Below are positions 1 to 64,000 of a DNA stretch of 64,000 nucleotides, piece after piece; positions within the stretch are counted from its first letter, which is position 1; every line of letters begins with the position of its first letter. The stretch lies in NCBI RefSeq assembly GCF_009909615.1, contig NZ_WWNE01000005.1, forward strand, positions 310,334-374,333, read 5' to 3'. The stretch comes from Acidiluteibacter ferrifornacis. Its GTDB lineage: Bacteria; Bacteroidota; Bacteroidia; Flavobacteriales_E; Vicingaceae. Under the pieces are notes generated by a model. That model saw only the letters and a program-made list of their open reading frames with translations, had not been told where the DNA came from and searched no databases. The translations under genes were made by a program, and so were the position numbers.

Positions 1-149
1 CCTGATTTTAAACTTTCGCTTTCAAGTTGCTTTGCTGTTTTTGAACTATTCAGTTTAGTTTCTACTTGGCTATCTTCTTCCTGATTTTTGTTAGAGTTAG
101 AACAGCCTATTAGCATTAATATTGAAATTGATAGTAATATTTTTCTCAT
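1..149 (-). CDS. Putative lipoprotein, 5' part only (runs off window start)
   Basis: Reading leftward from an ATG at 147-149, the frame stays open to the window edge and gives about 49 residues. The start reads MRKILLSISILMLIGCSNSN: a short basic N-terminus, a hydrophobic stretch and the lipobox LIGC, so the protein is probably exported and lipidated on Cys16. What follows is polar and rich in Gln, Glu, Ser and Lys, typical of the flexible linker behind a lipid anchor. The stop of the upstream gene on the same strand is 6 bases before this start, so the two probably form one transcript. The functional domain lies outside the window and no family can be named. Confidence 0.7.
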   Translation of the reverse strand, partial: MRKILLSISILMLIGCSNSNKNQEEDSQVETKLNSSKTAKQLESESLKS

Positions 150-155
150 GTCGTT

Positions 156-839
156 TCAATTGTTTGTGGTTGTTATTGATTTTCGTTTTCCCTTAAACTC
201 AGTCTGAAGCATTTCGTGAGTTCGTGAAAGAAAGCATATGTTTTTTATTGAACCGATTTCAATAAAAATTTCTTCTTGCTTACGCTCGGTCTTAATTAAA
301 ATTCTATGTTCAAATTGATGTTGTAAATCTTGTGTCTTTGTAAATAAAGTTGCATCAACAGTACCTTCTTGCTTAAAATTTAAATACGATGTTAATTTAC
401 CTTCAAATGGATAATTCAGCTCTGTTAGACTGCTTTTCACTCGGCCTAAGAATATATTAGGTTCTTTTATTACCAACGCATATTCTCCAAATTCCATCAT
501 TCGATCATCTATTTTGTGGATGTCTGTCTTGTTGAAACAATCAGAAGTTAAAGCGTATGAAGAAAAGCAAAAGAATGGGTCGTCCGTGAAATTAATAATT
601 GTTCCTTTTGTGTTAGGAACGGGTGTGAATGAGCCTTTACCCAAAACTGGATGGTTATATTCTATTTTAGAAAATTGTCCATTTACAATGTTAAATGCTC
701 CTTCGAACTTATCACCACGTTCTTTTTGTATTGATTGAGCAAAGGAATCTAATGCACCAAATCTCATTTGTCCTTTGTGCATCAGACTTTCTAAATGTTC
801 CTTTTCTCCAAACTTTATTAAAGCAAATATCTTAGTCAT
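156..839 (-). CDS. Conserved hypothetical protein, 227 aa
   Basis: I do not recognise a named domain. The N-terminal third has the pattern KFG-x-KEHLESL...GxMRFGALDSF...RGDKFEG (about residues 9-47), which resembles short uncharacterised proteins scattered in accessory regions of many bacteria; that resemblance is from memory and unverified. There is no signal peptide or membrane segment, so it is probably cytoplasmic. The C-terminal half alternates charged and aromatic residues and looks like mixed alpha/beta. It lies 6 bases upstream of the partial lipoprotein gene on the same strand. An inverted repeat at 891-915, about 50 bases upstream of the start, may be its operator. Function unknown. 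Confidence 0.6.
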   Translation of the reverse strand: MTKIFALIKFGEKEHLESLMHKGQMRFGALDSFAQSIQKERGDKFEGAFNIVNGQFSKIEYNHPVLGKGSFTPVPNTKGTIINFTDDPFFCFSSYALTSDCFNKTDIHKIDDRMMEFGEYALVIKEPNIFLGRVKSSLTELNYPFEGKLTSYLNFKQEGTVDATLFTKTQDLQHQFEHRILIKTERKQEEIFIEIGSIKNICFLSRTHEMLQTEFKGKRKSITTTNN

Positions 840-890
840 TTATTTGAATATGGTTGTTTGCACGGTTTTTTAATAGCCCAAAACAAGTTG

Positions 891-915
891 ATATGACGGA
901 CAAAGTGCGTCATAT
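891..915. promoter_or_regulatory. Inverted repeat upstream of the 156-839 gene (possible operator)
   Basis: ATATGACG at 891-898 and CGTCATAT at 908-915 are perfect 8-base inverted repeats separated by 9 bases. No T-tract follows on either strand, so it does not look like a terminator. Its place about 50 bases before the ATG of the leftward gene suits a repressor or activator site. The rest of 840-1103 holds only a poorly supported short reading frame. Confidence 0.35.
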
Positions 916-1103
916 TCCTATTTTAAATTATTTCTTTAAATCTATTATTCAATCCAAAAAAAAGAAGATTCATCATCTCCTTTTAATTGAACGAATTACG
1001 AAACCCGAAGATAGTATAAAAAACAATACAAAAGAGTGGGAGCGTATGAAAATTAATGGGTTGGGAGAATACTGAGAAGTGTTAAAGGAAACACCCACAA
1101 GTA

Positions 1104-1304
1104 TTACCCTTTTTTTCGAATGATCATGACTAAACCAATCAAAAAGATGATTCCACTAACAATGAGTGGTGTCCAATCAGCTTTGCTCACTGCTATATCA
1201 ATGCCTAAGAAGCTAAAGCTTTCTGAATCTTGAATCGCTTGGAAGCCGAATAATAGGGTTCCAACTAGTCCAATAATTAATAAAATGGTTCCAACAGCTT
1301 TCAT
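1104..1304 (-). CDS. Small two-helix membrane protein, 66 aa
   Basis: The protein has two hydrophobic helices (about residues 4-24 and 46-62) joined by a polar segment of about 20 residues, and ends in a basic RKKG tail. Small proteins with this plan, starting MK-hydrophobic-GxIL and having a WTPLIVSG-like second helix, are common in Bacteroidota, often labelled only as membrane or transporter-like proteins. The basic C-terminus suggests that both ends face the cytoplasm by the positive-inside rule. It sits alone between the unknown gene on the left and the DUF5686 gene on the right, with separate intergenic gaps. No function can be assigned. Confidence 0.6.
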   Translation of the reverse strand: MKAVGTILLIIGLVGTLLFGFQAIQDSESFSFLGIDIAVSKADWTPLIVSGIIFLIGLVMIIRKKG

Positions 1305-1438
1305 AATTTAAGTTTTAAGGTTTTGTAAACTACAAGATAATAAAAAATTAAAAGCGCTGATAAAGGGACTTATAAATCAAAGGGGCATTGTAATTTTTAG
1401 GCTACAACATGTTGAGTATTGATGTAAATGCTTCACTA

Positions 1439-4057
1439 TTACTGCAAGAAGTAAAAGGCAACTTTAACGGCGACTCTTTCAAATTGAGCATCTTCAAAAG
1501 ATGCGAATACTCCCGCGTCCATCAAATAAAAGATTTGGGTTAACGAAAGTCCTAACTCTGCATAATGAATGTTTCGATCGGAGTACAGGTAGCCAAACTC
1601 CAACTTTTCATCCATATTGGTTCTGTTCAAAAACGGTAGAAATTTCAACAATAAGTGGTCATTTTCAATCGAAAAATGACTTTCTAGGTAGTAATCTTTG
1701 GTATTAAATCCATAGTAATCCAACAATCGAAACCCATTGATTTTAGGATTGTCAATCACAAAAGTAGGGGCTGTATTGAAATTCTGATAATCGGCAAAAT
1801 AGATGGAATTGGTATTGAAAAAACGACCTGCTTCAAAATAGTAGTTCACCTTATCCAACAGTAGGAAAGGAAAGGTCTGCTGCACCGAAATTTTAATCAA
1901 ATCGTAGTCTGCTTGGCTATTGAATACGTTTTCAATCCCTTTTCGATAACCGATTCCAAAAGTAGGGTAGTTGGACTCTAAAAGCACCTTTTGATTGTCT
2001 TTAAAGGTGTAGAACTGTCTTGGAGTCCATTCCAATTTAGCTCGAAAAGTGACCGCTGTATTATTTCGGATTAATTTCGGATTATTCGTTACTTCTATGT
2101 TCTCCGGAACATTCGGAGTGTATTCTTTATTGGTGATGTCGAGCAACTTAAAGTCTGAATTGTTGGAGAGTGCTTGACGGTAGGCATATTCTCCACCTAA
2201 GCTAAAAACCAAACCATTGATGACATCTATCTGATGGTCCATTTTAACGAAATCGTGTTGAAACAGTTTCTTCACGTTTCCTGTAAAGAAAGTGGTAGAA
2301 ATGGTGTTCAAACGATCTGAAATGGGGTCGTTTTGGTTAAAACCAGTCGTTCTTCTACCTCCTGAAATATGGATGAGTCCTCTTTTCTCTTTATTGTACT
2401 GCGATTTAATTTCCAATCTACCTGTATAGGTTTTTCGAGCCACTGCATATCCCACAATAGGTGTAATAGTAATGAACTTGTCTCTTCGGTTGTCCCAAGT
2501 ATAATCGAGTAGCGATTTGACCGGTAAAAATCCGTCTACGGTGTTGTAGTAGGGGAAGGCACCAATTAATAAACCCTTTGGCTCAAAGATGTGCTTTTTG
2601 TTTTTACTGATTATTTTATCATTGAAGAGAAACAGGTCTTTAAGCAAGCTGGGTTGTGCAGTACTTTCAGACTCATTTTTGGCGACCTTTTCATTCGAAC
2701 GAATGGATTTAAAAGTTTCCAACTCTTTATCTGAGAGAGGAATCTGTCTCACAGCCTTCCATGCGCTATCGGATTGATTAAAGGCACTATCCGAATAGTT
2801 GATGCTATGAATGAATTTCACTTCCATCGATCTGGTCTTATCGTTCCGTTCCCTCTTTTTTTGCAGCTTTTTGATTAATCGAACAAGCTTATAGGTTTCT
2901 CTATTGGTCAATGTTTCCTTAGTGATGAGCTGCTCTATTTTATGCTGTTCTGCACTGTTGTTGAGTAGGATATTCGACTCGTAGTTTTCCAAATTACCTT
3001 TTGTTGCCTCATAATTTTGATCAATGCTCGCATCTATTTTATAATCCGTTTGAACGGTTAAATTACTCAGGCTTGCTAGGTAGTTCAATTGAAACCGTAG
3101 GCCTAATCCCTTTCCTGAAACTTTTATGAGGTGGTTGGTAGGCATCCAAACCAACGGCTTTATTTCATTGTAACGTTGTTTGTATTCCACTTGGAAATAC
3201 TGCTTTTGGAGCACCACATCCACATGATTGATGTTCCATAAACCTTCATTGATGTATAAAAATCCTTTAATTAGGTAGCTTCCTTTCCGTTTTGGGATAA
3301 TTTTAATTTTGTGAATGGTGCTGTTGTCTTCAATGTAACTGCCTTGGTATTCAAATTTATAGACTTTAAAGGCATTTCTACTTATTGGGTTAATGACTTC
3401 TTGTCCCCCTAATTGATAAAAGTCCAAATTGATATAGGAAGGAATTGCCTTGGTAGTGTCTATTAAGTCAGCTTTTTTAAAACTATACTTTTCTTTCACC
3501 GTGTTGGGACTGGTGTAAGAATAGTTCAAGATACTTTCAACCAAATCACCTGTTTGTACTTCTCCCAATCCTTCTTTTTCTGCAAACTTTTTAATGAGGT
3601 TGGGAATATTATCTACATCAGAAAACCCGCGAATATATAAGTCTGATTGATACCCTTCAATTTGTTTTTGATAATATTGAGCCATAACGATGGCTTTTCT
3701 CATAATGTTATAGGAAGGGTCTTCAACAATTGCACTTTCATTTTCGTTAGGAAAAAGATAGGAGATTGGGTTTAACTGAATCTGCAGTTGAGCTGAATTT
3801 CCATCCATAGAGATGGCTTGACTTTCGTATCCAACGCTTTGAATGTTGACTTTATAATCTCCACACTTTACAGGAATATCAAAACGACCATTAATATTGG
3901 CCATGGAAGCCGTTGCTAGTTCTTGTATAAAGATATTGGCGTAGGGGATGGGTTCTCCTTTCTCGTCTGTAATAATACCTTTTAGATTGCAGCTATTTTG
4001 CGAAAAGCTTACCGAACAGGCAGTTATTAGTAAAAAGAGAAAGAATGTTTGTTTCAT
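1439..4057 (-). CDS. DUF5686 outer-membrane protein with carboxypeptidase-regulatory-like domain
   Basis: The 872-residue protein starts with a signal peptide (residues 1-19, ending SFSQ). A carboxypeptidase regulatory-like beta-sandwich follows (about 23-95, with GxITDEKGEPIPYANIFI and VGYESQ). The rest matches the DUF5686 family, including SYNIMRKAI near residue 115 and a C-terminal region rich in alternating beta strands that ends in a terminal aromatic (YFLQ), as in outer-membrane barrels. In Bacteroidota, proteins of this plan sit in the outer membrane; their role is not established, although the N-terminal domain is shared with SusC/TonB-dependent receptors. The length is normal for the family. 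It appears to be transcribed alone. Confidence 0.85.
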   Translation of the reverse strand: MKQTFFLFLLITACSVSFSQNSCNLKGIITDEKGEPIPYANIFIQELATASMANINGRFDIPVKCGDYKVNIQSVGYESQAISMDGNSAQLQIQLNPISYLFPNENESAIVEDPSYNIMRKAIVMAQYYQKQIEGYQSDLYIRGFSDVDNIPNLIKKFAEKEGLGEVQTGDLVESILNYSYTSPNTVKEKYSFKKADLIDTTKAIPSYINLDFYQLGGQEVINPISRNAFKVYKFEYQGSYIEDNSTIHKIKIIPKRKGSYLIKGFLYINEGLWNINHVDVVLQKQYFQVEYKQRYNEIKPLVWMPTNHLIKVSGKGLGLRFQLNYLASLSNLTVQTDYKIDASIDQNYEATKGNLENYESNILLNNSAEQHKIEQLITKETLTNRETYKLVRLIKKLQKKRERNDKTRSMEVKFIHSINYSDSAFNQSDSAWKAVRQIPLSDKELETFKSIRSNEKVAKNESESTAQPSLLKDLFLFNDKIISKNKKHIFEPKGLLIGAFPYYNTVDGFLPVKSLLDYTWDNRRDKFITITPIVGYAVARKTYTGRLEIKSQYNKEKRGLIHISGGRRTTGFNQNDPISDRLNTISTTFFTGNVKKLFQHDFVKMDHQIDVINGLVFSLGGEYAYRQALSNNSDFKLLDITNKEYTPNVPENIEVTNNPKLIRNNTAVTFRAKLEWTPRQFYTFKDNQKVLLESNYPTFGIGYRKGIENVFNSQADYDLIKISVQQTFPFLLLDKVNYYFEAGRFFNTNSIYFADYQNFNTAPTFVIDNPKINGFRLLDYYGFNTKDYYLESHFSIENDHLLLKFLPFLNRTNMDEKLEFGYLYSDRNIHYAELGLSLTQIFYLMDAGVFASFEDAQFERVAVKVAFYFLQ

Positions 4058-4330
4058 TTATTGGTTTAAGCAAAAGAAGGTCCAAATTACAGGTTTTAGA
4101 GCGATCTTAATAAACATTATCCTGATTTATTGAAGAGAGGAGAGAATTACATGATTGAGTTATTAATTGGGTGGTTCTATAAAGCTCAAATGGATGGTTT
4201 GTTTTTGCTTGATTGTTGTGTTTAGGTAACTATACATTAGTACTAGAAACTCTCTTTTTACTTCTTTATATCTTCTGATGCCTATATAGTCGCAGCATTT
4301 TATTCTAAAAGTGGTTGAACTATTTTCTAC

Positions 4331-4786
4331 TTATAAAGCAATTGGCTTTCTTTTATAAAATATATAATCGGTGACTATACTAGGAATTCCACTACTTTTT
4401 AGATCTGAAATCAGTTGTCCTCTATGGTGTGAGTGATGGTTCGAAATGTGGAATAAGATATCTGCAACCGCATTAGAGAAGGGCTCGCCTTTAGAGTTAT
4501 TGTATTCAATAACTTTTTCAAGATTGGTGGAATCTATTATTTCAATAGTGGAATGATAATTAGCGGTATCAAATTTTGAAATATTTTCTAAAGAATGTGT
4601 TTCAAAAACTCCGAAGGGTTGGGTACCATTAATTCGTGCATTCCAAATCTGGTGAGCATTGATAGAGTGGGAAATTAGGCCCAATGACCTTTCAGTGACA
4701 AGATGCTGGTAATCCATCAATAATTTTACAATGGCTTGATTGGTCGCATGGTGATAATTATAGAGATCTTTAAAATAGTGCTTCAT
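4331..4786 (-). CDS. DinB-family protein, 151 aa
   Basis: This belongs to the DinB/YfiT four-helix-bundle superfamily, whose members bind a divalent metal through three histidines and include bacillithiol-dependent transferases. The candidate ligands visible are His near residue 42 (LISHSINAH region) and the HHSHHRGQ cluster near residue 120, the typical last-helix signature HxxHHRGQ. I place the start at the internal ATG at 4784-4786, because family members begin at about MKHYFKDLYNYHHATNQ; the in-frame upstream ATG at 4831 would add a 15-residue hydrophobic stretch foreign to the family. Substrate unknown. A second, unrelated-looking DinB gene lies at 15890-16357. Confidence 0.75.
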   Translation of the reverse strand: MKHYFKDLYNYHHATNQAIVKLLMDYQHLVTERSLGLISHSINAHQIWNARINGTQPFGVFETHSLENISKFDTANYHSTIEIIDSTNLEKVIEYNNSKGEPFSNAVADILFHISNHHSHHRGQLISDLKSSGIPSIVTDYIFYKRKPIAL

Positions 4787-4921
4787 ATAACTCATTGTTA
4801 AAAGGATACTAATGATGACTAATATAAGCATCTAGTGGATTGCTTCATTCAATCCCATTTATTTTTCTTACCACTTTTACAATTTAGAAGTAGGAAGGAG
4901 AAAACAAAGTAGTTGTTTTCA

Positions 4922-4959
4922 TAAAAATAGCCTACCAAAAGTACATCTAATGGTAGGCT
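4922..4959 (-). terminator. Rho-independent terminator after the yceI-like gene
   Basis: AGCCTACCA (4929-4937) pairs perfectly with TGGTAGGCT (4951-4959) around a 13-base loop. Read on the minus strand it is followed by an ATTTTTAT run. It lies about 40 bases past the stop of the leftward YceI gene. Confidence 0.7.
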
Positions 4960-4999
4960 TCACAGTTGTTCAACGTATTGTTTTTGTTGTATAGTCAGT

Positions 5000-5530
5000 C
5001 TATTGATCAGCTTGTTTTACAAATTGGGCATCGATGAGCAGTTTGACTTTATCAGATACGACAATACTACCTGCTTCAGTTACAGCGCTCCAAGTTAAAT
5101 CAAAATCCTTACGGTTAATTTCACCTCTTATTTCAAAACCTGCTTTTGTTTGTCCATAAGGATCTACCGCAATACCATTAAAATCAACGGAAAGTGTAAC
5201 TTTTTGGGTTTTGTTTCTAATGGTTAATTCACCGATTAATTCCTCACCATCAAACGATTCGGATTGAAAAGTCATTTCTGGAAATTCAGCTGAGTTGAAG
5301 AAGTCATCTGATTGTAGATGAGCATCTCTATCTTTATTTTTAGTGTTTACTGAAGCTGTTTTAGCACTAAACCTAATGGTCGCATTTTTAAAGCTGTCAT
5401 CAGCGGTTTCAACTGTGGCATCAAATTCATCAAAATGACCTGTTACGGTGGAAATCATCATGTGTTTTACTTTAAACGCTACTTCTGAGTGCGTTTGATC
5501 AATCTTCCAGTTGTTATTATACGTATTCAT
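5000..5530 (-). CDS. YceI-family lipid-binding-like protein
   Basis: The 176-residue protein matches the YceI family, a lipocalin-like beta barrel that binds isoprenoid or other amphiphilic ligands. Recognisable elements are WKIDQTHSEVAFKVKHMMIS at the N-terminus, TGHFDEFDATVE, DRDAHLQSDDFFNSAEFPEM and FEIRGEINRKDFDLTW. Many YceI proteins are periplasmic, but this one has no signal peptide and is probably cytoplasmic. It ends an apparent same-strand run AraC regulator, pirin, YceI, with 29 bases between the pirin stop and this start, and a terminator lies downstream. Co-transcription of YceI and pirin is common in stress-type operons. The physiological ligand is unknown. Confidence 0.9.
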   Translation of the reverse strand: MNTYNNNWKIDQTHSEVAFKVKHMMISTVTGHFDEFDATVETADDSFKNATIRFSAKTASVNTKNKDRDAHLQSDDFFNSAEFPEMTFQSESFDGEELIGELTIRNKTQKVTLSVDFNGIAVDPYGQTKAGFEIRGEINRKDFDLTWSAVTEAGSIVVSDKVKLLIDAQFVKQADQ

Positions 5531-5559
5531 GTGGTTCTATATTTAATTAAAATTATATT

Positions 5560-6438
5560 TTACAGATTCATTGGGACTTCTATTAATAATACGCGCGCAC
5601 GATCAATGGCATTTACTTGTAAATTCGGGGTGTCCCATATTCCCATACCATCTCTTTTGTTGAGTTGCTCTCCGTTAACTTCTACCGAGCCTTCAAGGAT
5701 GAACACATATACTCCGTTGCCAGTCTTTTTTATTTCATAGTTGTCGGATTTACCTTTTTCAAATTTTCCGATGTGAAACCATGCGTCTTGGTTGATCCAA
5801 ACTCCTTGATCTTCTTTGTATGGGGAGAGTACTTGATAGAATTGATTGGTTTTTTCAATGTCTCGAATTGAAATCTGATCATATCGAGGTGTTACGTTTT
5901 TAGTTTTTGGGAAAATCCATATTTGTAGAAATTGGACTTTCTTATCTTTATTCTTGTTGTATTCACTATGGTAGATTCCTGTGCCTGCGCTCAATACTTG
6001 TACATCTCCTTCTTTTATAACTGCGACATTTCCCATGCTGTCCTTATGTTCAAGGTCGCCTTCTAGAGGAATTGAAATAATTTCCATATTGTCGTGTGGA
6101 TGGGTTCCGAAGCCCATACCAGGACTAACTTGATCGTCATTGAGCACTCGAAGCACTCCAAAATTCATCCGCTCTGGGTGACGGTAGTTGGCAAAACTAA
6201 AAGTGTGATGCGTGTCCAGCCATCCATGGTTTGCATGTCCTCTTGTAGCGGCTTTGTGTATGATTCTATTCATGGTTTTATTTTCTTTATTGGGGATATG
6301 ATTAAAGCCAACCTGATCGACGAGTTCATCGTAAGTAGATGTTGTAGACAATGCATCTTTTGCTTGGAGCCATTGAGGAGCAATAGCTCCAATAAGACCT
6401 GTCAATATCGACTTTTTGATAAATTCTTTTCGTTCCAT
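5560..6438 (-). CDS. Pirin-family bicupin protein with N-terminal extension
   Basis: Pirins are iron-binding bicupins; bacterial members such as YhhW can have quercetin dioxygenase activity. Family features here are THHTFSFANYRHPERMNFG, the metal-site motif GTHPHDNMEII, the glutamate loop EGDLEHKDSMGN and GDVQVLSAGTGIYHSE. The longest start adds about 55 residues before the usual pirin start, beginning MERKEFIKKSILTGLIGAIA and resembling an export signal. An internal ATG at 6273 (MNRIIHKAATRGHANHGWLD) would give a standard cytoplasmic pirin of about 237 residues. I keep the long form because the extension has a coherent signal-like pattern. It lies between the AraC gene and yceI. Confidence 0.85.
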   Translation of the reverse strand: MERKEFIKKSILTGLIGAIAPQWLQAKDALSTTSTYDELVDQVGFNHIPNKENKTMNRIIHKAATRGHANHGWLDTHHTFSFANYRHPERMNFGVLRVLNDDQVSPGMGFGTHPHDNMEIISIPLEGDLEHKDSMGNVAVIKEGDVQVLSAGTGIYHSEYNKNKDKKVQFLQIWIFPKTKNVTPRYDQISIRDIEKTNQFYQVLSPYKEDQGVWINQDAWFHIGKFEKGKSDNYEIKKTGNGVYVFILEGSVEVNGEQLNKRDGMGIWDTPNLQVNAIDRARVLLIEVPMNL

Positions 6439-6531
6439 AAGACTTTGTTAAAATTATTGAGACAAAGTTGGGACTAAATAGAGTTCCTCAAAATATGAGA
6501 AATCGGTTAAGGCTTATGAAAATCCGATATT

Positions 6532-7407
6532 CTAAGAAAGGTGTTCTTTATTCCTGAATTGAGTAGGAGAGAGCGACGTACATTTTTTGAAGAATGCACT
6601 GAAATTAGCAGGTTCACTAAAGCCTAATTCAAAGCCAATTTCTTTATTCGATAAATCAGAGAAAAACAACAACCGTTTAGCTGCTGTAATAATTCTAGTC
6701 TGAATATATTCTTTAGCAGTTTTTCCGATACTTGATTTCACAATTCGATTTAAGTGATCGGGAGTAATGTGAAGTTTTTCAGCATAGTAAGAGGTCGAGT
6801 GTTCCTCCTTATAGGATTCATTTACGAGGTTCCTAAAAGCTTTTAAAGTGAAATTACCTGTGCTATCAATGCTGGAGTCCAATGGGTTTATGGCGCAAAT
6901 ATTATTGCATTCTATTAATAATAATTTGAGAAAGGCACCAATCGATAACTCTTTCATATTGCTTTCACTTTTGTGCAGCGCATATATTTCATGTCCGAAT
7001 TTAAGAATCTTCTCAAATTGCTCTTTAGGCGGAAGGAGTGGAGGACTCTGACCGTAATTGTGGAATAAGTTTAAGCTTTCAATGAAGGACAATGGAATTG
7101 AATTTTCAATTAAAAATTCCGTTGAAAAAGTCATGGCGTAACCTGAGGATTGCTCATGTTCAATAACTTGATGTACTTGCCCCGGAGCGACAAAGTATAT
7201 TTGTTGGTTGCCCATCTGGTATTCATTGAAATCAATTCTATGCACCCCATTGGCTTTATTGACTACCAAAACCGTATAAAAATTGTGTCTATGCGGCTCG
7301 TCTACCTGTCCGTTTCTTTTGACATATATATCTTCCATTTTAGAAATACTAAAACTGACGAATGCATCGTTTGGATTGACTTTCTTATAGGTTTTAATGG
7401 TGTCCAT
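6532..7407 (-). CDS. AraC-family transcriptional regulator
   Basis: The 291-residue protein has an N-terminal cupin-type sensor half (about residues 25-110, with EPHRHNFYTVLVV and FVAPGQVHQV) and a C-terminal double helix-turn-helix (about 190-288). The latter includes YAEKLHITPDHLNRIVKSS and the AraC signature ending GFSEPANFSAFFKKCTSLSP. The inducer is unknown. It is the first gene of the same-strand group followed by pirin and YceI, 93 bases upstream of the pirin start, so it probably controls that group; this is inferred from position only. The terminator at 7487-7520 separates it from the KAS III gene upstream. Confidence 0.85.
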   Translation of the reverse strand: MDTIKTYKKVNPNDAFVSFSISKMEDIYVKRNGQVDEPHRHNFYTVLVVNKANGVHRIDFNEYQMGNQQIYFVAPGQVHQVIEHEQSSGYAMTFSTEFLIENSIPLSFIESLNLFHNYGQSPPLLPPKEQFEKILKFGHEIYALHKSESNMKELSIGAFLKLLLIECNNICAINPLDSSIDSTGNFTLKAFRNLVNESYKEEHSTSYYAEKLHITPDHLNRIVKSSIGKTAKEYIQTRIITAAKRLLFFSDLSNKEIGFELGFSEPANFSAFFKKCTSLSPTQFRNKEHLS

Positions 7408-7486
7408 GTATAAGTTGAAACGCGTTTAAGATGGTAGAAAATTACACATGAAAATGATATGCTAAGAGTCAATTCGGTTATCATCC

Positions 7487-7520
7487 AAAAAAAAAGGAGT
7501 TAGTTTCAACCAACTCCTTT
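7487..7520 (-). terminator. Rho-independent terminator after the KAS III gene
   Basis: On the minus strand, AAGGAGTTgGTT and AACtAACTCCTT form a stem around a GAAA-type loop, followed by a run of about nine T. It starts about 20 bases past the stop of the leftward 7539-8600 gene. Confidence 0.85.
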
Positions 7521-7538
7521 GAAATTTAGTTAATGATA

Positions 7539-8600
7539 TCAATATCGATAAACTACTGCATTGACATTCATTCCAGCACCAACTGAGGCAATTAAGAGTA
7601 CATCCCCTTCCGCAATTTGATGTCCTTTCAACTGGTTTTTCAAAATCAAATCCAACAATGTAGGAACTGTGGCGACAGAACTGTTTCCTAGTTTATGGAT
7701 ACTCATAGGCATTATGTTCTCAGGCATCTGCTTATCATACAACAGATAGAAGCGTTTGATGATGGCTTCGTCCATTTTTTCATTGGCCTGATGAATCAAT
7801 ATTTTACTAATTGCATCTATAGCCACACCACTTCGATCAACAGCTGTTTTCATGGCCAAGGGAACGTTGTTCAGAGCAAACTCGTATATTTTCCTTCCAT
7901 GCATTTTAATGTATTTGGTTTCTTGATTTTCAGAAGGATTGTACGAACTCCCATAAAACAAATAATAGGCCTCATCCAATGTAAATGATTGGTTGGCTGA
8001 ACTTAATATTCCACTATTACTGTTCTCATTTTTTTCCAAAATACAAGCGCCAGCACCATCAGAATAAATCATAGAATCTCGATCAAAAGGATCGACTACC
8101 CGTGATAACGTTTCAGTACCTACAATCAAACATTTAGAGGCCATTCCTGCTTTAATGAAAGCGTCTGCCTGTATTACACCCTGCAACCATCCGGGGCATC
8201 CAAAAATTACATCGTAAGCTACACAGTTAGGGTTTTTAATTTTCAAATTATACTTAATTCTAGAGGCAATGCTGGGTAACATATCAATCTGTGTATTCCC
8301 TTGGCTAACATCACCAAAATTTTGTCCAACGATGATATAGTCTAGTTCTTCTGGGTTAATACCAGAATTCTTTATTGCCCTTTCTGCAGCTATCGTCCCT
8401 ATATCACTTGATTGTAAATCACTAGATACATATCTGCGCTCTTCAATTCCTGTAATCGCTTGAAACTTTTTGATAATTATTTCATTAGAGTTAGGAATCT
8501 TCAACTGTTGCTCATCAAAAAAATCATGAGAGAGAAAGTCTTCATTCTTTTGAATTATCGTAGGGATGTAACTTCCAGTCCCGGTTATTTTATTTTGCAT
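7539..8600 (-). CDS. 3-oxoacyl-ACP synthase III (FabH-like)
   Basis: This thiolase-fold enzyme would condense an acyl-CoA with malonyl-ACP. The catalytic triad is visible: Cys in VIFGCPGWLQG (about residue 134), His in ILIHQANEKMD (about 268) and Asn in LGNSSVATVPTL (about 305). At 353 residues it is a little longer than housekeeping FabH (about 320), mostly through an N-terminal insertion (DFFDEQQLKIPNSNEI). It is not in a fatty-acid gene cluster and has its own terminator, so it may be a specialised KAS III rather than the chain-initiating enzyme. Substrate not predictable. Confidence 0.85.
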   Translation of the reverse strand: MQNKITGTGSYIPTIIQKNEDFLSHDFFDEQQLKIPNSNEIIIKKFQAITGIEERRYVSSDLQSSDIGTIAAERAIKNSGINPEELDYIIVGQNFGDVSQGNTQIDMLPSIASRIKYNLKIKNPNCVAYDVIFGCPGWLQGVIQADAFIKAGMASKCLIVGTETLSRVVDPFDRDSMIYSDGAGACILEKNENSNSGILSSANQSFTLDEAYYLFYGSSYNPSENQETKYIKMHGRKIYEFALNNVPLAMKTAVDRSGVAIDAISKILIHQANEKMDEAIIKRFYLLYDKQMPENIMPMSIHKLGNSSVATVPTLLDLILKNQLKGHQIAEGDVLLIASVGAGMNVNAVVYRY

Positions 8601-8723
8601 TGAAACGTCATTTTAATTAAAGATATGCTCTTTTCTTCACACTGTATTGATTGGTTTTAATTATCGGACAATACAAATGATATAAAAAGGATTCTATCCG
8701 ACTATTACTTCATCGAAGATTTG

Positions 8724-10319
8724 TTATGCAGCATTGGTTTCGAACTGATTTGAGGTGTTTTTTTCACCGCCTGCTTTCATCGCTTTCTCTCCTGCAAAGA
8801 ATGTTTTATGATCGTCACCTAAATCTGAACCAGCCATTCTTTGATGTTTCACACAAGATACTCCTTTTCTAATTTCTTGACGTTGAACACCTTTTACATA
8901 TGCTAGCATACCTTCTTCAGCAAAATATCCTGCTGTTAAGTCATTCATATGTAGGGCGGTGGTGTGATAAGTAGGTAGTGTAATCAAGTGATGAAAAATT
9001 CCGGCTACCCTTGCACCGTCACTTTGAAAAGTTCTAATTTTTTCATCTGCTAATCGACATAATTCAGAACCATCGTAAATGGCGTCCATCAAATTGGCTT
9101 TATCGTATTGAGCTACTTCCTTACCAGAAGTTAATAATTCTTCGTAGGCCTGCTTTCTAAAATTCAGTGTCCAATTGAACGATGGAGAGTTGTTGTAAAC
9201 TAATTTAGCATTTGGAATCACTTCTCTGATGCGATTGACCATGTGTGCAATTTGCTGAACATTGGGGGTGGGAGTTTCAATCCATAGCAGATCGGCTCCA
9301 TTTTGAAGACTGCTAATGCCATCTAGCACAACACGGTCGATATTACTTCCTTCTTTAAATTTATATAATCCGTTGGGTAGTCGAACAGGGCGAACTAATC
9401 TTCCATTTCTTTTTAACAAAACGTCGTCTTCCTTTGCTTCGTGTATACCGATTTCCTCTGCTTCAATAAAAGCTAAATATTGCGCTGCTAAATCTCCTGG
9501 TTCTTGGCTTACAGGTAGTTTTTGAGTTAACCCAGCTCCTTCAGAGTCGGTTCTAGCCACTATTATACCTTCAGTAACTCCTAATTCTAGAAAGGCATAC
9601 CTAATGGCATTTAACTTGGCGATAAAATCCTCGTGAGGAACTGTTACTTTTCCGTCTTGATGACCGCATTGCTTGGCGTCAGAGACTTGATTTTCAATTT
9701 GTATAGCACAAGCCCCTGCTTGAATCATTTGCTTGGCCAATAGATAGGTAGCTTCTTCATTTCCAAATCCCGCATCTATATCTGCAATGATGGGTACAAT
9801 GTGAGTTTCAAAATTATCGATTTGATCTTGTACGTCTTCACCCTGTTTTAATCTTCTAAATAAATCGTTCAGCTCAATTGCATCAGCCTGACGTAGGAAG
9901 TCGTAAATTTCTTTAATTAATGCAGGTACAGCTGTTTTTTCATGCATGGATTGATCAGGAAGTGGTCCAAATTCTGAACGAAGAGCTGCAACCATCCAAC
10001 CAGAAAGGTAGAGGTATTTTTTTTCAGTGGTTCCATGATGTTTTTTGATGGCTATCATGTTTTGCTGAGCGATGAAACCATGCCAGCAACCTAGAGACTG
10101 AGTATATTGGGTTGGGTCGGCATCGTATGCTGCCATATCTTTTCTCATAAGAGCAGCAGTATAGTTGGCAATGTCTAAACCAGTTTTGAACTTGTTTTGA
10201 GCCATCATTCTGGCGGCATTTTCTGGATCTATTGAATTCCAAGTGGATCCATATTTTTCTTTCAGATTTCTTACTGCTTCTAGAGCGGAGTCATAATTAC
10301 TTTGTGCTAAATTTTTCAT
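8724..10319 (-). CDS. aceA: Isocitrate lyase (long form)
   Basis: It cleaves isocitrate to succinate and glyoxylate, the first step of the glyoxylate shunt. The catalytic loop is KQCGHQDGK, with the active Cys at about residue 218, and the metal-binding segment is DIDAGFGNEEA at about 180-190. At 531 residues with KQCGH in place of the usual KKCGH, it belongs to the long subfamily known from Pseudomonas aeruginosa rather than the 430-residue E. coli type. The malate synthase gene ends 73 bases upstream on the same strand. Together they let the cell grow on acetate, fatty acids or other C2 sources. The divergent regulator at 12112 probably controls both. Confidence 0.96.
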   Translation of the reverse strand: MKNLAQSNYDSALEAVRNLKEKYGSTWNSIDPENAARMMAQNKFKTGLDIANYTAALMRKDMAAYDADPTQYTQSLGCWHGFIAQQNMIAIKKHHGTTEKKYLYLSGWMVAALRSEFGPLPDQSMHEKTAVPALIKEIYDFLRQADAIELNDLFRRLKQGEDVQDQIDNFETHIVPIIADIDAGFGNEEATYLLAKQMIQAGACAIQIENQVSDAKQCGHQDGKVTVPHEDFIAKLNAIRYAFLELGVTEGIIVARTDSEGAGLTQKLPVSQEPGDLAAQYLAFIEAEEIGIHEAKEDDVLLKRNGRLVRPVRLPNGLYKFKEGSNIDRVVLDGISSLQNGADLLWIETPTPNVQQIAHMVNRIREVIPNAKLVYNNSPSFNWTLNFRKQAYEELLTSGKEVAQYDKANLMDAIYDGSELCRLADEKIRTFQSDGARVAGIFHHLITLPTYHTTALHMNDLTAGYFAEEGMLAYVKGVQRQEIRKGVSCVKHQRMAGSDLGDDHKTFFAGEKAMKAGGEKNTSNQFETNAA

Positions 10320-10392
10320 AATTTTGAAATACGTTATTGATTAATAATAATTAGATCCTGTTAATTGTTGCCGCAATTGCAGGATTGCTTTT

Positions 10393-11991
10393 TTATAGGT
10401 ACTTATAAGCAGGAAGAGTCAGAAATTCTTCAAATTCATCCGATAGAACTAGCTTGTCAAAAAGTTCAAATGCCAATATAAATCTTGTTTTAGGAATTTC
10501 ATTTTTACCTACTGATGAAATAATTTTATCTACCTCATCGTGATAAAGTTCCATGTATAATTTCATATTAAACTTCCTTCCGTCGTCCAATACAACTTCA
10601 TTTCTAAGCCATTGCCATACTTGTGTTCTGGAGATTTCAGCAGTCGCAGCATCTTCCATTAAGTGATAAAGTGCTACTGCTCCATATCCTCTCAACCAGG
10701 CTTCCGTATATAAAATTCCAATGTTTATATTTTTACGAATGCCTGCTTCGGTCACTGTTCCCTGTGGTAGTTCTACTAAGTCAGCTTCTGTAACTGTTAA
10801 ATCGTTTAATGAAACCTCTAGTTGATTGGAGGTGGGCATGTGCTTATTGAATTCTTGCATGGCTACTTCCACCAAAGCAGGGTGTGCTACCCACGTGCCA
10901 TCGTGTCCGTTCATCACCTCTCTTTCTTTGTCTTTTCGTACTTTTTCTAAAGCTTTATTATTAGCTCCCTCATCGTTCTTGATTGGAATTTGAGCGGCCA
11001 TTCCTCCAATAGCTAATATTCCTCTTTTGTGACAGCGCTGAATCACTAGTTTAGAATAGGCCTCCATAAATGGGGTCGTCATAGTGACTTGATCTCTATC
11101 TGGAACAACAAAATTCGTGTGATTTCTAAACTTTTTGATGTAGGAAAAAATATAATCCCATCTACCACAGTTAAGTCCTACTATGTGGTCCTTTAACTCA
11201 TAGATAAATTCATCCAATTGAAAACTTGCTGTGATAGTTTCGATTAAAACTGTCGCTTTGAAAGTTCCAACAGGGACACTAAGATAATTTTGAGCAAAAA
11301 CAAATACTTCATTCCACCATCTTGCTTCTAGGTAATGTTCCAGTTTTGGGAGGTAAAAATAGGGGGCTGTATTGTTCTTCAAAAGGGTTTTTGTATTATG
11401 GTATACATATAATCCAAAATCGACTAAACTACCTGAAATTTCTACGCCATCAATCAGTAAGTGTTTTTCATTCAAGTGTAATCCTCTAGGTCTAACTATC
11501 AATACAGCCGTGTTGGATTTTAGCTGATATACCTTGTTTTTGGCCGGTTCAACCAAGGAAATTGTTTTTAAACTGGCATCTATCAAGTTTTGTTGACCCT
11601 CCATTACATTTTTCCATGTTGGGGCATTACTATCTTCTAAATCAGCCATAAAAGTTTTAGCTCCTGAATTCAGCGCATTGATAATCATTTTACGATCAAT
11701 CGGTCCAGTAATTTCTACCCTTCTATCTTGAAGGTCGTGCGGGATGTTTTTTGCAGTCCAATCACTATCTCTAATATGTTTGGTTTCTCTAGGGAATTCT
11801 GGGTATTTACCAGTATCAAATACTTTTTGTTGATTGTTTCGCCTATCTAATAATTTTAGACGTGCTTCATTAAAATTTTGGTGTAAAGCAGTTAAAAATG
11901 TTAAGGCCTCTTCTGTTAGAATATTTGGATACTTGTTACTGACCTCTTTAGAAAATTTTATCGTTGAACGATTGAATACTATTGAATCCAT
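10393..11991 (-). CDS. aceB: Malate synthase A
   Basis: It condenses glyoxylate with acetyl-CoA to malate, the second step of the glyoxylate shunt. Family elements include FMADLEDSNAPTWKN, LIVRPRGLHLNEKHLLIDG, GTFKATVLIETITASFQLDE, GLNCGRWDYIFSYIKKF and NGHDGTWVAHPALVE. I choose the ATG at 11989-11991 (MDSIVFNRSTIKF), giving 532 residues, the usual length for this form; the longer frame needs a TTG start at 12015. It lies upstream of aceA in the same direction, and divergent from a RamB/ScfR-like regulator with repeated sites between them. Confidence 0.96.
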   Translation of the reverse strand: MDSIVFNRSTIKFSKEVSNKYPNILTEEALTFLTALHQNFNEARLKLLDRRNNQQKVFDTGKYPEFPRETKHIRDSDWTAKNIPHDLQDRRVEITGPIDRKMIINALNSGAKTFMADLEDSNAPTWKNVMEGQQNLIDASLKTISLVEPAKNKVYQLKSNTAVLIVRPRGLHLNEKHLLIDGVEISGSLVDFGLYVYHNTKTLLKNNTAPYFYLPKLEHYLEARWWNEVFVFAQNYLSVPVGTFKATVLIETITASFQLDEFIYELKDHIVGLNCGRWDYIFSYIKKFRNHTNFVVPDRDQVTMTTPFMEAYSKLVIQRCHKRGILAIGGMAAQIPIKNDEGANNKALEKVRKDKEREVMNGHDGTWVAHPALVEVAMQEFNKHMPTSNQLEVSLNDLTVTEADLVELPQGTVTEAGIRKNINIGILYTEAWLRGYGAVALYHLMEDAATAEISRTQVWQWLRNEVVLDDGRKFNMKLYMELYHDEVDKIISSVGKNEIPKTRFILAFELFDKLVLSDEFEEFLTLPAYKYL

Positions 11992-12042
11992 TTGAGCTAA
12001 TTTTTGTTTCAACAATATTAAATCAAAAAAATCAAAATTCCT

Positions 12043-12106
12043 AGCGAACGTTCGTTAAAAGTATATTTTCGCAAAAAAATATAGTTCGCAAAAAAGCTTA
12101 TATTTG
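12043..12106. promoter_or_regulatory. Glyoxylate-gene control region: palindrome, two direct repeats, promoter element
   Basis: Between divergent aceB and its likely regulator lie three features. CGAACGTTCG at 12045-12054 is a perfect palindrome. TTCGCAAAAAA occurs twice, at 12068-12078 and 12085-12095, 17 bases apart. TATATTTG at 12099-12106 fits the Bacteroidota -7 consensus TAnnTTTG for the rightward gene, whose ATG is at 12112, leaving essentially no leader. The TTTTTTGCGAA repeats (minus-strand reading) recall the TTTGCAAA core reported for actinobacterial RamB sites; that link is inference. Confidence 0.55.
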
Positions 12107-12111
12107 AATCT

Positions 12112-13587
12112 ATGCAGGAAGATTATATCAAGATTATATTTGGCTTAAAACTAAAGCAGATAAGGGCTGAGAAGAATTTGTCTTTATTCGGATTATCTAA
12201 ACTTTCAGGATTGTCAAAGTCTTATTTAAATGAAATAGAGAATGGGAAAAAGTATCCAAAACCAGATAAAATCTCCATTCTGTCTGAGAAATTAGATGTT
12301 CCCTACGACCAAATGGTGTCTTTAAAGCTAGATAAAAACTTAGCACCCATAGGAGATTTATTACAATCTAAGATTCTGAAAGAAATCCCATTGGACTTAT
12401 TTGGAATTAAAGAAAGTACATTGATTGATATCGTAGCCAATGCTCCTGCAAAAGTAAATGCATTTATCAGTACAATTATCGAAATCGCTCAAAACTATAG
12501 TTTTAGTAGAGAGAGTTTTTTCTTGGCTTCAGTGCGATCTTTTCAACAGGCCAATAACAACTATTTTGATGAGTTGGAGCAGCAAGTGTTAAAATTTGTG
12601 GAGGCCTATCAAATTGACTTTAAACAACCGATAACCTCTTCAGAATTGGAAGAGATTTTAGTGGAAGAGTATGGTTATTCCATACAGTCGAATGAGTTGG
12701 ACAAGTATGAAGCTTTAGGAACGTTGAGAACGGTTTTTATTCCAAGGACGAAGACCTTATTGTTAGCTAATGCGATAGATGAAGCCCAACGCACTTTTAT
12801 TTATGCAAAAGAAATTGCCTATAATTTTCTAAACATTTCAGATCGACTCTATACATTTCCTTGGATTAAGTTTGATTCTTTTGATCAGGTGTTGAATAAT
12901 TTTTATGCATCCTATTTTGCTGGAGCTTTAATTCTATCCAAAGAAAAATTGTCACGTCAACTAACAGAAATATTTGAAAAGAAAACTTTTGATACGACTT
13001 TATTCTTGAAAGCCATTAATGATTTTAATGCTTCACCAGAATCATTTTACCAAAGGTTGACCAATATCTTACCAAAAGAGTTCAACATCCAAAACCTTTA
13101 TTTTTTAAGATTTACTCATGAAGCCGGGAGTGATGTCTATAACTTAAAAAAAGAGTTGCATTTATCGCATCAGCATTCACCACACGCCAATGAAACCAAT
13201 GAATTTTACTGTAGGCGTTGGGTGTCATTACAAGTGTTGAACAGTATTAGTACTACTAAAAAGGAACATGAGTTTGCAGTTCAAATTCTTAACTATAAAA
13301 GTGATGGTTTAAAGTACCTAGTATTTTCGTCAGCGACTAAAGATCCATTTAAGGAAAACCATTACCGTAGTATTAGCATTGGGTTACTTATCAATAAACA
13401 ACTACATAGAAAACTTCACTTTTTAGCTGATGAAGGAATTGTGACGAAGGACGTAGGAGTGACGTGTCAACGTTGTGCTATAGAAAATTGTGAGGTGAGA
13501 AAATCTCCTGCTACTTTATTGGAAAAGTCTATTAAAAATAAAAAAATAGAGCAAATTGTAGAAGAATTGAATCGAAAATTTAGTTGA
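12112..13587 (+). CDS. RamB/ScfR-like XRE-family regulator of the glyoxylate genes
   Basis: The 491-residue protein has an N-terminal XRE helix-turn-helix (about residues 8-65, with LFGLSKLSGLSKSYLNEIEN). A middle region (about 190-300) follows the IrrE/ImmA layout, but I see no HExxH where the zinc motif should be (RTFIYAKEIAYNFL). The C-terminal region ends in the cysteine pattern CQRCAIENCEVR typical of the short-chain fatty-acyl regulator family. Actinobacterial RamB, of the same plan, controls aceA/aceB. Divergent placement next to aceBA, with repeats between, supports the same role here. It probably senses an acyl-CoA or acetate-derived metabolite and may regulate itself. Confidence 0.85.
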   Translation: MQEDYIKIIFGLKLKQIRAEKNLSLFGLSKLSGLSKSYLNEIENGKKYPKPDKISILSEKLDVPYDQMVSLKLDKNLAPIGDLLQSKILKEIPLDLFGIKESTLIDIVANAPAKVNAFISTIIEIAQNYSFSRESFFLASVRSFQQANNNYFDELEQQVLKFVEAYQIDFKQPITSSELEEILVEEYGYSIQSNELDKYEALGTLRTVFIPRTKTLLLANAIDEAQRTFIYAKEIAYNFLNISDRLYTFPWIKFDSFDQVLNNFYASYFAGALILSKEKLSRQLTEIFEKKTFDTTLFLKAINDFNASPESFYQRLTNILPKEFNIQNLYFLRFTHEAGSDVYNLKKELHLSHQHSPHANETNEFYCRRWVSLQVLNSISTTKKEHEFAVQILNYKSDGLKYLVFSSATKDPFKENHYRSISIGLLINKQLHRKLHFLADEGIVTKDVGVTCQRCAIENCEVRKSPATLLEKSIKNKKIEQIVEELNRKFS

Positions 13588-13605
13588 TTAAATAGCCTAT
13601 CAGTT

Positions 13606-14133
13606 TTAGTCAAGTTTTAATTTTTCTACCACTGCCTCTCCAGACTCATAGTCTCTTCCATAAAATAAGACGTATTTAGCTTCAGTGCTCGTGTTTAAAA
13701 AGCCTTCTTCTAATTGGACAAATAGTTTTTCGATGTATAGCTTTCGTTGGTTGATTACTACATACATCTGAGGGTGTTCTCCTTTGCTAGTAGTCAAGAA
13801 AAAATGGATTTTATCTGTGGCTGCTAATCTAAATTCATAAAGTTGAGACGAATTGGCCAGTAGGGTCATGCCATAGGCCATTTTTTTCTGTATGCTTGTT
13901 AAAGGTTTTTTTACAGCTCCTTCTGTATATACAATCCTGTATTCATTGATGGGTTTTGAGGCGTCAATTTTACCTGCTCTTATATTCGCTTCATAAACAT
14001 AAGTATTGTAATTGTTACTGTGCTGAATATAGAACAATTGATTTGGTGTTTTGGGTGGAGTGGGATATCCATTTTGAGCAAAACTTTGGATAAAACAGAA
14101 AGCAGCTAGAACTAGTAAGTGGACGATTTTCAT
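13606..14133 (-). CDS. DUF4833-family secreted protein
   Basis: The 175-residue protein begins with a signal peptide (about residues 1-19, ending QSFAQ). The body matches DUF4833, with the typical start PNQLFYIQHSNNYNTYVYEAN and later KKMAYGMTLL and YVVINQRKLYIEKLFVQ. DUF4833 proteins are found in Bacteroidota and predicted to act in the periplasm or outer membrane; their function is not known. It converges on the preceding regulator with 18 bases between the stops, so the two genes are probably transcribed separately. No lipobox is visible, so it is soluble or surface-exposed rather than lipid-anchored. Confidence 0.75.
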   Translation of the reverse strand: MKIVHLLVLAAFCFIQSFAQNGYPTPPKTPNQLFYIQHSNNYNTYVYEANIRAGKIDASKPINEYRIVYTEGAVKKPLTSIQKKMAYGMTLLANSSQLYEFRLAATDKIHFFLTTSKGEHPQMYVVINQRKLYIEKLFVQLEEGFLNTSTEAKYVLFYGRDYESGEAVVEKLKLD

Positions 14134-14213
14134 TGATTATGTTAGAATTTAATAGAGAGCGTCAATTGTCAATTAAAGGACAAATTTAAGAAATGAATAC
14201 ATGGAGAATGGAT

Positions 14214-14240
14214 AAAGCAGGACTGTTGGTGTCCCGCTTT
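14214..14240 (-). terminator. Terminator-like hairpin downstream of the NYN gene
   Basis: AAAGCAGGAC (14214-14223) pairs with GTCCCGCTTT (14231-14240) with one mismatch around a 7-base loop, about 80 bases past the stop of the leftward NYN gene. The T-tract on the minus strand is short (TTTAT), so termination strength is uncertain. Confidence 0.4.
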
Positions 14241-14319
14241 CATGCATTACCGTTTTTTCTAACATTAATGGCGGATTTTAAATCTATTAATCAAAGGATT
14301 GATTAGAGAATAAGCAGTC

Positions 14320-15066
14320 CTACTTATTCTTCACATATATCAACCGGATGTTGTTTTCTCCAGTTTCTTTTACTTCAATTTCAAATTCGCCTAAGCTCTT
14401 AATAAAAGGGTATAATTTAGGATAACCATAGTTCCTCGGGTCAAAGTCCGGTTTCTTTTTTATGATAAAACTTCCTAACTCTCCTAAAAAGGCCCAGCCA
14501 CTATCATCAGATATTTCATCAATACTTTCTCGAATGAGCTTCATCAAGTTTTTATCTATTTTGCTAACAGAATCGGCTTTGTTGTTCGCTTTATTTTGTT
14601 TGTTTGCTTTTTCAGTAATTTCTTGTTCTTGGGCTTTCTTTAAGATCTCAATGTAGATGAATTTATCACATGCTGTTATAAAGGGTTTTGGAGTTTTCTT
14701 CTCACCAATTCCGATGACCAACATTGCCGCTTCACGGAGTCGGGTAGCAAGTCGTGTAAAATCACTATCACTAGAAACGATGCAGAATCCATCTACTTTT
14801 TTAGAGTACAATAAGTCCATTGCATCTATAATTAAAGCACTATCACTAGAATTTTTTCCTGTTGTGTAGCTATACTGTTGAATAGGAGTGATGGCATTTT
14901 CTAATAGTACATTTTTCCATCCCGATACATGAGGTTTGGTCCAATCGGCATATATTCTTTTAATGGTAGGATTGCCATATTTGGCGATTTCATCTAACAT
15001 CTCTTTCACGTTGGCATAAGGTACGTTGTCGGCATCTATTAAAACTGCCAATTTTTGATCTTTCAT
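14320..15066 (-). CDS. NYN-domain ribonuclease-like protein with C-terminal LOTUS/OST-HTH domain
   Basis: The NYN domain (about residues 5-145) is a PIN-like fold found in metal-dependent RNases. Acidic residues that could form the active site are seen in AVLIDADNVPY (11-13), SSDSALIIDAMDLLYS (75-82) and CIVSSDSDFTRLATRLRE (97-101). A charged linker rich in Lys, Asn and Gln (about 145-170) leads to a LOTUS/OST-HTH domain (about 172-247, with LGSFIIKKKPDFDPRNYGY), which binds RNA or nucleoprotein in MARF1-type proteins. The combination suggests an RNA-processing or decay enzyme; the target RNA is unknown. It has its own intergenic gaps on both sides. Confidence 0.85.
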   Translation of the reverse strand: MKDQKLAVLIDADNVPYANVKEMLDEIAKYGNPTIKRIYADWTKPHVSGWKNVLLENAITPIQQYSYTTGKNSSDSALIIDAMDLLYSKKVDGFCIVSSDSDFTRLATRLREAAMLVIGIGEKKTPKPFITACDKFIYIEILKKAQEQEITEKANKQNKANNKADSVSKIDKNLMKLIRESIDEISDDSGWAFLGELGSFIIKKKPDFDPRNYGYPKLYPFIKSLGEFEIEVKETGENNIRLIYVKNK

Positions 15067-15158
15067 ATTGTATTTTCATTTTTAGTGAGTAGTAGTGGGG
15101 TTGATGGTGAAATTACCCAAAGTTTAGCTGTTGGGACTCCCTCAAAGTCAATTACTGC

Positions 15159-15665
15159 TTAAACATTGCGGTTCTCTTTTTTTAGCGCCTGGTATAAGTA
15201 ATTTCCTATTGAAATGAATATCAGTAATAAAAAGAGTGGGAGAAATAAAACTCCGAGTCCATTTTGTTCATTTAAAGCTGTTTGAATAGTGGAGTAGACG
15301 ATATAGAAAAGACTCGCGGTTATAATGGTGTTTAGTTTTCGAATGAATTGAGTGGCTTTCAGATATTGTTGCGCAGCATTCTCCTTGGTAATCTGAACAG
15401 GATAATTGAAAAGATGAGGAAATCGATTGAGAATGAAAAGACCAACACTCATTACCACACCAAGAATTGGTAATGTCCAAATTTTGCCTTTTTGACTTAA
15501 TTTATCAGGCTCACCCCAACTATTGTAATGGGTGGGAATACTTTCAGAGAGGTCTGAATAATAGTATAGCGGCCAAGCAATTAAGAATATAAGAAATATC
15601 AAAGTTAGACCATCGAAAATACGGTCTGAAAATTCTCGTTCAATATTTAGTTTAGGGCGAGTCAT
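15159..15665 (-). CDS. DUF1648 integral membrane protein
   Basis: The 168-residue protein has four predicted membrane helices (about residues 18-36, 64-84, 110-128 and 133-158). Between the first two lies the DUF1648 signature IPTHYNSWGEPDKLSQKG. DUF1648 occurs in SdpI-like immunity proteins and many uncharacterised membrane proteins; this short form lacks the rest of SdpI. The N-terminus is cytoplasmic and charged, the C-terminus basic (KKENRNV). No partner gene suggests a toxin-immunity role. It is probably a single-gene unit between the NYN and DinB genes. Confidence 0.7.
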   Translation of the reverse strand: MTRPKLNIEREFSDRIFDGLTLIFLIFLIAWPLYYYSDLSESIPTHYNSWGEPDKLSQKGKIWTLPILGVVMSVGLFILNRFPHLFNYPVQITKENAAQQYLKATQFIRKLNTIITASLFYIVYSTIQTALNEQNGLGVLFLPLFLLLIFISIGNYLYQALKKENRNV

Positions 15666-15889
15666 GTTTATTCATTATAAGTAGCAATTCTTATGGCTAT
15701 CCGATACTTTTTTATGAATTCTTTATCCATTAAAAGTGAAAATTAATGATAAATCAATTAAAGTATTTCGCTAAAGGTGTTTCACAAACAGTATGTTATC
15801 AATGTATTTTAATGTATCCAGAAGAGGGTTTGCTATAAAAATACCATTGATAGTTTGGACAAGAAGAAAACTTATATCCTATCATTTAC

Positions 15890-16357
15890 CTAGTCCCAAA
15901 GGTTGGGGCGATCAACATTCATTGTTCTCAAATAGGAAAGAAATTGTCCTGTATGCACAGTTTCGTGATATCCAATTCGCAGAAGATATTGACCGAGATT
16001 TTTCTTTTCTCCATTTCCAGGGTGAATGATTTCTTTTTCATTCAATTCATTAGCTGAAAATTGTCGAATACTTTCTAAAAATTCATTTCTATAAGGTTGA
16101 GCAAATTTAATTTCATCTGATACAGCGCCAAAAGGACGATTTTTCCATGGCGTTTGATAGTTTGTCATGCTACCATTATTGATGATGATGTTCCAACCAT
16201 AGTCCGCTTCTAATACGTGACGAATCATTGCGATTGCCGACATTGCCTTTTCGTCAGGTTTCCAATTGTAATGACTCTCTGGAAGTGCATTCCACAGTTT
16301 TATGCTTTTTCTTCTGATTTCAATTAAGTTGAATAGGATTAATTCAGTGGGTGTCAT
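15890..16357 (-). CDS. DinB-family protein, 155 aa
   Basis: This is a DinB/YfiT-like four-helix bundle. The three histidines usual in the metal site can be matched to HVLEADYGW (about residue 47) and to GYHETVHTGQFLSYLR (about 130 and 134), giving the HxxxHxGQ signature near the C-terminus. WNALPESHYNWKPDEKAMSA at about residues 22-41 is the classic family N-terminal pattern. It is clearly a different lineage from the DinB protein at 4331-4786. Members include thiol-dependent transferases and many proteins without known activity. It is transcribed leftward, with a hairpin-containing gap upstream. Confidence 0.8.
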   Translation of the reverse strand: MTPTELILFNLIEIRRKSIKLWNALPESHYNWKPDEKAMSAIAMIRHVLEADYGWNIIINNGSMTNYQTPWKNRPFGAVSDEIKFAQPYRNEFLESIRQFSANELNEKEIIHPGNGEKKNLGQYLLRIGYHETVHTGQFLSYLRTMNVDRPNLWD

Positions 16358-16389
16358 TTTTATCGTTTGTTAGTGGTTTTCAGTAGTTG

Positions 16390-16432
16390 GGAAGGGAGTA
16401 TTCTACAGCTTAAGTTGCAGAATACTGCTTCC
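16390..16432. other. Imperfect 43-base hairpin in a gene-free gap (16358-16698)
   Basis: The arms GGAAG/CTTCC, AGTATTCT/AGAATACT and CA/TG pair around an 8-base loop with one mismatch and a small bulge. No T-tract follows on either strand. The rest of this 341-base gap is AT-rich and shows no gene, tRNA or clear promoter that I can support. Confidence 0.45.
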
Positions 16433-16698
16433 TTAGGGATAGAGAAATGTCATTTTTATTTTAAGCTAAATTAAAAAAAATGAAGGTGAAGATAAAATAG
16501 CACTAATCTTTGAATTAGGTACTATTACCTTTGTTCACTCTAGCCTTACCTTACTTGAGTCCTGTCATAGTTCGGTAAAATCCAATAGATGGAGAATTAC
16601 AATACTATACAATAGGATTTTTCTGCATTCTACTTTTATTTTCATGTTTCCAAATCAACAATAGTCGTGGATTAAAACAAAAGGCAATCGAGTGAAAT

Positions 16699-17196
16699 TT
16701 ACTTTGAGCCCAGTTCAATAACTTGTAAATCTCTGATGAACTCTTTATCTATCACAAATTTAACTAAGGTTTGTACTTTGTGAAATCCGTGTTTTCCAGC
16801 TGCTCCTGGATTAATATGCAGTAAGTTCAACTTTTTGTCATTCATCACCTTTAAGATGTGCGAATGCCCACATATAAAAAGCTTGGGAGGGTTATTTTGG
16901 ATTTCTTTTCGAATAGATTGGTCATAACGATCGGGATACCCTCCAATGTGGGTGATCCAAACATCAACTCCCTCACAGAAAAAACGTTGGTGTAAGTGAT
17001 AGTCTCTGCGAATGTCAAATCCATCTATATTCCCAAAGACTGCTCTAACTGGTTTAAATTCTTTCAACTCATCAATCAACTCCAATGTGCCTATGTCACC
17101 AGCATGCCATATTTCATCGCAATCTTCAAAATGAGTGTATACAGCCGGAGGTAAATAGCCATGGGTGTCAGAGAGTAAACCAATTTTTTTCATCAC
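16699..17196 (-). CDS. YfcE/MJ0936-type metallophosphoesterase
   Basis: The 165-residue protein carries the calcineurin-like metallophosphoesterase motifs in order: LLSDTHG (residues 7-13), HAGDIGTLE (about 31-39), FGNIDG (about 54-59), ITHIGG (about 80-85) and CGHSHI (about 109-114). This set defines the YfcE/MJ0936 family, single-domain two-metal phosphodiesterases acting on small phosphodiesters; the physiological substrate is uncertain. Cytoplasmic, with no signal. It is transcribed leftward, divergent from aroB, with about 200 bases between them. Confidence 0.9.
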   Translation of the reverse strand: MMKKIGLLSDTHGYLPPAVYTHFEDCDEIWHAGDIGTLELIDELKEFKPVRAVFGNIDGFDIRRDYHLHQRFFCEGVDVWITHIGGYPDRYDQSIRKEIQNNPPKLFICGHSHILKVMNDKKLNLLHINPGAAGKHGFHKVQTLVKFVIDKEFIRDLQVIELGSK

Positions 17197-17394
17197 CTCT
17201 AAATTATTACTAAAAAGCGAGCTTTAAAAATTGAATTGGTTTTTATGAAGAGATAGTGCGTTAATTGTCGAATATTTAGTTCTCTATGTGAAGATTTAAA
17301 TCTTATATCTTACATTCTTTATGTTATAGAATAATTCCTTTTTTAATCGGCCCAAAGTGTATACAAATCATTATAATTTGTTCATTTTTGTGTT

Positions 17395-18471
17395 ATGCAC
17401 AGTTTTCTATCTACTTCTATTGGTGATGTTTTTGTTGGTAAATCAAGTGTTTTAATTGATTTAGCTCACTTTTTAAGTGAGAATTATTCCAATTCTGCTA
17501 AAATTGTATTGGTTGATTCTAATACAATTGCGCATTGTTTTCCCATTTTAGCTGAAGCTATACCGGAATTAAAAGAAGTAGAACTAATTGAAGTGGAACC
17601 TGGCGAAGGAAGTAAGGATTTAGAAATTTGTGCACACATTTGGCAAACTTTAAGCGAGTTGAACATCGACCGTCATGCTGTAATCATTAATTTGGGTGGT
17701 GGAGTAGTGACTGACTTGGGCGGCTTTGTGGCTGCTATTTATAAACGAGGAGTTGATTGTATTAATGTACCCACCTCTTTGTTGGCTCAGGTTGATGCCA
17801 GCGTTGGTAGTAAGAATGGAATTGATTTTATGGGATTTAAAAATCAACTGGGTGCTTTTACTCCTCCAAAAGGGGTTTTTGTGTGTATTGATTTTTTAAG
17901 AACACTGGATAAACGGCAATTGATATCAGGAATGGCCGAGGTATTTAAACATGGTTTAATTGCTGATTCTGCCTATTTTAATGAGGTGGTTGCTCAATTG
18001 AATGATATTGATTTTGAGAAAGTGGTATTTAAGAGCATAGCCATCAAGCATCAAATTGTGACGAATGATCCTTTTGAAAAAGGAGAACGGAAAAAATTGA
18101 ACTTTGGACACACTGCAGGTCATGCAATCGAAAGTCTTTCGCTTGAAAAAGGAGTGGAGCTATTGCACGGAGAAGCAATTGCTATTGGTATGTTGATTGA
18201 AATAGAGTTATCCCTATTGAAAGGCTTATTTTCTGTTCAGCAACAAAAAGAAGTTTATTCCTTGTATCAATCGTTTTTTCCACTTTTTGCCATAAAAGAA
18301 TCAGATATTGAGGCTATTATTCAGCGAAGTAAACAAGACAAAAAGAATCGAGGTGAAGTTTTTCAATTTACCTTATTGGAGTCGATAGGAAAAGCAATTA
18401 TCAATCAAGAAATATCGAATAAAGAATATTATCAAGCGATAATCAATTACAACAATCAATTAACCTTATGA
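17395..18471 (+). CDS. aroB: 3-dehydroquinate synthase
   Basis: It converts DAHP to 3-dehydroquinate, the second step of the shikimate pathway, in the cytoplasm, using NAD and a divalent metal. NAD-binding and substrate segments visible are EPGEGSKDLE, GGGVVTDLGGFVAAIYKRG and PTSLLAQVDASVGSKNGID. Metal ligands are seen as Glu in GMAEVFKHGLI, His in FGHTAGHAIE and His in LHGEAIAIGM. Length 358 residues is normal. Its last four bases (ATGA, 18468-18471) are the start of aroA, so the two genes are translationally coupled and form a small aromatic biosynthesis operon. Confidence 0.96.
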   Translation: MHSFLSTSIGDVFVGKSSVLIDLAHFLSENYSNSAKIVLVDSNTIAHCFPILAEAIPELKEVELIEVEPGEGSKDLEICAHIWQTLSELNIDRHAVIINLGGGVVTDLGGFVAAIYKRGVDCINVPTSLLAQVDASVGSKNGIDFMGFKNQLGAFTPPKGVFVCIDFLRTLDKRQLISGMAEVFKHGLIADSAYFNEVVAQLNDIDFEKVVFKSIAIKHQIVTNDPFEKGERKKLNFGHTAGHAIESLSLEKGVELLHGEAIAIGMLIEIELSLLKGLFSVQQQKEVYSLYQSFFPLFAIKESDIEAIIQRSKQDKKNRGEVFQFTLLESIGKAIINQEISNKEYYQAIINYNNQLTL

Positions 18472-19697
18472 ATTTAAAAATCAGTCATCCTACTAAGTTT
18501 TTATTCGGTAAAGTGGAGTTGCCTGCTTCAAAGAGTATTAGTAATCGTTTGTTAATCATTCAACGGTTATGTAAGCAGTCGTTTGAGATACTGAATTTAA
18601 GTGAGGCTAATGATACTCGTTTGCTGCAAGATATTTTAAGTGAAGATCGGAATGTGGTAGATGCACAAGATGCAGGAACTACTTTTCGGTTCTTAACAGC
18701 TTATTACGCCATGACTGAGGGTGAAAAAATTCTTACTGGAAGCGAACAGATGAAAAAACGTCCAATTGGAGTTTTAGTGGATGCTTTACGGGAGTTGGGC
18801 GCTGATATTTCATACATGGGGGAAGAAGGTTATCCGCCAATAGCTATTCGTGGTTCTAAACTCAAAGGAGGAGAAATATCTATAGATGGGAGTATTAGCA
18901 GTCAATACATATCGGCTTTATTATTAATTGCCCCAAGCCTATCTGTTGGATTGAGTTTGCATTTAAAGGGAAAAGTAGCATCAACTCCCTACATTAAAAT
19001 GACGTTGAAATTGATGAACAAATTGGGTATTAGCTACCTTTGGAAAGGAAATGTGATTACCATTCCAAGTCAGCCATACAAACCCTTGACCGTAATCGTT
19101 GAGCCTGACTGGAGTGCTGCCTCTTACTTTTTCAGTTTTGCGGCATTGGCTTCATCCTCAGAATTGACCTTAATGGGACTAAATAAAGAAAGTATTCAAG
19201 GAGATCGAATTGTGGCTAATCTATTTGAACAGTTTGGTGTTAAGGTTTCTTATCTAAAGAAAGGAATTAAGTTGCGTAAAGAGATTGTAGAGAATCCTTT
19301 ATTACAGTTTGACAATGATTTTAACGATTATCCTGATATGGTGCAATCGTTTATTCCAATTGTTGCTGCAAGTGGTTTACCTGCGGTTTTTTCAGGTGTA
19401 AAGAGTTTACGGATTAAAGAAACCAATAGAGTAGAAGCACTGAAAATAGAAATGAAGAAGTTTGGCATCGAAATTATTGAATTGGATGAGGATCGCATAG
19501 AATTAAAGGAGCAAGCTTTAAAGGAATCTAAAGAACCCATAGCGACCTACAATGATCACCGTATGGCGATGTCTTTGGCTTCAATGGCATTGACACAAGA
19601 TTACATCGAAATCCACAATGCTGAAGTGGTCAACAAATCCTTTCCTAATTTTTGGGAGAATCTAGACCGAATTGGGTTTAAAATAGAGGAAATGTAA
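18468..19697 (+). CDS. aroA: 3-phosphoshikimate 1-carboxyvinyltransferase (EPSP synthase)
   Basis: It transfers enolpyruvate from PEP to shikimate 3-phosphate, the sixth step of the shikimate pathway. Seen in order: PASKSISNRLLII (residues 18-30), DAGTTFRFLTAYYA (about 66-79), KRPIGVLVDALRELGAD, SQYISALLL, DWSAASYFFSFAAL, KETNRVEALKIEMKKFG and YNDHRMAMSLA. Length 409 is slightly short of the 427 residues of the E. coli enzyme but all core motifs are present. It overlaps aroB by 4 bases. No other shikimate genes are in the window. Confidence 0.96.
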   Translation: MNLKISHPTKFLFGKVELPASKSISNRLLIIQRLCKQSFEILNLSEANDTRLLQDILSEDRNVVDAQDAGTTFRFLTAYYAMTEGEKILTGSEQMKKRPIGVLVDALRELGADISYMGEEGYPPIAIRGSKLKGGEISIDGSISSQYISALLLIAPSLSVGLSLHLKGKVASTPYIKMTLKLMNKLGISYLWKGNVITIPSQPYKPLTVIVEPDWSAASYFFSFAALASSSELTLMGLNKESIQGDRIVANLFEQFGVKVSYLKKGIKLRKEIVENPLLQFDNDFNDYPDMVQSFIPIVAASGLPAVFSGVKSLRIKETNRVEALKIEMKKFGIEIIELDEDRIELKEQALKESKEPIATYNDHRMAMSLASMALTQDYIEIHNAEVVNKSFPNFWENLDRIGFKIEEM

Positions 19698-19841
19698 GTG
19701 GATTTATGCAATCCTATGTCTGTTTATGGTGTTTTATTTCAACTGATTACATCTATTTGTGATTTATTTATAGTAGTGGTTTAAAAAATCAAGAAATCCT
19801 TGAAAATAATAGTAGTTTTAGATTTCCTTAAAACTATTAAT

Positions 19842-20489
19842 ATGAGATTTTCAATTTTAATTTTCTTAATCATCTCTTTTTCATTTTATGCGAAAAGTCA
19901 GAATGATTCTATCGTGTCAACCAATTCAACTGAAAGAGTAACAGGCTTAAAAGCAGGGACTATTTTTGTAGGAGCTTCAAGTAACTTTTCTGTCACAAAA
20001 AACTCACCGATTTCTAGTTTAAATCAAACTATAAATACTATTATGTTCTCTCCAAAATTGGGTGTTTTTATTGGGAAGGGCGTTTTGTTGGGCTCCGAAT
20101 ATCAATTGTATAGGTCTAAGAGAGAAATACCGTTTATTAGCAATTATCAATATAATTCCAGTAGAAAGTATGTTGATAATGAACACTTGGTTTCAATTTT
20201 TGTAAGGTATTACTTTGGGTCTTGGAAGTTAAAACCATTTTTAGAAGTTAGTGGTGGAATTGGCAAATATAAGTCAACTTCAGAGGAAAAGGTCCATGGT
20301 TCTAATATAACTTACAATGAAGAATTTAACAGTGACATTAAGGAATGGAAGTTATCGGCAGGATTAAGTTATTTTATAACTAAACGAGTTTCCATAGATG
20401 GAATAGTTGGTTTTGGAGAAACAAAAGGAGATAAAAGTTATACGAATCAGTTTGTCAGAGCAAACTTTGGATTTTCCTTATTCTTTTAA
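19842..20489 (+). CDS. Outer-membrane beta-barrel protein, 215 aa
   Basis: I start at the ATG at 19842, where MRFSILIFLIISFSFYAKSQ is a clear signal peptide; the longer frame needs a TTG start at 19800. The mature protein alternates hydrophobic and polar residues, with Gly-rich turns (LKAGTIFVGASSNF, PKLGVFIGKGVLLG, LSAGLSYFITKRVSIDGIVG) and a C-terminal aromatic (FGFSLFF). This is the plan of an 8-stranded OmpA/OmpW-like barrel. No plug, TonB box or peptidoglycan domain is visible. The ligand or role is unknown. A strong bidirectional terminator follows. Confidence 0.7.
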   Translation: MRFSILIFLIISFSFYAKSQNDSIVSTNSTERVTGLKAGTIFVGASSNFSVTKNSPISSLNQTINTIMFSPKLGVFIGKGVLLGSEYQLYRSKREIPFISNYQYNSSRKYVDNEHLVSIFVRYYFGSWKLKPFLEVSGGIGKYKSTSEEKVHGSNITYNEEFNSDIKEWKLSAGLSYFITKRVSIDGIVGFGETKGDKSYTNQFVRANFGFSLFF

Positions 20490-20520
20490 TACAACTGCAA
20501 AATAACTAAATTGAAACAAG

Positions 20521-20555
20521 AAAAAAGGTTTATCAGAAAATGATAAACCTTTTTT
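20521..20555. terminator. Bidirectional rho-independent terminator
   Basis: A perfect 15-base stem, AAAAAAGGTTTATCA (20521-20535) with TGATAAACCTTTTTT (20541-20555), around a GAAAA loop. A/T runs on both sides let it work for the rightward barrel gene and the leftward mqnE gene. Confidence 0.9.
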
Positions 20556-20571
20556 AATCTATTAAATGCCC

Positions 20572-21771
20572 TTAGTATGGAGAAGCTTCTTTCGTTTCAA
20601 ACTCATTAGTGTAGTCTTTCACTATGTTATAAATACTATCTCTTTCCAAAGGTTTTCGATTGACTTGTTTAATTAACTTTACCAATTGCTCAGTTGTCAT
20701 TGCTGGATTTTGTTCTTCTGCACCTGCCATTGAATATATCTTGGTGGTATCGTCTATCGTTCCATCGATGTCATTAACTCCATACGATAAAGATATCTGA
20801 GCAGTATCTCTACCAATCATTGGCCAATAAGCTTTTAAATGTGGGAAGTTATCCATATATATTCTAGCGATTGCGTAATTTCTTAAATCTTCAATCACAG
20901 AAACCTCTTCCACATGACTCATTTGATTATTGCCATTTCTGTATTTCAACGGTATAAAGGTGTTGAAACCTCCAGTCTTATCTTGTAATTCTCTTAAACG
21001 GTTCATATGGTCCACACGATCTTCAAAACTTTCGATATGACCATATAACATAGTGGCATTTGAAGGCATTCCTATTTCGTGGGCCGTTTGATGAATCTCT
21101 AACCATTCATCAGAAGTACACTTATCTTTGCAGATCTCTTCACGAATGGCTTCGGCAAATATTTCTGCTCCACCACCTGGCAGGGAGTTTTGTCCGTGGT
21201 CTTTCAAAATTTGGAGACCTTCTCTATAACTCACTTTTGCCTTTCTACACATATATTCTAATTCTACGGCAGTAAAAGCCTTAACATGAATATCAGGTCG
21301 GATTTCTTTTATTTTTTTAATCAAATTCGCAAAATAATGAAGTCCCATTTTGGGGTGTACACCGCCTACGATATGCACTTCTGTAACTGCTGTACCCTCG
21401 TAACTTTTAACTTTTTCAATTATTTGCTCTTCAGATAACTCCCATGCATCATATTCTGTCTTTTCTCTCAATAGCTTAGAATACGCACAAAATTTGCAAT
21501 CGAATACACAAATGTTGGTCGGTTCTACATGAAAATTTTTATTAAAATAAGTGTTATCACCGTGTTTTCTCTCTCTGATAAAATTTGCCAGAGCTCCAAC
21601 AAAGGCTAACTCTCCTTTTTTGTAAAGAATTACTCCTTCATCGAAAGTGATACGCTCTCCTGCAATTACTTTATCGGCTATTTTTCTTAAGTCTTGATCT
21701 AAATCTTTACTTAGAACAAGCTCTATTTGGGGTGCGGTCATGTCGTTCAAAATTTGTCCAAAATTAGGCAA
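20572..21771 (-). CDS. mqnE: Aminofutalosine synthase (radical SAM)
   Basis: It joins 3-[(1-carboxyvinyl)oxy]benzoate to SAM's adenosyl group to make aminofutalosine in the futalosine route to menaquinone. The radical SAM cluster motif CVFDCKFCAYS (CxxxCxxC) lies at about residues 88-98. Other family segments are VTEVHIVGGVHPKMGLHYF, KAFTAVELEY, SLPGGGAEIFAEAIRE and GGFNTFIPLKYRNGNNQMSH. The order and the DDIDGTIDDTTKIYSMAGAEEQNPA-type ending, of which only parts are cited here, fit MqnE better than the related MqnC. The other mqn genes are not in the window. It shows the organism makes menaquinone by the futalosine pathway. Confidence 0.92.
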   Translation of the reverse strand: MPNFGQILNDMTAPQIELVLSKDLDQDLRKIADKVIAGERITFDEGVILYKKGELAFVGALANFIRERKHGDNTYFNKNFHVEPTNICVFDCKFCAYSKLLREKTEYDAWELSEEQIIEKVKSYEGTAVTEVHIVGGVHPKMGLHYFANLIKKIKEIRPDIHVKAFTAVELEYMCRKAKVSYREGLQILKDHGQNSLPGGGAEIFAEAIREEICKDKCTSDEWLEIHQTAHEIGMPSNATMLYGHIESFEDRVDHMNRLRELQDKTGGFNTFIPLKYRNGNNQMSHVEEVSVIEDLRNYAIARIYMDNFPHLKAYWPMIGRDTAQISLSYGVNDIDGTIDDTTKIYSMAGAEEQNPAMTTEQLVKLIKQVNRKPLERDSIYNIVKDYTNEFETKEASPY

Positions 21772-21791
21772 TCACCTAGAGAAAACGGGAT

Positions 21792-23006
21792 TTATTGAGC
21801 TACTTTTAAAAACTTTTCAGTAAATGAAGTACTATTTGATGTGATTCTCAAAAAGTACATTCCCGATTCCAATGTTGATACATCTAATAACAAATTAGTA
21901 TTGCCTTTGGTTGTGTATGCTGAAACTATTTTTCCATCTATAGCATAAATATCAACTTGGTAGTTGTTGATTTTAGTAGAAGTTAATTGGATGGTTTTAG
22001 TAGCGTAGGTTGGAAATATAGTGAAATCAGATTGAAGTGAATTTTCTGTAAGACCAACTAGACCACAACCGTTGGAGGTTAAAAGGCTAGTTCGATACAG
22101 TTGTATTGCCGATATCATTCTGTTTTTTTGACCTAGAGTAAAGGCGTTCATGCAAGCATCATCGACATAATCCATATAGTTCATGAACATATCTCCACTA
22201 TTTCCACATGAAGGAGAGGGATGATTTAAACAGCCGTAGTTTTCTTCATATTGAGTAGGCGTATCTGAAACGAAGTCGGTGCTATTGCAGCCTCCATTTC
22301 CACTTCCCCAAAGGTGTTCTAAGTTGAAAAAGTGTCCAATCTCATGAGTTGCTGTTCTCCCTTTGTCATATGGAGAGGTTACCGTTCCTAAAGTTCCAAA
22401 ATTTCTGTAATCGATGACTAAACCATCATAAGCAGCAGGAGCAACTCCTGGAGGATAAGCAAATCCTAAGTATGTGTTTCCAAGGTCGCATACCCATATA
22501 TTTAAGTATTCATCTCTATTCCAAATATCTTTACCGCCCTGTGAGGTTCGGTAGTAGTTATTGGTCGTTCCAATTTCATTAACTGTGGTAAACGTTCTAG
22601 TAATTCCAGAAGTTGGATTACCATTGGGGTCTAACGTCGCTAAACAAAATTCAATTTCTGTATCTTCTCCTGAAAAGGTAGATGGTGTTTGACTGGCATC
22701 TGCATTTAGTCTTCTATAGTCTTGATTTAAACTATTGATTTGAGACTGAATTTGAGTGTTTGAAATATTTTGAGTTGAATTTTGGTAAAGTATATGCACT
22801 ACCACGGGAATAGTAATTAAAGTCCTAGATTTAGCTAGTGGATATGCAGCAATCTCTTTGTTTTGCTGGTTTCTTAATTCAATAAGTTCAGGGTTTTCTG
22901 CAATTCGTTCTGCAATTTTATAATCAGACCCACAGCGCTGTTTTTGAGCTATTGAGCTCAAAAACAGTAGGCTAAAGAATGATAAAACGATTATATTTAA
23001 TTTCAT
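21792..23006 (-). CDS. Secreted M43 (pappalysin-like) zinc protease with T9SS sorting domain
   Basis: A signal peptide (about residues 1-20) is followed by a propeptide-like region and an M43 catalytic domain. The zinc motif is ATHEIGHFFNLEHLWG (HExxHxxNxxH, the Bacteroidota form) at about residue 220, and the Met-turn is MFMNYMDYVDDACMNAFT. SDTPTQ and the surrounding cysteines also fit the family. The last 75 residues (from about SDFTIFPTYATKTIQL) form a type A T9SS sorting domain ending in FTEKFLKVAQ. The protein is therefore probably secreted or surface-attached and degrades extracellular protein. It lies 20 bases upstream of mqnE on the same strand. Confidence 0.9.
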   Translation of the reverse strand: MKLNIIVLSFFSLLFLSSIAQKQRCGSDYKIAERIAENPELIELRNQQNKEIAAYPLAKSRTLITIPVVVHILYQNSTQNISNTQIQSQINSLNQDYRRLNADASQTPSTFSGEDTEIEFCLATLDPNGNPTSGITRTFTTVNEIGTTNNYYRTSQGGKDIWNRDEYLNIWVCDLGNTYLGFAYPPGVAPAAYDGLVIDYRNFGTLGTVTSPYDKGRTATHEIGHFFNLEHLWGSGNGGCNSTDFVSDTPTQYEENYGCLNHPSPSCGNSGDMFMNYMDYVDDACMNAFTLGQKNRMISAIQLYRTSLLTSNGCGLVGLTENSLQSDFTIFPTYATKTIQLTSTKINNYQVDIYAIDGKIVSAYTTKGNTNLLLDVSTLESGMYFLRITSNSTSFTEKFLKVAQ

Positions 23007-23110
23007 CTGATTTTATTTTAATTGTAGGCAACTATTGAAACAATTCTAACGTCTTAAAAACAATAAATATGTAGTTTATACTTAATTAGTTTTTTGAATT
23101 CCCATAATTC

Positions 23111-23143
23111 AAGCCTTCAGTCTTCCCACTGAAGGCTTTTTTA
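23111..23143. terminator. Terminator hairpin between the AddB-like and M43 genes
   Basis: AAGCCTTCAGT (23111-23121) and ACTGAAGGCTT (23128-23138) form a perfect 11-base stem with a CTTCCC loop. It directly follows the stop of the leftward nuclease gene. The strong T-run lies on the plus side (TTTTTTA, overlapping the stop codon), while the minus side has only TTGAATTAT, so it is oddly polarised for the gene it should end. Confidence 0.65.
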
Positions 23144-25936
23144 TTGACCACAAAATTTGCAATATTTCGCATCACTTTTATGCTCAAATGATTCCTTGGT
23201 CAACATTTCTTCAAATATAAGCTTTATCTTATTTTCAAAATCTTCTATAATGTCATCAGACTGAAATTTAGATCCGAATACAATAGGGAATAGCCCTTGC
23301 TTGATTTTGCGCAATGAAATAATGCCTGATATTGGCAATTCCTTAGTTATGTGTTTTTTATGGTATAAATAGGCGTAAAAAAGCAATTGAAATGCTTGGG
23401 CATGTTTACTGAAGTCAATCTCTTCAAATGGCTTATCTAACTTTAAATCCTTTTCAATAACGATTCCAGTTTTATAATCGATTACTCGAATGTTGGAATT
23501 CCATTCATCTATTCGATCTATTTTTCCTCTCAGTATACAAGGTATTTCAGCTCTGTTGTATTGGAATGTCAAGGTCGTTTGGAAGTTTTCTTCTAATCCT
23601 ATAACCCTTAGCTGATTGTTTTTCAAAACCTTCTTTTCCTGTTCAAAAAATAAATGAATATAATCTTGGGCTACGTTAAAGATTAAGTGATTTTTACCGA
23701 ATTGGATGGTTTGCTGGCTGTATTTGTCAATGAATAGACTAGAGCATTTTGCTTGAGCTATTTTCTCTAGATCTGTGATCATTTCAGGTACAATATTTTG
23801 ATTCAAAACTCCTCTATAGGCCTCTTCCAACGACTCATGAAGGATGTCTCCAAAAGAATTAGGTGCTATGCTTTCTTCCAATTCTTCTGGTTCCTTTAAT
23901 TTAAGAATGTATCTGTAATAAAAGTCTAGTGGGCAGTTTAAATAGGTATTAATCGCAGAAGGTGATACTCCTCGTTTAAAGTATTCAATAATTTGTTGTC
24001 TTATTTCTGCCGTTTTATCAATCTTAATTGTGGTAGCCTTGTATTCTTTTAAATTGGTCTGTACGAGTTTTTCTTCCATTTTTATGTGTGGATTGTACTC
24101 GTTTAATTCATGTAAAATTTGTTTTATGAATCGACTAGGTTCACCTCCTCCAAGTGGGTCGGGGGTGGAGTTATAAAGCAATGATACCGATTCTGTTCGT
24201 TGAATCAATCGATAAAAGTGATAAGCGTATATGGCGTCTTTTTCTTTATGAGTGGGTAAACCAAATTGTGTTTTAATATCATATGGTAAAAAGGAATTTA
24301 CAGTTTTTCCAGAAGGTAAAATTCCTTCATTGACAGAAAGCATAATTAAATGTTTAAAATCAATTGTTCTTGTTTCCAAAACACCAAGTAACTGCAGACC
24401 CATCAAAGGTTCTCCGAAAAAGGGAATTGTAGATTGTCTGCAAAGTTGTTTGAAAATAGAGTAGAAGGTGCTAGTTTCAGTTATGCTGTTGTAATTGTGT
24501 TGTAAATCTGTAATTTGATTAAAAATCTTAGCGAAATGGAATAAATATTCTAATTGTAATTGGTTCGTTCCATTTTCATCGCCGTCATTGTAAAAATTTT
24601 TAGCTTGGTTGATTAAATGGAGAAGCTTTTTAAGAAGAGCGTTTACAGATAATTGTTCAGGGTCAAATATGCAGATGGATTTTAAAAATGGCAAGTACTC
24701 TGCCATCTTCTCTTGATTTAAGTATACTATATTGTTTTGTCGAATAGCGGTTTTTTGTGCTCCAATTGTTGATATTTCTGAAATAGGAAGTATAGTTTGC
24801 ATAAAGGGGTGGTCCAAAATATTGAATACATCTTTATAAAAGAAAGAATAATCCTTTCGCTGTTCGTTTTGCAGCTCTGCTTTGGCGTGAATATGAATAA
24901 ATCGTTCAAAAAAAGTATAAATTGGACTGTTATTTATCGGATAACCCATTGTTATGTTTACAGCATTCACTGCTTCGGGTAACGATTGTAATACAGGAAT
25001 TAATAAGTTTTCATCGCACAATACAACGGCAGTATCTTTAAAATTATTCGGATGATTCATTTCCTGTAACAATTGTCCTGCTAGTTTGGCTTGACCTATA
25101 TTTTTTGGTACAGAGTAAATGTCAATTTTTTTTGGAGATTTAAAATGTTGACCAATCCACTTAAAACCATTGTTAAAGTTAGTTTTCTTTCTTAATTGCC
25201 TTAGAAATAATCCTGCCTCATGAAGTTCATCGTTTAGGTAGTATTCATCCGCGTCAAAAAGCATTGTTGCTTTTTGAGCGTGAATTAACCTTTCAATTAT
25301 TTGTTGTTCAGCAGCGGTTAAGGCATTAAATCCACAAAAATAGATGTGTTGATAGGATAAAGTTGCCACTTTCTCAGTGGTAAGGTTTTCAGCCGCCAAT
25401 CGGTAGGATAAACCAGAATAGGCTTGTTTCTTTTTGCTCAAATGTTCTCTGAATGCCGTATATAGCGACTGCATCTGTTTCCAAAATTGCAAATATTGAT
25501 GTTGCACGTCGCTTATTTCTTGAGCTTCTAAGTTCCATATCTCAATGGCTCTTGCCTCATTAACGTATGAAAAAATAGCTTCAGGATCAATCAAATATCT
25601 ATCAATTTCGTTGAAGTCCTGAAGTAGAATTTGTCCCCATTGAATAAATTGGTCAAAACTATCCTGCTCCTCTTTAGGAACTACAGTTTGATAAACAGAG
25701 AATAATTCAAATTGAAGAGAAAGATTGTCCAATACATTAACGTCGGAAAGTTCTTCTAAAAATTCTTCCGCACTTATGATTTGAGGACTCCAAATGGGAT
25801 TTTCTATCAGTTGGCCAAAATGTTTTTTTAAAAAGAGAGCGGCTCTTCGGTTTGGAAGAATAATCACAGAATCAGCGACCTGATCTTTTTGCTCGTTTAA
25901 AACGTATTCAGCAGTTTGGTATAGAAAGTCTTGCAT
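23141..25936 (-). CDS. AddB-like helicase/PD-(D/E)XK nuclease subunit
   Basis: The 931-residue protein resembles the AddB/RexB subunit of double-strand-break resection complexes. An inactivated UvrD-like region fills the first two thirds (VIILPNRRAALFLKKHFG at about 24, CGFNALTAAEQQIIERL, MLSVNEGILPSGKTVNSFLP). The nuclease domain (about 655-931) has SPSAINTYLNCPLDFYYRY, GDILHESLEEAYRG and the catalytic series LRGKIDRIDEW...RVIDYKTG (D, DxK). It ends KYCKFCGQ: with the Cys of NCPLDFYY this gives three of the four Fe-S ligands of AddB. No addA partner is nearby. The next gene upstream on this strand is the response regulator, which ends 9 bases before this start. Confidence 0.85.
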   Translation of the reverse strand: MQDFLYQTAEYVLNEQKDQVADSVIILPNRRAALFLKKHFGQLIENPIWSPQIISAEEFLEELSDVNVLDNLSLQFELFSVYQTVVPKEEQDSFDQFIQWGQILLQDFNEIDRYLIDPEAIFSYVNEARAIEIWNLEAQEISDVQHQYLQFWKQMQSLYTAFREHLSKKKQAYSGLSYRLAAENLTTEKVATLSYQHIYFCGFNALTAAEQQIIERLIHAQKATMLFDADEYYLNDELHEAGLFLRQLRKKTNFNNGFKWIGQHFKSPKKIDIYSVPKNIGQAKLAGQLLQEMNHPNNFKDTAVVLCDENLLIPVLQSLPEAVNAVNITMGYPINNSPIYTFFERFIHIHAKAELQNEQRKDYSFFYKDVFNILDHPFMQTILPISEISTIGAQKTAIRQNNIVYLNQEKMAEYLPFLKSICIFDPEQLSVNALLKKLLHLINQAKNFYNDGDENGTNQLQLEYLFHFAKIFNQITDLQHNYNSITETSTFYSIFKQLCRQSTIPFFGEPLMGLQLLGVLETRTIDFKHLIMLSVNEGILPSGKTVNSFLPYDIKTQFGLPTHKEKDAIYAYHFYRLIQRTESVSLLYNSTPDPLGGGEPSRFIKQILHELNEYNPHIKMEEKLVQTNLKEYKATTIKIDKTAEIRQQIIEYFKRGVSPSAINTYLNCPLDFYYRYILKLKEPEELEESIAPNSFGDILHESLEEAYRGVLNQNIVPEMITDLEKIAQAKCSSLFIDKYSQQTIQFGKNHLIFNVAQDYIHLFFEQEKKVLKNNQLRVIGLEENFQTTLTFQYNRAEIPCILRGKIDRIDEWNSNIRVIDYKTGIVIEKDLKLDKPFEEIDFSKHAQAFQLLFYAYLYHKKHITKELPISGIISLRKIKQGLFPIVFGSKFQSDDIIEDFENKIKLIFEEMLTKESFEHKSDAKYCKFCGQ

Positions 25937-25945
25937 GCAGTAAAA

Positions 25946-26647
25946 CTACTCAATCGCCAGTTTAAAACCAACTCCGTGAATATTGATAATTTGTATCTTT
26001 TCGTCTTCTTTGAGGTATTTTCTTATTTTGGAAATAAAAACATCCATGCTTCGACCACTGAAGTAATCATTGACTCCCCAAATCTGCTCAAGAGCTTCTT
26101 CACGATTCATGATATCATTCATATTCTCGCACAGTTTTTTCAATAAATCGGTTTCCTTTTTGGTGAGTTTGGTGCGTTCTCCGTTTAGTTCAAGGTATTG
26201 ATTGTTAATGTTAAAGTAATAGCTCCCTATTTGATATTCCTTTGGACCTTCTTCTATTTTTTTTCGTTGTTGTTTGGTTCTATTTAAGGTATTCTTGATT
26301 CTCAAAATCAATTCATCGAAATCAAAAGGTTTAGTAATATAATCATCAGCACCGAGTTTCAATCCTTTGATTTTATCTTCTTTCATTGATCGAGCTGTGA
26401 CAAACAAAATGGGAATCAAAGGATCTTTTTCTTTTATAATTTTTCCTACGGTGAATCCATCGATTTTTGGTAACATCACATCCAATAAGCAAATGTCAAT
26501 TCGTTCGTTTTGGATGGTTTTTATGGCTTGTTCACCATCTACGCAAAGCTTTACATAAAACCCTACTTCTTCTAATTTGTCTTTGGTTACAAACCCCAGA
26601 TTAGTGTCGTCTTCTAACAATAAGATGGATGCGTTATATTGTTTCAT
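25946..26647 (-). CDS. OmpR-family response regulator (RprY-like)
   Basis: The receiver domain (about residues 6-120) has the acidic pair EDD in ILLLEDDTNLG, the phosphoacceptor Asp in CLLDVMLPKIDG, Thr in FVTARSMKEDK and Lys in YITKPFD. The winged-helix DNA-binding domain follows (about 135-233, with TKKETDLLKKLCE and SRSMDVFISKIRKYL-type segments). I start at the ATG at 26645-26647 (MKQYNASILLLEDD), which has a good AGAGGA ribosome site and lies 13 bases after the kinase stop; an upstream ATG at 26701 would overlap the kinase. The pairing and order match the RprX-RprY system of Bacteroides. Confidence 0.9.
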   Translation of the reverse strand: MKQYNASILLLEDDTNLGFVTKDKLEEVGFYVKLCVDGEQAIKTIQNERIDICLLDVMLPKIDGFTVGKIIKEKDPLIPILFVTARSMKEDKIKGLKLGADDYITKPFDFDELILRIKNTLNRTKQQRKKIEEGPKEYQIGSYYFNINNQYLELNGERTKLTKKETDLLKKLCENMNDIMNREEALEQIWGVNDYFSGRSMDVFISKIRKYLKEDEKIQIINIHGVGFKLAIE

Positions 26648-26660
26648 TTTTGGTTCCTCT

Positions 26661-27935
26661 TTATGGTTTAAAGGGAAGAAAGATGGTGAAAATGGATCCA
26701 TGAGGGGTATTGTTTTTAAGTTTAATCCAGCCTTTATGCAAGTGTACCATGGTTTTAGAATAATTCAAACCAAGACCATAACCTTTCACATCGTGTAAGT
26801 CTCCTTTAGTAACTCTATAAAATTTATCAAATATTTGTTTCTTGTCCTTATCTGAAATCCCGATTCCTTGGTCTTTAATTTCTAAGTAAATACCTTTTCT
26901 ATCCGAGTAGGTAATCAATTCAATTTTTGGATTTTCAGCAGAATACTTAATTGCATTGTCTAACAAATTAAACAATACATTTCCAATATGAAAAGCGTCC
27001 GCTATAATTATTGATGGTTTAGCATCGAATTGGGTAGTAAGGACACCATTTTTATCTTTTAAAATTAAATCAAAACTTCTTATGGTTTGAAGGCACAATT
27101 GATGAAGATCTACTTCCTTTTTTTCCAATTCTATGGAGCTATTCTCTAAAGATGCCATTTGAAGGACTTTTTCAACTTGTGTCTTTAACCGGTTGTTCTC
27201 TTCTTTTATAATTCTTGCATAGGTGTTTAATCGCTGTGGGTTTTCAATAATATCTGGACGAGTGAGCACGTCTGTACTTAAAGATATGGTAGAGATCGGA
27301 GTCTTTAACTCATGGGTCATATTGTTGATAAAGTCCGTTTTGATTTCATCAATCCTCTTCTGTTTGAGTATGACCCATATGGTGTAACTAAAGAACATCA
27401 TTACGATGAGCATGAAAATAGAAGAGTAGATCCAAATGTCAATTGCATCTATGATGTAAGAGCGCTTGTCTGGAAAATAAACCCCAAAATAGTGGGTACT
27501 TTCCTTCCAACGCTCATTTCTAGAAGCAAAATTGATAAAAGAGCGGTCATCATTCTCTAATGGGACATTTTTTCCAAAAACAATAGAGTCGGAAAAACAG
27601 TCATAAATTACATATTCGAAATCGGTTTTAATATTTCTACTTTCAAATTCCTTCGTAATGATACTTTCCAGTAAAAATGGGTGAAGAGTATCGTTTGTGC
27701 TGACAATAAAAAAGTTAGATCGAATTTGTTGTATGGGGGCATATAAATCTGAAGTGTCTTTGGTTAACTTTTGTACGGTTCTTGCCACATTGTTTAGTGC
27801 TACAAAAACCCGCTCGTTAAACTGTTTAGATTCTAAATCGAATGCTTTATTCACCCAGAATAATTGAAAAGAACCAACCCCTAATAAACTTACAGCGGCA
27901 AAAAGAATAACTAAACGAATGGTTTTTTGATTCAT
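26661..27935 (-). CDS. Sensor histidine kinase (RprX-like)
   Basis: Two membrane helices (about residues 7-27 and 168-190) flank a periplasmic sensor loop of about 140 residues with no recognised ligand domain. The cytoplasmic part has a HisKA dimerisation domain with the phosphoacceptor His in NNMTHELKTPISTIS (about 210). The HATPase domain follows, with the N box LFNLLDNAIKYS, G1 IKDQGIGIS and G2 GYGLGLNYSK. It phosphorylates the response regulator encoded immediately downstream. The signal is unknown. A divergent 76-residue gene starts 63 bases away on the other strand. Confidence 0.92.
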   Translation of the reverse strand: MNQKTIRLVILFAAVSLLGVGSFQLFWVNKAFDLESKQFNERVFVALNNVARTVQKLTKDTSDLYAPIQQIRSNFFIVSTNDTLHPFLLESIITKEFESRNIKTDFEYVIYDCFSDSIVFGKNVPLENDDRSFINFASRNERWKESTHYFGVYFPDKRSYIIDAIDIWIYSSIFMLIVMMFFSYTIWVILKQKRIDEIKTDFINNMTHELKTPISTISLSTDVLTRPDIIENPQRLNTYARIIKEENNRLKTQVEKVLQMASLENSSIELEKKEVDLHQLCLQTIRSFDLILKDKNGVLTTQFDAKPSIIIADAFHIGNVLFNLLDNAIKYSAENPKIELITYSDRKGIYLEIKDQGIGISDKDKKQIFDKFYRVTKGDLHDVKGYGLGLNYSKTMVHLHKGWIKLKNNTPHGSIFTIFLPFKP

Positions 27936-27997
27936 ATGGGTGTAAATTTAACGTCAAAATAGAAATTTAGAATCACCTTAACTTATAATTAACGTTT

Positions 27998-28228
27998 ATG
28001 GAATTTCCTCAGTACCGAAAATACAAAAATGGGAAGTCTTTTTTTAAAATAATGTCCATGGATAAGTTTATTGAAATTCAATTGATAGGCCACCAGTTTT
28101 TAAAGTATGAAATGGAAGCGAAGATACTTCCTGATCGAAACTATATTCATGATATGTTGCTTGATTATACACAGAATTGGGATTTGATTACTGCCGAGGA
28201 ATTTGATAAGGTGAATAACAAAGTTTAA
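27998..28228 (+). CDS. Conserved hypothetical protein, 76 aa
   Basis: A small soluble protein without signal or membrane segment. Features are an aromatic, basic start (EFPQYRKYKNGKSFFKI), a central EIQLIGHQFLKYEMEAK and an acidic C-terminus (DLITAEEFDKV). Short proteins of this pattern next to porQ/cmk or two-component genes occur in other Flavobacteriales, as far as I recall, and none has a known function. It reads toward porQ, 50 bases before that start, and so could share its transcript. An XRE or toxin fold is not evident. Confidence 0.65.
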   Translation: MEFPQYRKYKNGKSFFKIMSMDKFIEIQLIGHQFLKYEMEAKILPDRNYIHDMLLDYTQNWDLITAEEFDKVNNKV

Positions 28229-28278
28229 TTTCTAACAATAAAAATTGCACTTTTGCGTAATTAGACAAATTATCTTCT

Positions 28279-29319
28279 ATGAACCACCTCAAACTGTTGA
28301 CCCTATCACTCGTTTTATTAATATCACCTTTCATCAATGCTCAAAATGGTGGTACAGATACCTATGAATTTCTTGACCTGACATATTCTGCGAGAGTTGC
28401 AGCTATTGGAGGAAGTGGAATTGCAGTGAAAGACAATGACCCCAATTTAGCCTTACAAAACCCCGCTTTGCTAAATAAAGAAATGGATAACCAATTGACA
28501 TTAAACTATACTAACTACTTTACCGATATTAATTACGGATATACTTCCTTTACCAAACATTATGATTCTGTCGGAACATTTAACCTTGGTATGCGATATG
28601 TGAATTATGGAGAATTTGAAGAAAGAGACGCAGGAGGGAATAAATTGGGAACCTTTAAAGCGGGTGAATATGCAATTGTAATGGGGTATGGAAGGGAACT
28701 GAACCAATATTTTAGTGTTGGAGCTAACTTGAATACCATTATCTCTTCATTGTACGATTACAATTCATTTGGAATGACAGTTGATTTAGGAGGTACCTAT
28801 TATAAAAAAGAAAGTGGTTTTACAGCCAGTTTAGTATTAAAGAATATGGGAGCTCAATTTACTACCTATGATAATGACAATAGAGAACCGATACCTTTTG
28901 AAATTCAAGCAGGTATTTCTAAACGTCTCAAAAATGTACCTTTAAGGTTCTCCTTGATTGCTCATAGCCTAGAAACTCCTGACCTAACTTATAAGAATCA
29001 AATTGATTCTGGCAATTCTTTGTTAGGTGACACCGAGGAAGAAAAGGATAAGGATGGCTTTTTTGAGAATGTAGCGCGTCACTCCATTGTCTCCTTAGAA
29101 TTTATTCCTTCTGAAAATTTTAATATTCGATTTGGCTATAATTATCAAAGAAGAAGAGAGTTGTTAGTAGAGGAAAAGACTGGTTTAGTTGGCTTTAGCT
29201 TTGGTTTTGGCTTGAGAATTTCCAAATTTCATCTAAGCTATGGTCGAGCGGCCTATCATCAAGCAGGAGCAACCAATACATTTTCTGTGGTAACACGCAT
29301 CTCAGATTTTTACAATTAG
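28279..29319 (+). CDS. porQ: Type IX secretion system protein PorQ
   Basis: The 346-residue protein has a signal peptide (about residues 1-21, ending FINAQ) and a beta-barrel body starting TYEFLDLTYSARVAAIGGSG, the PorQ/PorV-like signature. DPNLALQNPALLN follows. Repeating strands end in FSVVTRISDFYN. In Porphyromonas and Flavobacterium, PorQ is an outer-membrane part of the attachment complex of the type IX secretion system. This fits the two T9SS-sorted proteases in this window. It is followed 14 bases later by cmk, a gene pair conserved in Bacteroidota. Confidence 0.85.
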   Translation: MNHLKLLTLSLVLLISPFINAQNGGTDTYEFLDLTYSARVAAIGGSGIAVKDNDPNLALQNPALLNKEMDNQLTLNYTNYFTDINYGYTSFTKHYDSVGTFNLGMRYVNYGEFEERDAGGNKLGTFKAGEYAIVMGYGRELNQYFSVGANLNTIISSLYDYNSFGMTVDLGGTYYKKESGFTASLVLKNMGAQFTTYDNDNREPIPFEIQAGISKRLKNVPLRFSLIAHSLETPDLTYKNQIDSGNSLLGDTEEEKDKDGFFENVARHSIVSLEFIPSENFNIRFGYNYQRRRELLVEEKTGLVGFSFGFGLRISKFHLSYGRAAYHQAGATNTFSVVTRISDFYN

Positions 29320-29333
29320 TGTAATTTAGCTGC

Positions 29334-30020
29334 ATGTCAAAAATTGTGATAGCCATTGATGGTTTCTCCTCATGCGGTAAAAGTACCTTAGCTAAGAACC
29401 TTGCTAAAAAATTATCCTACGCGTTTATAGATACCGGAGCAATGTACCGTGCGGTAACATTGTATTTCTTGAGAAAAGGGATTACAGACTTTAAAGGACT
29501 TTCTCGTCAAAGAGTAATCGATCTTTTGAAAGAAATAAATATTGATTTTCGATTTAATGAATCTAAACAGTTTTCAGATACTTATTTAAATGGTGAGAAT
29601 GTAGAAGATGAAATTAGAAGCACTGCAGTAAATAATGCTGTAAGTGCATTGAGCCAAGTTTCAGAAGTTCGTGCTCAAATGGTAGCGCTTCAACAGCAAT
29701 TAGGTGCTAAGAAAGGAGTGGTGTTGGATGGACGTGATGTAGGAACTGTTGTTTTTCCAGATGCAGAATTGAAACTGTTTATGACTGCAGATCCTGTGGT
29801 TCGTGCTCAACGAAGATTTGATGAATTGCAGTCTAAAGGTGTTGAAATTTCCCTAGAGGAAGTCAAAACCAACTTAGAACAACGAGACTATAATGATACC
29901 CATAGAAAAGAGCATCCCCTGGTAAAGGCAGATGATGCCATCATACTCGATAACACCAACATCAACAGAGAAGAGCAGTTGCAATTGGCCTTAGATTTAG
30001 CCTTGGAGAGAATTGGGTAA
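29334..30020 (+). CDS. cmk: (d)CMP kinase
   Basis: It phosphorylates CMP and dCMP with ATP in pyrimidine salvage and supply. The P-loop is DGFSSCGKSTLAKNLA (residues 8-23, the Bacteroidota variant). IDTGAMYRAVTLYFLR binds the nucleoside. GVVLDGRDVGTVVFPDAELKLF and the lid region QRDYNDTHRKEHPLVKADDA follow. Length 228 is standard. It is in operon-like spacing behind porQ. Confidence 0.95.
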   Translation: MSKIVIAIDGFSSCGKSTLAKNLAKKLSYAFIDTGAMYRAVTLYFLRKGITDFKGLSRQRVIDLLKEINIDFRFNESKQFSDTYLNGENVEDEIRSTAVNNAVSALSQVSEVRAQMVALQQQLGAKKGVVLDGRDVGTVVFPDAELKLFMTADPVVRAQRRFDELQSKGVEISLEEVKTNLEQRDYNDTHRKEHPLVKADDAIILDNTNINREEQLQLALDLALERIG

Positions 30021-30102
30021 GGGGAGAATATTTTATTTATATATTAGAAAAATCAGCATTACGGAATATATTATTTTTTGTAATGCCTTAGTTTTTTTCA
30101 AG

Positions 30103-31326
30103 CTATTTTAACATCTCTTTCAGTACACTTTCCATGGATTTACTCTCAGGAAAATAAGTCAGAATTTTAGAAATAACTGCGTCAATCATCGTGTCGGGGC
30201 ATGAAGCACCGCTTGTCAATATCACTTTTGTAGGATTGTTTTTTGGTAAAAAGTTTTCCGTATTTCTTAATTCTTGGTGGTGATAATTGAAATGCTGAAT
30301 GCGTGATTCATCTAGAATCTCATCAGCTGACGAAATGAAGTAAGTTGGCAATTTGGCTTCGCACAGTTCTACAATATGGGAAGTGTTAGAGCTGTTGTAA
30401 CCACCCACAACGATTGCTAAATCAGCGTCAGCTTCTAATAAGCCATAAGTCGCTTGCTGATTATCATTGGTGGCGTAGCATAACGTATCTCTGGTGTCTG
30501 CAAAATGATTCTTTAAGTTATCAGCGCCATATTTCTCCAACATCACTTGTTTGAAATAATCTGCTATTTCTTGAGTTTCACTAGCAAGCATAGTGGTTTG
30601 ATTGACAACACCAACTCGTTCCAAGTGTTTTTCTATATCGAAATCAGCAGAGTACATTCCTTCAAAACGCTCGAAAAATACCGAGGCCTCTCTTTTTCCT
30701 AAAATAATGTCACCAATAATACGTGCTTCAACAATGTCTTTTATAATAATAGATGGCGCACTTGCATTACTGTGAGAGAAAGTAGCACGAGTTTCTTCAT
30801 GTTTGTGTTTGCCATGAATTAAAACCGTGTAATTATCTTGTCCTAGTTTATCGGATTGTTTCCATACTTTATTCACGAAAGGGCAAGTCGTATTGTATTT
30901 CTGAGTTTCAATGTTTTTGTCCTTTAGTAATTGTTCAATTTCTAAAGTCGTTCCAAAAGCAGGGATTATAACGATATCATCCGATTTTAGATCATCCCAC
31001 TCTATAAAGTGATTGCCTTCAGTGTCCATAATAAAGTCGATTCCTTTCGATTGTAAGTCAGCATTTACTATTGGATTGTGGATCATTTGCGACAATAATA
31101 AAATGCGTTTCCCAGGATTTTCTTCAACTGCTTTATATGCAATTTCTATGGCATTTTCCACTCCATAGCAAAAACCAAAATGTCGTGCAATGTAAAATTG
31201 AACAGGTCCGAAATCGAGCAAAGTAGGGGTAAAGTCCTTTTTGCGAGGGTCGCTTATTTTTCGTGCTTCTTTGATAGAACCGATGAATGAACTTCGGTAA
31301 TAGGTAGGGATATCGAACTGCTTCAT
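30103..31326 (-). CDS. ispH: 4-hydroxy-3-methylbut-2-enyl diphosphate reductase
   Basis: This Fe-S enzyme makes IPP and DMAPP in the last step of the MEP isoprenoid pathway. The three cluster cysteines are visible: ARHFGFCYGVENAI, YNTTCPFVNKVWKQS and TSGASCPDTMIDAV. ALSHSN-type and GVVNQTTMLASETQEIADYF segments also fit the family. At 407 residues it is the long form with an N-terminal extension (about 45 residues before VQFYIARHFGF) and inserts, as in many Bacteroidota and plants. A structured candidate RNA with its own terminator lies between this start and yebC, on the same strand. Confidence 0.93.
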   Translation of the reverse strand: MKQFDIPTYYRSSFIGSIKEARKISDPRKKDFTPTLLDFGPVQFYIARHFGFCYGVENAIEIAYKAVEENPGKRILLLSQMIHNPIVNADLQSKGIDFIMDTEGNHFIEWDDLKSDDIVIIPAFGTTLEIEQLLKDKNIETQKYNTTCPFVNKVWKQSDKLGQDNYTVLIHGKHKHEETRATFSHSNASAPSIIIKDIVEARIIGDIILGKREASVFFERFEGMYSADFDIEKHLERVGVVNQTTMLASETQEIADYFKQVMLEKYGADNLKNHFADTRDTLCYATNDNQQATYGLLEADADLAIVVGGYNSSNTSHIVELCEAKLPTYFISSADEILDESRIQHFNYHHQELRNTENFLPKNNPTKVILTSGASCPDTMIDAVISKILTYFPESKSMESVLKEMLK

Positions 31327-31382
31327 AATACTGTTTTGCAGTTCAAAATTAAGGATAAGATCATTGAAAAAGGGGTAGGGAT

Positions 31383-31454
31383 AAAAAAAATCACCTGGCG
31401 ACCAAACCAGGTGACAAATTGGTTAAAACCTAATACAAATTAACCAAAAACTCT
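31383..31454 (-). ncRNA. Candidate small structured RNA upstream of ispH, about 70 nt
   Basis: On the minus strand a promoter element TATTTTTG (plus 31459-31466) is followed by a first hairpin: TTGGTTAA/TTAACCAA at 31419-31426 and 31440-31447 with a 13-base loop. A second, perfect GC-richer hairpin follows (TCACCTGG/CCAGGTGA, 31391-31398 and 31407-31414), then eight T (31383-31390). There is no coding gene on this strand upstream for the terminator to serve. The transcript is therefore either a free small RNA or an attenuated ispH leader; ispH starts 57 bases further. The rest of the 31327-31667 gap shows nothing I can support. Confidence 0.5.
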
Positions 31455-31458
31455 AGCG

Positions 31459-31466
31459 CAAAAATA
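31459..31466 (-). promoter_or_regulatory. -7 promoter element of the candidate RNA
   Basis: TATTTTTG on the minus strand fits the Bacteroidota -7 consensus TAnnTTTG. A TTG lies 22 bases upstream (one more than the usual 19-21). Transcription would start about 6 bases downstream, near 31453. Confidence 0.45.
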
Positions 31467-31667
31467 GACTAATATTCCCATTGGCATGCAAGAACTTTAT
31501 AAATGGTAGGTATAATTACATAAGTGGCGACAACATCTCTCAGAGAAGACTTTTTAATCTATTTATTTTATCCTTATAACATTTATAAGATAATTTTATG
31601 CTGGGACTATTTCAATAAAACGATAGAATGGTTTAATTTGCACAACTTAAAAATACATTGATAAATC

Positions 31668-32378
31668 ATGGGAAGAGCGTTTGAATATAGAAGAGCAGCC
31701 AAAGAAAAAAGATGGGATAAGATGTCCAAAGTTTTTCCAAAGTTGGCGAAGGCCATTACTTTAGCAGCGAAAGAAGGTGGAATGGATCCTGAAATGAATG
31801 CCAAATTAAGAACGGCTATTCAAAATGCGAAAGGGGAAAACATGCCTAAAGATAACATTGAAAATGCTATCAAAAGGGCAGAAGCAAAAGATGCTGAGAA
31901 CTACGTTGAAGTCAATTATGAAGGAAAAGGGCCTCATGGAGTGTTAGTATTTGTAGAATGTGCAACAGACAATACCACTCGAACCGTTGCGAATATAAAA
32001 TCATACTTCAACAAGGCTGGTGGGAGTATTGTACCGACAGGTTCTTTAGAATTTATGTTTAAAAGAAGAGCAGTTTTTGAATTTGAGATTCCTGAAGGTG
32101 TTGATGTTCAAGAATTAGAATTAGAGCTAATTGATGCAGGACTTGAAGAAATTGAAGTAGATGGCACAACGGCCTATGCATATGCCGATTGGACTGACTT
32201 TGGAACTTTAAGCCAGGCATTGGAAGACCAAAAAATCGAGTTGACAAAATCTAACTTACAACGTTTCCCAACTACACCTGTAGAGTTTACAGATGAACAA
32301 ATGTTAGATATTGAGAAAATGATGGATAAAATTGAGGATGATGATGACACTCAGGCAGTTTATACCAATATTGCTTAA
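31668..32378 (+). CDS. YebC/PmpR-family protein
   Basis: The 236-residue protein is a full YebC-family member: [20 protein letters not shown] at the start, [52 protein letters not shown] and [14 protein letters not shown]. Family members bind DNA as regulators in some species, and recent work on YebC-type proteins points to a role in translation of proline stretches; which applies here cannot be told. Cytoplasmic. It is a single-gene unit ended by a clear terminator. Confidence 0.93.
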
Positions 32379-32400
32379 TAAACAGATTCAATAGAATGTG

Positions 32401-32431
32401 AGCCGTTTGAATTTTTAAACGGCTTTTTTTT
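32401..32431 (+). terminator. Rho-independent terminator after yebC-like gene
   Basis: AGCCGTTT (32401-32408) pairs with AAACGGCT (32417-32424) around an AT-rich loop, followed by a run of T to 32431. Confidence 0.9.
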
Positions 32432-32486
32432 ATACAAACGATAAGGTTCCAATGAAGAAAATTCAATAATATTTATATGGATTCAG

Positions 32487-33443
32487 TTAGACATGCTCGC
32501 TCTCTGAATCTAAAATCTGTCTGACTGCCTTATCGTAGGCTTCTATTGTATTTGCCTTCTTAATCAACTTCACTACTTTTTTTTGGTTCTGAAAAGTGGT
32601 TGCGAAGTATTCCCAATAGTGAAGCATTTTTAAAGTGATGTGTTTAGCTCCTGATAAAGTTTGTTCAAACTCGGAGAATAAAGTATCATGAAACTTACTA
32701 AACACTTCAATTCGATTATTGGGATATTCTGTGCTATCATTTTTAATCATTTGGGGTAAAAATGGATCAGCAATTAACCCTCTACCAATCATCCAATTCG
32801 AAATGTTTGGAAATCGTTTTTTCAGAGCTCTATAACTTTCCACTGTGGTGATGTCTCCATTGTAATAAAGCGTGTGCTTACTGTGATCGATACAACGCTG
32901 AAAACCATCCAAGTCGACACCACCTTTATACAACTGTTTGCCAATTCGAGCATGAATTGCCACGTTTTTGATTGGATATTTTTCCAAAACAGGAAAAACA
33001 TCCAAAATTTCAAGGTTATGCTCGTAGCCCATTCGCATTTTCATAGAAACAATAATATCCGTTTCATTATGAACACGCTCTAGAATTCCATCTATTCTTT
33101 TTGCGTCGCTAATTAATCCTGATCCCATGCAACGATTAATCACCATTGGATAAGGACAACCCAAATTCCAATTCAATTCTTTGTAGCCCAATGACTGTAC
33201 ATATTTTGCGACGAAGATAAATTCATCAGCATCATTGGTCATTATTTGAGGAATGACGGTTAAAGTATCGTTATTTTTAGGCAAAATATCTCTCTCGTAT
33301 ACAGGCTTTATCTCTAACTTTCCATTCAGTCTGATGTATGGGGAATAAAAAGTATCTATTCCACCAAAGTATTTTTGAAAGGCATTGCGAAAGCGAAAAT
33401 CAGTGAAGCCTTGTAGTGGAGAAGATAGTAGGTTTGGTGCCAT
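32487..33443 (-). CDS. tRNA-dihydrouridine synthase family protein
   Basis: This FMN-dependent TIM-barrel enzyme reduces uridine to dihydrouridine in tRNA loops. Key segments are SSPLQGFTDFRFRNAFQKYF, the catalytic-loop region LNWNLGCPYPMVINRCMGSG (candidate catalytic Cys in GCP), IVSMKMRMGY, VAIHARIGKQLYKGGVDLDG (phosphate and tRNA binding), YYNGDIT and MIGRGLIADPFL. Length 318 is normal. Which tRNA position it serves (DusA, B or C type) is not clear from sequence. It is followed downstream by the yebC terminator and converges on that gene. Confidence 0.9.
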   Translation of the reverse strand: MAPNLLSSPLQGFTDFRFRNAFQKYFGGIDTFYSPYIRLNGKLEIKPVYERDILPKNNDTLTVIPQIMTNDADEFIFVAKYVQSLGYKELNWNLGCPYPMVINRCMGSGLISDAKRIDGILERVHNETDIIVSMKMRMGYEHNLEILDVFPVLEKYPIKNVAIHARIGKQLYKGGVDLDGFQRCIDHSKHTLYYNGDITTVESYRALKKRFPNISNWMIGRGLIADPFLPQMIKNDSTEYPNNRIEVFSKFHDTLFSEFEQTLSGAKHITLKMLHYWEYFATTFQNQKKVVKLIKKANTIEAYDKAVRQILDSESEHV

Positions 33444-33485
33444 TGGAAACCAAAATTAGAGAAAGTGATTGGGTTTTTTCGTCCA

Positions 33486-34349
33486 TTATGGCTTCAAATA
33501 ATCTAATGTATTGACCATTTCAAATTTGGGGCTTCGTTGAATAAACTCCCTAAGCATGGCAGTATGCGCTGAACCCATTAATATTAAAACTCTGTCTTCT
33601 TTGTTCATTTTGATACGGTTCAAATTAGAGTATATTTTCATGTTTCTAAGGTAGAATTGAGCAGCTTGTTCTGCTCCTTGAAATCCACTGTCAATTCCTA
33701 CATATAGAAGTTTATCAGCATTGGTATTGAGTGAATAATCTAGCATCACGGGGTCATTGATTAACCTCAATTTCTCAATTAGGGATAATTCATCAAAATG
33801 ATCGTTTAAGTCGGCGATTTCAGGATAATGTTTAAATGGTTCATTGGTTAGTTCTAAATAGGTCTCTCGATCAATGGAATTTTCAAGTTCAGGACTATTT
33901 TCTATAAAATCTCCTAAACTGTAATTGTATCCCATATGATTATCAATACCAAATACTTGTTTCAAACCGTTCATATGAGCTACATCAAACCCAACCATAC
34001 TAAGTTCTCCATAATTCGTATTTAGAATTTCTGGTTGTTTTATATAGGCTTGATATGCTGTATTTATCTCTTGATGATATTCAGGGATGTATTCCAGACA
34101 AACTATAGTAGGTTTAAATCGAGCGAGTAATTTAGAGAGTTCACGTATTTCTTGTTGCTTTTCGGCATCATTTTCATCAAATTCAACAGAAGTAGCATCT
34201 GAAGTGAACCCAAAATGAAAGCTTCCAACATTTAAAACTTGAATTTTGTTAGGAGAAGGTGAGGCAGTTGTTTTCTTTGGTTGTTGAAACGGGGTGGATT
34301 CTGTACACCCCCAGAAGACTATTGATAAGATAATGAGTATTTTCTTCAT
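33486..34349 (-). CDS. DUF5694-family lipoprotein
   Basis: The 287-residue protein begins MKKILIILSIVFWGCTESTP, with lipobox FWGC, so it is probably lipid-anchored through Cys15. A linker rich in Pro, Ser and Thr follows. The main domain (about residues 36-285) matches DUF5694, with VLNVGSFHFGF, KPTIVCLEYIPEYHQEINTAY and LILMGSAHTAMLREF. The FH...E...GSAHT arrangement loosely recalls the TraB/ChaN-like fold, in which His and Glu may bind metal; this is inference. Function not established. Single gene, leftward. Confidence 0.75.
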   Translation of the reverse strand: MKKILIILSIVFWGCTESTPFQQPKKTTASPSPNKIQVLNVGSFHFGFTSDATSVEFDENDAEKQQEIRELSKLLARFKPTIVCLEYIPEYHQEINTAYQAYIKQPEILNTNYGELSMVGFDVAHMNGLKQVFGIDNHMGYNYSLGDFIENSPELENSIDRETYLELTNEPFKHYPEIADLNDHFDELSLIEKLRLINDPVMLDYSLNTNADKLLYVGIDSGFQGAEQAAQFYLRNMKIYSNLNRIKMNKEDRVLILMGSAHTAMLREFIQRSPKFEMVNTLDYLKP

Positions 34350-34484
34350 AGGTTCCTATGGTATAAGTGAATAATATTTTGGAGCAGAAATATAATTGTT
34401 ATTTACAAAATAGCACGAATTAATTATAGCAAATAGGAAGTAGTTATCATCAACTTAAAGGGGGCATTTCTAAATTGATCGCAC

Positions 34485-34514
34485 AAAAAAACCGTCTCCC
34501 TAAAAGGAAGACGG
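34485..34514 (-). terminator. Rho-independent terminator after the FKBP gene
   Basis: CCGTCTCCC (34492-34500) pairs with GGAAGACGG (34506-34514) with one mismatch; on the minus strand seven T follow. Confidence 0.85.
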
Positions 34515-34542
34515 CCATTTACACTATAAAATACTACCAGAA

Positions 34543-34971
34543 TTAACCGATAGAAACTACTTCGATATCAAATACTAAATCCTTACCTGCTAATGGGTGG
34601 TTTGCATCTAGTTTAATATGATCATCAGCTACTTCAACAATTGTAACTGGCATTTGTGTACCATCTTGTTGTCCTGCCGATAGAGTCATACCTACTTCTG
34701 GTTTAATCTCAGCTGGAAGCTGATCTTTAGGAACCGACATAACCATGTCTTCTCTAGGTTCTCCATATGCCTCAGCACATGGAATATTTGCTACCGTAGA
34801 TTCACCAGCTGCTAAACCGATTACTGCTTTATCAAACCCTTGAATTAATTGACCTGACCCAACAGTAAATTCTAATGGCTCTCTTTCTCTCGAGCTATCG
34901 AAAACTGTTTCGTCTGTTAATTTTCCTGTGTAATGTACTTTAATCTTGTCGCCTTCTTTTACTTTTGACAT
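34543..34971 (-). CDS. FKBP-type peptidyl-prolyl isomerase, SlyD-like
   Basis: The 142-residue protein has the split FKBP fold with an inserted flap (IF) domain as in SlyD. VKEGDKIKVHYTGKLTDETVFDSS and EFTVGSGQLIQGFDKAVIGL form the catalytic half. The insert is at about residues 70-125 (AYGEPREDMVMSVPKDQLP). DANHPLAGKDLVFDIEVVSI closes the fold. It catalyses proline isomerisation and chaperones folding in the cytoplasm (no signal). The His-rich metal-binding tail of E. coli SlyD is absent. Single gene with its own terminator. Confidence 0.93.
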   Translation of the reverse strand: MSKVKEGDKIKVHYTGKLTDETVFDSSREREPLEFTVGSGQLIQGFDKAVIGLAAGESTVANIPCAEAYGEPREDMVMSVPKDQLPAEIKPEVGMTLSAGQQDGTQMPVTIVEVADDHIKLDANHPLAGKDLVFDIEVVSIG

Positions 34972-35096
34972 ATGCTTGTTTTTATTCTAAACTCCTTGAT
35001 TTTTATCAAGTTTTTTGCAAATTTAACAGTAATATAAAAGCCTACCTAATTATATTGGGGTAACTTTCTTAAATAAATATAAATAATAGTCTTTAC

Positions 35097-35609
35097 ATGA
35101 TGGATCTCAATAAAATAATCAAAAGTGCACAATCTTCTAATTTTGGATTGTGGAAATTTAATTTCATTCTTCACAGGGTTATCCCATTTAATAAACCGCA
35201 CAATTTAAAAGTAGTGCACATCGATTCCAACAAAGTTGTGGTCAATATTCCCTACAAAAAATCTAATTTAAATCACATAAAAGGATTGCATGCATGTGTA
35301 CAGGCCACCGCTGCAGAGTATGCTTCCGGCTTATTGCTGTTATCTCGTTTGGGGTTTAAAGACTATAGAATCATTATGGAAGGTATGGAGTTAAGTTATT
35401 TATTTCAAGGCAAAATGGATGCAGAAGCAACTTTTGAGATTAAAGAAGAAACACTTCAAAATGAAATAATGACACCTTTGAAAAAAGGAGAAGTTATCTA
35501 TTATAAATGTCATATTTCTGTAAAGGATAAAAAAGGGAATGAATTGTGTATTGCTAAAACAAATTGGCAATTGAAGCCTTGGAATAAAGTAAAAACAAAA
35601 ATGAATTAA
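35097..35609 (+). CDS. DUF4442 hotdog-fold protein
   Basis: The 170-residue protein matches DUF4442, a hotdog-fold family related to acyl-CoA thioesterases. Visible parts are the N-terminal basic helix, VNIPYKKSNLNHIKGLHACV (with the NHxxxxH-type turn), the helix ATAAEYASGLLLLSRLG and strands LSYLFQGKMDAEATFEIK. Catalytic activity is not established for the family. The start could be either of two adjacent ATGs (35097 or 35100). The next gene (DUF2911) starts one base after its stop, so the two are probably co-transcribed. Confidence 0.8.
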   Translation: MMDLNKIIKSAQSSNFGLWKFNFILHRVIPFNKPHNLKVVHIDSNKVVVNIPYKKSNLNHIKGLHACVQATAAEYASGLLLLSRLGFKDYRIIMEGMELSYLFQGKMDAEATFEIKEETLQNEIMTPLKKGEVIYYKCHISVKDKKGNELCIAKTNWQLKPWNKVKTKMN

Positions 35610-35610
35610 A

Positions 35611-36201
35611 ATGAAAAAATTGAAACGAACTGCGGCAGTAGTGGCACTAATATTGGCAACTACACTTTCTATTACTGCTCAAGAAAATGCACAAAAAAAA
35701 CCTGTAAAGAAGATGCAGAAAGAGCAAGAATCAACTTCTAAAATAAAAGCAGAGACTGTAACTGAAAAGAAAAGTCCGTTGCGTAAGGCCGATGCGACCA
35801 TTAATGGTGTAGCGATTGAAATCGAATATAGCGCACCTTCAGCAAGAGGAAGAGAAGTTATGGGCGAATTAGTTCCTTATGGTGAAATATGGCGAACGGG
35901 TGCTAATAATGCAACCACGATTATGTTTTCGAAGAAGGTATTTGTAGAAGGGAAGGAAGTTCCAGCTGGTACCTATTCATTATTTACCATTCCTAATGAA
36001 GACGAATGGACGATTATTTTGAATAAAGATGCCAAACAATGGGGAGCTTATAAGTATGACGAATCAAAAGACCAATTAAGAGTAAATGTTAGACCTCAAT
36101 CAACTGACATCAAACGCGAAATGTTGGACTTTAGTTTTAATGAAGACAATGAGTTGGTGCTACATTGGGAAAATGTTATGGTTCCAATAAAAATCAAATA
36201 G
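35611..36201 (+). CDS. DUF2911-family exported protein
   Basis: A signal peptide (about residues 1-23, ending SITAQE) is followed by a Lys/Glu/Gln-rich linker (about 24-55) and the DUF2911 domain (about 55-195). Family signatures are VPYGEIWRTGANNATTIMFS, VPAGTYSLFTIPNEDEWTII and WGAYKYDESKDQLRVNV. DUF2911 proteins are abundant in Bacteroidota, predicted periplasmic, with no known biochemical function. It starts one base after the DUF4442 stop, and a strong terminator follows, so the pair forms a two-gene unit. Confidence 0.88.
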   Translation: MKKLKRTAAVVALILATTLSITAQENAQKKPVKKMQKEQESTSKIKAETVTEKKSPLRKADATINGVAIEIEYSAPSARGREVMGELVPYGEIWRTGANNATTIMFSKKVFVEGKEVPAGTYSLFTIPNEDEWTIILNKDAKQWGAYKYDESKDQLRVNVRPQSTDIKREMLDFSFNEDNELVLHWENVMVPIKIK

Positions 36202-36219
36202 AAAGAAAACTAATAAAGT

Positions 36220-36254
36220 CGCCTCACTTGGAAACAAGTGGGGCGTTTTTTTTT
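36220..36254 (+). terminator. Rho-independent terminator after the DUF2911 gene
   Basis: CGCCTCACTTG (36220-36230) pairs with CAAGTGGGGCG (36235-36245) around a GAAA tetraloop, with nine T following. Confidence 0.93.
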
Positions 36255-36440
36255 ACAAAAAAGGATCATTTTTGCGCAGTTTTAGTGGTTAATGACTTGC
36301 TAAATAGAGCTAAAAATAAAGCCCTAAGTATTCTATAATAGAGCGAGAAATGATAAAGTGTTAAGTAAATCCTTGTTGATTAATTTGTTAAGCTTTTTGG
36401 ATTCGTCAGGCATATCCTCTGAATATCCATTTAATAAACT

Positions 36441-36448
36441 TACTTTTG
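36441..36448 (+). promoter_or_regulatory. -7 promoter element of the DEAD-box helicase gene
   Basis: TACTTTTG fits TAnnTTTG. Transcription would start near 36454, giving a leader of about 18 bases before the TTG start codon at 36472 and supporting that unusual start. I see no convincing -33 TTTG at the usual spacing. Confidence 0.55.
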
Positions 36449-36471
36449 CACCTTAATAAAATACAACACAT

Positions 36472-38202
36472 TTGAATAAATTTTCAGCATTAGGGCTTTC
36501 AGATTTACTGACGAAATCCCTTCAAGATATGGGGTTCGAATCCCCATCAGAAATACAGGAAAAAGCAATTCCAGTATTGATCCAAAACCAAAACCATTTT
36601 ATCGGATTAGCACAAACTGGAACAGGAAAGACTGCTGCGTTTGGTTTGCCACTAATTGATTTGATTGATATTAACGATCGACACACTCAGGCAATTGTTT
36701 TGGCGCCAACACGTGAGCTAGGACAGCAAATTGCTGCACAGTTTCAAAATTTCTCTAAATATTTGCCAGAGATAAAGGTACTTGCCGTTTATGGAGGAGC
36801 GCCAATTTCGAATCAAATTAGAGCACTTAAGGATAAGCCACAAATTATTATAGCAACTCCTGGTCGTATGATCGATTTGCTGAATAGGAAAGCATTAAAT
36901 ATAAGCAAAATTCGCTATGTCGTACTAGATGAGGCGGATGAGATGTTAAATATGGGGTTCAAAGACGATTTGGATGAAATCTTGTCGCACACTCCAAAAG
37001 AAAAGCTTACTTGGTTATTCTCGGCGACAATGCCAAAAGAGATACGAAGAATAGTAAAAACCTATATGCATGACCCTGTAGAAATTTCCGTTAATTCTGG
37101 AACTTCTACAAATAAGGATATTGAACATCAATATGCAGTAGTTAAAGTTTCTGATAAAACAGAAGCTATCAAACGTATTATGGATGTGACTCCTAAAATG
37201 AAGGGAATCATTTTCTGTAGAACCAAAAGAGATACGCAAGCTTTAGCAGATGATTTAAAGTCTGCTGGCTATCATGTAGATGCATTAAATGGTGACCTGT
37301 CACAGGCACAGCGAGATAGGGTGATGCGCCAATTTAAAGCGCATGCTTTACAAATGGTTGTAGCTACAGATGTTGCGGCCAGAGGTATAGATGTAGATAA
37401 CTTAACGCATGTGATTCATCATGCATTGCCAGATGATATTACCTATTACACTCACCGAAGTGGACGAACAGGTAGAGCAGGAAATAAAGGAATTTCCATT
37501 GCATTTATTTCTGCAAGAGATCAGAGAAGATTAAGAGAGATAGAAAGAAATTTAGATGCCTCTTTTTCTAAAATTGAAATTCCTTCAGCCAAAGATATTG
37601 CTGAAAAAAGAATTTTACAGTGGGCTGAGCTATTGGCTAAAACTGAAATTTCTTCTCATATCAATCACGACTTATTGTCTGCAGCATTGGAGACCCTTAG
37701 TAGCTTCTCAAAAGAAGAATTAATTTCTAAGTTAGTTTCTAATGAGCTGTCGAGTTTAAAATTGGATAAATCCAATAGAGATTTGAATGAAGCAGAAGGA
37801 AGAAGCTCTAGAGGTGGCGATGATAGAGGAAGTAGAGGCAGAGGTCGAGATAGAGGCGAACGTGGAGGAAGAAGAAGTGAACGGGGTGGAGATCGAGATA
37901 CACGATTCGGTGACAAAAAAAAAGAAAAAAAAGAGGGAAGAAGAGATTATAGTCGACCAAAGGAATGGATGATGCTAAACATCGGTAAGCAAGATGCTAT
38001 CCGGAAAAAAGATTTAGTTGAGTTTATTGCTGGTGAGGCTAAAATAGATAGGAGAGATATTGGAGACATCGTCGTGAAAAACGATCGCTCATATTTTGAA
38101 ATAGAAAAACGACAAATGGATAGAGTTTCAAAAAGTTTAAGAAACTTCCCATTGGATGATAGAAAATTAGAAGTGAGTCAGAGTACGCCTAGTGGAAAGT
38201 AA
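36472..38202 (+). CDS. DEAD-box RNA helicase with RGG-rich linker and DbpA-type RNA-binding domain
   Basis: The ATP-dependent RNA helicase core (residues 1-370) has the Q motif, AQTGTGKTAA (I), PTRELGQQ (Ia), TPGR (Ib), VLDEADEML (II), SATMP (III), IIFCRTKRDT (IV), VVATDVAARGIDV (V) and HRSGRTGRAG (VI). An arginine/glycine/aspartate-rich stretch (about 440-500) follows, then a DbpA-type RNA-binding domain (about 503-570, from WMMLNIGKQDAI). This resembles DeaD/CsdA, which helps ribosome assembly and cold growth. The start is TTG (TTG AAT AAA TTT); no ATG lies close downstream. The adjacent cold-shock gene supports a role in low-temperature RNA remodelling. Confidence 0.93.
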   Translation: MNKFSALGLSDLLTKSLQDMGFESPSEIQEKAIPVLIQNQNHFIGLAQTGTGKTAAFGLPLIDLIDINDRHTQAIVLAPTRELGQQIAAQFQNFSKYLPEIKVLAVYGGAPISNQIRALKDKPQIIIATPGRMIDLLNRKALNISKIRYVVLDEADEMLNMGFKDDLDEILSHTPKEKLTWLFSATMPKEIRRIVKTYMHDPVEISVNSGTSTNKDIEHQYAVVKVSDKTEAIKRIMDVTPKMKGIIFCRTKRDTQALADDLKSAGYHVDALNGDLSQAQRDRVMRQFKAHALQMVVATDVAARGIDVDNLTHVIHHALPDDITYYTHRSGRTGRAGNKGISIAFISARDQRRLREIERNLDASFSKIEIPSAKDIAEKRILQWAELLAKTEISSHINHDLLSAALETLSSFSKEELISKLVSNELSSLKLDKSNRDLNEAEGRSSRGGDDRGSRGRGRDRGERGGRRSERGGDRDTRFGDKKKEKKEGRRDYSRPKEWMMLNIGKQDAIRKKDLVEFIAGEAKIDRRDIGDIVVKNDRSYFEIEKRQMDRVSKSLRNFPLDDRKLEVSQSTPSGK

Positions 38203-38220
38203 TCTTCATCGAGGAATTCA

Positions 38221-38254
38221 AAAAGTCAAGTCTTTCACAGTCTTGACTTTTTTT
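38221..38254 (+). terminator. Rho-independent terminator after the helicase gene
   Basis: AAAAGTCAAG (38221-38230) pairs with CTTGACTTTT (38242-38251), with an 11-base loop and a T run. Confidence 0.85.
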
Positions 38255-38352
38255 GTGATTAATTTTTACTAAAGGGTTTCTACATTATAGGTTAGGGAGT
38301 GGATTGATTGAATTAATTAACAAAAAATAAATTATAAATTAATGAGTTAGAA

Positions 38353-38384
38353 TTGTTTTATGAAGTAATAATCCCGTACATTTG
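38353..38384 (+). promoter_or_regulatory. Promoter of the cold-shock gene
   Basis: TTG at 38353-38355 and TACATTTG at 38377-38384, 21 bases apart, match the Bacteroidota -33/-7 pattern. Transcription would start near 38390, a leader of about 17 bases, far shorter than the long thermosensing leaders of E. coli cspA. Confidence 0.65.
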
Positions 38385-38406
38385 TGGCTGAATTAAAATT
38401 ATTATA

Positions 38407-38598
38407 ATGAAAGAAGGAAAAGTAAAATTCTTCAATGATACCAAAGGATTTGGTTTCATTAAAGATGACAACGATGACAAAGAGTACTTTGTACACGTAA
38501 CAGGATTAATTGATGAGATTAGAGAAAATGATGAAGTAACGTTTGAGTTGCAGGAAGGTAAAAAAGGCCTTAACGCTGTTAATGTAAAACTTGCTTAA
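38407..38598 (+). CDS. Cold-shock domain protein (CspA family)
   Basis: The 63-residue single-domain protein has RNP1 as KGFGFIKDD and RNP2 as YFVHVTGL, on the five-strand cold-shock barrel beginning KEGKVKFFNDT. Such proteins bind single-stranded RNA and DNA and act as RNA chaperones. It lies between a DEAD-box helicase and a Lacal_2735 gene, with its own promoter and terminator. The family name does not prove that it is cold-induced. Confidence 0.95.
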   Translation: MKEGKVKFFNDTKGFGFIKDDNDDKEYFVHVTGLIDEIRENDEVTFELQEGKKGLNAVNVKLA

Positions 38599-38626
38599 TA
38601 TTTATAGAATTTGAATCTTTAAGCCT

Positions 38627-38655
38627 AAGCCTTTCTCTTTTGAGGAAGGCTTTTT
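38627..38655 (+). terminator. Rho-independent terminator after the cold-shock gene
   Basis: AAGCCTTTCTC (38627-38637) pairs with GAGGAAGGCTT (38642-38652) with one G-T pair and a TTTT loop, followed by T. Confidence 0.85.
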
Positions 38656-38748
38656 CTTTGCTTAGTATTTTGCTTTTTATATCTCTAGAAATAGATATTT
38701 CGATAAACAATTTTAGAAAATGGATGTTTACCAAATTAAACTACCATC

Positions 38749-38916
38749 ATGTTTGGATTATTCAAGAAGAAATCAGAAAAAGAGAAATTACAAGAACAAT
38801 ACAAAAAGTTATTGGAACAATCATTTGAGCAATCAACAATAGATCGCAAGAAAAGTGACCAATTGCAAGCAGAAGCGGAAGAGGTGATGAAAAAGATAGA
38901 GCGAATTAAGGCATAG
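38749..38916 (+). CDS. Lacal_2735-family small protein, 55 aa
   Basis: A short frame starting at the ATG at 38749 gives MFGLFKKKSEKEKLQEQYKK followed by a Gln/Glu/Lys-rich helix and an ending EVMKKIERIKA. This is the pattern of the Bacteroidota family named Lacal_2735: a MFGLFKKK start and a single charged, probably coiled-coil helix. It is soluble and its function is unknown. It lies between the cold-shock gene and the ZIP transporter gene, with which it converges at a spacing of 5 bases. Confidence 0.8.
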   Translation: MFGLFKKKSEKEKLQEQYKKLLEQSFEQSTIDRKKSDQLQAEAEEVMKKIERIKA

Positions 38917-38921
38917 CTTCT

Positions 38922-39629
38922 TTAAATCAATTTTTCGCCAATCATTCCCACAAGAAATCCTACAATCGCACCAAGAGAAGTCGCTCTTTTATTCTTTAAT
39001 TGACTGTTTGGAATAATATCTTGAATCAATAAATATAAAATCCCACCACTAGAAAAGACCATTAATATCGCCGTGAGATTTGGATACTGACTTAATACAA
39101 AGTGTCCTGTTAGTGCGCCAATAATTCCTAAAAAGCTAAGGAAAAAGAAAATGACTAAAGTCTTTTTGGTAGAGAAGCCGCTTATGACTAAATCGCGATA
39201 TGAGTTAAATGCTTCAGGTAAATTTTGAAGACCAATAAATACTGCTAAAAGAGTAGCCGTTGATGGTTCAATTGCAAAAACAGCTCCCAATGCGATAGAT
39301 TCTGGAACAAAATCCATCAGCATAGCCATTAGTGTAGCAGTTTGTCCACCTTTTTTCACCAAGTAAGAATCTAGGGCGTAGAAGCATATTGCTCCGGATA
39401 AAAATGAAATAATCAAAGGAAACAGACTTAACTCTTCCAGACCTTTTGGAACTAAAACCAATGCTAACGCAGACAAAATGATTCCAGCACCGAAAGACAT
39501 TAATGTGTAGATAATGTCATATTTTATTGGACTTTCTTTAACATGATGATTAAACACATGCGCTAAAACGCCACCTATAAAAACGGTAATTCCTGCGAAT
39601 CCTGAAAAAAGAAGTAAACTAAGTAACAA
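38922..39629 (-). CDS. ZIP-family metal transporter
   Basis: The 235-residue protein has about eight membrane helices and the ZIP layout, with conserved segments in helices 4 and 5 that would form the metal path: MDFVPESIALG and GLQNLPEAFN. ZIP proteins import zinc, iron or other divalent cations into the cytoplasm. The usual helix-4 HNxPEG is altered to MDFVPES, so the first histidine is replaced by Asp; metal specificity may differ. It is 9 bases downstream of the AcuI-like gene on the same strand, so the two may be co-transcribed. Confidence 0.8.
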   Translation of the reverse strand: MLLSLLLFSGFAGITVFIGGVLAHVFNHHVKESPIKYDIIYTLMSFGAGIILSALALVLVPKGLEELSLFPLIISFLSGAICFYALDSYLVKKGGQTATLMAMLMDFVPESIALGAVFAIEPSTATLLAVFIGLQNLPEAFNSYRDLVISGFSTKKTLVIFFFLSFLGIIGALTGHFVLSQYPNLTAILMVFSSGGILYLLIQDIIPNSQLKNKRATSLGAIVGFLVGMIGEKLI

Positions 39630-39638
39630 TTTTTGGGA

Positions 39639-40628
39639 TTAAAATTTTACAATAATTCGGCCTTTGGTTTTACCTTCTAAAATTGCATCTAAATAAGGGT
39701 TCAATTCTTCTAGTGAAATATAAGTGGCGCTATCTTCTGGTAAATTGACATTCCATTCATTACCTAACTTTTTCCACAATTCAGTTCTTAAATTCATTGG
39801 GCATTCGGCAGATTCTACTCCTAATAAATTGATCCCGTTCAATATAAATGGATAAACTGTTGTAGATAAATCAGGACTAGCAACCAGACCGCAAGTTGCG
39901 ACATTTCCGTTTCTATCACATGCTTTTAATAAGGTAGCTAACGTATTTCCACCAACAGTATCTATTGCGCCAGCCCACTTAGGACGTAGTAGAGGGCGGT
40001 TACTATCATCGGAAGTAAAACTTCTGTCTTGTATTTCTGTTGCGCCCAAACTTGTTAAATATTCTTTCTCAGATTTTCCAGTTGATGCAATTACCTGATA
40101 TCCTGCATGAGCCAATAGGGCAACTGCCATTGAGCCTACACCTCCTGTAGCCCCAGTAACGACTATTTTACCCATTTCAGGTTTCTGCCCCCCTTTAATC
40201 ATTTTATGCAAGGCTAAAGCAGCCGTAAAACCTGCTGTTCCAAACTGCTGACTTTTTTCAAAACTTAGATTTTCTGGTTTCTTTACTACCCAATTGGCAG
40301 GCACTCTAATATATTCTGCAAATGCACCGTCATGATTCATTCCCAAATCGTAAGAAGTAACAATGACTTCATCACCTTTCTTGAATCGATTGTCCTCGCT
40401 GCTTTCTACTATTCCTGAAGCATCAATTCCTGGAGTGTGTGGGTATTTTCGTGTAATTCCTTTGTGTCCTGATGCTGAAAGTCCGTCTTTATAATTTAAT
40501 CCTGCAAACAGGACTTTAATAACTACTTCACCAGTTGGGAGTTGTTCAATCGTTTTGTCTTCTATTTTTCGACTAAAGGTTCCGTCTGTATTTTCTCTGA
40601 CTACTAGTGCTTTGAATGGATTTTTCAT
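39639..40628 (-). CDS. YhdH/AcuI-family NADPH quinone oxidoreductase
   Basis: A medium-chain dehydrogenase/reductase of the YhdH/YhfP group, whose best-known member AcuI reduces acryloyl-CoA with NADPH. Visible are LFAGLNYKDGLSASG, HTPGIDASGIVE, GDEVIVTSYDLGM and the Rossmann motif VTGATGGVGSMAVALLA. CDRNGNVATCGL and GKTKGRIIVKF close the chain. No zinc-ligand cysteines are present, as expected for this group. I start at the ATG at 40628 (MKNPFKALVV); the longer frame needs a TTG at 40646 and overlaps the upstream gene. Same strand as the GT-C gene, 7 bases after its stop. Confidence 0.9.
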   Translation of the reverse strand: MKNPFKALVVRENTDGTFSRKIEDKTIEQLPTGEVVIKVLFAGLNYKDGLSASGHKGITRKYPHTPGIDASGIVESSEDNRFKKGDEVIVTSYDLGMNHDGAFAEYIRVPANWVVKKPENLSFEKSQQFGTAGFTAALALHKMIKGGQKPEMGKIVVTGATGGVGSMAVALLAHAGYQVIASTGKSEKEYLTSLGATEIQDRSFTSDDSNRPLLRPKWAGAIDTVGGNTLATLLKACDRNGNVATCGLVASPDLSTTVYPFILNGINLLGVESAECPMNLRTELWKKLGNEWNVNLPEDSATYISLEELNPYLDAILEGKTKGRIIVKF

Positions 40629-40635
40629 GAGTTCT

Positions 40636-42603
40636 TTATTTTGCAATTAGTAATTTAAAATTATCGTACTTCATATATGTCCTATCGGCATTCCAAAAAT
40701 ATACCTTTAGCTCTTCTTCAGGGTGATTGAGGGGAAGTTGAGTTCTAAACTGAATGTGTTCCCAAACACCTGTTGTATCTATTTCATTTTGAATGTAAAA
40801 AGGTTCGTAAAGTTCAGATCCATAGCTAACTACTAGAGTAGCTGTTGAGTTAGTGTCGGGCATCCAAATGTCAGCATCGACTACCACATCAATAGGTAAG
40901 GGACCTTCACTTTTTATGATTTGGCTATAGGTTAACCCGTATTCTATGGATGAATTCAATTCCATTTCTTGTGACAATGTTGGGGATAAATTACTATATC
41001 CATTAGGTATAGAGTCAAATGAACCATTGAAATTAAGTTCACTAAAATGATAAAGGTGCTGAAAGAATTGAATGCTTTTTGGATCTTTTGTTGGCTGATA
41101 AAAACGAATTCTTGAGGTTTGTCCTACCAAATCTAATTTCTTAATAATAGATGGGTAATTCATGTAAACATCTGAAAACAAAAAAGTATCAATCATGGTG
41201 ACATAATCCAATCCATATTCTAATCCTTCTTTAATGCTGACGGAGTCAGTAGATAAAACTGCAACACCACTTCTATTCATAAGAATAAACGGAGTATTTG
41301 TTGTTACTGCATCTATGGCAAGAACAGTTTTGTCATTCGAAATTTCCAATTCGTCCATTAAAAGACGTGCATCTTTAAAAGCTCGATAAGCTATTTTTGC
41401 ACGATCTTTATTTTGAGTTCTATATCGTTCATTGAGCTTAACTTTTGTATTGTAACCCATATTTATAGTAAAAATGACAAATAGCGCCATGGCTACATTT
41501 TGATAATCTTTTTTGATAGCAATAAACGAAATGCCTAAACCAAAAAATAGGAGTATTACTGGAAAAAAAGTATCTATAAAATAATAATCATGGTCAACAA
41601 ATTGTTGCCCCATTAATTTAAAAAAGAGGAGACAGCCAAGAAGGTAAAAAGAGTTGAAATAAAGTATGTTCCTTTGAATAGCAGTAGGGTGAAATGGATT
41701 AACAGTTTTCCATATTAAGATCCAAATACTTCCTGCAATTAAAAGGTAGTGATAGGGGCTAAAATACTCACCTCCCCAACGTAATCTTATTTTACCTAAA
41801 GTGGTAGATAAATAGTCCATTGAATCGATAGAAAGAAATTTATCCAGAAAAATAGATCCATAAGTCTCACTTAAATTCTGATTGTACAGCCAATATAAAG
41901 CAACTATAACAAGACCTAGAATGGGGAAATACAATTGCTTGATATGCTCTCGCTTTTTGATAATTAGAGCGACCAAAAGACAAAGTAAAGCAAATAATGG
42001 GATCACAAATGGTAGCCGAATTAAAGCTGCTAGCGTCAGAAAAATGATGCCCTTTAGGTATTTTGTAGTGCTAGGTTGATGCCATTGACTAAGTATATAA
42101 TATAATCCAATGAATAGTAGAGAGAAAGAGGGAATTGAAGGCAAAAATCCATTGAGGTAATAGGCATAGAATGGAGCAAAATAAGTGAATAGCATCATGG
42201 CTAATCCTTTTAATTTATCCCTCGTTAACAACCCAAAGAATCGATAGACGAAGAATAATCCTATGAGCCCCCATAATAGCATATAAGTTCTAAAGACAGT
42301 AACAATATCCCACTTAAAAATATATGAAATGCATGCTATAATGTACTCATTGATTGGAAAGTCTACAGCGGTTATTCCATGCCTCGTTATAAGGTTAAAA
42401 TTGCATGGATGAAAAAAGTCAAATCCATTTTGCAGAAAGCATAAAGCTATGGCCAATCTGTCTGATTGTGTCCATGCATGAACGTGAACAGGGAATAGGG
42501 TTGATGTAGGCCAATAGAAGATTAAAGCTCCAATAAATAACACTGTGATTGCTATCGTATTAGTGTTCTTTGAATCTAAGAAATAAGCGCGCAGTTTTTC
42601 CAT
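40636..42603 (-). CDS. GT-C-type glycosyltransferase-like membrane protein
   Basis: The 655-residue protein has about ten to twelve membrane helices in the first 420 residues and a soluble periplasmic C-terminal domain (about 430-655, beta-rich, with FYIQNEIDTTGVWEHIQ). An acidic residue follows the first helix in the loop HVHAWTQSDRLAIA, where GT-C enzymes of the PMT/ArnT type keep a catalytic Asp. This suggests transfer of a lipid-linked sugar, substrate unknown. I choose the ATG at 42601-42603 (MEKLRAYF), because the longer frame to 42735 would begin inside the clpB terminator hairpin. Confidence 0.7.
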   Translation of the reverse strand: MEKLRAYFLDSKNTNTIAITVLFIGALIFYWPTSTLFPVHVHAWTQSDRLAIALCFLQNGFDFFHPCNFNLITRHGITAVDFPINEYIIACISYIFKWDIVTVFRTYMLLWGLIGLFFVYRFFGLLTRDKLKGLAMMLFTYFAPFYAYYLNGFLPSIPSFSLLFIGLYYILSQWHQPSTTKYLKGIIFLTLAALIRLPFVIPLFALLCLLVALIIKKREHIKQLYFPILGLVIVALYWLYNQNLSETYGSIFLDKFLSIDSMDYLSTTLGKIRLRWGGEYFSPYHYLLIAGSIWILIWKTVNPFHPTAIQRNILYFNSFYLLGCLLFFKLMGQQFVDHDYYFIDTFFPVILLFFGLGISFIAIKKDYQNVAMALFVIFTINMGYNTKVKLNERYRTQNKDRAKIAYRAFKDARLLMDELEISNDKTVLAIDAVTTNTPFILMNRSGVAVLSTDSVSIKEGLEYGLDYVTMIDTFLFSDVYMNYPSIIKKLDLVGQTSRIRFYQPTKDPKSIQFFQHLYHFSELNFNGSFDSIPNGYSNLSPTLSQEMELNSSIEYGLTYSQIIKSEGPLPIDVVVDADIWMPDTNSTATLVVSYGSELYEPFYIQNEIDTTGVWEHIQFRTQLPLNHPEEELKVYFWNADRTYMKYDNFKLLIAK

Positions 42604-42715
42604 TGTATACTTGTCGTGAAAGTAGACATTTCTAAGGAATGTAGAAAGCGGATAATCTTCATTTTTTACATCAAAAGTTGGTCCTCTGTTATGATTCGAA
42701 TAAAAAAATGATAAT

Positions 42716-42751
42716 GAAAAAGTCCCTTGATTCATTTAAATCAAGGGACTT
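42716..42751 (-). terminator. Rho-independent terminator after clpB
   Basis: AAGTCCCTTGATT (42720-42732) pairs perfectly over 13 bases with AATCAAGGGACTT (42739-42751); on the minus strand TTTTTC follows. It lies 25 bases past the clpB stop. Confidence 0.92.
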
Positions 42752-42776
42752 ACTCTAACAAACTACTTACTATTTA

Positions 42777-45389
42777 TTAACTCACTATTTCTTTTTCGAT
42801 AGGAGCTCGAAATACGATTTGATCATCAAATACATCCATAACCATCGTATCTCCATTTTGAATTTTGCCGGCTAATATCTGTTTTGACAATTCATTCAAT
42901 ACTTTTTTCTGAATGACTCTTTTTATAGGTCTTGCGCCAAATTGTGGATCAAACCCTTCTTCGGAGATGAATTGTATGGCTTCGTCAGAAAAACTTAAGT
43001 TAATGTCGTTCTTAGCAGCAAGCTTCACTACATGTTGTAATTGAATTCGAACAATTTGATCTAAATTCTCCTTACTTAACGGAGTAAACATAATTGTCTC
43101 GTCAATACGATTGATGAATTCAGGCCGCATTGAAGTTTTAAGCAGACCAAATACATCTAGTTTGGTTTTTTCATAAACACGCTCAAATTCCGCTTCTTTA
43201 ATTCCTTCAAAATTTTCTTGGATAATATTAGATCCTAAATTCGAAGTCATAATAATGATGGTATTTTTAAAGTTCACCAATCGTCCTTTATTGTCTGTCA
43301 ATCGCCCATCGTCTAATACTTGAAGTAAAATATTAAATACATCTGGGTGTGCTTTTTCAATTTCGTCTAACAATATAACAGAGTAGGGACGTCTTCTAAC
43401 AGCTTCTGTTAATTGACCACCTTCATCATACCCTACATATCCTGGAGGCGCTCCAACAAGTCTAGATACTGCATGTCGCTCTTGATATTCACTCATATCT
43501 ATCCGAGTCATTGCATTCTCATCATTAAATAAATAATCACTTAATGCTTTTGCCAATTCAGTTTTACCAACACCAGTAGTTCCCAAAAAGATGAATGACC
43601 CGATTGGCTTCTTCTGATCTTGTAAGCCCGCTCTGCTTCGACGTATCGCATCTGAAACTGCTACGATAGCTTCGTCTTGACCTACCACACGTTGGTGCAG
43701 TTCATCTTCAAGTCGAAGAAGTTTCTGTCTCTCACTCTCCAACATTTTACTAATTGGAATTCCTGTCCACCTAGCAACCACTGATGCAATTTCTTCAGCA
43801 TCCACTTCCTCTTTAATAAGGGTGGACTTGCCTTTATTTTCTTTCATTAATTGCTTGAAGTGTTCTAGTTCATTTTCAGCATCTTTTATCTTACCATATC
43901 TAATTTCTGCTACCTTTCCATAGTCTCCTGCTCGTTCAGCTTGCTCAGCCTCCAATTTGTATTGATCTATGGCTTCTTTAGCTTTCTGAACTCCATCTAT
44001 AATGCTCCTTTCGCTTTGCCATTTGGCATTTAATTCATCTCTTTTCTCTGAAAGGTTTGCAATTTCTTCTGATAGAGAAGCTAACTTTTTTTCATCCTTT
44101 TCTCGTTTAATTGCCTCTCTTTCAATTTCTAGCTGCATTATTCTTCTATCTAACTCATCCATTTCTTCAGGTTTTGAGTTGATTTCCATTCTTAACTTTG
44201 AGGCAGCTTCATCGATTAAATCAATTGCTTTATCCGGTAAAAAGCGGTCTGTAATATATCGTTGAGACAGCTCCACTGCTTGAATTATCGCTTCATCTTT
44301 TATCTGAACCTTATGATGCGTTTCATATTTATCTTTAATACCTCTCAGAATTGAAATAGCATCTTCCGTATTGGGTTCATCAATCAATACCTTTTGAAAA
44401 CGTCTTTCAAGTGCTTTGTCTTTTTCAAAGTATTTCTGATACTCATTTAAAGTTGTTGCGCCTACTGCTCTTAATTCACCTCTAGCTAAGGCGGGCTTAA
44501 GAATGTTGGCTGCATCCATTGCACCTTCACCGCCACCGGCACCGACTAAAGTGTGAATTTCATCAATAAATAAGATGATTTCACCTGCTGAAGCAGTTAC
44601 TTCTTTGACAACAGACTTCAATCGCTCTTCAAATTCTCCTTTATATTTGGCTCCGGCAACTAAAGCTCCCATGTCCAAACTGAAAATCTTCTTAGAAGTT
44701 AGATTGTCAGGCACATCTCCATTCACGATTCGGTGTGCGATTCCTTCTGCTATAGCGGTTTTACCAACTCCCGGTTCACCAATTAATATCGGATTGTTTT
44801 TTGTTCTTCTAGAAAGAATTTGAAGAACTCTACGGATTTCTTCATCTCTACCAATAACAGGGTCTAATTTACCTGATGCAGCCATTTTATTCAAATTGTT
44901 AGCATACTTTTCAAGTGAATTATAGGTTTCTTCTTGAGAGGCAGAGGTTACTTTTTCTCCTTTTCGAAGTTCTTCAATGGCTTTTTTCAAATCCTTTTCA
45001 TTTACACCACTATCTTTCAATAGTTGAGCAATTTGATCGGAGTTGTTTAATAATCCTAATAACAAGTGTTCTAAGGAAACATATTCATCACCAAAACTTT
45101 TCAAGTAGGAGGTCGCTAACTGTAATGCTTTGTTTGCTCCTTTAGATAGATATGCTTCTCCACCGCTTACTTTAGGGTAGGAGGTCACAATTCGATCTAA
45201 AGCTTGTTGAACATTATTTAAGTTTACGCCTAGTTTTTGGAATAAATAGGGACTAACATTTTCATCAACGTTAAATATTCCCTTAAGTAGGTGTCCTGTC
45301 TCAATGGCTTGTTGCCCATTTTCCATTGCAAGTTGCTGCGCACTTTGCACGGCTTCTTGCGATTTTATTGTGAAATTATTAAAATTCAT
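42777..45389 (-). CDS. clpB: ATP-dependent disaggregase ClpB
   Basis: This Hsp100 chaperone works with DnaK to pull apart protein aggregates. In order: Clp N-domain repeats (residues 1-145), AAA1 with Walker [14 protein letters not shown] and Walker [16 protein letters not shown], and the coiled M-domain (about 400-530, [16 protein letters not shown]). The linker has [20 protein letters not shown]2 has [16 protein letters not shown], the pore-loop region and [16 protein letters not shown]. The C-terminal D2-small domain has [18 protein letters not shown]. Length 870 is standard. Single-gene unit with a strong terminator. I see no CIRCE or HrcA site upstream. Confidence 0.97.
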
Positions 45390-45483
45390 ATTGTGGATTT
45401 TTCGTTAGTTTTTATTTGACGAAAATGGATTAACAATTTATCTTCCATTCTATAAAAAAATATAAAATCGGAAAATTTGACAT

Positions 45484-45519
45484 AAAAAAAGGAGCTTTTC
45501 ATTCAAAAAGCTCCTTTTT
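45484..45519 (-). terminator. Rho-independent terminator after the M1 peptidase gene
   Basis: AAAAGGAGCTTTT pairs with AAAAGCTCCTTTT around a 5-base loop, flanked by A/T runs on both sides. Directly right of it is a separate palindrome, CAGACAT-A-ATGTCTG (45521-45535), adjacent to the stop of the leftward gene. Confidence 0.88.
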
Positions 45520-45537
45520 GCAGACATAATGTCTGTA

Positions 45538-47463
45538 TTATTCTACAATTAATTTCTTTTTAATAGTTCCTTGGTCGGTAGTTATGGCTACAAAATAAAT
45601 TCCCGATTCTAGAGAAGATACATCAATTTGATTTTTATTCAAACTTGATTTAATTGATTGACCTAAAGCATTAAGTACTTCGTAAGAGATAACCCTAGTC
45701 TGTTGGTTATTGAATTCGATGGTTACAATATTTCTAGCAGGGTTAGGGTAGAAGTATACAGTGTTAGAAGAGTTCCTTTGCTCCGCTAGTGAAGTAATAG
45801 TATTGTTTCTAGTAAGAATCCATTGTTCAGGATCAAATACTGCGTTGGTAATAGTAAAAGGTATGGACACATTGAATGTTTGCCCTGAAAATGTATGATC
45901 CAATACCACTGTAGTGTCTTCTCCATTTGGGCCTTCAAAATATATAGGTACAGGCATTTCAAAAAAACTAACCGATGAATGAGAAGTCGTTTGTTGTATG
46001 TTAATGTCTGTCGTTGCTCCATTTTGATTGTAAGAAACTTGGTAGTTTGGATAACCTTGACCGTAATACCAATCATCTAAAAATTCGGTTAAATTTAACC
46101 CTGAACTTGCTTCTAAATGTTGCTTTAATTGTGCTGTTTTTGCATAACCGTATGCCAAAGAAGTATCATTTAGATAATTTCTACAACCTTGGAAAAATGC
46201 AGAATCACCCATTTTCCATCTTAGCATATGAAGTAAATAGGCTCCCTTGTTATAAGACAATCTGCTGCTAAATATAGAATTAACACTAGTCGTATCGGTC
46301 ACAAACACCGATCCACCTGAAAAGGAAGTAGCCGAGTTGGAAGTGGAGCTTTTCCAATTCGACCAAAATTGAGGTTGAACGTTTTCATAACTCAATCCTG
46401 TCAAATAGGTTGCAAAACCTTCATTCAACCAGATATCTTGCCAGGTTCCACATGTTACTTTATTGCCAAACCATTGATGAGCCAATTCGTGGGCAACCAA
46501 TCCAAAACTGTAATTAACCATAAAACTCATCGTTTGGTGTTCCATGCCGCCACCCCAACCAAATTGAGCATGACCATACTTTTCATTTTCGAATGGATAA
46601 GGTATAAACAAACTATCAAAAAGGTCAATTAAATCTGCAGTGATAGGGGTTTGCGTTACAGCTTGAGAATAGGTTTCTGGGTAAACATAATTCAAAATTT
46701 CTAATGAATCAGTGCCTTGTACCAAGTAATCGGAATATATACTATAATTGGTAACCGCAAATGCTACAAGATAAGCTGTTATTGGATAGCGATGTCTCCA
46801 ATGGCTTCTTGTAAAAGAGTTAACTGTATCTCTAGCAACTAAAATTCCATTAGATGCTGCAAGGTAAGCAACTGGATTAGTAATAATAAAATCAATAGAG
46901 TCTGCTTTGTCGGTTAGGGTTTGTTTACATGGCCACCAGTCCTTGGCTCCGTATGGTTCAGAAAGGGTCCACATAGCAGAAGTACCATTGTGTGCTTGAG
47001 TAATAAAAGATCCAAAACCTCCTCCAGTAGGGGTTCCTTGATAGAAGATTTGAACTGAATCTAAAATACCGATTTGTAAATTGGTAGGAAATATAATCCT
47101 CAATACATCATTCGTTAATTGCATAAACGAGATGTTGGAATTATTGTATTTTACAGAGTCTACTGTTAATGAATTCAATAAATCCAGCTCAAGAGAACCC
47201 GCATTGTTTTGACTGGCAATAAAATGCATCGTAACGTCTCCTTTGATAAATAAAACGGCAGGATCTACCGCAATATTTAATCGGTAGTATTTTACATCAT
47301 AATTCGATGAGTTTGCATTGGATTTATTGTTGTTGTTCAGCATCATTTTTGTGTCTAAAATGTGCGATTTACAATTTTGATTGCTAAAGTCCGGAGTTTG
47401 AGCATTGGAATAACTCAAGCCCATGAAGGTGGATAGCAACAATATAAGTTGTCTTTTTAACAT
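45538..47463 (-). CDS. Secreted M1-family aminopeptidase-like protein with T9SS sorting domain
   Basis: A signal peptide (about residues 1-21, ending SYSNAQ) precedes an M1 fold. An N-terminal beta domain is followed by the substrate motif GGGMEHQTMSFM (in place of GxMEN). The zinc site is VAHELAHQWFGNKV...LNEGFATYL (HExxH-x18-E) at about residues 320-350, and the catalytic Tyr probably lies in the following region. The last 75 residues (VYFYPNPARNIVTIEF to GTIKKKLIVE) are a type A T9SS sorting domain. It would cut N-terminal residues from peptides outside the cell. Single-gene unit with terminator. Confidence 0.93.
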   Translation of the reverse strand: MLKRQLILLLSTFMGLSYSNAQTPDFSNQNCKSHILDTKMMLNNNNKSNANSSNYDVKYYRLNIAVDPAVLFIKGDVTMHFIASQNNAGSLELDLLNSLTVDSVKYNNSNISFMQLTNDVLRIIFPTNLQIGILDSVQIFYQGTPTGGGFGSFITQAHNGTSAMWTLSEPYGAKDWWPCKQTLTDKADSIDFIITNPVAYLAASNGILVARDTVNSFTRSHWRHRYPITAYLVAFAVTNYSIYSDYLVQGTDSLEILNYVYPETYSQAVTQTPITADLIDLFDSLFIPYPFENEKYGHAQFGWGGGMEHQTMSFMVNYSFGLVAHELAHQWFGNKVTCGTWQDIWLNEGFATYLTGLSYENVQPQFWSNWKSSTSNSATSFSGGSVFVTDTTSVNSIFSSRLSYNKGAYLLHMLRWKMGDSAFFQGCRNYLNDTSLAYGYAKTAQLKQHLEASSGLNLTEFLDDWYYGQGYPNYQVSYNQNGATTDINIQQTTSHSSVSFFEMPVPIYFEGPNGEDTTVVLDHTFSGQTFNVSIPFTITNAVFDPEQWILTRNNTITSLAEQRNSSNTVYFYPNPARNIVTIEFNNQQTRVISYEVLNALGQSIKSSLNKNQIDVSSLESGIYFVAITTDQGTIKKKLIVE

Positions 47464-47505
47464 AGTCTATTAATTGATATATTCTAAATTGAACCTAAAG
47501 TTAGA

Positions 47506-48372
47506 CTAAAAGTTGGGAACTTGAGTGGCTTTTTGGGCTCTTATTTTTTGAATGATGAATACGATAGTGAAGAATATGCCTGTCATGGTAGCCATAGCAC
47601 CAGCTATCGAGCCATCCATGGTGTAAGCAAGGTAGTAACCAGAAATGGCTGATAAAGTTCCAAATAGAGCTGATAATAACAACATTTTCTTCAAGTCGTC
47701 TACTATAAGGTATGCTGTGGCAGCTGGAACAATTAAAAAGGCCACGACTAAAATAGCACCAACAGATTCAAAAGCAACGACTGTAGTTAATGAAACAGAA
47801 CTCATTAAAGCATAGTGCCAAAAAGCAGCACTTATACCGATAGCTTTAGCGTACTCTTCATTGAATGAGGTGATGAATAAACCTTTATATCCCCATATAA
47901 TAAAAGTAACGATTAGGATTAAAGTAACACCTCCAATCCAAACAGGACGAGGACCTAAAGAAACTCCTGATGCTAGATAGAAGATATCCAAAGGAACCAT
48001 CGCAATTTCTCCATAAAGAACGCAATCTTGGTCCAAGTCAATATTGTCTGCAAAGAAGGATATAAGAATGATTCCTATTGCAAACAGCCATGTAAAAGTG
48101 ATTCCGATAGCAGCATCAGATTGAAGCCTCGCTTTTCTATGAAAAAGTTCAATGATAACAGTTGTAAGTACGCCTAGACATGCTGCTCCAATTAGCATTG
48201 GGATGGTTTCTCTGCTACCTGAAAACAAAAATGCTAATACGATTCCTGGTAGTACAGCATGAGAGATAGCATCACCTACCATTGCCATTTTTCTTAAAAT
48301 AAGGTAGCAACCTAAAAGGCTACAGCTTATTGCAATTAAAGTCCCTGTTAAGATAATCCAAAAAGAGGCCAT
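47506..48372 (-). CDS. Metal ABC transporter permease (TroD/MntB-like)
   Basis: A 288-residue integral membrane protein with about eight helices, of the ABC-3 (TroC/D, ZnuB) family. It opens ILTGTLIAISCSLLGCYLIL and has the conserved MVGDAISHAVLPGIVLAFLF (metal-path histidines), then GISAAFWHYALMSSVSLTTV and VAFLIVPAATAYLI. It is the last gene of the operon mntR, binding protein, ATPase, first permease, protease-like lipoprotein, this permease. Its ATG overlaps the stop of the preceding gene by one base, so translation is coupled. Import of manganese or iron is most likely, because the operon starts with a DtxR-type regulator. Confidence 0.92.
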   Translation of the reverse strand: MASFWIILTGTLIAISCSLLGCYLILRKMAMVGDAISHAVLPGIVLAFLFSGSRETIPMLIGAACLGVLTTVIIELFHRKARLQSDAAIGITFTWLFAIGIILISFFADNIDLDQDCVLYGEIAMVPLDIFYLASGVSLGPRPVWIGGVTLILIVTFIIWGYKGLFITSFNEEYAKAIGISAAFWHYALMSSVSLTTVVAFESVGAILVVAFLIVPAATAYLIVDDLKKMLLLSALFGTLSAISGYYLAYTMDGSIAGAMATMTGIFFTIVFIIQKIRAQKATQVPNF

Positions 48373-49529
48373 CAGTTTTGATCGAATTTAGTGAGAATTA
48401 GATTCCATTTTGTTTCTATTTCTTGTTCTGTAAGGTCTAATGATTCTGTCAATAAAACAGTTAATTCTTTTTTTGTGGAGGTGTTGCCATTGATTAAGAC
48501 GTTCAAGCCCTTTTCTCCTTTAAGTTCAAAAACAAGTTCACATAATGCAGCTCCAGCAGGATAAGCGACCTGATATCCTTTGTAAGGATTGTTATGATCA
48601 AAAATAGAGTGGAAATTGGTTGATGAGTCATTAAAAACATCATCACTTAATAGTTTCATTCTATTTTGATATTCAGTAATATCGACTTTTGTACCCAGAA
48701 AAGTGGCTAGACCCTCTTCAATGATATGACTTCTATTCTGATTTTCAGGTAATAGTTGATGGATAAATTCATGAGGATAAAACTCATCCTTGATACAAGA
48801 GATTACCATCTGTTCTTTAGATTTTCCTGTAGTGATACCAGTAAAATAGTAATCGAAATTTTCTAATTGACCCATCTGATCAATGTCATTAGCAATGTAG
48901 TAGTTAAAGTGATAGTTCGTGTTTTCTGGATTGTATTCTTTTAGAATCTCAGCACAAAATTCATTGGCTTTTTGAGCCCGTTTTTCTGAAAAGTCATAAT
49001 CAAAAGGGTAATGAAACGTAATGTGCTTTGTTTTAAAGGTATTCCACCCAGAAGTTACATTTTGTAAGGAGTTTTCCAATACCCATTTATTGTTTTCTTT
49101 TACTGCAAAAAGTTGGTGAATGGCCCAAACTTTAGAGCCAATATATGCCGGTTCAGTGGTGTTAGAGGAATAGAGAACTTTAATTCTATATTTTTCATCA
49201 ACCGGCTCAATGGATAGTATAAAAGGTGGAAAATATCGTTGAATTTCTTCACCTGTAAAAGATTGAAATAGTGTGGCTCTTGAAAGATCAAAATCTTTGA
49301 ATTTTTTCTTCTCCTCAGAATTCCAGTATGGGTTATTTTGAATCAATTCCGGTGATGAATTTAAGTAGTTGGAATATAGTTGTATTATTGATCTGATGTC
49401 TGCATTATTAGTATCCACTCTATTACTTACTGAGATGGAGGGAGGCGTCTTGGTTTGCAATGCAGAGCATGAAAAAATAGCGATAGAAATTCCAAAATAG
49501 AGTAATAAAAGGTGTTTTATTTTCATCAT
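48372..49529 (-). CDS. Lipoprotein with HExxH...E gluzincin-like motif inside the metal-uptake operon
   Basis: The 385-residue protein begins with a signal sequence and lipobox (IFSC, Cys21), so it is anchored facing the periplasm. It has no domain I can name. In the middle lies HEFIHQLL (HExxH, residues 253-257) followed by IIEEGLATFLG (EEG, 271-273). This is the spacing and sequence of gluzincin metalloproteases of the peptidase-MA/M1-like type. The gene overlaps the permease before it by one base (TAATG) and the permease after it by one base (TGATG). It is therefore translated with the transporter. Role unknown: perhaps processing of the binding protein or a chaperone-like fold. Confidence 0.75.
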   Translation of the reverse strand: MMKIKHLLLLYFGISIAIFSCSALQTKTPPSISVSNRVDTNNADIRSIIQLYSNYLNSSPELIQNNPYWNSEEKKKFKDFDLSRATLFQSFTGEEIQRYFPPFILSIEPVDEKYRIKVLYSSNTTEPAYIGSKVWAIHQLFAVKENNKWVLENSLQNVTSGWNTFKTKHITFHYPFDYDFSEKRAQKANEFCAEILKEYNPENTNYHFNYYIANDIDQMGQLENFDYYFTGITTGKSKEQMVISCIKDEFYPHEFIHQLLPENQNRSHIIEEGLATFLGTKVDITEYQNRMKLLSDDVFNDSSTNFHSIFDHNNPYKGYQVAYPAGAALCELVFELKGEKGLNVLINGNTSTKKELTVLLTESLDLTEQEIETKWNLILTKFDQN

Positions 49530-50821
49530 TAATCAGTATAAGGAATATTACTTTGGTGTGGGTCTTTAGTTGGATAGTTGAGTTCTTTCTCCAATAATCT
49601 TTCTACCTCGGGAGTAATGATGTGCTCAATCGCTTCGGCATCATTATGAACATGATCTGGAGCTAATTTCAATTTTTTATTTAAGTACATTTCCCATAGT
49701 CGATGTAGTCGAACAATTCGTTTGGCTTCGATTAACCCTAATTTTGTCAGGTGCCATTTATTGTTAAGAATTCTAATTTGATTTTTTGATTTTAAATAAG
49801 CTAAACCCTTTGTTAACTCTTGTGGATAAAAGTCTCTAGATTCAAGTAAAGTTGAAAAGTCAAACCCTTGGTGATAATCTTCACTTTCTTCACTTAAATG
49901 GAAAAACAGTTTTAATATATTCTCATTTCTTATTTTCAATCGATTCGACTGTTGGCGCTTAAGTTGGGGAAGAATGCCATTTTTTGGTGCGAAAAAAATA
50001 GAAGAAAGGGCAATGAAAGATAAACAGACAACTATCCATGGGCCAGTAGGCATAGAGGGGTAAAGGTAACTAATATAGGTTCCTAGTAGTGCAGAAAAAG
50101 CTCCAAGAATCGTGGCTATCAGAATCATTTTCCACAATTGATGTGTCCAAAAGCGCGCAGCAGTGGCAGGCGTTATTAAAAGTGCAGCCATTAAAACTAC
50201 CCCTACTGCTTGAATCCCCACAGCAATGGCCAATACCGTTAAACTTGATAATACAAATTCCAAAAAATTGACAGGAAGTCCGATGGATCTTGCAAAGTCA
50301 GAATTGAAGGATATCAATTTAAATTCTTTGTAAAAAAGGAAAACCACAAATATTAAGGCAATTGCTACACTTCCAAAAATAGTTACATCATCAGAGGTGA
50401 GTGAAGCAGCTTTCCCAAACAAGAACTTATCTAATCCTGCTTGTGAGGCATTTCCTGAGTGCTGAATAGCAGTCAATAATAAAATTCCGAAGCCAAAGAA
50501 TACACTCAACACTATTCCAATTGAAGTGTCGGACTTTAATTTGGAATGGTTGGAAATGTAATTAACCATGAGTAATGATATCCAACCTGATATAGTAGCT
50601 CCGATTAATAAGTAAATGGGATTCTTGGTTCCTGAAATGATAAACGCTAAACATACCCCAGGGAGTATGGAGTGGGCAATAGCATCTCCAACCAATGCTT
50701 GTTTTCTAAGAAAAGCGAAACAACCAACAATAGCAGCAGCAGCGCTTAGTAGCATTGTTCCAAATGCTACAAATCTTACATTGGGGTCAGAGAAAGACAG
50801 AAAGTCAAGTAAATCGTTCAT
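49529..50821 (-). CDS. Metal ABC permease fused to a DtxR/MntR-like domain
   Basis: Residues 1 to about 278 form an ABC-3 family permease of eight or nine helices (LVGDAIAHSILPGVCLAFI, AVGVVLMAALLITPATAARF). After a basic linker (about 280-298) comes a cytoplasmic winged-helix segment (about 299-360, LTKLGLIEAKRIVRLHRLWE) and a metal-binding dimerisation-like segment (about 370-425). The latter reads HVHNDAEAIEHI and YPTKDPHQSNIP. The same pattern occurs in the MntR of this operon: RKHRLWEFF, EIAEQLEHI and YPKFDPHGDPIP. The permease may therefore sense cytosolic metal. It overlaps the following gene by one base. Confidence 0.9.
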   Translation of the reverse strand: MNDLLDFLSFSDPNVRFVAFGTMLLSAAAAIVGCFAFLRKQALVGDAIAHSILPGVCLAFIISGTKNPIYLLIGATISGWISLLMVNYISNHSKLKSDTSIGIVLSVFFGFGILLLTAIQHSGNASQAGLDKFLFGKAASLTSDDVTIFGSVAIALIFVVFLFYKEFKLISFNSDFARSIGLPVNFLEFVLSSLTVLAIAVGIQAVGVVLMAALLITPATAARFWTHQLWKMILIATILGAFSALLGTYISYLYPSMPTGPWIVVCLSFIALSSIFFAPKNGILPQLKRQQSNRLKIRNENILKLFFHLSEESEDYHQGFDFSTLLESRDFYPQELTKGLAYLKSKNQIRILNNKWHLTKLGLIEAKRIVRLHRLWEMYLNKKLKLAPDHVHNDAEAIEHIITPEVERLLEKELNYPTKDPHQSNIPYTD

Positions 50822-51607
50822 TTATTTTCTTTTTTTCTCTCGAATAGGGAAATCGTGTTCTTTTACCAGTTCTCCAACCTTGCTCAACACATTCAATTTG
50901 CCTCCATAAGCTTCTTGCAATAGCTCTTCGTTAAAAATTTCAGATTTAGGGCCAGAAGCTACAAGCCGAGTATTTAAAAGTACAATCCAATCAAAATAAT
51001 CCTTCGCTGTCTGAAGGTCATGATGAACAACTATTACAGTTTTTCCTTTGCTTTTCATTTCTTGCATAAGGGTCAAAATAGCTTGTTCTGTAGCTGCATC
51101 AACTCCCACAAAGGGTTCATCCATTATAAATAAGTCAGCATTTTGTGTCAATGAGCGTGCAATAAAAACGCGCTGTTGCTGCCCACCAGAAAGCTGTGAA
51201 ATTTGCCGGTTACTAAATTCCAATAAATTAACTTTTTCTAAAGCTTCAGCCGCAATGTCTTTATCTACTTTTTTGATGCGCTTAAACAAGTTTTTTGGAC
51301 TATACCTACCCATTAAAACTACATCCATAACACTGGCTGGAAAATCCCAATCTACTGATTCTCTTTGTGGAACATAACTAATTCTATGACGCACATCATT
51401 TAGTTTTTGACCAAATATTTCAACATATCCACTGCTTAGCGGAGTTAATCCCATGATCGATTTAAGAAGTGTAGTCTTGCCAGAGCCATTAGGGCCAATT
51501 ATCCCAATTATTTGTCCTTTTGGAAGTTTAAAATCAACATTCCAAAGCACGGGCTTTCGATTATAACTTACTGTTAGGTTGTGCGTTTCAAGCGCTATTT
51601 CTTCCAT
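50822..51607 (-). CDS. Metal ABC transporter ATP-binding protein
   Basis: The 261-residue ATPase has Walker A GPNGSGKTTLLKSI (about residues 38-51), Q-loop SYVPQRESVDW, the signature LSGGQQQRV, Walker B LFIMDEPFVGVDA and the H-loop VVHHDLQTA. The QRESVDWDFP region is typical of the MntA/ZnuC manganese, zinc and iron importer group. It powers the two permeases encoded downstream. Its stop abuts the next start, and its start overlaps the upstream stop by one base, so the operon is tightly coupled. Cytoplasmic face of the inner membrane. Confidence 0.95.
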   Translation of the reverse strand: MEEIALETHNLTVSYNRKPVLWNVDFKLPKGQIIGIIGPNGSGKTTLLKSIMGLTPLSSGYVEIFGQKLNDVRHRISYVPQRESVDWDFPASVMDVVLMGRYSPKNLFKRIKKVDKDIAAEALEKVNLLEFSNRQISQLSGGQQQRVFIARSLTQNADLFIMDEPFVGVDAATEQAILTLMQEMKSKGKTVIVVHHDLQTAKDYFDWIVLLNTRLVASGPKSEIFNEELLQEAYGGKLNVLSKVGELVKEHDFPIREKKRK

Positions 51608-52533
51608 TATCTTAATGCGTTAACGATGGAGGTAACATTGTATTTAACCATGCCTAAGTAGGTGCCTCCGGATGTTCCTTTATCGCCCATAGCATCTGAG
51701 TATAGATTGGCTCCAATTTTTAAGTCATATCCCTTTTCTTTGCATCCTTCAATGACCGCTTCCATTGATTTTTGGTTAACAGAAGTTTCTACAAACACTG
51801 CTTTGACTTTATTTTTTATTATGTATTCAACCATATTTGTAACATCTCTAAGTCCATATTCTGAAAGCGTAGAGATGCCTTGTAATCCTTTAACTTCAAC
51901 ATCATATGCTTTTCCGAAATATCCAAAAGCATCGTGAGCAGTTATCAAAATGCGTTTCTCTACAGGTAATTCACTGATTTTATTTTTTATCCAAGTGTCA
52001 ATGGCTAATAAGTTATTAGCATAGGATAAGCCTTGGTTAGTAATTTTTTCAGCATTAATACTGTCTTCAGCCGCAATTTGTTTGGTTACATATTCACAAG
52101 CAGTGGACCATAAGGTAGCATCAAACCAGATGTGTGGATCTTGAGCTCCTTTAAATTGGTCTGAAGTAATTAATAAGGATGGATCTATGCCTTCTGCAGC
52201 AGCAATTACCTTTTTATTTCCTTTTACCTTTTCAAAGATTTCACCCATTTTACCTTCTAAATGTAGTCCATTGTATACGATAATGTCTGCGTTCATTAAA
52301 TACTGGATATCATTTTGAGTGGCTTTGTATAAATGAGGATCAACTCCGGCACCCATTAATACTTTCAAGTCAGCCTTATCTTTAACAATATTGCTAACCA
52401 TGTCTCCTAAAATATTGGTGGTAACTACTATTTGAAGTCTTTTTTCTACCGGTTCTGATTTTTCCACTTTTTTAGGTTCAGGCTGTGTGCATGCCAGAGA
52501 GAATAGGAGTAAGGAATAAACTATTTTTTTCAT
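51607..52533 (-). CDS. Metal ABC transporter substrate-binding lipoprotein (TroA/MntC-like)
   Basis: The 308-residue protein has a signal with lipobox SLAC (Cys15) and a charged linker (about 16-32). The TroA fold follows. Metal ligands fit MGAGVDPHLYKATQNDI (His), AQDPHIWFDATLWSTA (His), LITAHDAFGYFGKAYDV (His/Glu region) and LYSDAMGDKGTSG (Asp). The His-His-x-Asp set with no long His-rich loop suits manganese or iron rather than zinc, though specificity is not settled by sequence. It is the second gene of the operon, 9 bases after mntR. Confidence 0.93.
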   Translation of the reverse strand: MKKIVYSLLLFSLACTQPEPKKVEKSEPVEKRLQIVVTTNILGDMVSNIVKDKADLKVLMGAGVDPHLYKATQNDIQYLMNADIIVYNGLHLEGKMGEIFEKVKGNKKVIAAAEGIDPSLLITSDQFKGAQDPHIWFDATLWSTACEYVTKQIAAEDSINAEKITNQGLSYANNLLAIDTWIKNKISELPVEKRILITAHDAFGYFGKAYDVEVKGLQGISTLSEYGLRDVTNMVEYIIKNKVKAVFVETSVNQKSMEAVIEGCKEKGYDLKIGANLYSDAMGDKGTSGGTYLGMVKYNVTSIVNALR

Positions 52534-52542
52534 CTTTTACAA

Positions 52543-53202
52543 TTAAATAAATTTAATATATAGGTTTTTACTAATGTCGAAAGAGATAGTAATGTTTTCT
52601 TTTCCTGCAATTTGAACTATTGCAGATTGGTCAAACTCAAATCGATTAATCAGTTTTACACGTGTGCCCAAAACCAATTTTACAGCATCCAAATATTGAA
52701 GAAAAGAATTTGAATGTTCTTTTACTCCTACTATGTGAGCTTCTTCTCCAATAGGTAATGCAGATAATACTGTGTCATGGATTTTATTAATTCTTCCTTC
52801 TTTATCAGGTATAGGGTCTCCATGAGGGTCAAATTTGGGGTATTCTAAAAAACTATCCAATCGATCTACAAGTGCTGATGAGCGAATGTGCTCCAACTGT
52901 TCTGCTATTTCATGTACTTCGTCCCATTTGAATTTTAGTTTTTCTACTAAAAAAAACTCCCAAAGTCTATGTTTTCGAATTACATCGATAGCAATGGCCA
53001 TACCTCTATTGGTAAGTGATGCGGGTTGATACTTGGTATAATTCACCAACTTTTTTTCGCTCAGTTTTTTTAGCATATCTGTCACTGAAGAAGCTTTAGT
53101 GTCAAGTTTTTCTGCAACAGCATTTGTGCTTGCACCACCTTGTTGGATTTGATTCAAACTATAAATAGCTTTTAAATAGTTTTCTTCTGCTAAAGAAATC
53201 AT
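52543..53202 (-). CDS. mntR: DtxR/MntR-family metal-dependent regulator
   Basis: The 219-residue protein has the full three-domain DtxR layout. An N-terminal winged helix (residues 1-65, EENYLKAIYSLNQ) comes first. The metal-binding and dimerisation region follows (about 70-140, RKHRLWEFFLVEKL, EVHEIAEQLEHIRS, YPKFDPHGDPIP). A C-terminal FeoA/SH3-like domain closes it (about 145-219). With bound manganese or iron(II), such proteins repress uptake genes. It is the first gene of the transporter operon it probably controls and so may regulate itself. A 20-base inverted repeat lies upstream. Confidence 0.9.
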   Translation of the reverse strand: MISLAEENYLKAIYSLNQIQQGGASTNAVAEKLDTKASSVTDMLKKLSEKKLVNYTKYQPASLTNRGMAIAIDVIRKHRLWEFFLVEKLKFKWDEVHEIAEQLEHIRSSALVDRLDSFLEYPKFDPHGDPIPDKEGRINKIHDTVLSALPIGEEAHIVGVKEHSNSFLQYLDAVKLVLGTRVKLINRFEFDQSAIVQIAGKENITISFDISKNLYIKFI

Positions 53203-53218
53203 GTAATTGTGTTTTAGA

Positions 53219-53274
53219 CAAAAGTACTTTAAGTTTTTGTTCCCAACCTTAAAATTTTTAGAGTTGCCTAAAAA
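53219..53274 (-). promoter_or_regulatory. Control region of the metal-uptake operon: promoter element and inverted repeat
   Basis: On the minus strand TACTTTTG (plus 53219-53226) fits the -7 consensus TAnnTTTG; transcription would start about 10 bases before the mntR ATG. Further upstream, TTTTTAG (53255-53261) and CTAAAAA (53268-53274) form a perfect 7-base inverted repeat with a 6-base spacer. It resembles DtxR-type boxes and is a candidate MntR site, although it lies about 40-60 bases upstream of the presumed start. Confidence 0.5.
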
Positions 53275-53350
53275 TGATTATAAAATGTGTTAAGATGTGG
53301 GGTAGAGTATTAAGATAAGTATTGTTAAAATGGGTTGAATAATTGTACGA

Positions 53351-53641
53351 TTACAAATGTAAAACAACTTCAATTTACATTTGTCAATACCTTTGATGTT
53401 ACAAAAGTAAATTACAATAATAGGGTGTTTACGATTGTAAATAGTAGTTTGCAAGACATTCAGACTATTAGTTTACAATTCTAAATAAGCTATTCATTTA
53501 ACTAATTTATTATAAATAATATCCTTTAAATCAACATTTAGTATAGTTTATTTAAATCTTTAGTTGATGTGATTTAGCTTTATTCTATTAACCTTTTGTA
53601 TAGTTTTACTTATGTAACTTTAAATTTAATTACATTTGTAA
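53351..53641. promoter_or_regulatory. Seven-site operator array (TTACAnnTGTAA) and promoter of the HTH gene
   Basis: Palindromes TTACA-nn-TGTAA occur at 53351-53362 (perfect), 53375-53386, 53399-53410, 53429-53440, 53473-53484 and 53606-53617 (each with one mismatch in the arms), and 53630-53641 (perfect). The first three begin exactly 24 bases apart; so do the last two. The last one contains TACATTTG (53631-53638), matching the -7 consensus, with the ATG at 53644, so the promoter would be shut by a bound protein and the mRNA would be leaderless. The 53203-53643 gap otherwise holds only the mntR control region. Confidence 0.65.
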
Positions 53642-53643
53642 AT

Positions 53644-54087
53644 ATGGATTTGATAGATAGGTTTAAATATGTAATGAAGGTTTACAATGAATCACCTTCT
53701 AGTTTTGCAGACAAAATTGGTGTGCAACGTTCAAGTATTTCACACATATTGAGTGGACGAAATAAACCCAGTTTGGATTTTATTCAAAAGATAATGGAGT
53801 ATTATCCAAAAATAGATGCTCAATGGTTAATTAATGGAAAGCAATCCAATCCAAAAGAAGTGGAAGTTGGTTTGGATAGGGAAATTGAAAAAGCGCCATC
53901 CACTATTATTTCATCGGAAAATTCTAAGATTAAGGAGGAGGAACCAGGACCATCATTCTCGAATAATGAAGAAAAAAGTGAAGAAAAAGAGGATCTTAAT
54001 TCTAAATCAAACGATTTATTCAAAAAAAAAATCGATAAGATAATAGTGTTTTATACTGATAATACTTTTGAAGTATTTAATCGATAG
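53644..54087 (+). CDS. XRE-family HTH repressor-like protein, 147 aa
   Basis: The N-terminal helix-turn-helix (residues 1-65) reads DLIDRFKYVMKVYNESPSSF, then ADKIGVQRSSISHILSGRN and KPSLDFIQKIMEYYP. This is the phage-repressor-like form widespread in Bacteroidota. An acidic, Glu/Ser/Lys-rich linker (about 72-125) and a short conserved C-terminus (KKIDKIIVFYTDNTFEVF) follow. I start at the ATG at 53644; the longer frame needs a TTG and would run through the operator region. The seven palindromes upstream, one over the promoter, point to autoregulation. Its 3' end overlaps that of the next, opposite gene by 11 bases. Confidence 0.85.
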   Translation: MDLIDRFKYVMKVYNESPSSFADKIGVQRSSISHILSGRNKPSLDFIQKIMEYYPKIDAQWLINGKQSNPKEVEVGLDREIEKAPSTIISSENSKIKEEEPGPSFSNNEEKSEEKEDLNSKSNDLFKKKIDKIIVFYTDNTFEVFNR

Positions 54088-54496
54088 AATTCAGCCAATT
54101 AATTGCTTTGGACTCGTCGTTAAAAAGTCGTGTAGGGATGTTAGGCTTGTTAAAGCGAATGAAAAAGTTCGCGACTAATCTTATTCCAATACTATTGACC
54201 AATAATGCGCTCCTCAATCCTAATTCTGGAGCTCGTTTATGTTTAGCTACATAGTCGCGTGCTTCAGGAGAGATATTATAGTTAATTACTCTTGCATCTG
54301 TTATTAAAAAACGTCTTCCTAGTTCGGCGTATGGTAGAAATGTATTCGTTAATTCTATCATTTCGTCAAGTTCCATATCAGCTCCTTCTTTGAATTTAAA
54401 ATAGAGCTTGTTGGTAGAAAATTGATAAAGAGTAACCGCTGGAAAATCTTTAATTAATTGAAGATTTTCAATTTCAATCGATTCGGTATGGTTCAA
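54077..54496 (-). CDS. STAS/SpoIIAA-like small protein, 139 aa
   Basis: The 139-residue soluble protein has the alternating beta-alpha pattern of STAS or SpoIIAA-like domains: NKLYFKFKEGADMELDEMIE, RFLITDARVINYNISPEARD, then ALLVNSIGIRLVANFFIRF and the C-terminal TRLFNDESKAINWLNSI. The last segment is typical of Bacteroidota proteins of this size annotated as STAS/SEC14-like or uncharacterised. The serine that is phosphorylated in true anti-sigma antagonists is not clearly present. Function unknown. It converges with the HTH gene, the 3' ends overlapping by 11 bases. Confidence 0.6.
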   Translation of the reverse strand: MNHTESIEIENLQLIKDFPAVTLYQFSTNKLYFKFKEGADMELDEMIELTNTFLPYAELGRRFLITDARVINYNISPEARDYVAKHKRAPELGLRSALLVNSIGIRLVANFFIRFNKPNIPTRLFNDESKAINWLNSID

Positions 54497-54564
54497 TATC
54501 TCTGAGATAATTTAGGTGTATTAGATTTGTTGTACTTAAATTTGCTTTTCAAAAAAAACACTCC

Positions 54565-55614
54565 ATGTATAGCATAATAAAATCTATTCTATTCAAGTTC
54601 GATGCTGAAAAAGTTCATCATTTTACCTTTCAGTTGATTAAATCAACCTATAAACAGGAGTGGGTTAGAAAATTAATCATAAAAAACTACAGTTTCAAAT
54701 CAAATCTCCTTTCTAAGCAATTGATGGGGCTCGATTTTCCTAATCCTGTTGGTTTAGCTGCAGGTTTTGATAAAGATGCAAAGTTATACAAAGAATTGTC
54801 TGCTTTTGGTTTTGGATTTATAGAAATTGGAACATTAACGCCCAAACCACAAGAAGGGAATCCCAAACCAAGGTTATTCAGGTTGCCAAAGGATGAAGCG
54901 ATAATAAATCGCATGGGTTTTAATAATGGCGGCGTAGATGAAGCTGTAGAACGATTGAAAAATAGACCTAAAGGCATTATAGTAGGCGGTAATATTGGAA
55001 AGAATAAAGTGACACCTAACGATAGCGCAATGGACGATTATACCTACTGTTTCAAAGCGCTTTACGATTATGTGGATTACTTTGTAGTAAATGTAAGTTC
55101 GCCCAATACTCCTAATTTAAGAGATTTACAAGAAAAAGAGCCATTAACTAATTTATTGAAAGGTTTACAAGTTTTAAACCAACAACAAATCCAACCGAAG
55201 CCAATTCTATTAAAAATAGCTCCCGATTTAACAAATACTCAGCTGGATGATATAATAGAGATTGTGAAGGCTACTCGAATTAATGGGGTAATTGCAACCA
55301 ACACCACGATAGATCGATCTGAATTAAAAACTTCAACCTCAAAAATAGAAGCCATAGGAGCAGGTGGTGTAAGTGGTAAACCTTTAACTAAAAGATCAAC
55401 AGAAGTAATAAGGTATTTGAAAACTGAGTCTAAAAATAGTTTTATTGTGATCGGAGTTGGTGGAATACAAACTGGAAGGGATGCTATTGAAAAATTGCAA
55501 GCAGGTGCAGATTTATTGCAAATCTACAGTGGTTTTATTTATGGAGGACCCGGAACGGTGAAGAGAATTAATAAGGAAATCGCGAATTATTTTAAAAATA
55601 CCGCCAATGCTTAA
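54565..55614 (+). CDS. pyrD: Quinone-dependent dihydroorotate dehydrogenase (class 2)
   Basis: It oxidises dihydroorotate to orotate, passing electrons to membrane quinone, in pyrimidine synthesis. The N-terminal amphipathic helix region (residues 1-35) of class 2 enzymes is present. [65 protein letters not shown] (catalytic Ser), AGGVSGKPL and [17 protein letters not shown] follow. Here the quinone is presumably the menaquinone made with MqnE. It overlaps the HMG-CoA lyase gene by 8 bases (55607-55614). Confidence 0.95.
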
Positions 55615-56458
55615 GTTAACTGAATGCCCAAGAGATGCCATGCAAGGATTGCATGATTTTATTCCAACTGATGTTAAAGTTAATTATATCAATCAATTAT
55701 TAACAGTGGGTTTTGACACTATTGATTTTGGGAGTTTTGTTTCACCTAAGGCAATACCTCAAATGAAGGATACTGCTGAAGTCCTGAAAAAGTTAGATCT
55801 AAAGGATTCGAAATCTAAATTATTGGCAATTATCGCTAATGAAAGAGGAGCAAAGGATGCTTTTCATTTTGAAGAAATAGATTATTTGGGTTTTCCATTT
55901 TCTATTTCTGAAACCTTTCAGCAGCGTAATACCAATTCTTCTATAGAGGAGTCATTGAAAAGGGTAGAAGCTATTCAAAATGGCTGCTTGAAAAACAATA
56001 AGCAATTAGTGGTATACATTTCAATGGCATTTGGAAACCCATATGGAGATGTATGGCATCCTGATGTGGTTACGGAGTGGGCGGAGAAGTTGGCGGCATT
56101 AGACATTGCTAAAATAGCCCTATCTGATACTGTTGGAGTTTCAACCCCTGAAAATATAAGTAGTTTATTTGCCCAATTAATCCCTGAATTACCTAATATT
56201 AGATTTGGAGCTCATTTACACACTACACCTGATACATGGGAAGAAAAGGTAGCTGCAGCCTATAATAATGGATGTATTGAATTTGATGGTGCCATTAAAG
56301 GGTTTGGTGGCTGCCCGATGGCGGCAGATGAACTAACTGGAAATATGCCAACAGAAAAAATGGTTGAATATTTTTTTAAGAACAATATTGAAACAGGAAT
56401 AAATCGGGATCATTTTTCGGACAGTGTTCTGTTTGCAAACCAAATTTTTCCAGTTTAA
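55607..56458 (+). CDS. Hydroxymethylglutaryl-CoA lyase
   Basis: It splits HMG-CoA to acetoacetate and acetyl-CoA at the end of leucine breakdown. Key residues are visible: the substrate-binding Arg-Asp in [10 protein letters not shown] (residues 5-13), [15 protein letters not shown], the metal-binding histidines in [10 protein letters not shown] (about 203-206), and the catalytic Cys in [17 protein letters not shown] (about 236). This is the short Bacteroidota form. It overlaps pyrD by 8 bases, an odd pairing that may simply reflect local packing. Other HMGL-family activities (for example re-citrate-like) cannot be fully excluded. Confidence 0.88.
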
Positions 56459-56600
56459 CTACTAATTTCAGACCGTGATCTTAACGATTAATTGATTATT
56501 TATTTATAGGTAGGAAAAGCCAATTTTCTATTTAAGCGATTAACCTTTTTTATAAGAACAAAGCAATTGGAAAGCTGTTTAAAGTTGTAATTTTAAACTT

Positions 56601-57692
56601 ATGATTGGATTCCGATTTAGTGAATTTACAGAAGATTCCACCCAAACGCCATTTGAGCGTTTATTGAAGCTTTTTTTAGAGTTGATGACTTATACCTCAG
56701 GTGATGTAGAGGAGGCATTTGATTGGATGAAACAATTGGATGCTGCTCATCACATTACCGATGATGATTATACTTTAGATGACTTCCGTAAGGATTTAGA
56801 AAAAAAGAGCTTACTCCGGACTGACCCAAACGATTCTACTTCAAAAATTACATCGAAGACTGAACAATTAATCCGGAAACGGGCATTGGATCAAATTTTC
56901 GGTAAAATGAAGAAAGGGACTAATGGAAATCACCAAACCAAATATGTGGGAAAAGGTGAGGAGTCCACTTCTAATAAACGTCCCTTTCAATTTGGTGATA
57001 GTTTTGAGCAAATCGACTTTACAGAATCTTTTAAAAGAGCTCAAATAAATCATGGAATTGAAGATTTTCAAATGACGGAAGATGATTTAGAGGTTCAGGA
57101 AACTAGCCATAAAACACAGTTATCAACGGTGTTAATGATTGATATTTCTCACTCAATGATTTTATATGGAGAAGATAGAATTACTCCTGCAAAAAAGGTG
57201 GCCATGGCTTTGGCCGAATTCATAACCACTCGTTATCCGAAAGATAGTTTGGATATAGTGGTGTTTGGAAATGATGCATGGCAAGTCCAAATTAAAGATT
57301 TACCATATTTAACGGTTGGTCCATATCATACTAACACTGTTGCAGGTCTAGAATTAGCCATGGATTTACTGAGAAGAAAGAAGTCGTCTAATAAACAGAT
57401 TTTGATGATAACAGATGGAAAACCAACTTGTATTATTGAAAACGGAGAGTATTATCAAAACAGTTGGGGACAAGATCCTAAGATATTAAACAAGACAGTG
57501 AATTTGGCAGCTCAATGCCGAAAATTGAAAATACCAATCACCACCTTTATGATTGCTGAAGATCCATACTTACAGAAGTTTGTGGAGCAGTTTACCGAAG
57601 CGAACAACGGCAAAGCGTTCTATTCAGGTTTAGATGGGCTTGGAGGTTTCATATTTGCTGATTACGAACGAAATAAAAAGAGAAATATATGA
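56601..57692 (+). CDS. VWA-domain protein paired with a MoxR-type ATPase
   Basis: Residues about 1-165 are a mixed alpha/charged region. The VWA domain (about 170-340) has the MIDAS motif DISHS in VLMIDISHSMILY, Thr in HTNTVAGLELAMDLLRR and Asp in LMITDGKPTCI. VWA domains bind partner proteins through metal. The gene overlaps the next one by 4 bases (ATGA), and VWA plus MoxR AAA+ pairs are commonly chaperone or assembly modules for enzymes and secreted systems. The target is unknown. Upstream is a separate intergenic gap (56459-56600) with no feature. Confidence 0.88.
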   Translation: MIGFRFSEFTEDSTQTPFERLLKLFLELMTYTSGDVEEAFDWMKQLDAAHHITDDDYTLDDFRKDLEKKSLLRTDPNDSTSKITSKTEQLIRKRALDQIFGKMKKGTNGNHQTKYVGKGEESTSNKRPFQFGDSFEQIDFTESFKRAQINHGIEDFQMTEDDLEVQETSHKTQLSTVLMIDISHSMILYGEDRITPAKKVAMALAEFITTRYPKDSLDIVVFGNDAWQVQIKDLPYLTVGPYHTNTVAGLELAMDLLRRKKSSNKQILMITDGKPTCIIENGEYYQNSWGQDPKILNKTVNLAAQCRKLKIPITTFMIAEDPYLQKFVEQFTEANNGKAFYSGLDGLGGFIFADYERNKKRNI

Positions 57693-59182
57693 GCGATTTA
57701 ACGCAGATCACCACTTTGGGAGAACTAAAGAAAAGTGGATATCAATCCAAGAAAGTAAAAGATGAATTGCGAGATAATTTATTGGGTAAATTAAAATCAA
57801 AAGAACAGGTTTTCAAAGAAATACATGGATACGAGGATACTGTAATTCCAAGTATAGAGCGAGCAATTTTAGCTAAACATAACATTAATTTATTGGGCTT
57901 GAGAGGGCAAGCCAAAACAAAGATTGCTCGATTGATGGTTCATTTACTGGATGAATACATTCCTATTGTAAAAGGCTCAGAAATTAATGATGATCCCTTT
58001 AACCCCATTTCTTTTTATGCTAAAGAATTGATATTACACGAAGGGGATAAAACTCCCATCACTTGGTTGCATAGAGAAGATCGATATACAGAGAAATTAG
58101 CAACTCCAGATGTTAGTATAGCAGATCTAATCGGTGATATTGACCCTATTAAGGCGGCTAACTTAAAGTTAGATTATTCAGACGAGCGCGTTATTCATTT
58201 TGGTTTGATTGCAAGGGCGAATAGAGGGATTTTTGTTATTAATGAGTTGCCCGACTTGCAAGCAAGAATTCAAGTTTCATTGTTTAATATTTTACAAGAA
58301 GGGGATATTCAGATTAGGGGATTTAAATTGAGATTACCTTTAGATTTACAATTTGTTTTTACTGCCAATCCAGAAGATTATACCAATAGAGGATCGATCA
58401 TTACTCCACTTAAGGATAGAATACAAAGTCAGATAATGACACATTACCCCAAGAATTTAACTTTGGCCAGAGAAATAACTGCACAAGAAGTTAAATTAAG
58501 TCCTTTACAGAAGGAGTTGGTAATTGTTCCTGAACTGTTAAAAGACTTACTCGAGCAAATTGCTTTCGAAGCAAGAAAAAGTGAATACGTAGATGCTAAG
58601 AGTGGCGTTTCAGCACGTTTAACAATTGCTGCTTATGAAAACATGGTTAGTTCAGCAGAACGAAGATGTATTATAAACGAAGAAAAAATAACAACAGCCC
58701 GTGTAGCAGATCTTATGAATGTTGTGCCGGCTCTTGTTGGAAAAATTGAAATGGTTTATGAGGGTGAGCAAGAAGGGGCGGTAAACGTAGCATACGCTAT
58801 TGTGCAAGCTGCTATTCGAACATTAGTGGTAAATTATTTTCCAGAATTGAAAGATTTGAAAAAGAATAAAACAATAGAAGCAGAGAAGTATAATTTGATT
58901 ATTAATTCATTTTCTAATAACGTAGTCGATATTGAGTCCGACTATACTGATCAAGTGTATCAAGAAGAATTGACTAATATACCTGGAATGAAAGAATTAA
59001 TAGAATCAAAGTTTAAAACTCTACCAAAACAAGAGCAATTTTTAATGATGGAATTTTTACTGCATGGATTGGCAGAATATTCACTGCTAGGCAGAAAGCG
59101 CATGGAGACCAAATTGCGTTTTAACGATTTATTTCAGTCGATGCTCTATTCAAACGAGGAAGAAAACGAAGAAGACTTTTAA
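57689..59182 (+). CDS. MoxR/magnesium-chelatase-I-like AAA+ ATPase
   Basis: The 497-residue protein has Walker A GLRGQAKTKIARLM (about residue 71), Walker B IFVINELPDLQARI, the sensor-1 region VFTANPEDYTNRGSIITPLK and an arginine-finger candidate RSEYVD-type loop. AAA2-like C-terminal helices and an acidic tail (NEEENEEDF) follow. This group resembles BchI/MoxR and uses ATP to remodel a VWA-bound client. It starts in the ATGA overlap with the VWA gene, so the two are made in step. The client is not identifiable here. A cofactor-insertion role is one option, but no metalloenzyme genes are adjacent. Confidence 0.9.
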   Translation: MSDLTQITTLGELKKSGYQSKKVKDELRDNLLGKLKSKEQVFKEIHGYEDTVIPSIERAILAKHNINLLGLRGQAKTKIARLMVHLLDEYIPIVKGSEINDDPFNPISFYAKELILHEGDKTPITWLHREDRYTEKLATPDVSIADLIGDIDPIKAANLKLDYSDERVIHFGLIARANRGIFVINELPDLQARIQVSLFNILQEGDIQIRGFKLRLPLDLQFVFTANPEDYTNRGSIITPLKDRIQSQIMTHYPKNLTLAREITAQEVKLSPLQKELVIVPELLKDLLEQIAFEARKSEYVDAKSGVSARLTIAAYENMVSSAERRCIINEEKITTARVADLMNVVPALVGKIEMVYEGEQEGAVNVAYAIVQAAIRTLVVNYFPELKDLKKNKTIEAEKYNLIINSFSNNVVDIESDYTDQVYQEELTNIPGMKELIESKFKTLPKQEQFLMMEFLLHGLAEYSLLGRKRMETKLRFNDLFQSMLYSNEEENEEDF

Positions 59183-59230
59183 TTTTAAAGAGTTTGGTGC
59201 ACCTTTGCAAAAATTTATAACATTAATTCA

Positions 59231-60037
59231 ATGATCAAAAGAATCACATTAGTATTGGCTGTGGCATTAAGTTTCACGGCATGTAAGAAGGATGATAATA
59301 AAGAAACGGTATTGTTATTTTCTCCTGAACAAGATAAGCAGTTAGGAGCTCAATTAAAGGCCGAAATTTTTGCTAATCCTAATGAATATCCTGTTTTAGA
59401 TGAAGCTAAATATCCTTTTGCTTATGAATATATTAGAGGTCTTAAGGATAGTATATTAAATACGGGAAAAATCGGATATAAAGATGAATTCGCTTGGGAA
59501 GTTTATATTATTCAAGATGACAGTGTCTTGAATGCCTTTGCCTCTCCTGGTGGATACATTTTCTTTTATACAGGTTTGATTAAATATTTGGATAACGAAG
59601 ATGATTTAATGGGCGTTATGGGGCACGAAATTGCGCATGCTGATCGTCGTCACTCAGTGAAACAAATGCAACGTCAGTACGGAATTAGCTTATTGTTGAA
59701 TATTGTTTTAGGTAAAGAGCCTGGACAATTGTCACAGATTTTAGCTGGAGTTGCCGGCAATACCGCAGGGTTAGCTTTTAGTCGTGATGCTGAATCTGAA
59801 GCAGACGCCTATTCTGTTGAGTATTTATCTCAAACACCCTACAGATGCGATGGAGCTAAGACTTTCTTTGAGAAGTTAAGTGCGGCAGGTGGAAGTACTG
59901 TGCCAAAATTTTTAAGTACGCACCCGCCAGCAGCTGATCGAGTAGTTGAAATTGAAAATAAAGCAATTGAATTGGGTTGTGATACCACTTATTATTCTCC
60001 GAGTTCGTACCAAACTTTTAAGAACTCCTTACCTTAA
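59231..60037 (+). CDS. M48-family metalloprotease lipoprotein
   Basis: The 268-residue protein has a lipoprotein signal (SFTAC, Cys18) and an M48 peptidase domain. The zinc site is MGHEIAHADRRHS (HExxH, about residue 133) and a later ESEADAYSVEYL carrying the third ligand Glu. FASPGGYIFFYTGLIKYL precedes it, and FLSTHPPAADRV closes the domain as in BepA/YfgC/Loi-type periplasmic proteases. It probably degrades misassembled outer-membrane proteins. It lies 7 bases before a lipoprotein msrA on the same strand, so the two may form an envelope-repair pair. Confidence 0.92.
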   Translation: MIKRITLVLAVALSFTACKKDDNKETVLLFSPEQDKQLGAQLKAEIFANPNEYPVLDEAKYPFAYEYIRGLKDSILNTGKIGYKDEFAWEVYIIQDDSVLNAFASPGGYIFFYTGLIKYLDNEDDLMGVMGHEIAHADRRHSVKQMQRQYGISLLLNIVLGKEPGQLSQILAGVAGNTAGLAFSRDAESEADAYSVEYLSQTPYRCDGAKTFFEKLSAAGGSTVPKFLSTHPPAADRVVEIENKAIELGCDTTYYSPSSYQTFKNSLP

Positions 60038-60044
60038 TTAACTT

Positions 60045-60701
60045 ATGAAAAATACGTTTTACACATCAATAATATTATTGTTTCTAGTTGCTGCTTGTAG
60101 TAATTCAACTCCTGAAACAGTAAAAAAGCAATCACAAAAAGCAAAAAATATTCAAGATTTGAATGGCTTTAGCAAAGCTTATTTTGCCAGTGGGTGTTTT
60201 TGGTGTGTAGAAGCCATTTTTGAGGAAGTAGATGGTGTAGTAGAAGTGGTTTCAGGATATGCCGGAGGAACTGAAAAAGATCCAACTTATGAACAGGTAA
60301 GTGCAGGGAGAACATCGCATGCAGAAGCTGTTGAAGTTTATTATGATCCTTTAAAAGTAGATTTTAAAACTCTTGTTGTGGTGTTTTTCGGTTCTCATGA
60401 CCCGACAACACTAAATCAGCAAGGACCTGATAGAGGAGCTCAATATCGATCTATTGCTTTTTATAATGATGAAAATGAGCGAAGAATTATTGAAAATCAT
60501 ATTAAAGCGTTAGAAACTGAAAACGTGTTTGATGGTGAAATTGTTACAGAAGTAAGGCCAATACAACACTTTTATAAAGCAGAGGAATATCATCAAAACT
60601 ATGAAAAGAATAATCCCAATAATCCATACATCCAGAAAGTGTCAATTCCTCGATTAAAAAGGTTTGAGGCTAAATATCCAGAATTACTGAAAAATCATTA
60701 G
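60045..60701 (+). CDS. msrA: Peptide-methionine (S)-S-oxide reductase, lipoprotein form
   Basis: The 218-residue protein starts with a lipoprotein signal (lipobox VAAC, Cys18), so it is predicted outside the cytoplasm. The MsrA domain has the catalytic ASGCFWCVEAIFEEV, GYAGGTEKDPTYEQV, EVYYDPLKVDF, FFGSHDPTTLNQQGPDRGAQ and HQNYEKNNP. It repairs methionine oxidised to the S-sulfoxide in exported proteins. No fused MsrB domain is present. It lies 7 bases after the M48 protease gene, suggesting joint repair of oxidised or damaged envelope proteins. Confidence 0.95.
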   Translation: MKNTFYTSIILLFLVAACSNSTPETVKKQSQKAKNIQDLNGFSKAYFASGCFWCVEAIFEEVDGVVEVVSGYAGGTEKDPTYEQVSAGRTSHAEAVEVYYDPLKVDFKTLVVVFFGSHDPTTLNQQGPDRGAQYRSIAFYNDENERRIIENHIKALETENVFDGEIVTEVRPIQHFYKAEEYHQNYEKNNPNNPYIQKVSIPRLKRFEAKYPELLKNH

Positions 60702-60726
60702 GAGCAATATAGTCACATGATAATCA

Positions 60727-60770
60727 AATCCCGAGATACTCAAATATAAAAAGTACTTCGGGATTTTTTT
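60727..60770. terminator. Rho-independent terminator between msrA and the TPR gene
   Basis: AATCCCGA (60727-60734) and TCGGGATT (60758-60765), with inner pairs TACT/AGTA, form a hairpin followed on the plus strand by a long T run. It ends msrA; it is also placed where the convergent leftward gene ends. Confidence 0.85.
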
Positions 60771-60782
60771 TTCTAATTGGTG

Positions 60783-62576
60783 CTATTTCATTTGGTGGTA
60801 ATGGTCCAAATACTTTTTAGCCATCGCTCCATTGCCCACATTCTGATAGGTTATTCCCAAATAATAATAGTTTTGAATGTTCGTAGGGTTTAATTCAATA
60901 GCCTTAGCAAAATAAGGAATAGAAGCTTCTAATTGACCAAGAGTAGCTAAGGTTGCCCCCATATTAGCATTGGCATCAGCCATATTGGGATTTGCTTTTA
61001 ATGCTTTGAAATAAGTATTTTTAGCAGCTTCATATTGCTTCATTTCGAAGTAGATGGCTCCTAAGTTAGAAAGGACTATTGCATTATTGGGGTTTAGTTC
61101 GATTGCTTTGAGATAATATTTCTCAGCTTCAGCGTGTTTTTTAGTTCTATATTTCAAGAGTCCTAAATTTCCGTAGGCGTCTGAATAGGATGGGTATAAT
61201 TGAATCGCCTTTAGGAAATGTTGTTCAGCTTCTTCATAGTAATGTTGTTGTTCTACTTCATTGACTGCTTTTAAAGCTTTTTCTTTCATAATTTCTAATG
61301 CATAACTGTAATTACAACGAGCACTATTGGGACAATTTTTAATGTCTGTTGAGTAGAGAATGAGGTCGCTCTTCCAAGCTTTGTTTCTGCTGATGGTTTT
61401 CACAGAAAATAAAATAAGTACTATGACTGTTCCAATCACACCAATCATCTGGAACTTTTTCTGAATAATCAATCGCTGAATTAAATATCCGGCAATGATG
61501 CAAAATCCTAAAATGGGTAGGAAAACCAATCGTTCTCCGAAGTGCGTTCCTATGGTGATAATTAGATTGGATGATACACTTAATGTAATTACATACAAAA
61601 AGATACCGAAAGCAATTAAACTTTTAGTTTTAGTCTGCGTTATTGCAATTATAGCTAAAATCACAACCACAATTAATGAAAGATTAAATTGCCAATCAGT
61701 CAAAGAGACTAAAGGGATTTGTTGAATGGAGTAGTCATTCATCAAGGTAAATGGGAAGATTATCTTATATAGGTATAGCCCCATTAAATAAATTTTAGTT
61801 GCAAATAAACTAGCCGTAGAATCGATGCCAACAAGCATGTTGTCAATTTTAGCTACAGGTGCGCTCGATGTCATTGACTTCAAGGCATTGAATCGCAAAA
61901 TAAAATAGGGAATCAATGGGATTAGAAAAGGAAGCGTTTTCTTTAAACTGTCACTGATGGATTGTTTTTCAAAAAAGTATAATACAATTACAATTACTCC
62001 CAAAAAGGTGATAGCGCTTTCTTTAACTAACAAAGCTATAAAAAGAGCAAACATTGATAAGTAAAGCTGTTTCTTCTCATTTTTTGTAACCCATCTATGC
62101 AAATGATACAATAGGACGATTAATAGTAAGATAGTTAGAATTTCATCCAAACTTTTAATGTTGGCCACCACTTCGGTATGAATGGGATGAGCTATAAATA
62201 ATGCAGAAGCGATTAACGCTACAATAGGATCCATCCATCTAATCAATAATTGGTATAGCAGTCCTCCTGAAAGCGCATAAAGCAACAGGTTAGTCAAATG
62301 AGCAAACCACGATTGGTCCGGAAAAAACTCCCATTGCAAAGCAAAAATCGAAAGTGTTAAGGGACGATATAATGAACCTGATTGAAACCCATACCCATAT
62401 CTATAGTGGGTTGTAAATATGGTCTTAATTCCGTCTACTCCTTTTTTTACAACAAAGTTTTCCTTGATTAAGGAGAAATCGTCTAAAACATATCCATGAT
62501 TAAGGGTGTTGAAATATAATCCAATGGCGAAAACAAATAGGAGATAAGGAGCATATTTTCTAATGTATTGATTCAT
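60783..62576 (-). CDS. TMTC-like membrane protein with C-terminal TPR repeats
   Basis: Residues 1 to about 400 hold ten or more membrane helices; the first periplasmic loop has YVLDDFSLI, with the acidic pair expected at a GT-C glycosyltransferase active site. The C-terminal part (about 430-597) is a soluble tetratricopeptide-repeat array of about four or five repeats, for example AEKYYLKAIELNPNNAIVLS and YFAKAIELNPTNIQ. This plan matches the TMTC/O-mannosyltransferase-like proteins widespread in Bacteroidota. The sugar and target are unknown. Single leftward gene. Confidence 0.8.
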   Translation of the reverse strand: MNQYIRKYAPYLLFVFAIGLYFNTLNHGYVLDDFSLIKENFVVKKGVDGIKTIFTTHYRYGYGFQSGSLYRPLTLSIFALQWEFFPDQSWFAHLTNLLLYALSGGLLYQLLIRWMDPIVALIASALFIAHPIHTEVVANIKSLDEILTILLLIVLLYHLHRWVTKNEKKQLYLSMFALFIALLVKESAITFLGVIVIVLYFFEKQSISDSLKKTLPFLIPLIPYFILRFNALKSMTSSAPVAKIDNMLVGIDSTASLFATKIYLMGLYLYKIIFPFTLMNDYSIQQIPLVSLTDWQFNLSLIVVVILAIIAITQTKTKSLIAFGIFLYVITLSVSSNLIITIGTHFGERLVFLPILGFCIIAGYLIQRLIIQKKFQMIGVIGTVIVLILFSVKTISRNKAWKSDLILYSTDIKNCPNSARCNYSYALEIMKEKALKAVNEVEQQHYYEEAEQHFLKAIQLYPSYSDAYGNLGLLKYRTKKHAEAEKYYLKAIELNPNNAIVLSNLGAIYFEMKQYEAAKNTYFKALKANPNMADANANMGATLATLGQLEASIPYFAKAIELNPTNIQNYYYLGITYQNVGNGAMAKKYLDHYHQMK

Positions 62577-62652
62577 TCTTCTGATTTAAAGAGTGGATTA
62601 TCACTGGGGTATTTATTTATTAATTTTTTTGGGTTAAATTGCAGAAACAAAT

Positions 62653-63039
62653 ATGAGTATTATGACAGCTAAAGCAAAAAAAATTACATTAAACATTATT
62701 ACAATTTTATTGATGGTTGCATTTATAGGTGCAGGATTTGGCAAATTAATGCGTACAGATATGATGGTCGAAAGTTTCGATCGTTATGATATTCCTATCG
62801 GACTAATGCTTTTACTAGGATTTCTAGAGCTATCTGCGGCTTTAGGACTGTTGATTCCTAAAGTTCGTTTATTTGCTGCTACTGGTCTTTCAATCATAAT
62901 GGCAGGGGCTATAGTAGTGCATGTTTATCACAATGAAATGGATCAGCTTGTAGGACCAGTATTACTATTTGTATTGTTGATTGCTTTCATCACAATGAGA
63001 AAGCAGTTGCTCAAGACCACGAAAACAAAAAAGAAATAG
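62653..63039 (+). CDS. DoxX-like membrane protein
   Basis: The 128-residue protein has four membrane helices (about residues 13-31, 47-68, 74-92 and 98-117) with the DoxX-like features FIGAGFGKLMRTDMMVESFD and GFLELSAALGLLIPKVRLFA. The C-terminus is strongly basic (KTTKTKKK), so it faces the cytoplasm. The family is broad and includes oxidoreductase-associated subunits and many unknown membrane proteins. It lies between the TPR gene and a small nuclease-like gene, in the same direction as the latter, but with a gap of 104 bases. Confidence 0.8.
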   Translation: MSIMTAKAKKITLNIITILLMVAFIGAGFGKLMRTDMMVESFDRYDIPIGLMLLLGFLELSAALGLLIPKVRLFAATGLSIIMAGAIVVHVYHNEMDQLVGPVLLFVLLIAFITMRKQLLKTTKTKKK

Positions 63040-63143
63040 TGGTTTCACTTCACTTAAACTCATGTTATTGTGACGTTACAGACTGACGGAATGATTTTTG
63101 CTGCAATGTTTGTATTATTAACTTTCTAAAAATCAATAGAATT

Positions 63144-63524
63144 ATGTTACAAACTTCCAGAGCAAACAAGAATTTTAATCAGTTAATGGATTCGGCAATA
63201 AGAAAAGTAAAACGAAAAGGGTTTGATGATATTAGATCAGTTTCAAAAGATTATGATTCGCCTGTTCCATTTAAAAAGAAAGATTCAGAAATTCAATTTA
63301 CGCCTGATATAACCGCAAAAAATAGGAGAGGAAAGCACTACTTTGAAATCGCTCAAAAAACAGATGATGTCAATCAAATCGTCAGTAAATGGAAATTACT
63401 TTCCACAATGGCTGACCTTAAAAACGGTCAATTAAATATTTTAATTCCATTTGGTCAAAATAAATTTACTGAGCAATTGGTGCACGAGCATGATATTAAG
63501 GCTAATCTGATTAAGATGGATTAG
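63144..63524 (+). CDS. Conserved small protein with PD-(D/E)XK-like core
   Basis: I cannot name this family. The 126-residue protein starts with a basic segment (about residues 7-30). The core reads FTPDITAKNRRGKHYFEIAQ (about 50-69), followed by KTDDVNQIVSKWKLLSTM. The pattern PD...GK-xx-FEIAQK matches the beta-hairpin and (D/E)xK arrangement of PD-(D/E)XK nucleases, with a helix then a strand (LNILIPFGQNKF). If real, the candidate catalytic residues are Asp53, Glu67 and Lys70. No partner methylase or repair gene is adjacent. It ends one base before the ribH stop on the other strand. Confidence 0.65.
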   Translation: MLQTSRANKNFNQLMDSAIRKVKRKGFDDIRSVSKDYDSPVPFKKKDSEIQFTPDITAKNRRGKHYFEIAQKTDDVNQIVSKWKLLSTMADLKNGQLNILIPFGQNKFTEQLVHEHDIKANLIKMD

Positions 63525-63525
63525 G

Positions 63526-64000
63526 TTAGTCCTTTTTTTCAAACCTACGTTGAAGGTCAATCATTTTAATGGCAGTTACAGCGGCTTCATCTCCTTTGTT
63601 CCCCATTTTTCCACCACTTCTATCTATACTTTGCTGTTCATTATTATCTGTTAAAACCCCAAAGATGACAGGACGGTTATAGTTGATACTAACATCAACA
63701 ATTCCTTTGGTAACGCCTTGACAAACAAAATCAAAGTGTTTGGTTTCTCCCTGAATGACACAACCCAGGCAAATTACACCTTCTACATCAGTATTTTCTA
63801 ATAATGTTTGAGCTCCTAACGGCAGTTCAAATGCTCCGGGAACAGTGATAATGGTAATGTTATCCTCAGTGGCACCGTGTTTCAACAAGGTGGCCTTGGC
63901 TCCGTTCAGAAGTCCTGAAGTAATTTTCTCATTCCACTCAGAAACAACAATTCCGAATCGCATTGACTGCGCATTCGGAACTGTTTCTATGTTGTATGCT
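63526..64000 (-). CDS. ribH: 6,7-dimethyl-8-ribityllumazine synthase, N-terminus beyond window
   Basis: It condenses 5-amino-6-(D-ribitylamino)uracil with dihydroxybutanone phosphate in riboflavin synthesis, in a large oligomeric shell. Present are RFGIVVSEWNEKITSGLLNGA, VPGAFELPLGAQ, CLGCVIQGETKHFDFVCQGV, PVIFGVLTDNNEQQ and RSGGKMGNKGDEAA, with the last helix EAAVTAIKMIDL. An ATG at 63963 exists, but the frame continues open to the window edge as ...YNIETVPNAQSMRFGIVV, the usual Bacteroidota N-terminal extension, so the true start lies outside. The stop converges on the small nuclease-like gene with one base between. Confidence 0.95.
   Translation of the reverse strand, partial: AYNIETVPNAQSMRFGIVVSEWNEKITSGLLNGAKATLLKHGATEDNITIITVPGAFELPLGAQTLLENTDVEGVICLGCVIQGETKHFDFVCQGVTKGIVDVSINYNRPVIFGVLTDNNEQQSIDRSGGKMGNKGDEAAVTAIKMIDLQRRFEKKD

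Follow-up and report, generated by a model that had tools for sequence, protein, structure and literature searches.

The 434 Cro protein, the 434 repressor, and related XRE proteins (2cro, 2or1, 3cro) share an HTH fold and act at clustered operators over their own promoter. In the early operator of phage Mu, IHF lies between O1 and O2, so that several repressor sites are split by an IHF-type site. In the gal operon of E. coli, where the LacI-family protein GalR acts with HU in a repressosome, repression is optimal at spacings of 103, 113, 123, and 133 bp and is lost at half turns, with HU at the loop apex (PMC4693257). At the H. pylori arsR promoter, Fur acts at multiple operators with DNA compaction or looping (PMC5007355). 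No regulatory DNA loop in the Bacteroidetes was found described in the open-access literature searched.

We analysed a 64,000-nucleotide stretch of the Acidiluteibacter ferrifornacis genome (the window), in which a gene for an XRE-family regulator is preceded by an array of palindromes. The simplest reading of this locus by analogy is that it has the same geometry as the gal repressosome and that an XRE autorepressor may have evolved it independently. An earlier reading of the DNA letters (the sequence-only reading) had described seven near-identical 12-base palindromes in about 290 bases, three pairs of them with starts 24 bases apart and the last overlapping a −7 element 2 bases before the ATG of the HTH gene. 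All of these features were recovered. The features of the locus are as follows, numbered from the first letter of the window.

53255 to 53274, no strand: DtxR/MntR-type palindrome TTTTTAGAGTTGCCTAAAAA, outside the array, before the divergent mntR gene (52543 to 53202)
53351 to 53362, no strand: operator-like palindrome TTACAAATGTAA, distal cluster; counterparts at −290 to −297 in relatives
53375 to 53386, no strand: operator-like palindrome TTACATTTGTCA, distal cluster; probably corresponds to site A, which lies 24 bp ahead of B
53399 to 53410, no strand: operator-like palindrome TTACAAAAGTAA, distal cluster; by helical phase, the probable counterpart of site B
53429 to 53440, no strand: operator-like palindrome TTACGATTGTAA, distal cluster; probable site C, with an equivalent in Flavobacteriaceae
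53473 to 53484, no strand: operator-like palindrome TTACAATTCTAA, extra site, common to the congener (−171)
53528 to 53562, plus strand: middle block AAATCAACATTTAGTATAGTTTATTTAAATCTTTA, with an IHF-like core; class consensus TCARnnnnTTA...TTAnnTAAAgT
53606 to 53617, no strand: operator-like palindrome TTACTTATGTAA, proximal cluster, site E; also an imperfect alternative −7 element
53630 to 53641, no strand: operator-like palindrome TTACATTTGTAA, proximal cluster, site F; contains the −7 promoter element
53631 to 53638, plus strand: putative −7 promoter element TACATTTG (TAnnTTTG), inside site F
53644 to 54087, plus strand: XRE-family regulator gene, 147 amino acids; Cro/CI-type HTH at residues 3 to 64, disordered linker, C-terminal β-hairpin at 132 to 146
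53663 to 53674, no strand: weak eighth operator-like match TTAAATATGTAA, within the coding sequence; may correspond to the start-codon or + site of relatives

A pattern search of the window placed seven TTACAnnTGTAA sites within 53351–53641, of which those at 53351 and 53630 match perfectly and those at 53375, 53399, 53429, 53473, and 53606 carry one mismatch each. The 24-bp spacing of starts is found in the pairs 53351/53375, 53375/53399, and 53606/53630, and the site at 53630 contains TACATTTG, with the ATG at 53644. Genome-wide (3.517 Mb, 22 contigs) there is no enrichment of the motif: TTACAnnTGTAA with no more than one mismatch occurs 245 times, less often than the reversed control pattern (305). 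At this rate 0.020 sites would be expected in 291 bp, where seven are present (Poisson P ∼3e-16). The objection that the motif might be common at random therefore does not hold for the cluster. The array lies far above chance, and elsewhere the motif occurs at chance frequency. A search of the open-access literature for the TTACAnnTGTAA motif returned nothing relevant.

The protein encoded beside the array is a member of the XRE/Cro-CI HTH regulators, matching HTH_3 (PF01381) over residues 20–62 with 34.5 bits against a cut-off of 23. Its predicted structure comprises a five-helix Cro/CI fold, a disordered linker, and a confidently predicted C-terminal β-hairpin, and the closest solved folds include 434 Cro and the 434 repressor. 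Conservation is found in the recognition helix region VQRSSISHILSGRNKPSL and in the tail KIVVFYsDnTFeeF. Of 37 family genomes, 30 have an orthologue, as do 77 of 295 class genomes (E up to 1e-10); named records with an orthologue run to hundreds, among them Flavobacterium, Kordia, Winogradskyella, and Tenacibaculum. The XRE gene is widespread in the class Bacteroidia as a single-copy conserved chromosomal locus. A gene for a DUF7793 protein lies 3′ of it in convergent orientation (54077–54496, minus strand), with one to three tandem copies in relatives.

The closeness of the fold to 434 Cro and the 434 repressor, HTH-level PHROG matches, and weak sub-cut-off matches to HigA and RstR models would suit a prophage immunity remnant, or an antitoxin or restriction-modification controller that has kept its operators. 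We regard such an origin as scarcely credible, given that the single-copy locus is conserved across families, that its neighbours are mntR, pyrD, and housekeeping genes without an adjacent toxin or restriction gene, and that no viral relative was confirmed. The search for relatives covered 2.9 million viral contigs. The likeness to a phage-type repressor proposed from the sequence thus holds for the DNA-binding fold only, and the accompanying remark that no phage genes are nearby is borne out by the housekeeping neighbours. The locus differs from the 434-type systems in its chromosomal setting, a single conserved locus with no phage context, and in the C terminus of the protein, a disordered linker and short β-hairpin in place of a CI-type oligomerisation or peptidase domain. 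Among specific identities, that of a phage immunity repressor was rejected for want of a phage or prophage region at the locus, that of an RstR family repressor (NF041951) at 24.3 bits against a cut-off of 80, and that of a HigA-type antitoxin at 15.7 against 47.7 bits, the next gene being that of the convergent DUF7793 protein and not a toxin. A replication origin or skew switch was likewise rejected, the GC-skew profile of the window showing gene-strand changes only.

The array follows the XRE gene and not its neighbour. Three or more sites precede the orthologue at 76 of the 79 named loci and at 26 of the 27 family loci; the corresponding control windows have as many in 2 of 2030 and 0 of 123 cases. 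The sites of the family orthologues form two groups, typically at −290/−273/−216 and −84/−49/−24, and those of Flavobacteriaceae lie at −297/−273/−240 and −76/−40. Perfect site pairs 5–35 bp apart occur in 27 of 46 family genomes, every match listed being the XRE locus (reversed pattern, 0), and the 13 Flavobacteriaceae genomes searched gave 7 paired-site matches, each the sole match of its genome. The gene upstream is mntR in the source genome and its congener, TypA/BipA, an unrelated gene, or a co-directional ORF in other family members, and an M14 peptidase in Flavobacteriaceae. The distal and proximal clusters are kept by orthologues across Bacteroidia, whatever the upstream gene. The persistence of the array beside the gene throughout the class, with its final site on the putative promoter, supports the earlier suggestion that it is a repressor array that would serve cooperative autoregulation of the adjacent HTH gene. 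Outside this pattern, few or no matching sites were found in the class members L095, L098, L099, and L100, and a de novo palindrome search in members without the array gave nothing recurrent. In other families (f10, f22; L080, L082–L084, L096, L097) the palindrome is kept before the orthologue in shorter arrays without the distal cluster geometry.

An array of this kind names no binder by itself, and its motif is identical to TACAnnTGTA, which we take to be the operator core of BlaI/CopY regulators (cop/bla boxes). It is improbable, though, that another regulator of the cell, such as a BlaI/CopY-type repressor, binds the array and controls the XRE gene. The recognition helix VQRSSISHILSGRNKPSL and the site are both nearly invariant, and L099, with a diverged helix (QQSTLSH), lacks the array; paired sites, among the matches listed, lie nowhere except before the XRE gene; and no Penicillinase_R protein exceeds the family cut-off (best genome match, 21.4 against 22.6 bits). 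BlaI/CopY was rejected as the binder, the genome having no Penicillinase_R winged-helix regulator above cut-off. The conservation of the inverted repeats together with the recognition helix is consistent with binding of the operators by a dimer of the XRE protein.

The element TACATTTG within site F fits the −7 consensus of Flavobacterium, TAnnTTTG, perfectly. TAnnTTTG is the σA −7 box of F. psychrophilum, located at −12 to −5 (PMC9723704). Applied here, this placement would put the transcription start at ∼53643 and give a nearly leaderless mRNA. A forward-oriented TAnnTTTG is present in site F at 81 of 85 loci and in 28 of 196 distal sites, and site F itself lies at −49 in most family members and at −40 in Flavobacteriaceae. 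In the source genome two proximal sites compete as the −7 element. The site at 53630 implies the nearly leaderless mRNA, but its box is perfect and its distance to the middle block, 100 bp, is that seen in relatives; the imperfect box at 53606 would leave a normal leader of ∼25 nt. We prefer 53630, which helical phase identifies as the equivalent of the promoter site F of relatives, although the promoter could instead use 53606. A scan for E. coli-type promoters, a type ill-suited to this phylum, scored below shuffle level. At 56 of 80 Flavobacteriaceae loci an operator-like TTTACAATGGTAAAC or TTTACAATGATAAAC spans the XRE start codon, which accounts for the MVN/MIN N terminus of the Flavobacteriaceae proteins. 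Among loci L138–L214 the start-codon sequence, where present, takes the form TTTACAATG(G/A)TAAAC.

Between the distal and proximal clusters lies a conserved block of ∼36 bp, common to the family and Flavobacteriaceae, with the consensus aTCA(G/A)TnaTTTA.......TTA..TAAA.T and an IHF-like core, TCARnnnnTTR. The first half of the block matches the core of WATCARNNNNTTR, which we take to be the E. coli IHF consensus. Exact WATCARNNNNTTR was present at only 13 of the 29 loci, though shuffled regions gave 0.65. The source genome has a weak, degenerate copy of the block, which a gapped profile located (shuffle p ∼0.01); its distance to F is exactly 100 bp. A bending protein of the HU/IHF type is the candidate binder of the block, and the source genome has two HU/IHF-family genes and one partial match.

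The distances between the clusters fall into discrete classes. From distal site B to F they cluster at 212–215, 222–226, and 231–236 bp. When a profile was scanned along the entire interval to place the block independently, the class means were 112.3, 123.0, and 133.3 bp from B to the block and 89.4, 100.2, and 111.3 bp from the block to F, each with a standard deviation of ∼1 (90 loci, with manual placement by means of the gapped profile for 4, the source genome among them). The classes are ∼10.5–11 bp apart in both halves, and the halves vary independently, a total of 213 arising as 112 + 101 or 123 + 90, 223 as 112 + 111 or 134 + 89, and 233 as 133 + 100. In the source genome the probable B site at 53399 lies 131 bp before the middle block and 231 bp before F. 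Values of R were 0.88 and 0.93 for the real profile and 0.12–0.27 for reversed or column-shuffled profiles. Relatedness inflates R, and the phasing argument therefore rests on the number of independent changes; the F-to-ATG distance also gives an R of 0.69, which comes from two inherited length groups, although this distance is not independent of the start-codon operator. The tree of the linked M14 peptidase requires a minimum of 5 + 3 switches between classes, and the XRE tree 14 + 5. If changes range from 4 to 25 bp in size, about one-third would be in phase, and eight in a row would have a probability of ∼1e-4, which short indels, the commonest kind, would lower further. Spacing classes with at least eight changes on the tree are the expected signature of an obligate helical face. 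The distance between the operator groups is held to whole helical turns, as in helically phased repression loops.

A 300-bp leader whose layout is conserved over a class might also reflect a transcribed RNA or a small gene upstream of the regulator, made up of the distal and middle elements. This is very unlikely, as neither a triplet code nor RNA stems would account for changes in length by 10–11 bp, only the DNA-palindrome sites and the ∼36-bp block are conserved, and no Rfam match was obtained up to E 0.1.

That cluster spacing has changed almost only by whole helical turns points to folding of the XRE promoter into a loop by the XRE protein. We put at about 0.7 the probability that the XRE protein is an autorepressor that closes a loop of ∼210–235 bp over its own promoter, with an HU/IHF-type bend in mid-loop. 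The protein would bind TTACAnnTGTAA as a dimer and would repress, rather than activate, its own gene. The proximal sites would cover the promoter, the −7 element being within F, and Flavobacteriaceae would add the site over the start codon. Dimers at the distal sites, ∼210–235 bp upstream and on a fixed helix face relative to F, would touch those at the proximal cluster, probably via the conserved C-terminal β-hairpin. The loop so closed would be bent at the block roughly midway, probably by an HU/IHF-type protein, and would shut the promoter inside the proximal group. Self-repression by a looped array would enable the XRE protein to sense and limit its own amount.

A gene for an M14-type zinc carboxypeptidase is divergently linked to the XRE gene throughout Flavobacteriaceae (∼−312). 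Its start lies ∼15 bp from the first distal site, so the M14 promoter must lie in the distal cluster, as would be expected if the distal sites served a second, divergent promoter (that of M14 in Flavobacteriaceae and others elsewhere) and cooperative autorepression proceeded without a loop. However, the distal cluster is also present where its neighbour is mntR, TypA, or a co-directional ORF terminating immediately upstream of it, and independent promoters explain neither the helical-turn spacing between the clusters nor the middle block. We therefore consider this arrangement unlikely and favor the loop.

Like the GalR-HU repressosome, the looped array would place operators at two positions and hold the promoter inside the region under control. 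The middle block would be the counterpart of the HU site at the gal loop apex, and the spacing classes correspond to the strict helical phasing at gal. The two regulators are unrelated in sequence, GalR being of the LacI family. The gal loop is 113 bp with two operators, whereas the loop proposed here is ∼210–235 bp with clusters of 2–4. GalR controls the gal genes, in contrast to the regulator's own gene here, and the middle block here has an IHF-like sequence core. The phasing at gal comes from constructs and that described here from natural variation. Evolution has in effect repeated the gal phasing experiment many times, and the geometry of a repression loop can thus be read from genomes alone. 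The phage Mu early operator, compared by description only, is similar in that repressor sites are grouped around an IHF-type site. Its repressor, by contrast, is not an XRE protein like the one here and acts in a phage switch between two promoters. The H. pylori arsR system also has a small regulator, multiple operators, and compaction or looping over a promoter, but its regulator belongs to the metal-dependent Fur family and acts by oligomeric condensation, with no bending protein or evolutionary phasing described in the abstract (PMC5007355).

The circuit appears to be directed mainly at the XRE gene itself and, in Flavobacteriaceae, perhaps also at the divergent M14 gene. The best site form outside the array, TTACAWWTGTAA, occurs 18 times in five genomes, as does the control pattern. 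With TTACAnnTGTAA at chance frequency elsewhere, no wider regulon is visible, and the genome showed no multi-site target besides this one. The larger regulon envisaged in the sequence-only reading is also at odds with the confinement of paired sites, among the matches listed in 46 genomes, to the XRE locus. The sole recurrent site among the single non-array sites is a perfect one, conserved between two genera (L117, L126, L130, and L125 position 2501), which lies 25–29 bp ahead of the MarR gene at the head of an RND efflux operon. Because TTACATTTGTAA contains the −7 consensus, single sites can arise as plain promoters, and we do not claim the MarR-RND site as a target.

It is possible, and we put it forward tentatively, that this is a class-wide self-only circuit, whose sole multi-site target is its own promoter, folded into an HU/IHF-bent loop with the helical register kept across diverse Bacteroidia. 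The cellular role of the regulator is perhaps in local chromosome architecture or in response to a hidden signal. An unstudied, widespread regulator thus gains a defined putative operator, a defined promoter, and a testable mechanism, and the question is raised of why a protein with no visible wider regulon is under such elaborate self-control.

Inclusion of the neighbouring metal operon in the regulon, suggested earlier from the sequence, is unsupported, because the neighbour varies, being mntR in two genomes only, and the mntR promoter has its own DtxR-type palindrome. The palindrome at 53255–53274 is perfect, TTTTTAGnnnnnnCTAAAAA, and the congener has TTTAGGTCTACCTAAA at the same place; it is probably the operator of a metal regulator. 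Within the window, the ABC-3 metal permease gene at 49529–50821 (minus strand) encodes a C-terminal Fe_dep_repr_C domain (residues 359–427), a DtxR-type metal-binding and dimerisation domain, and is thus a transporter-sensor fusion.
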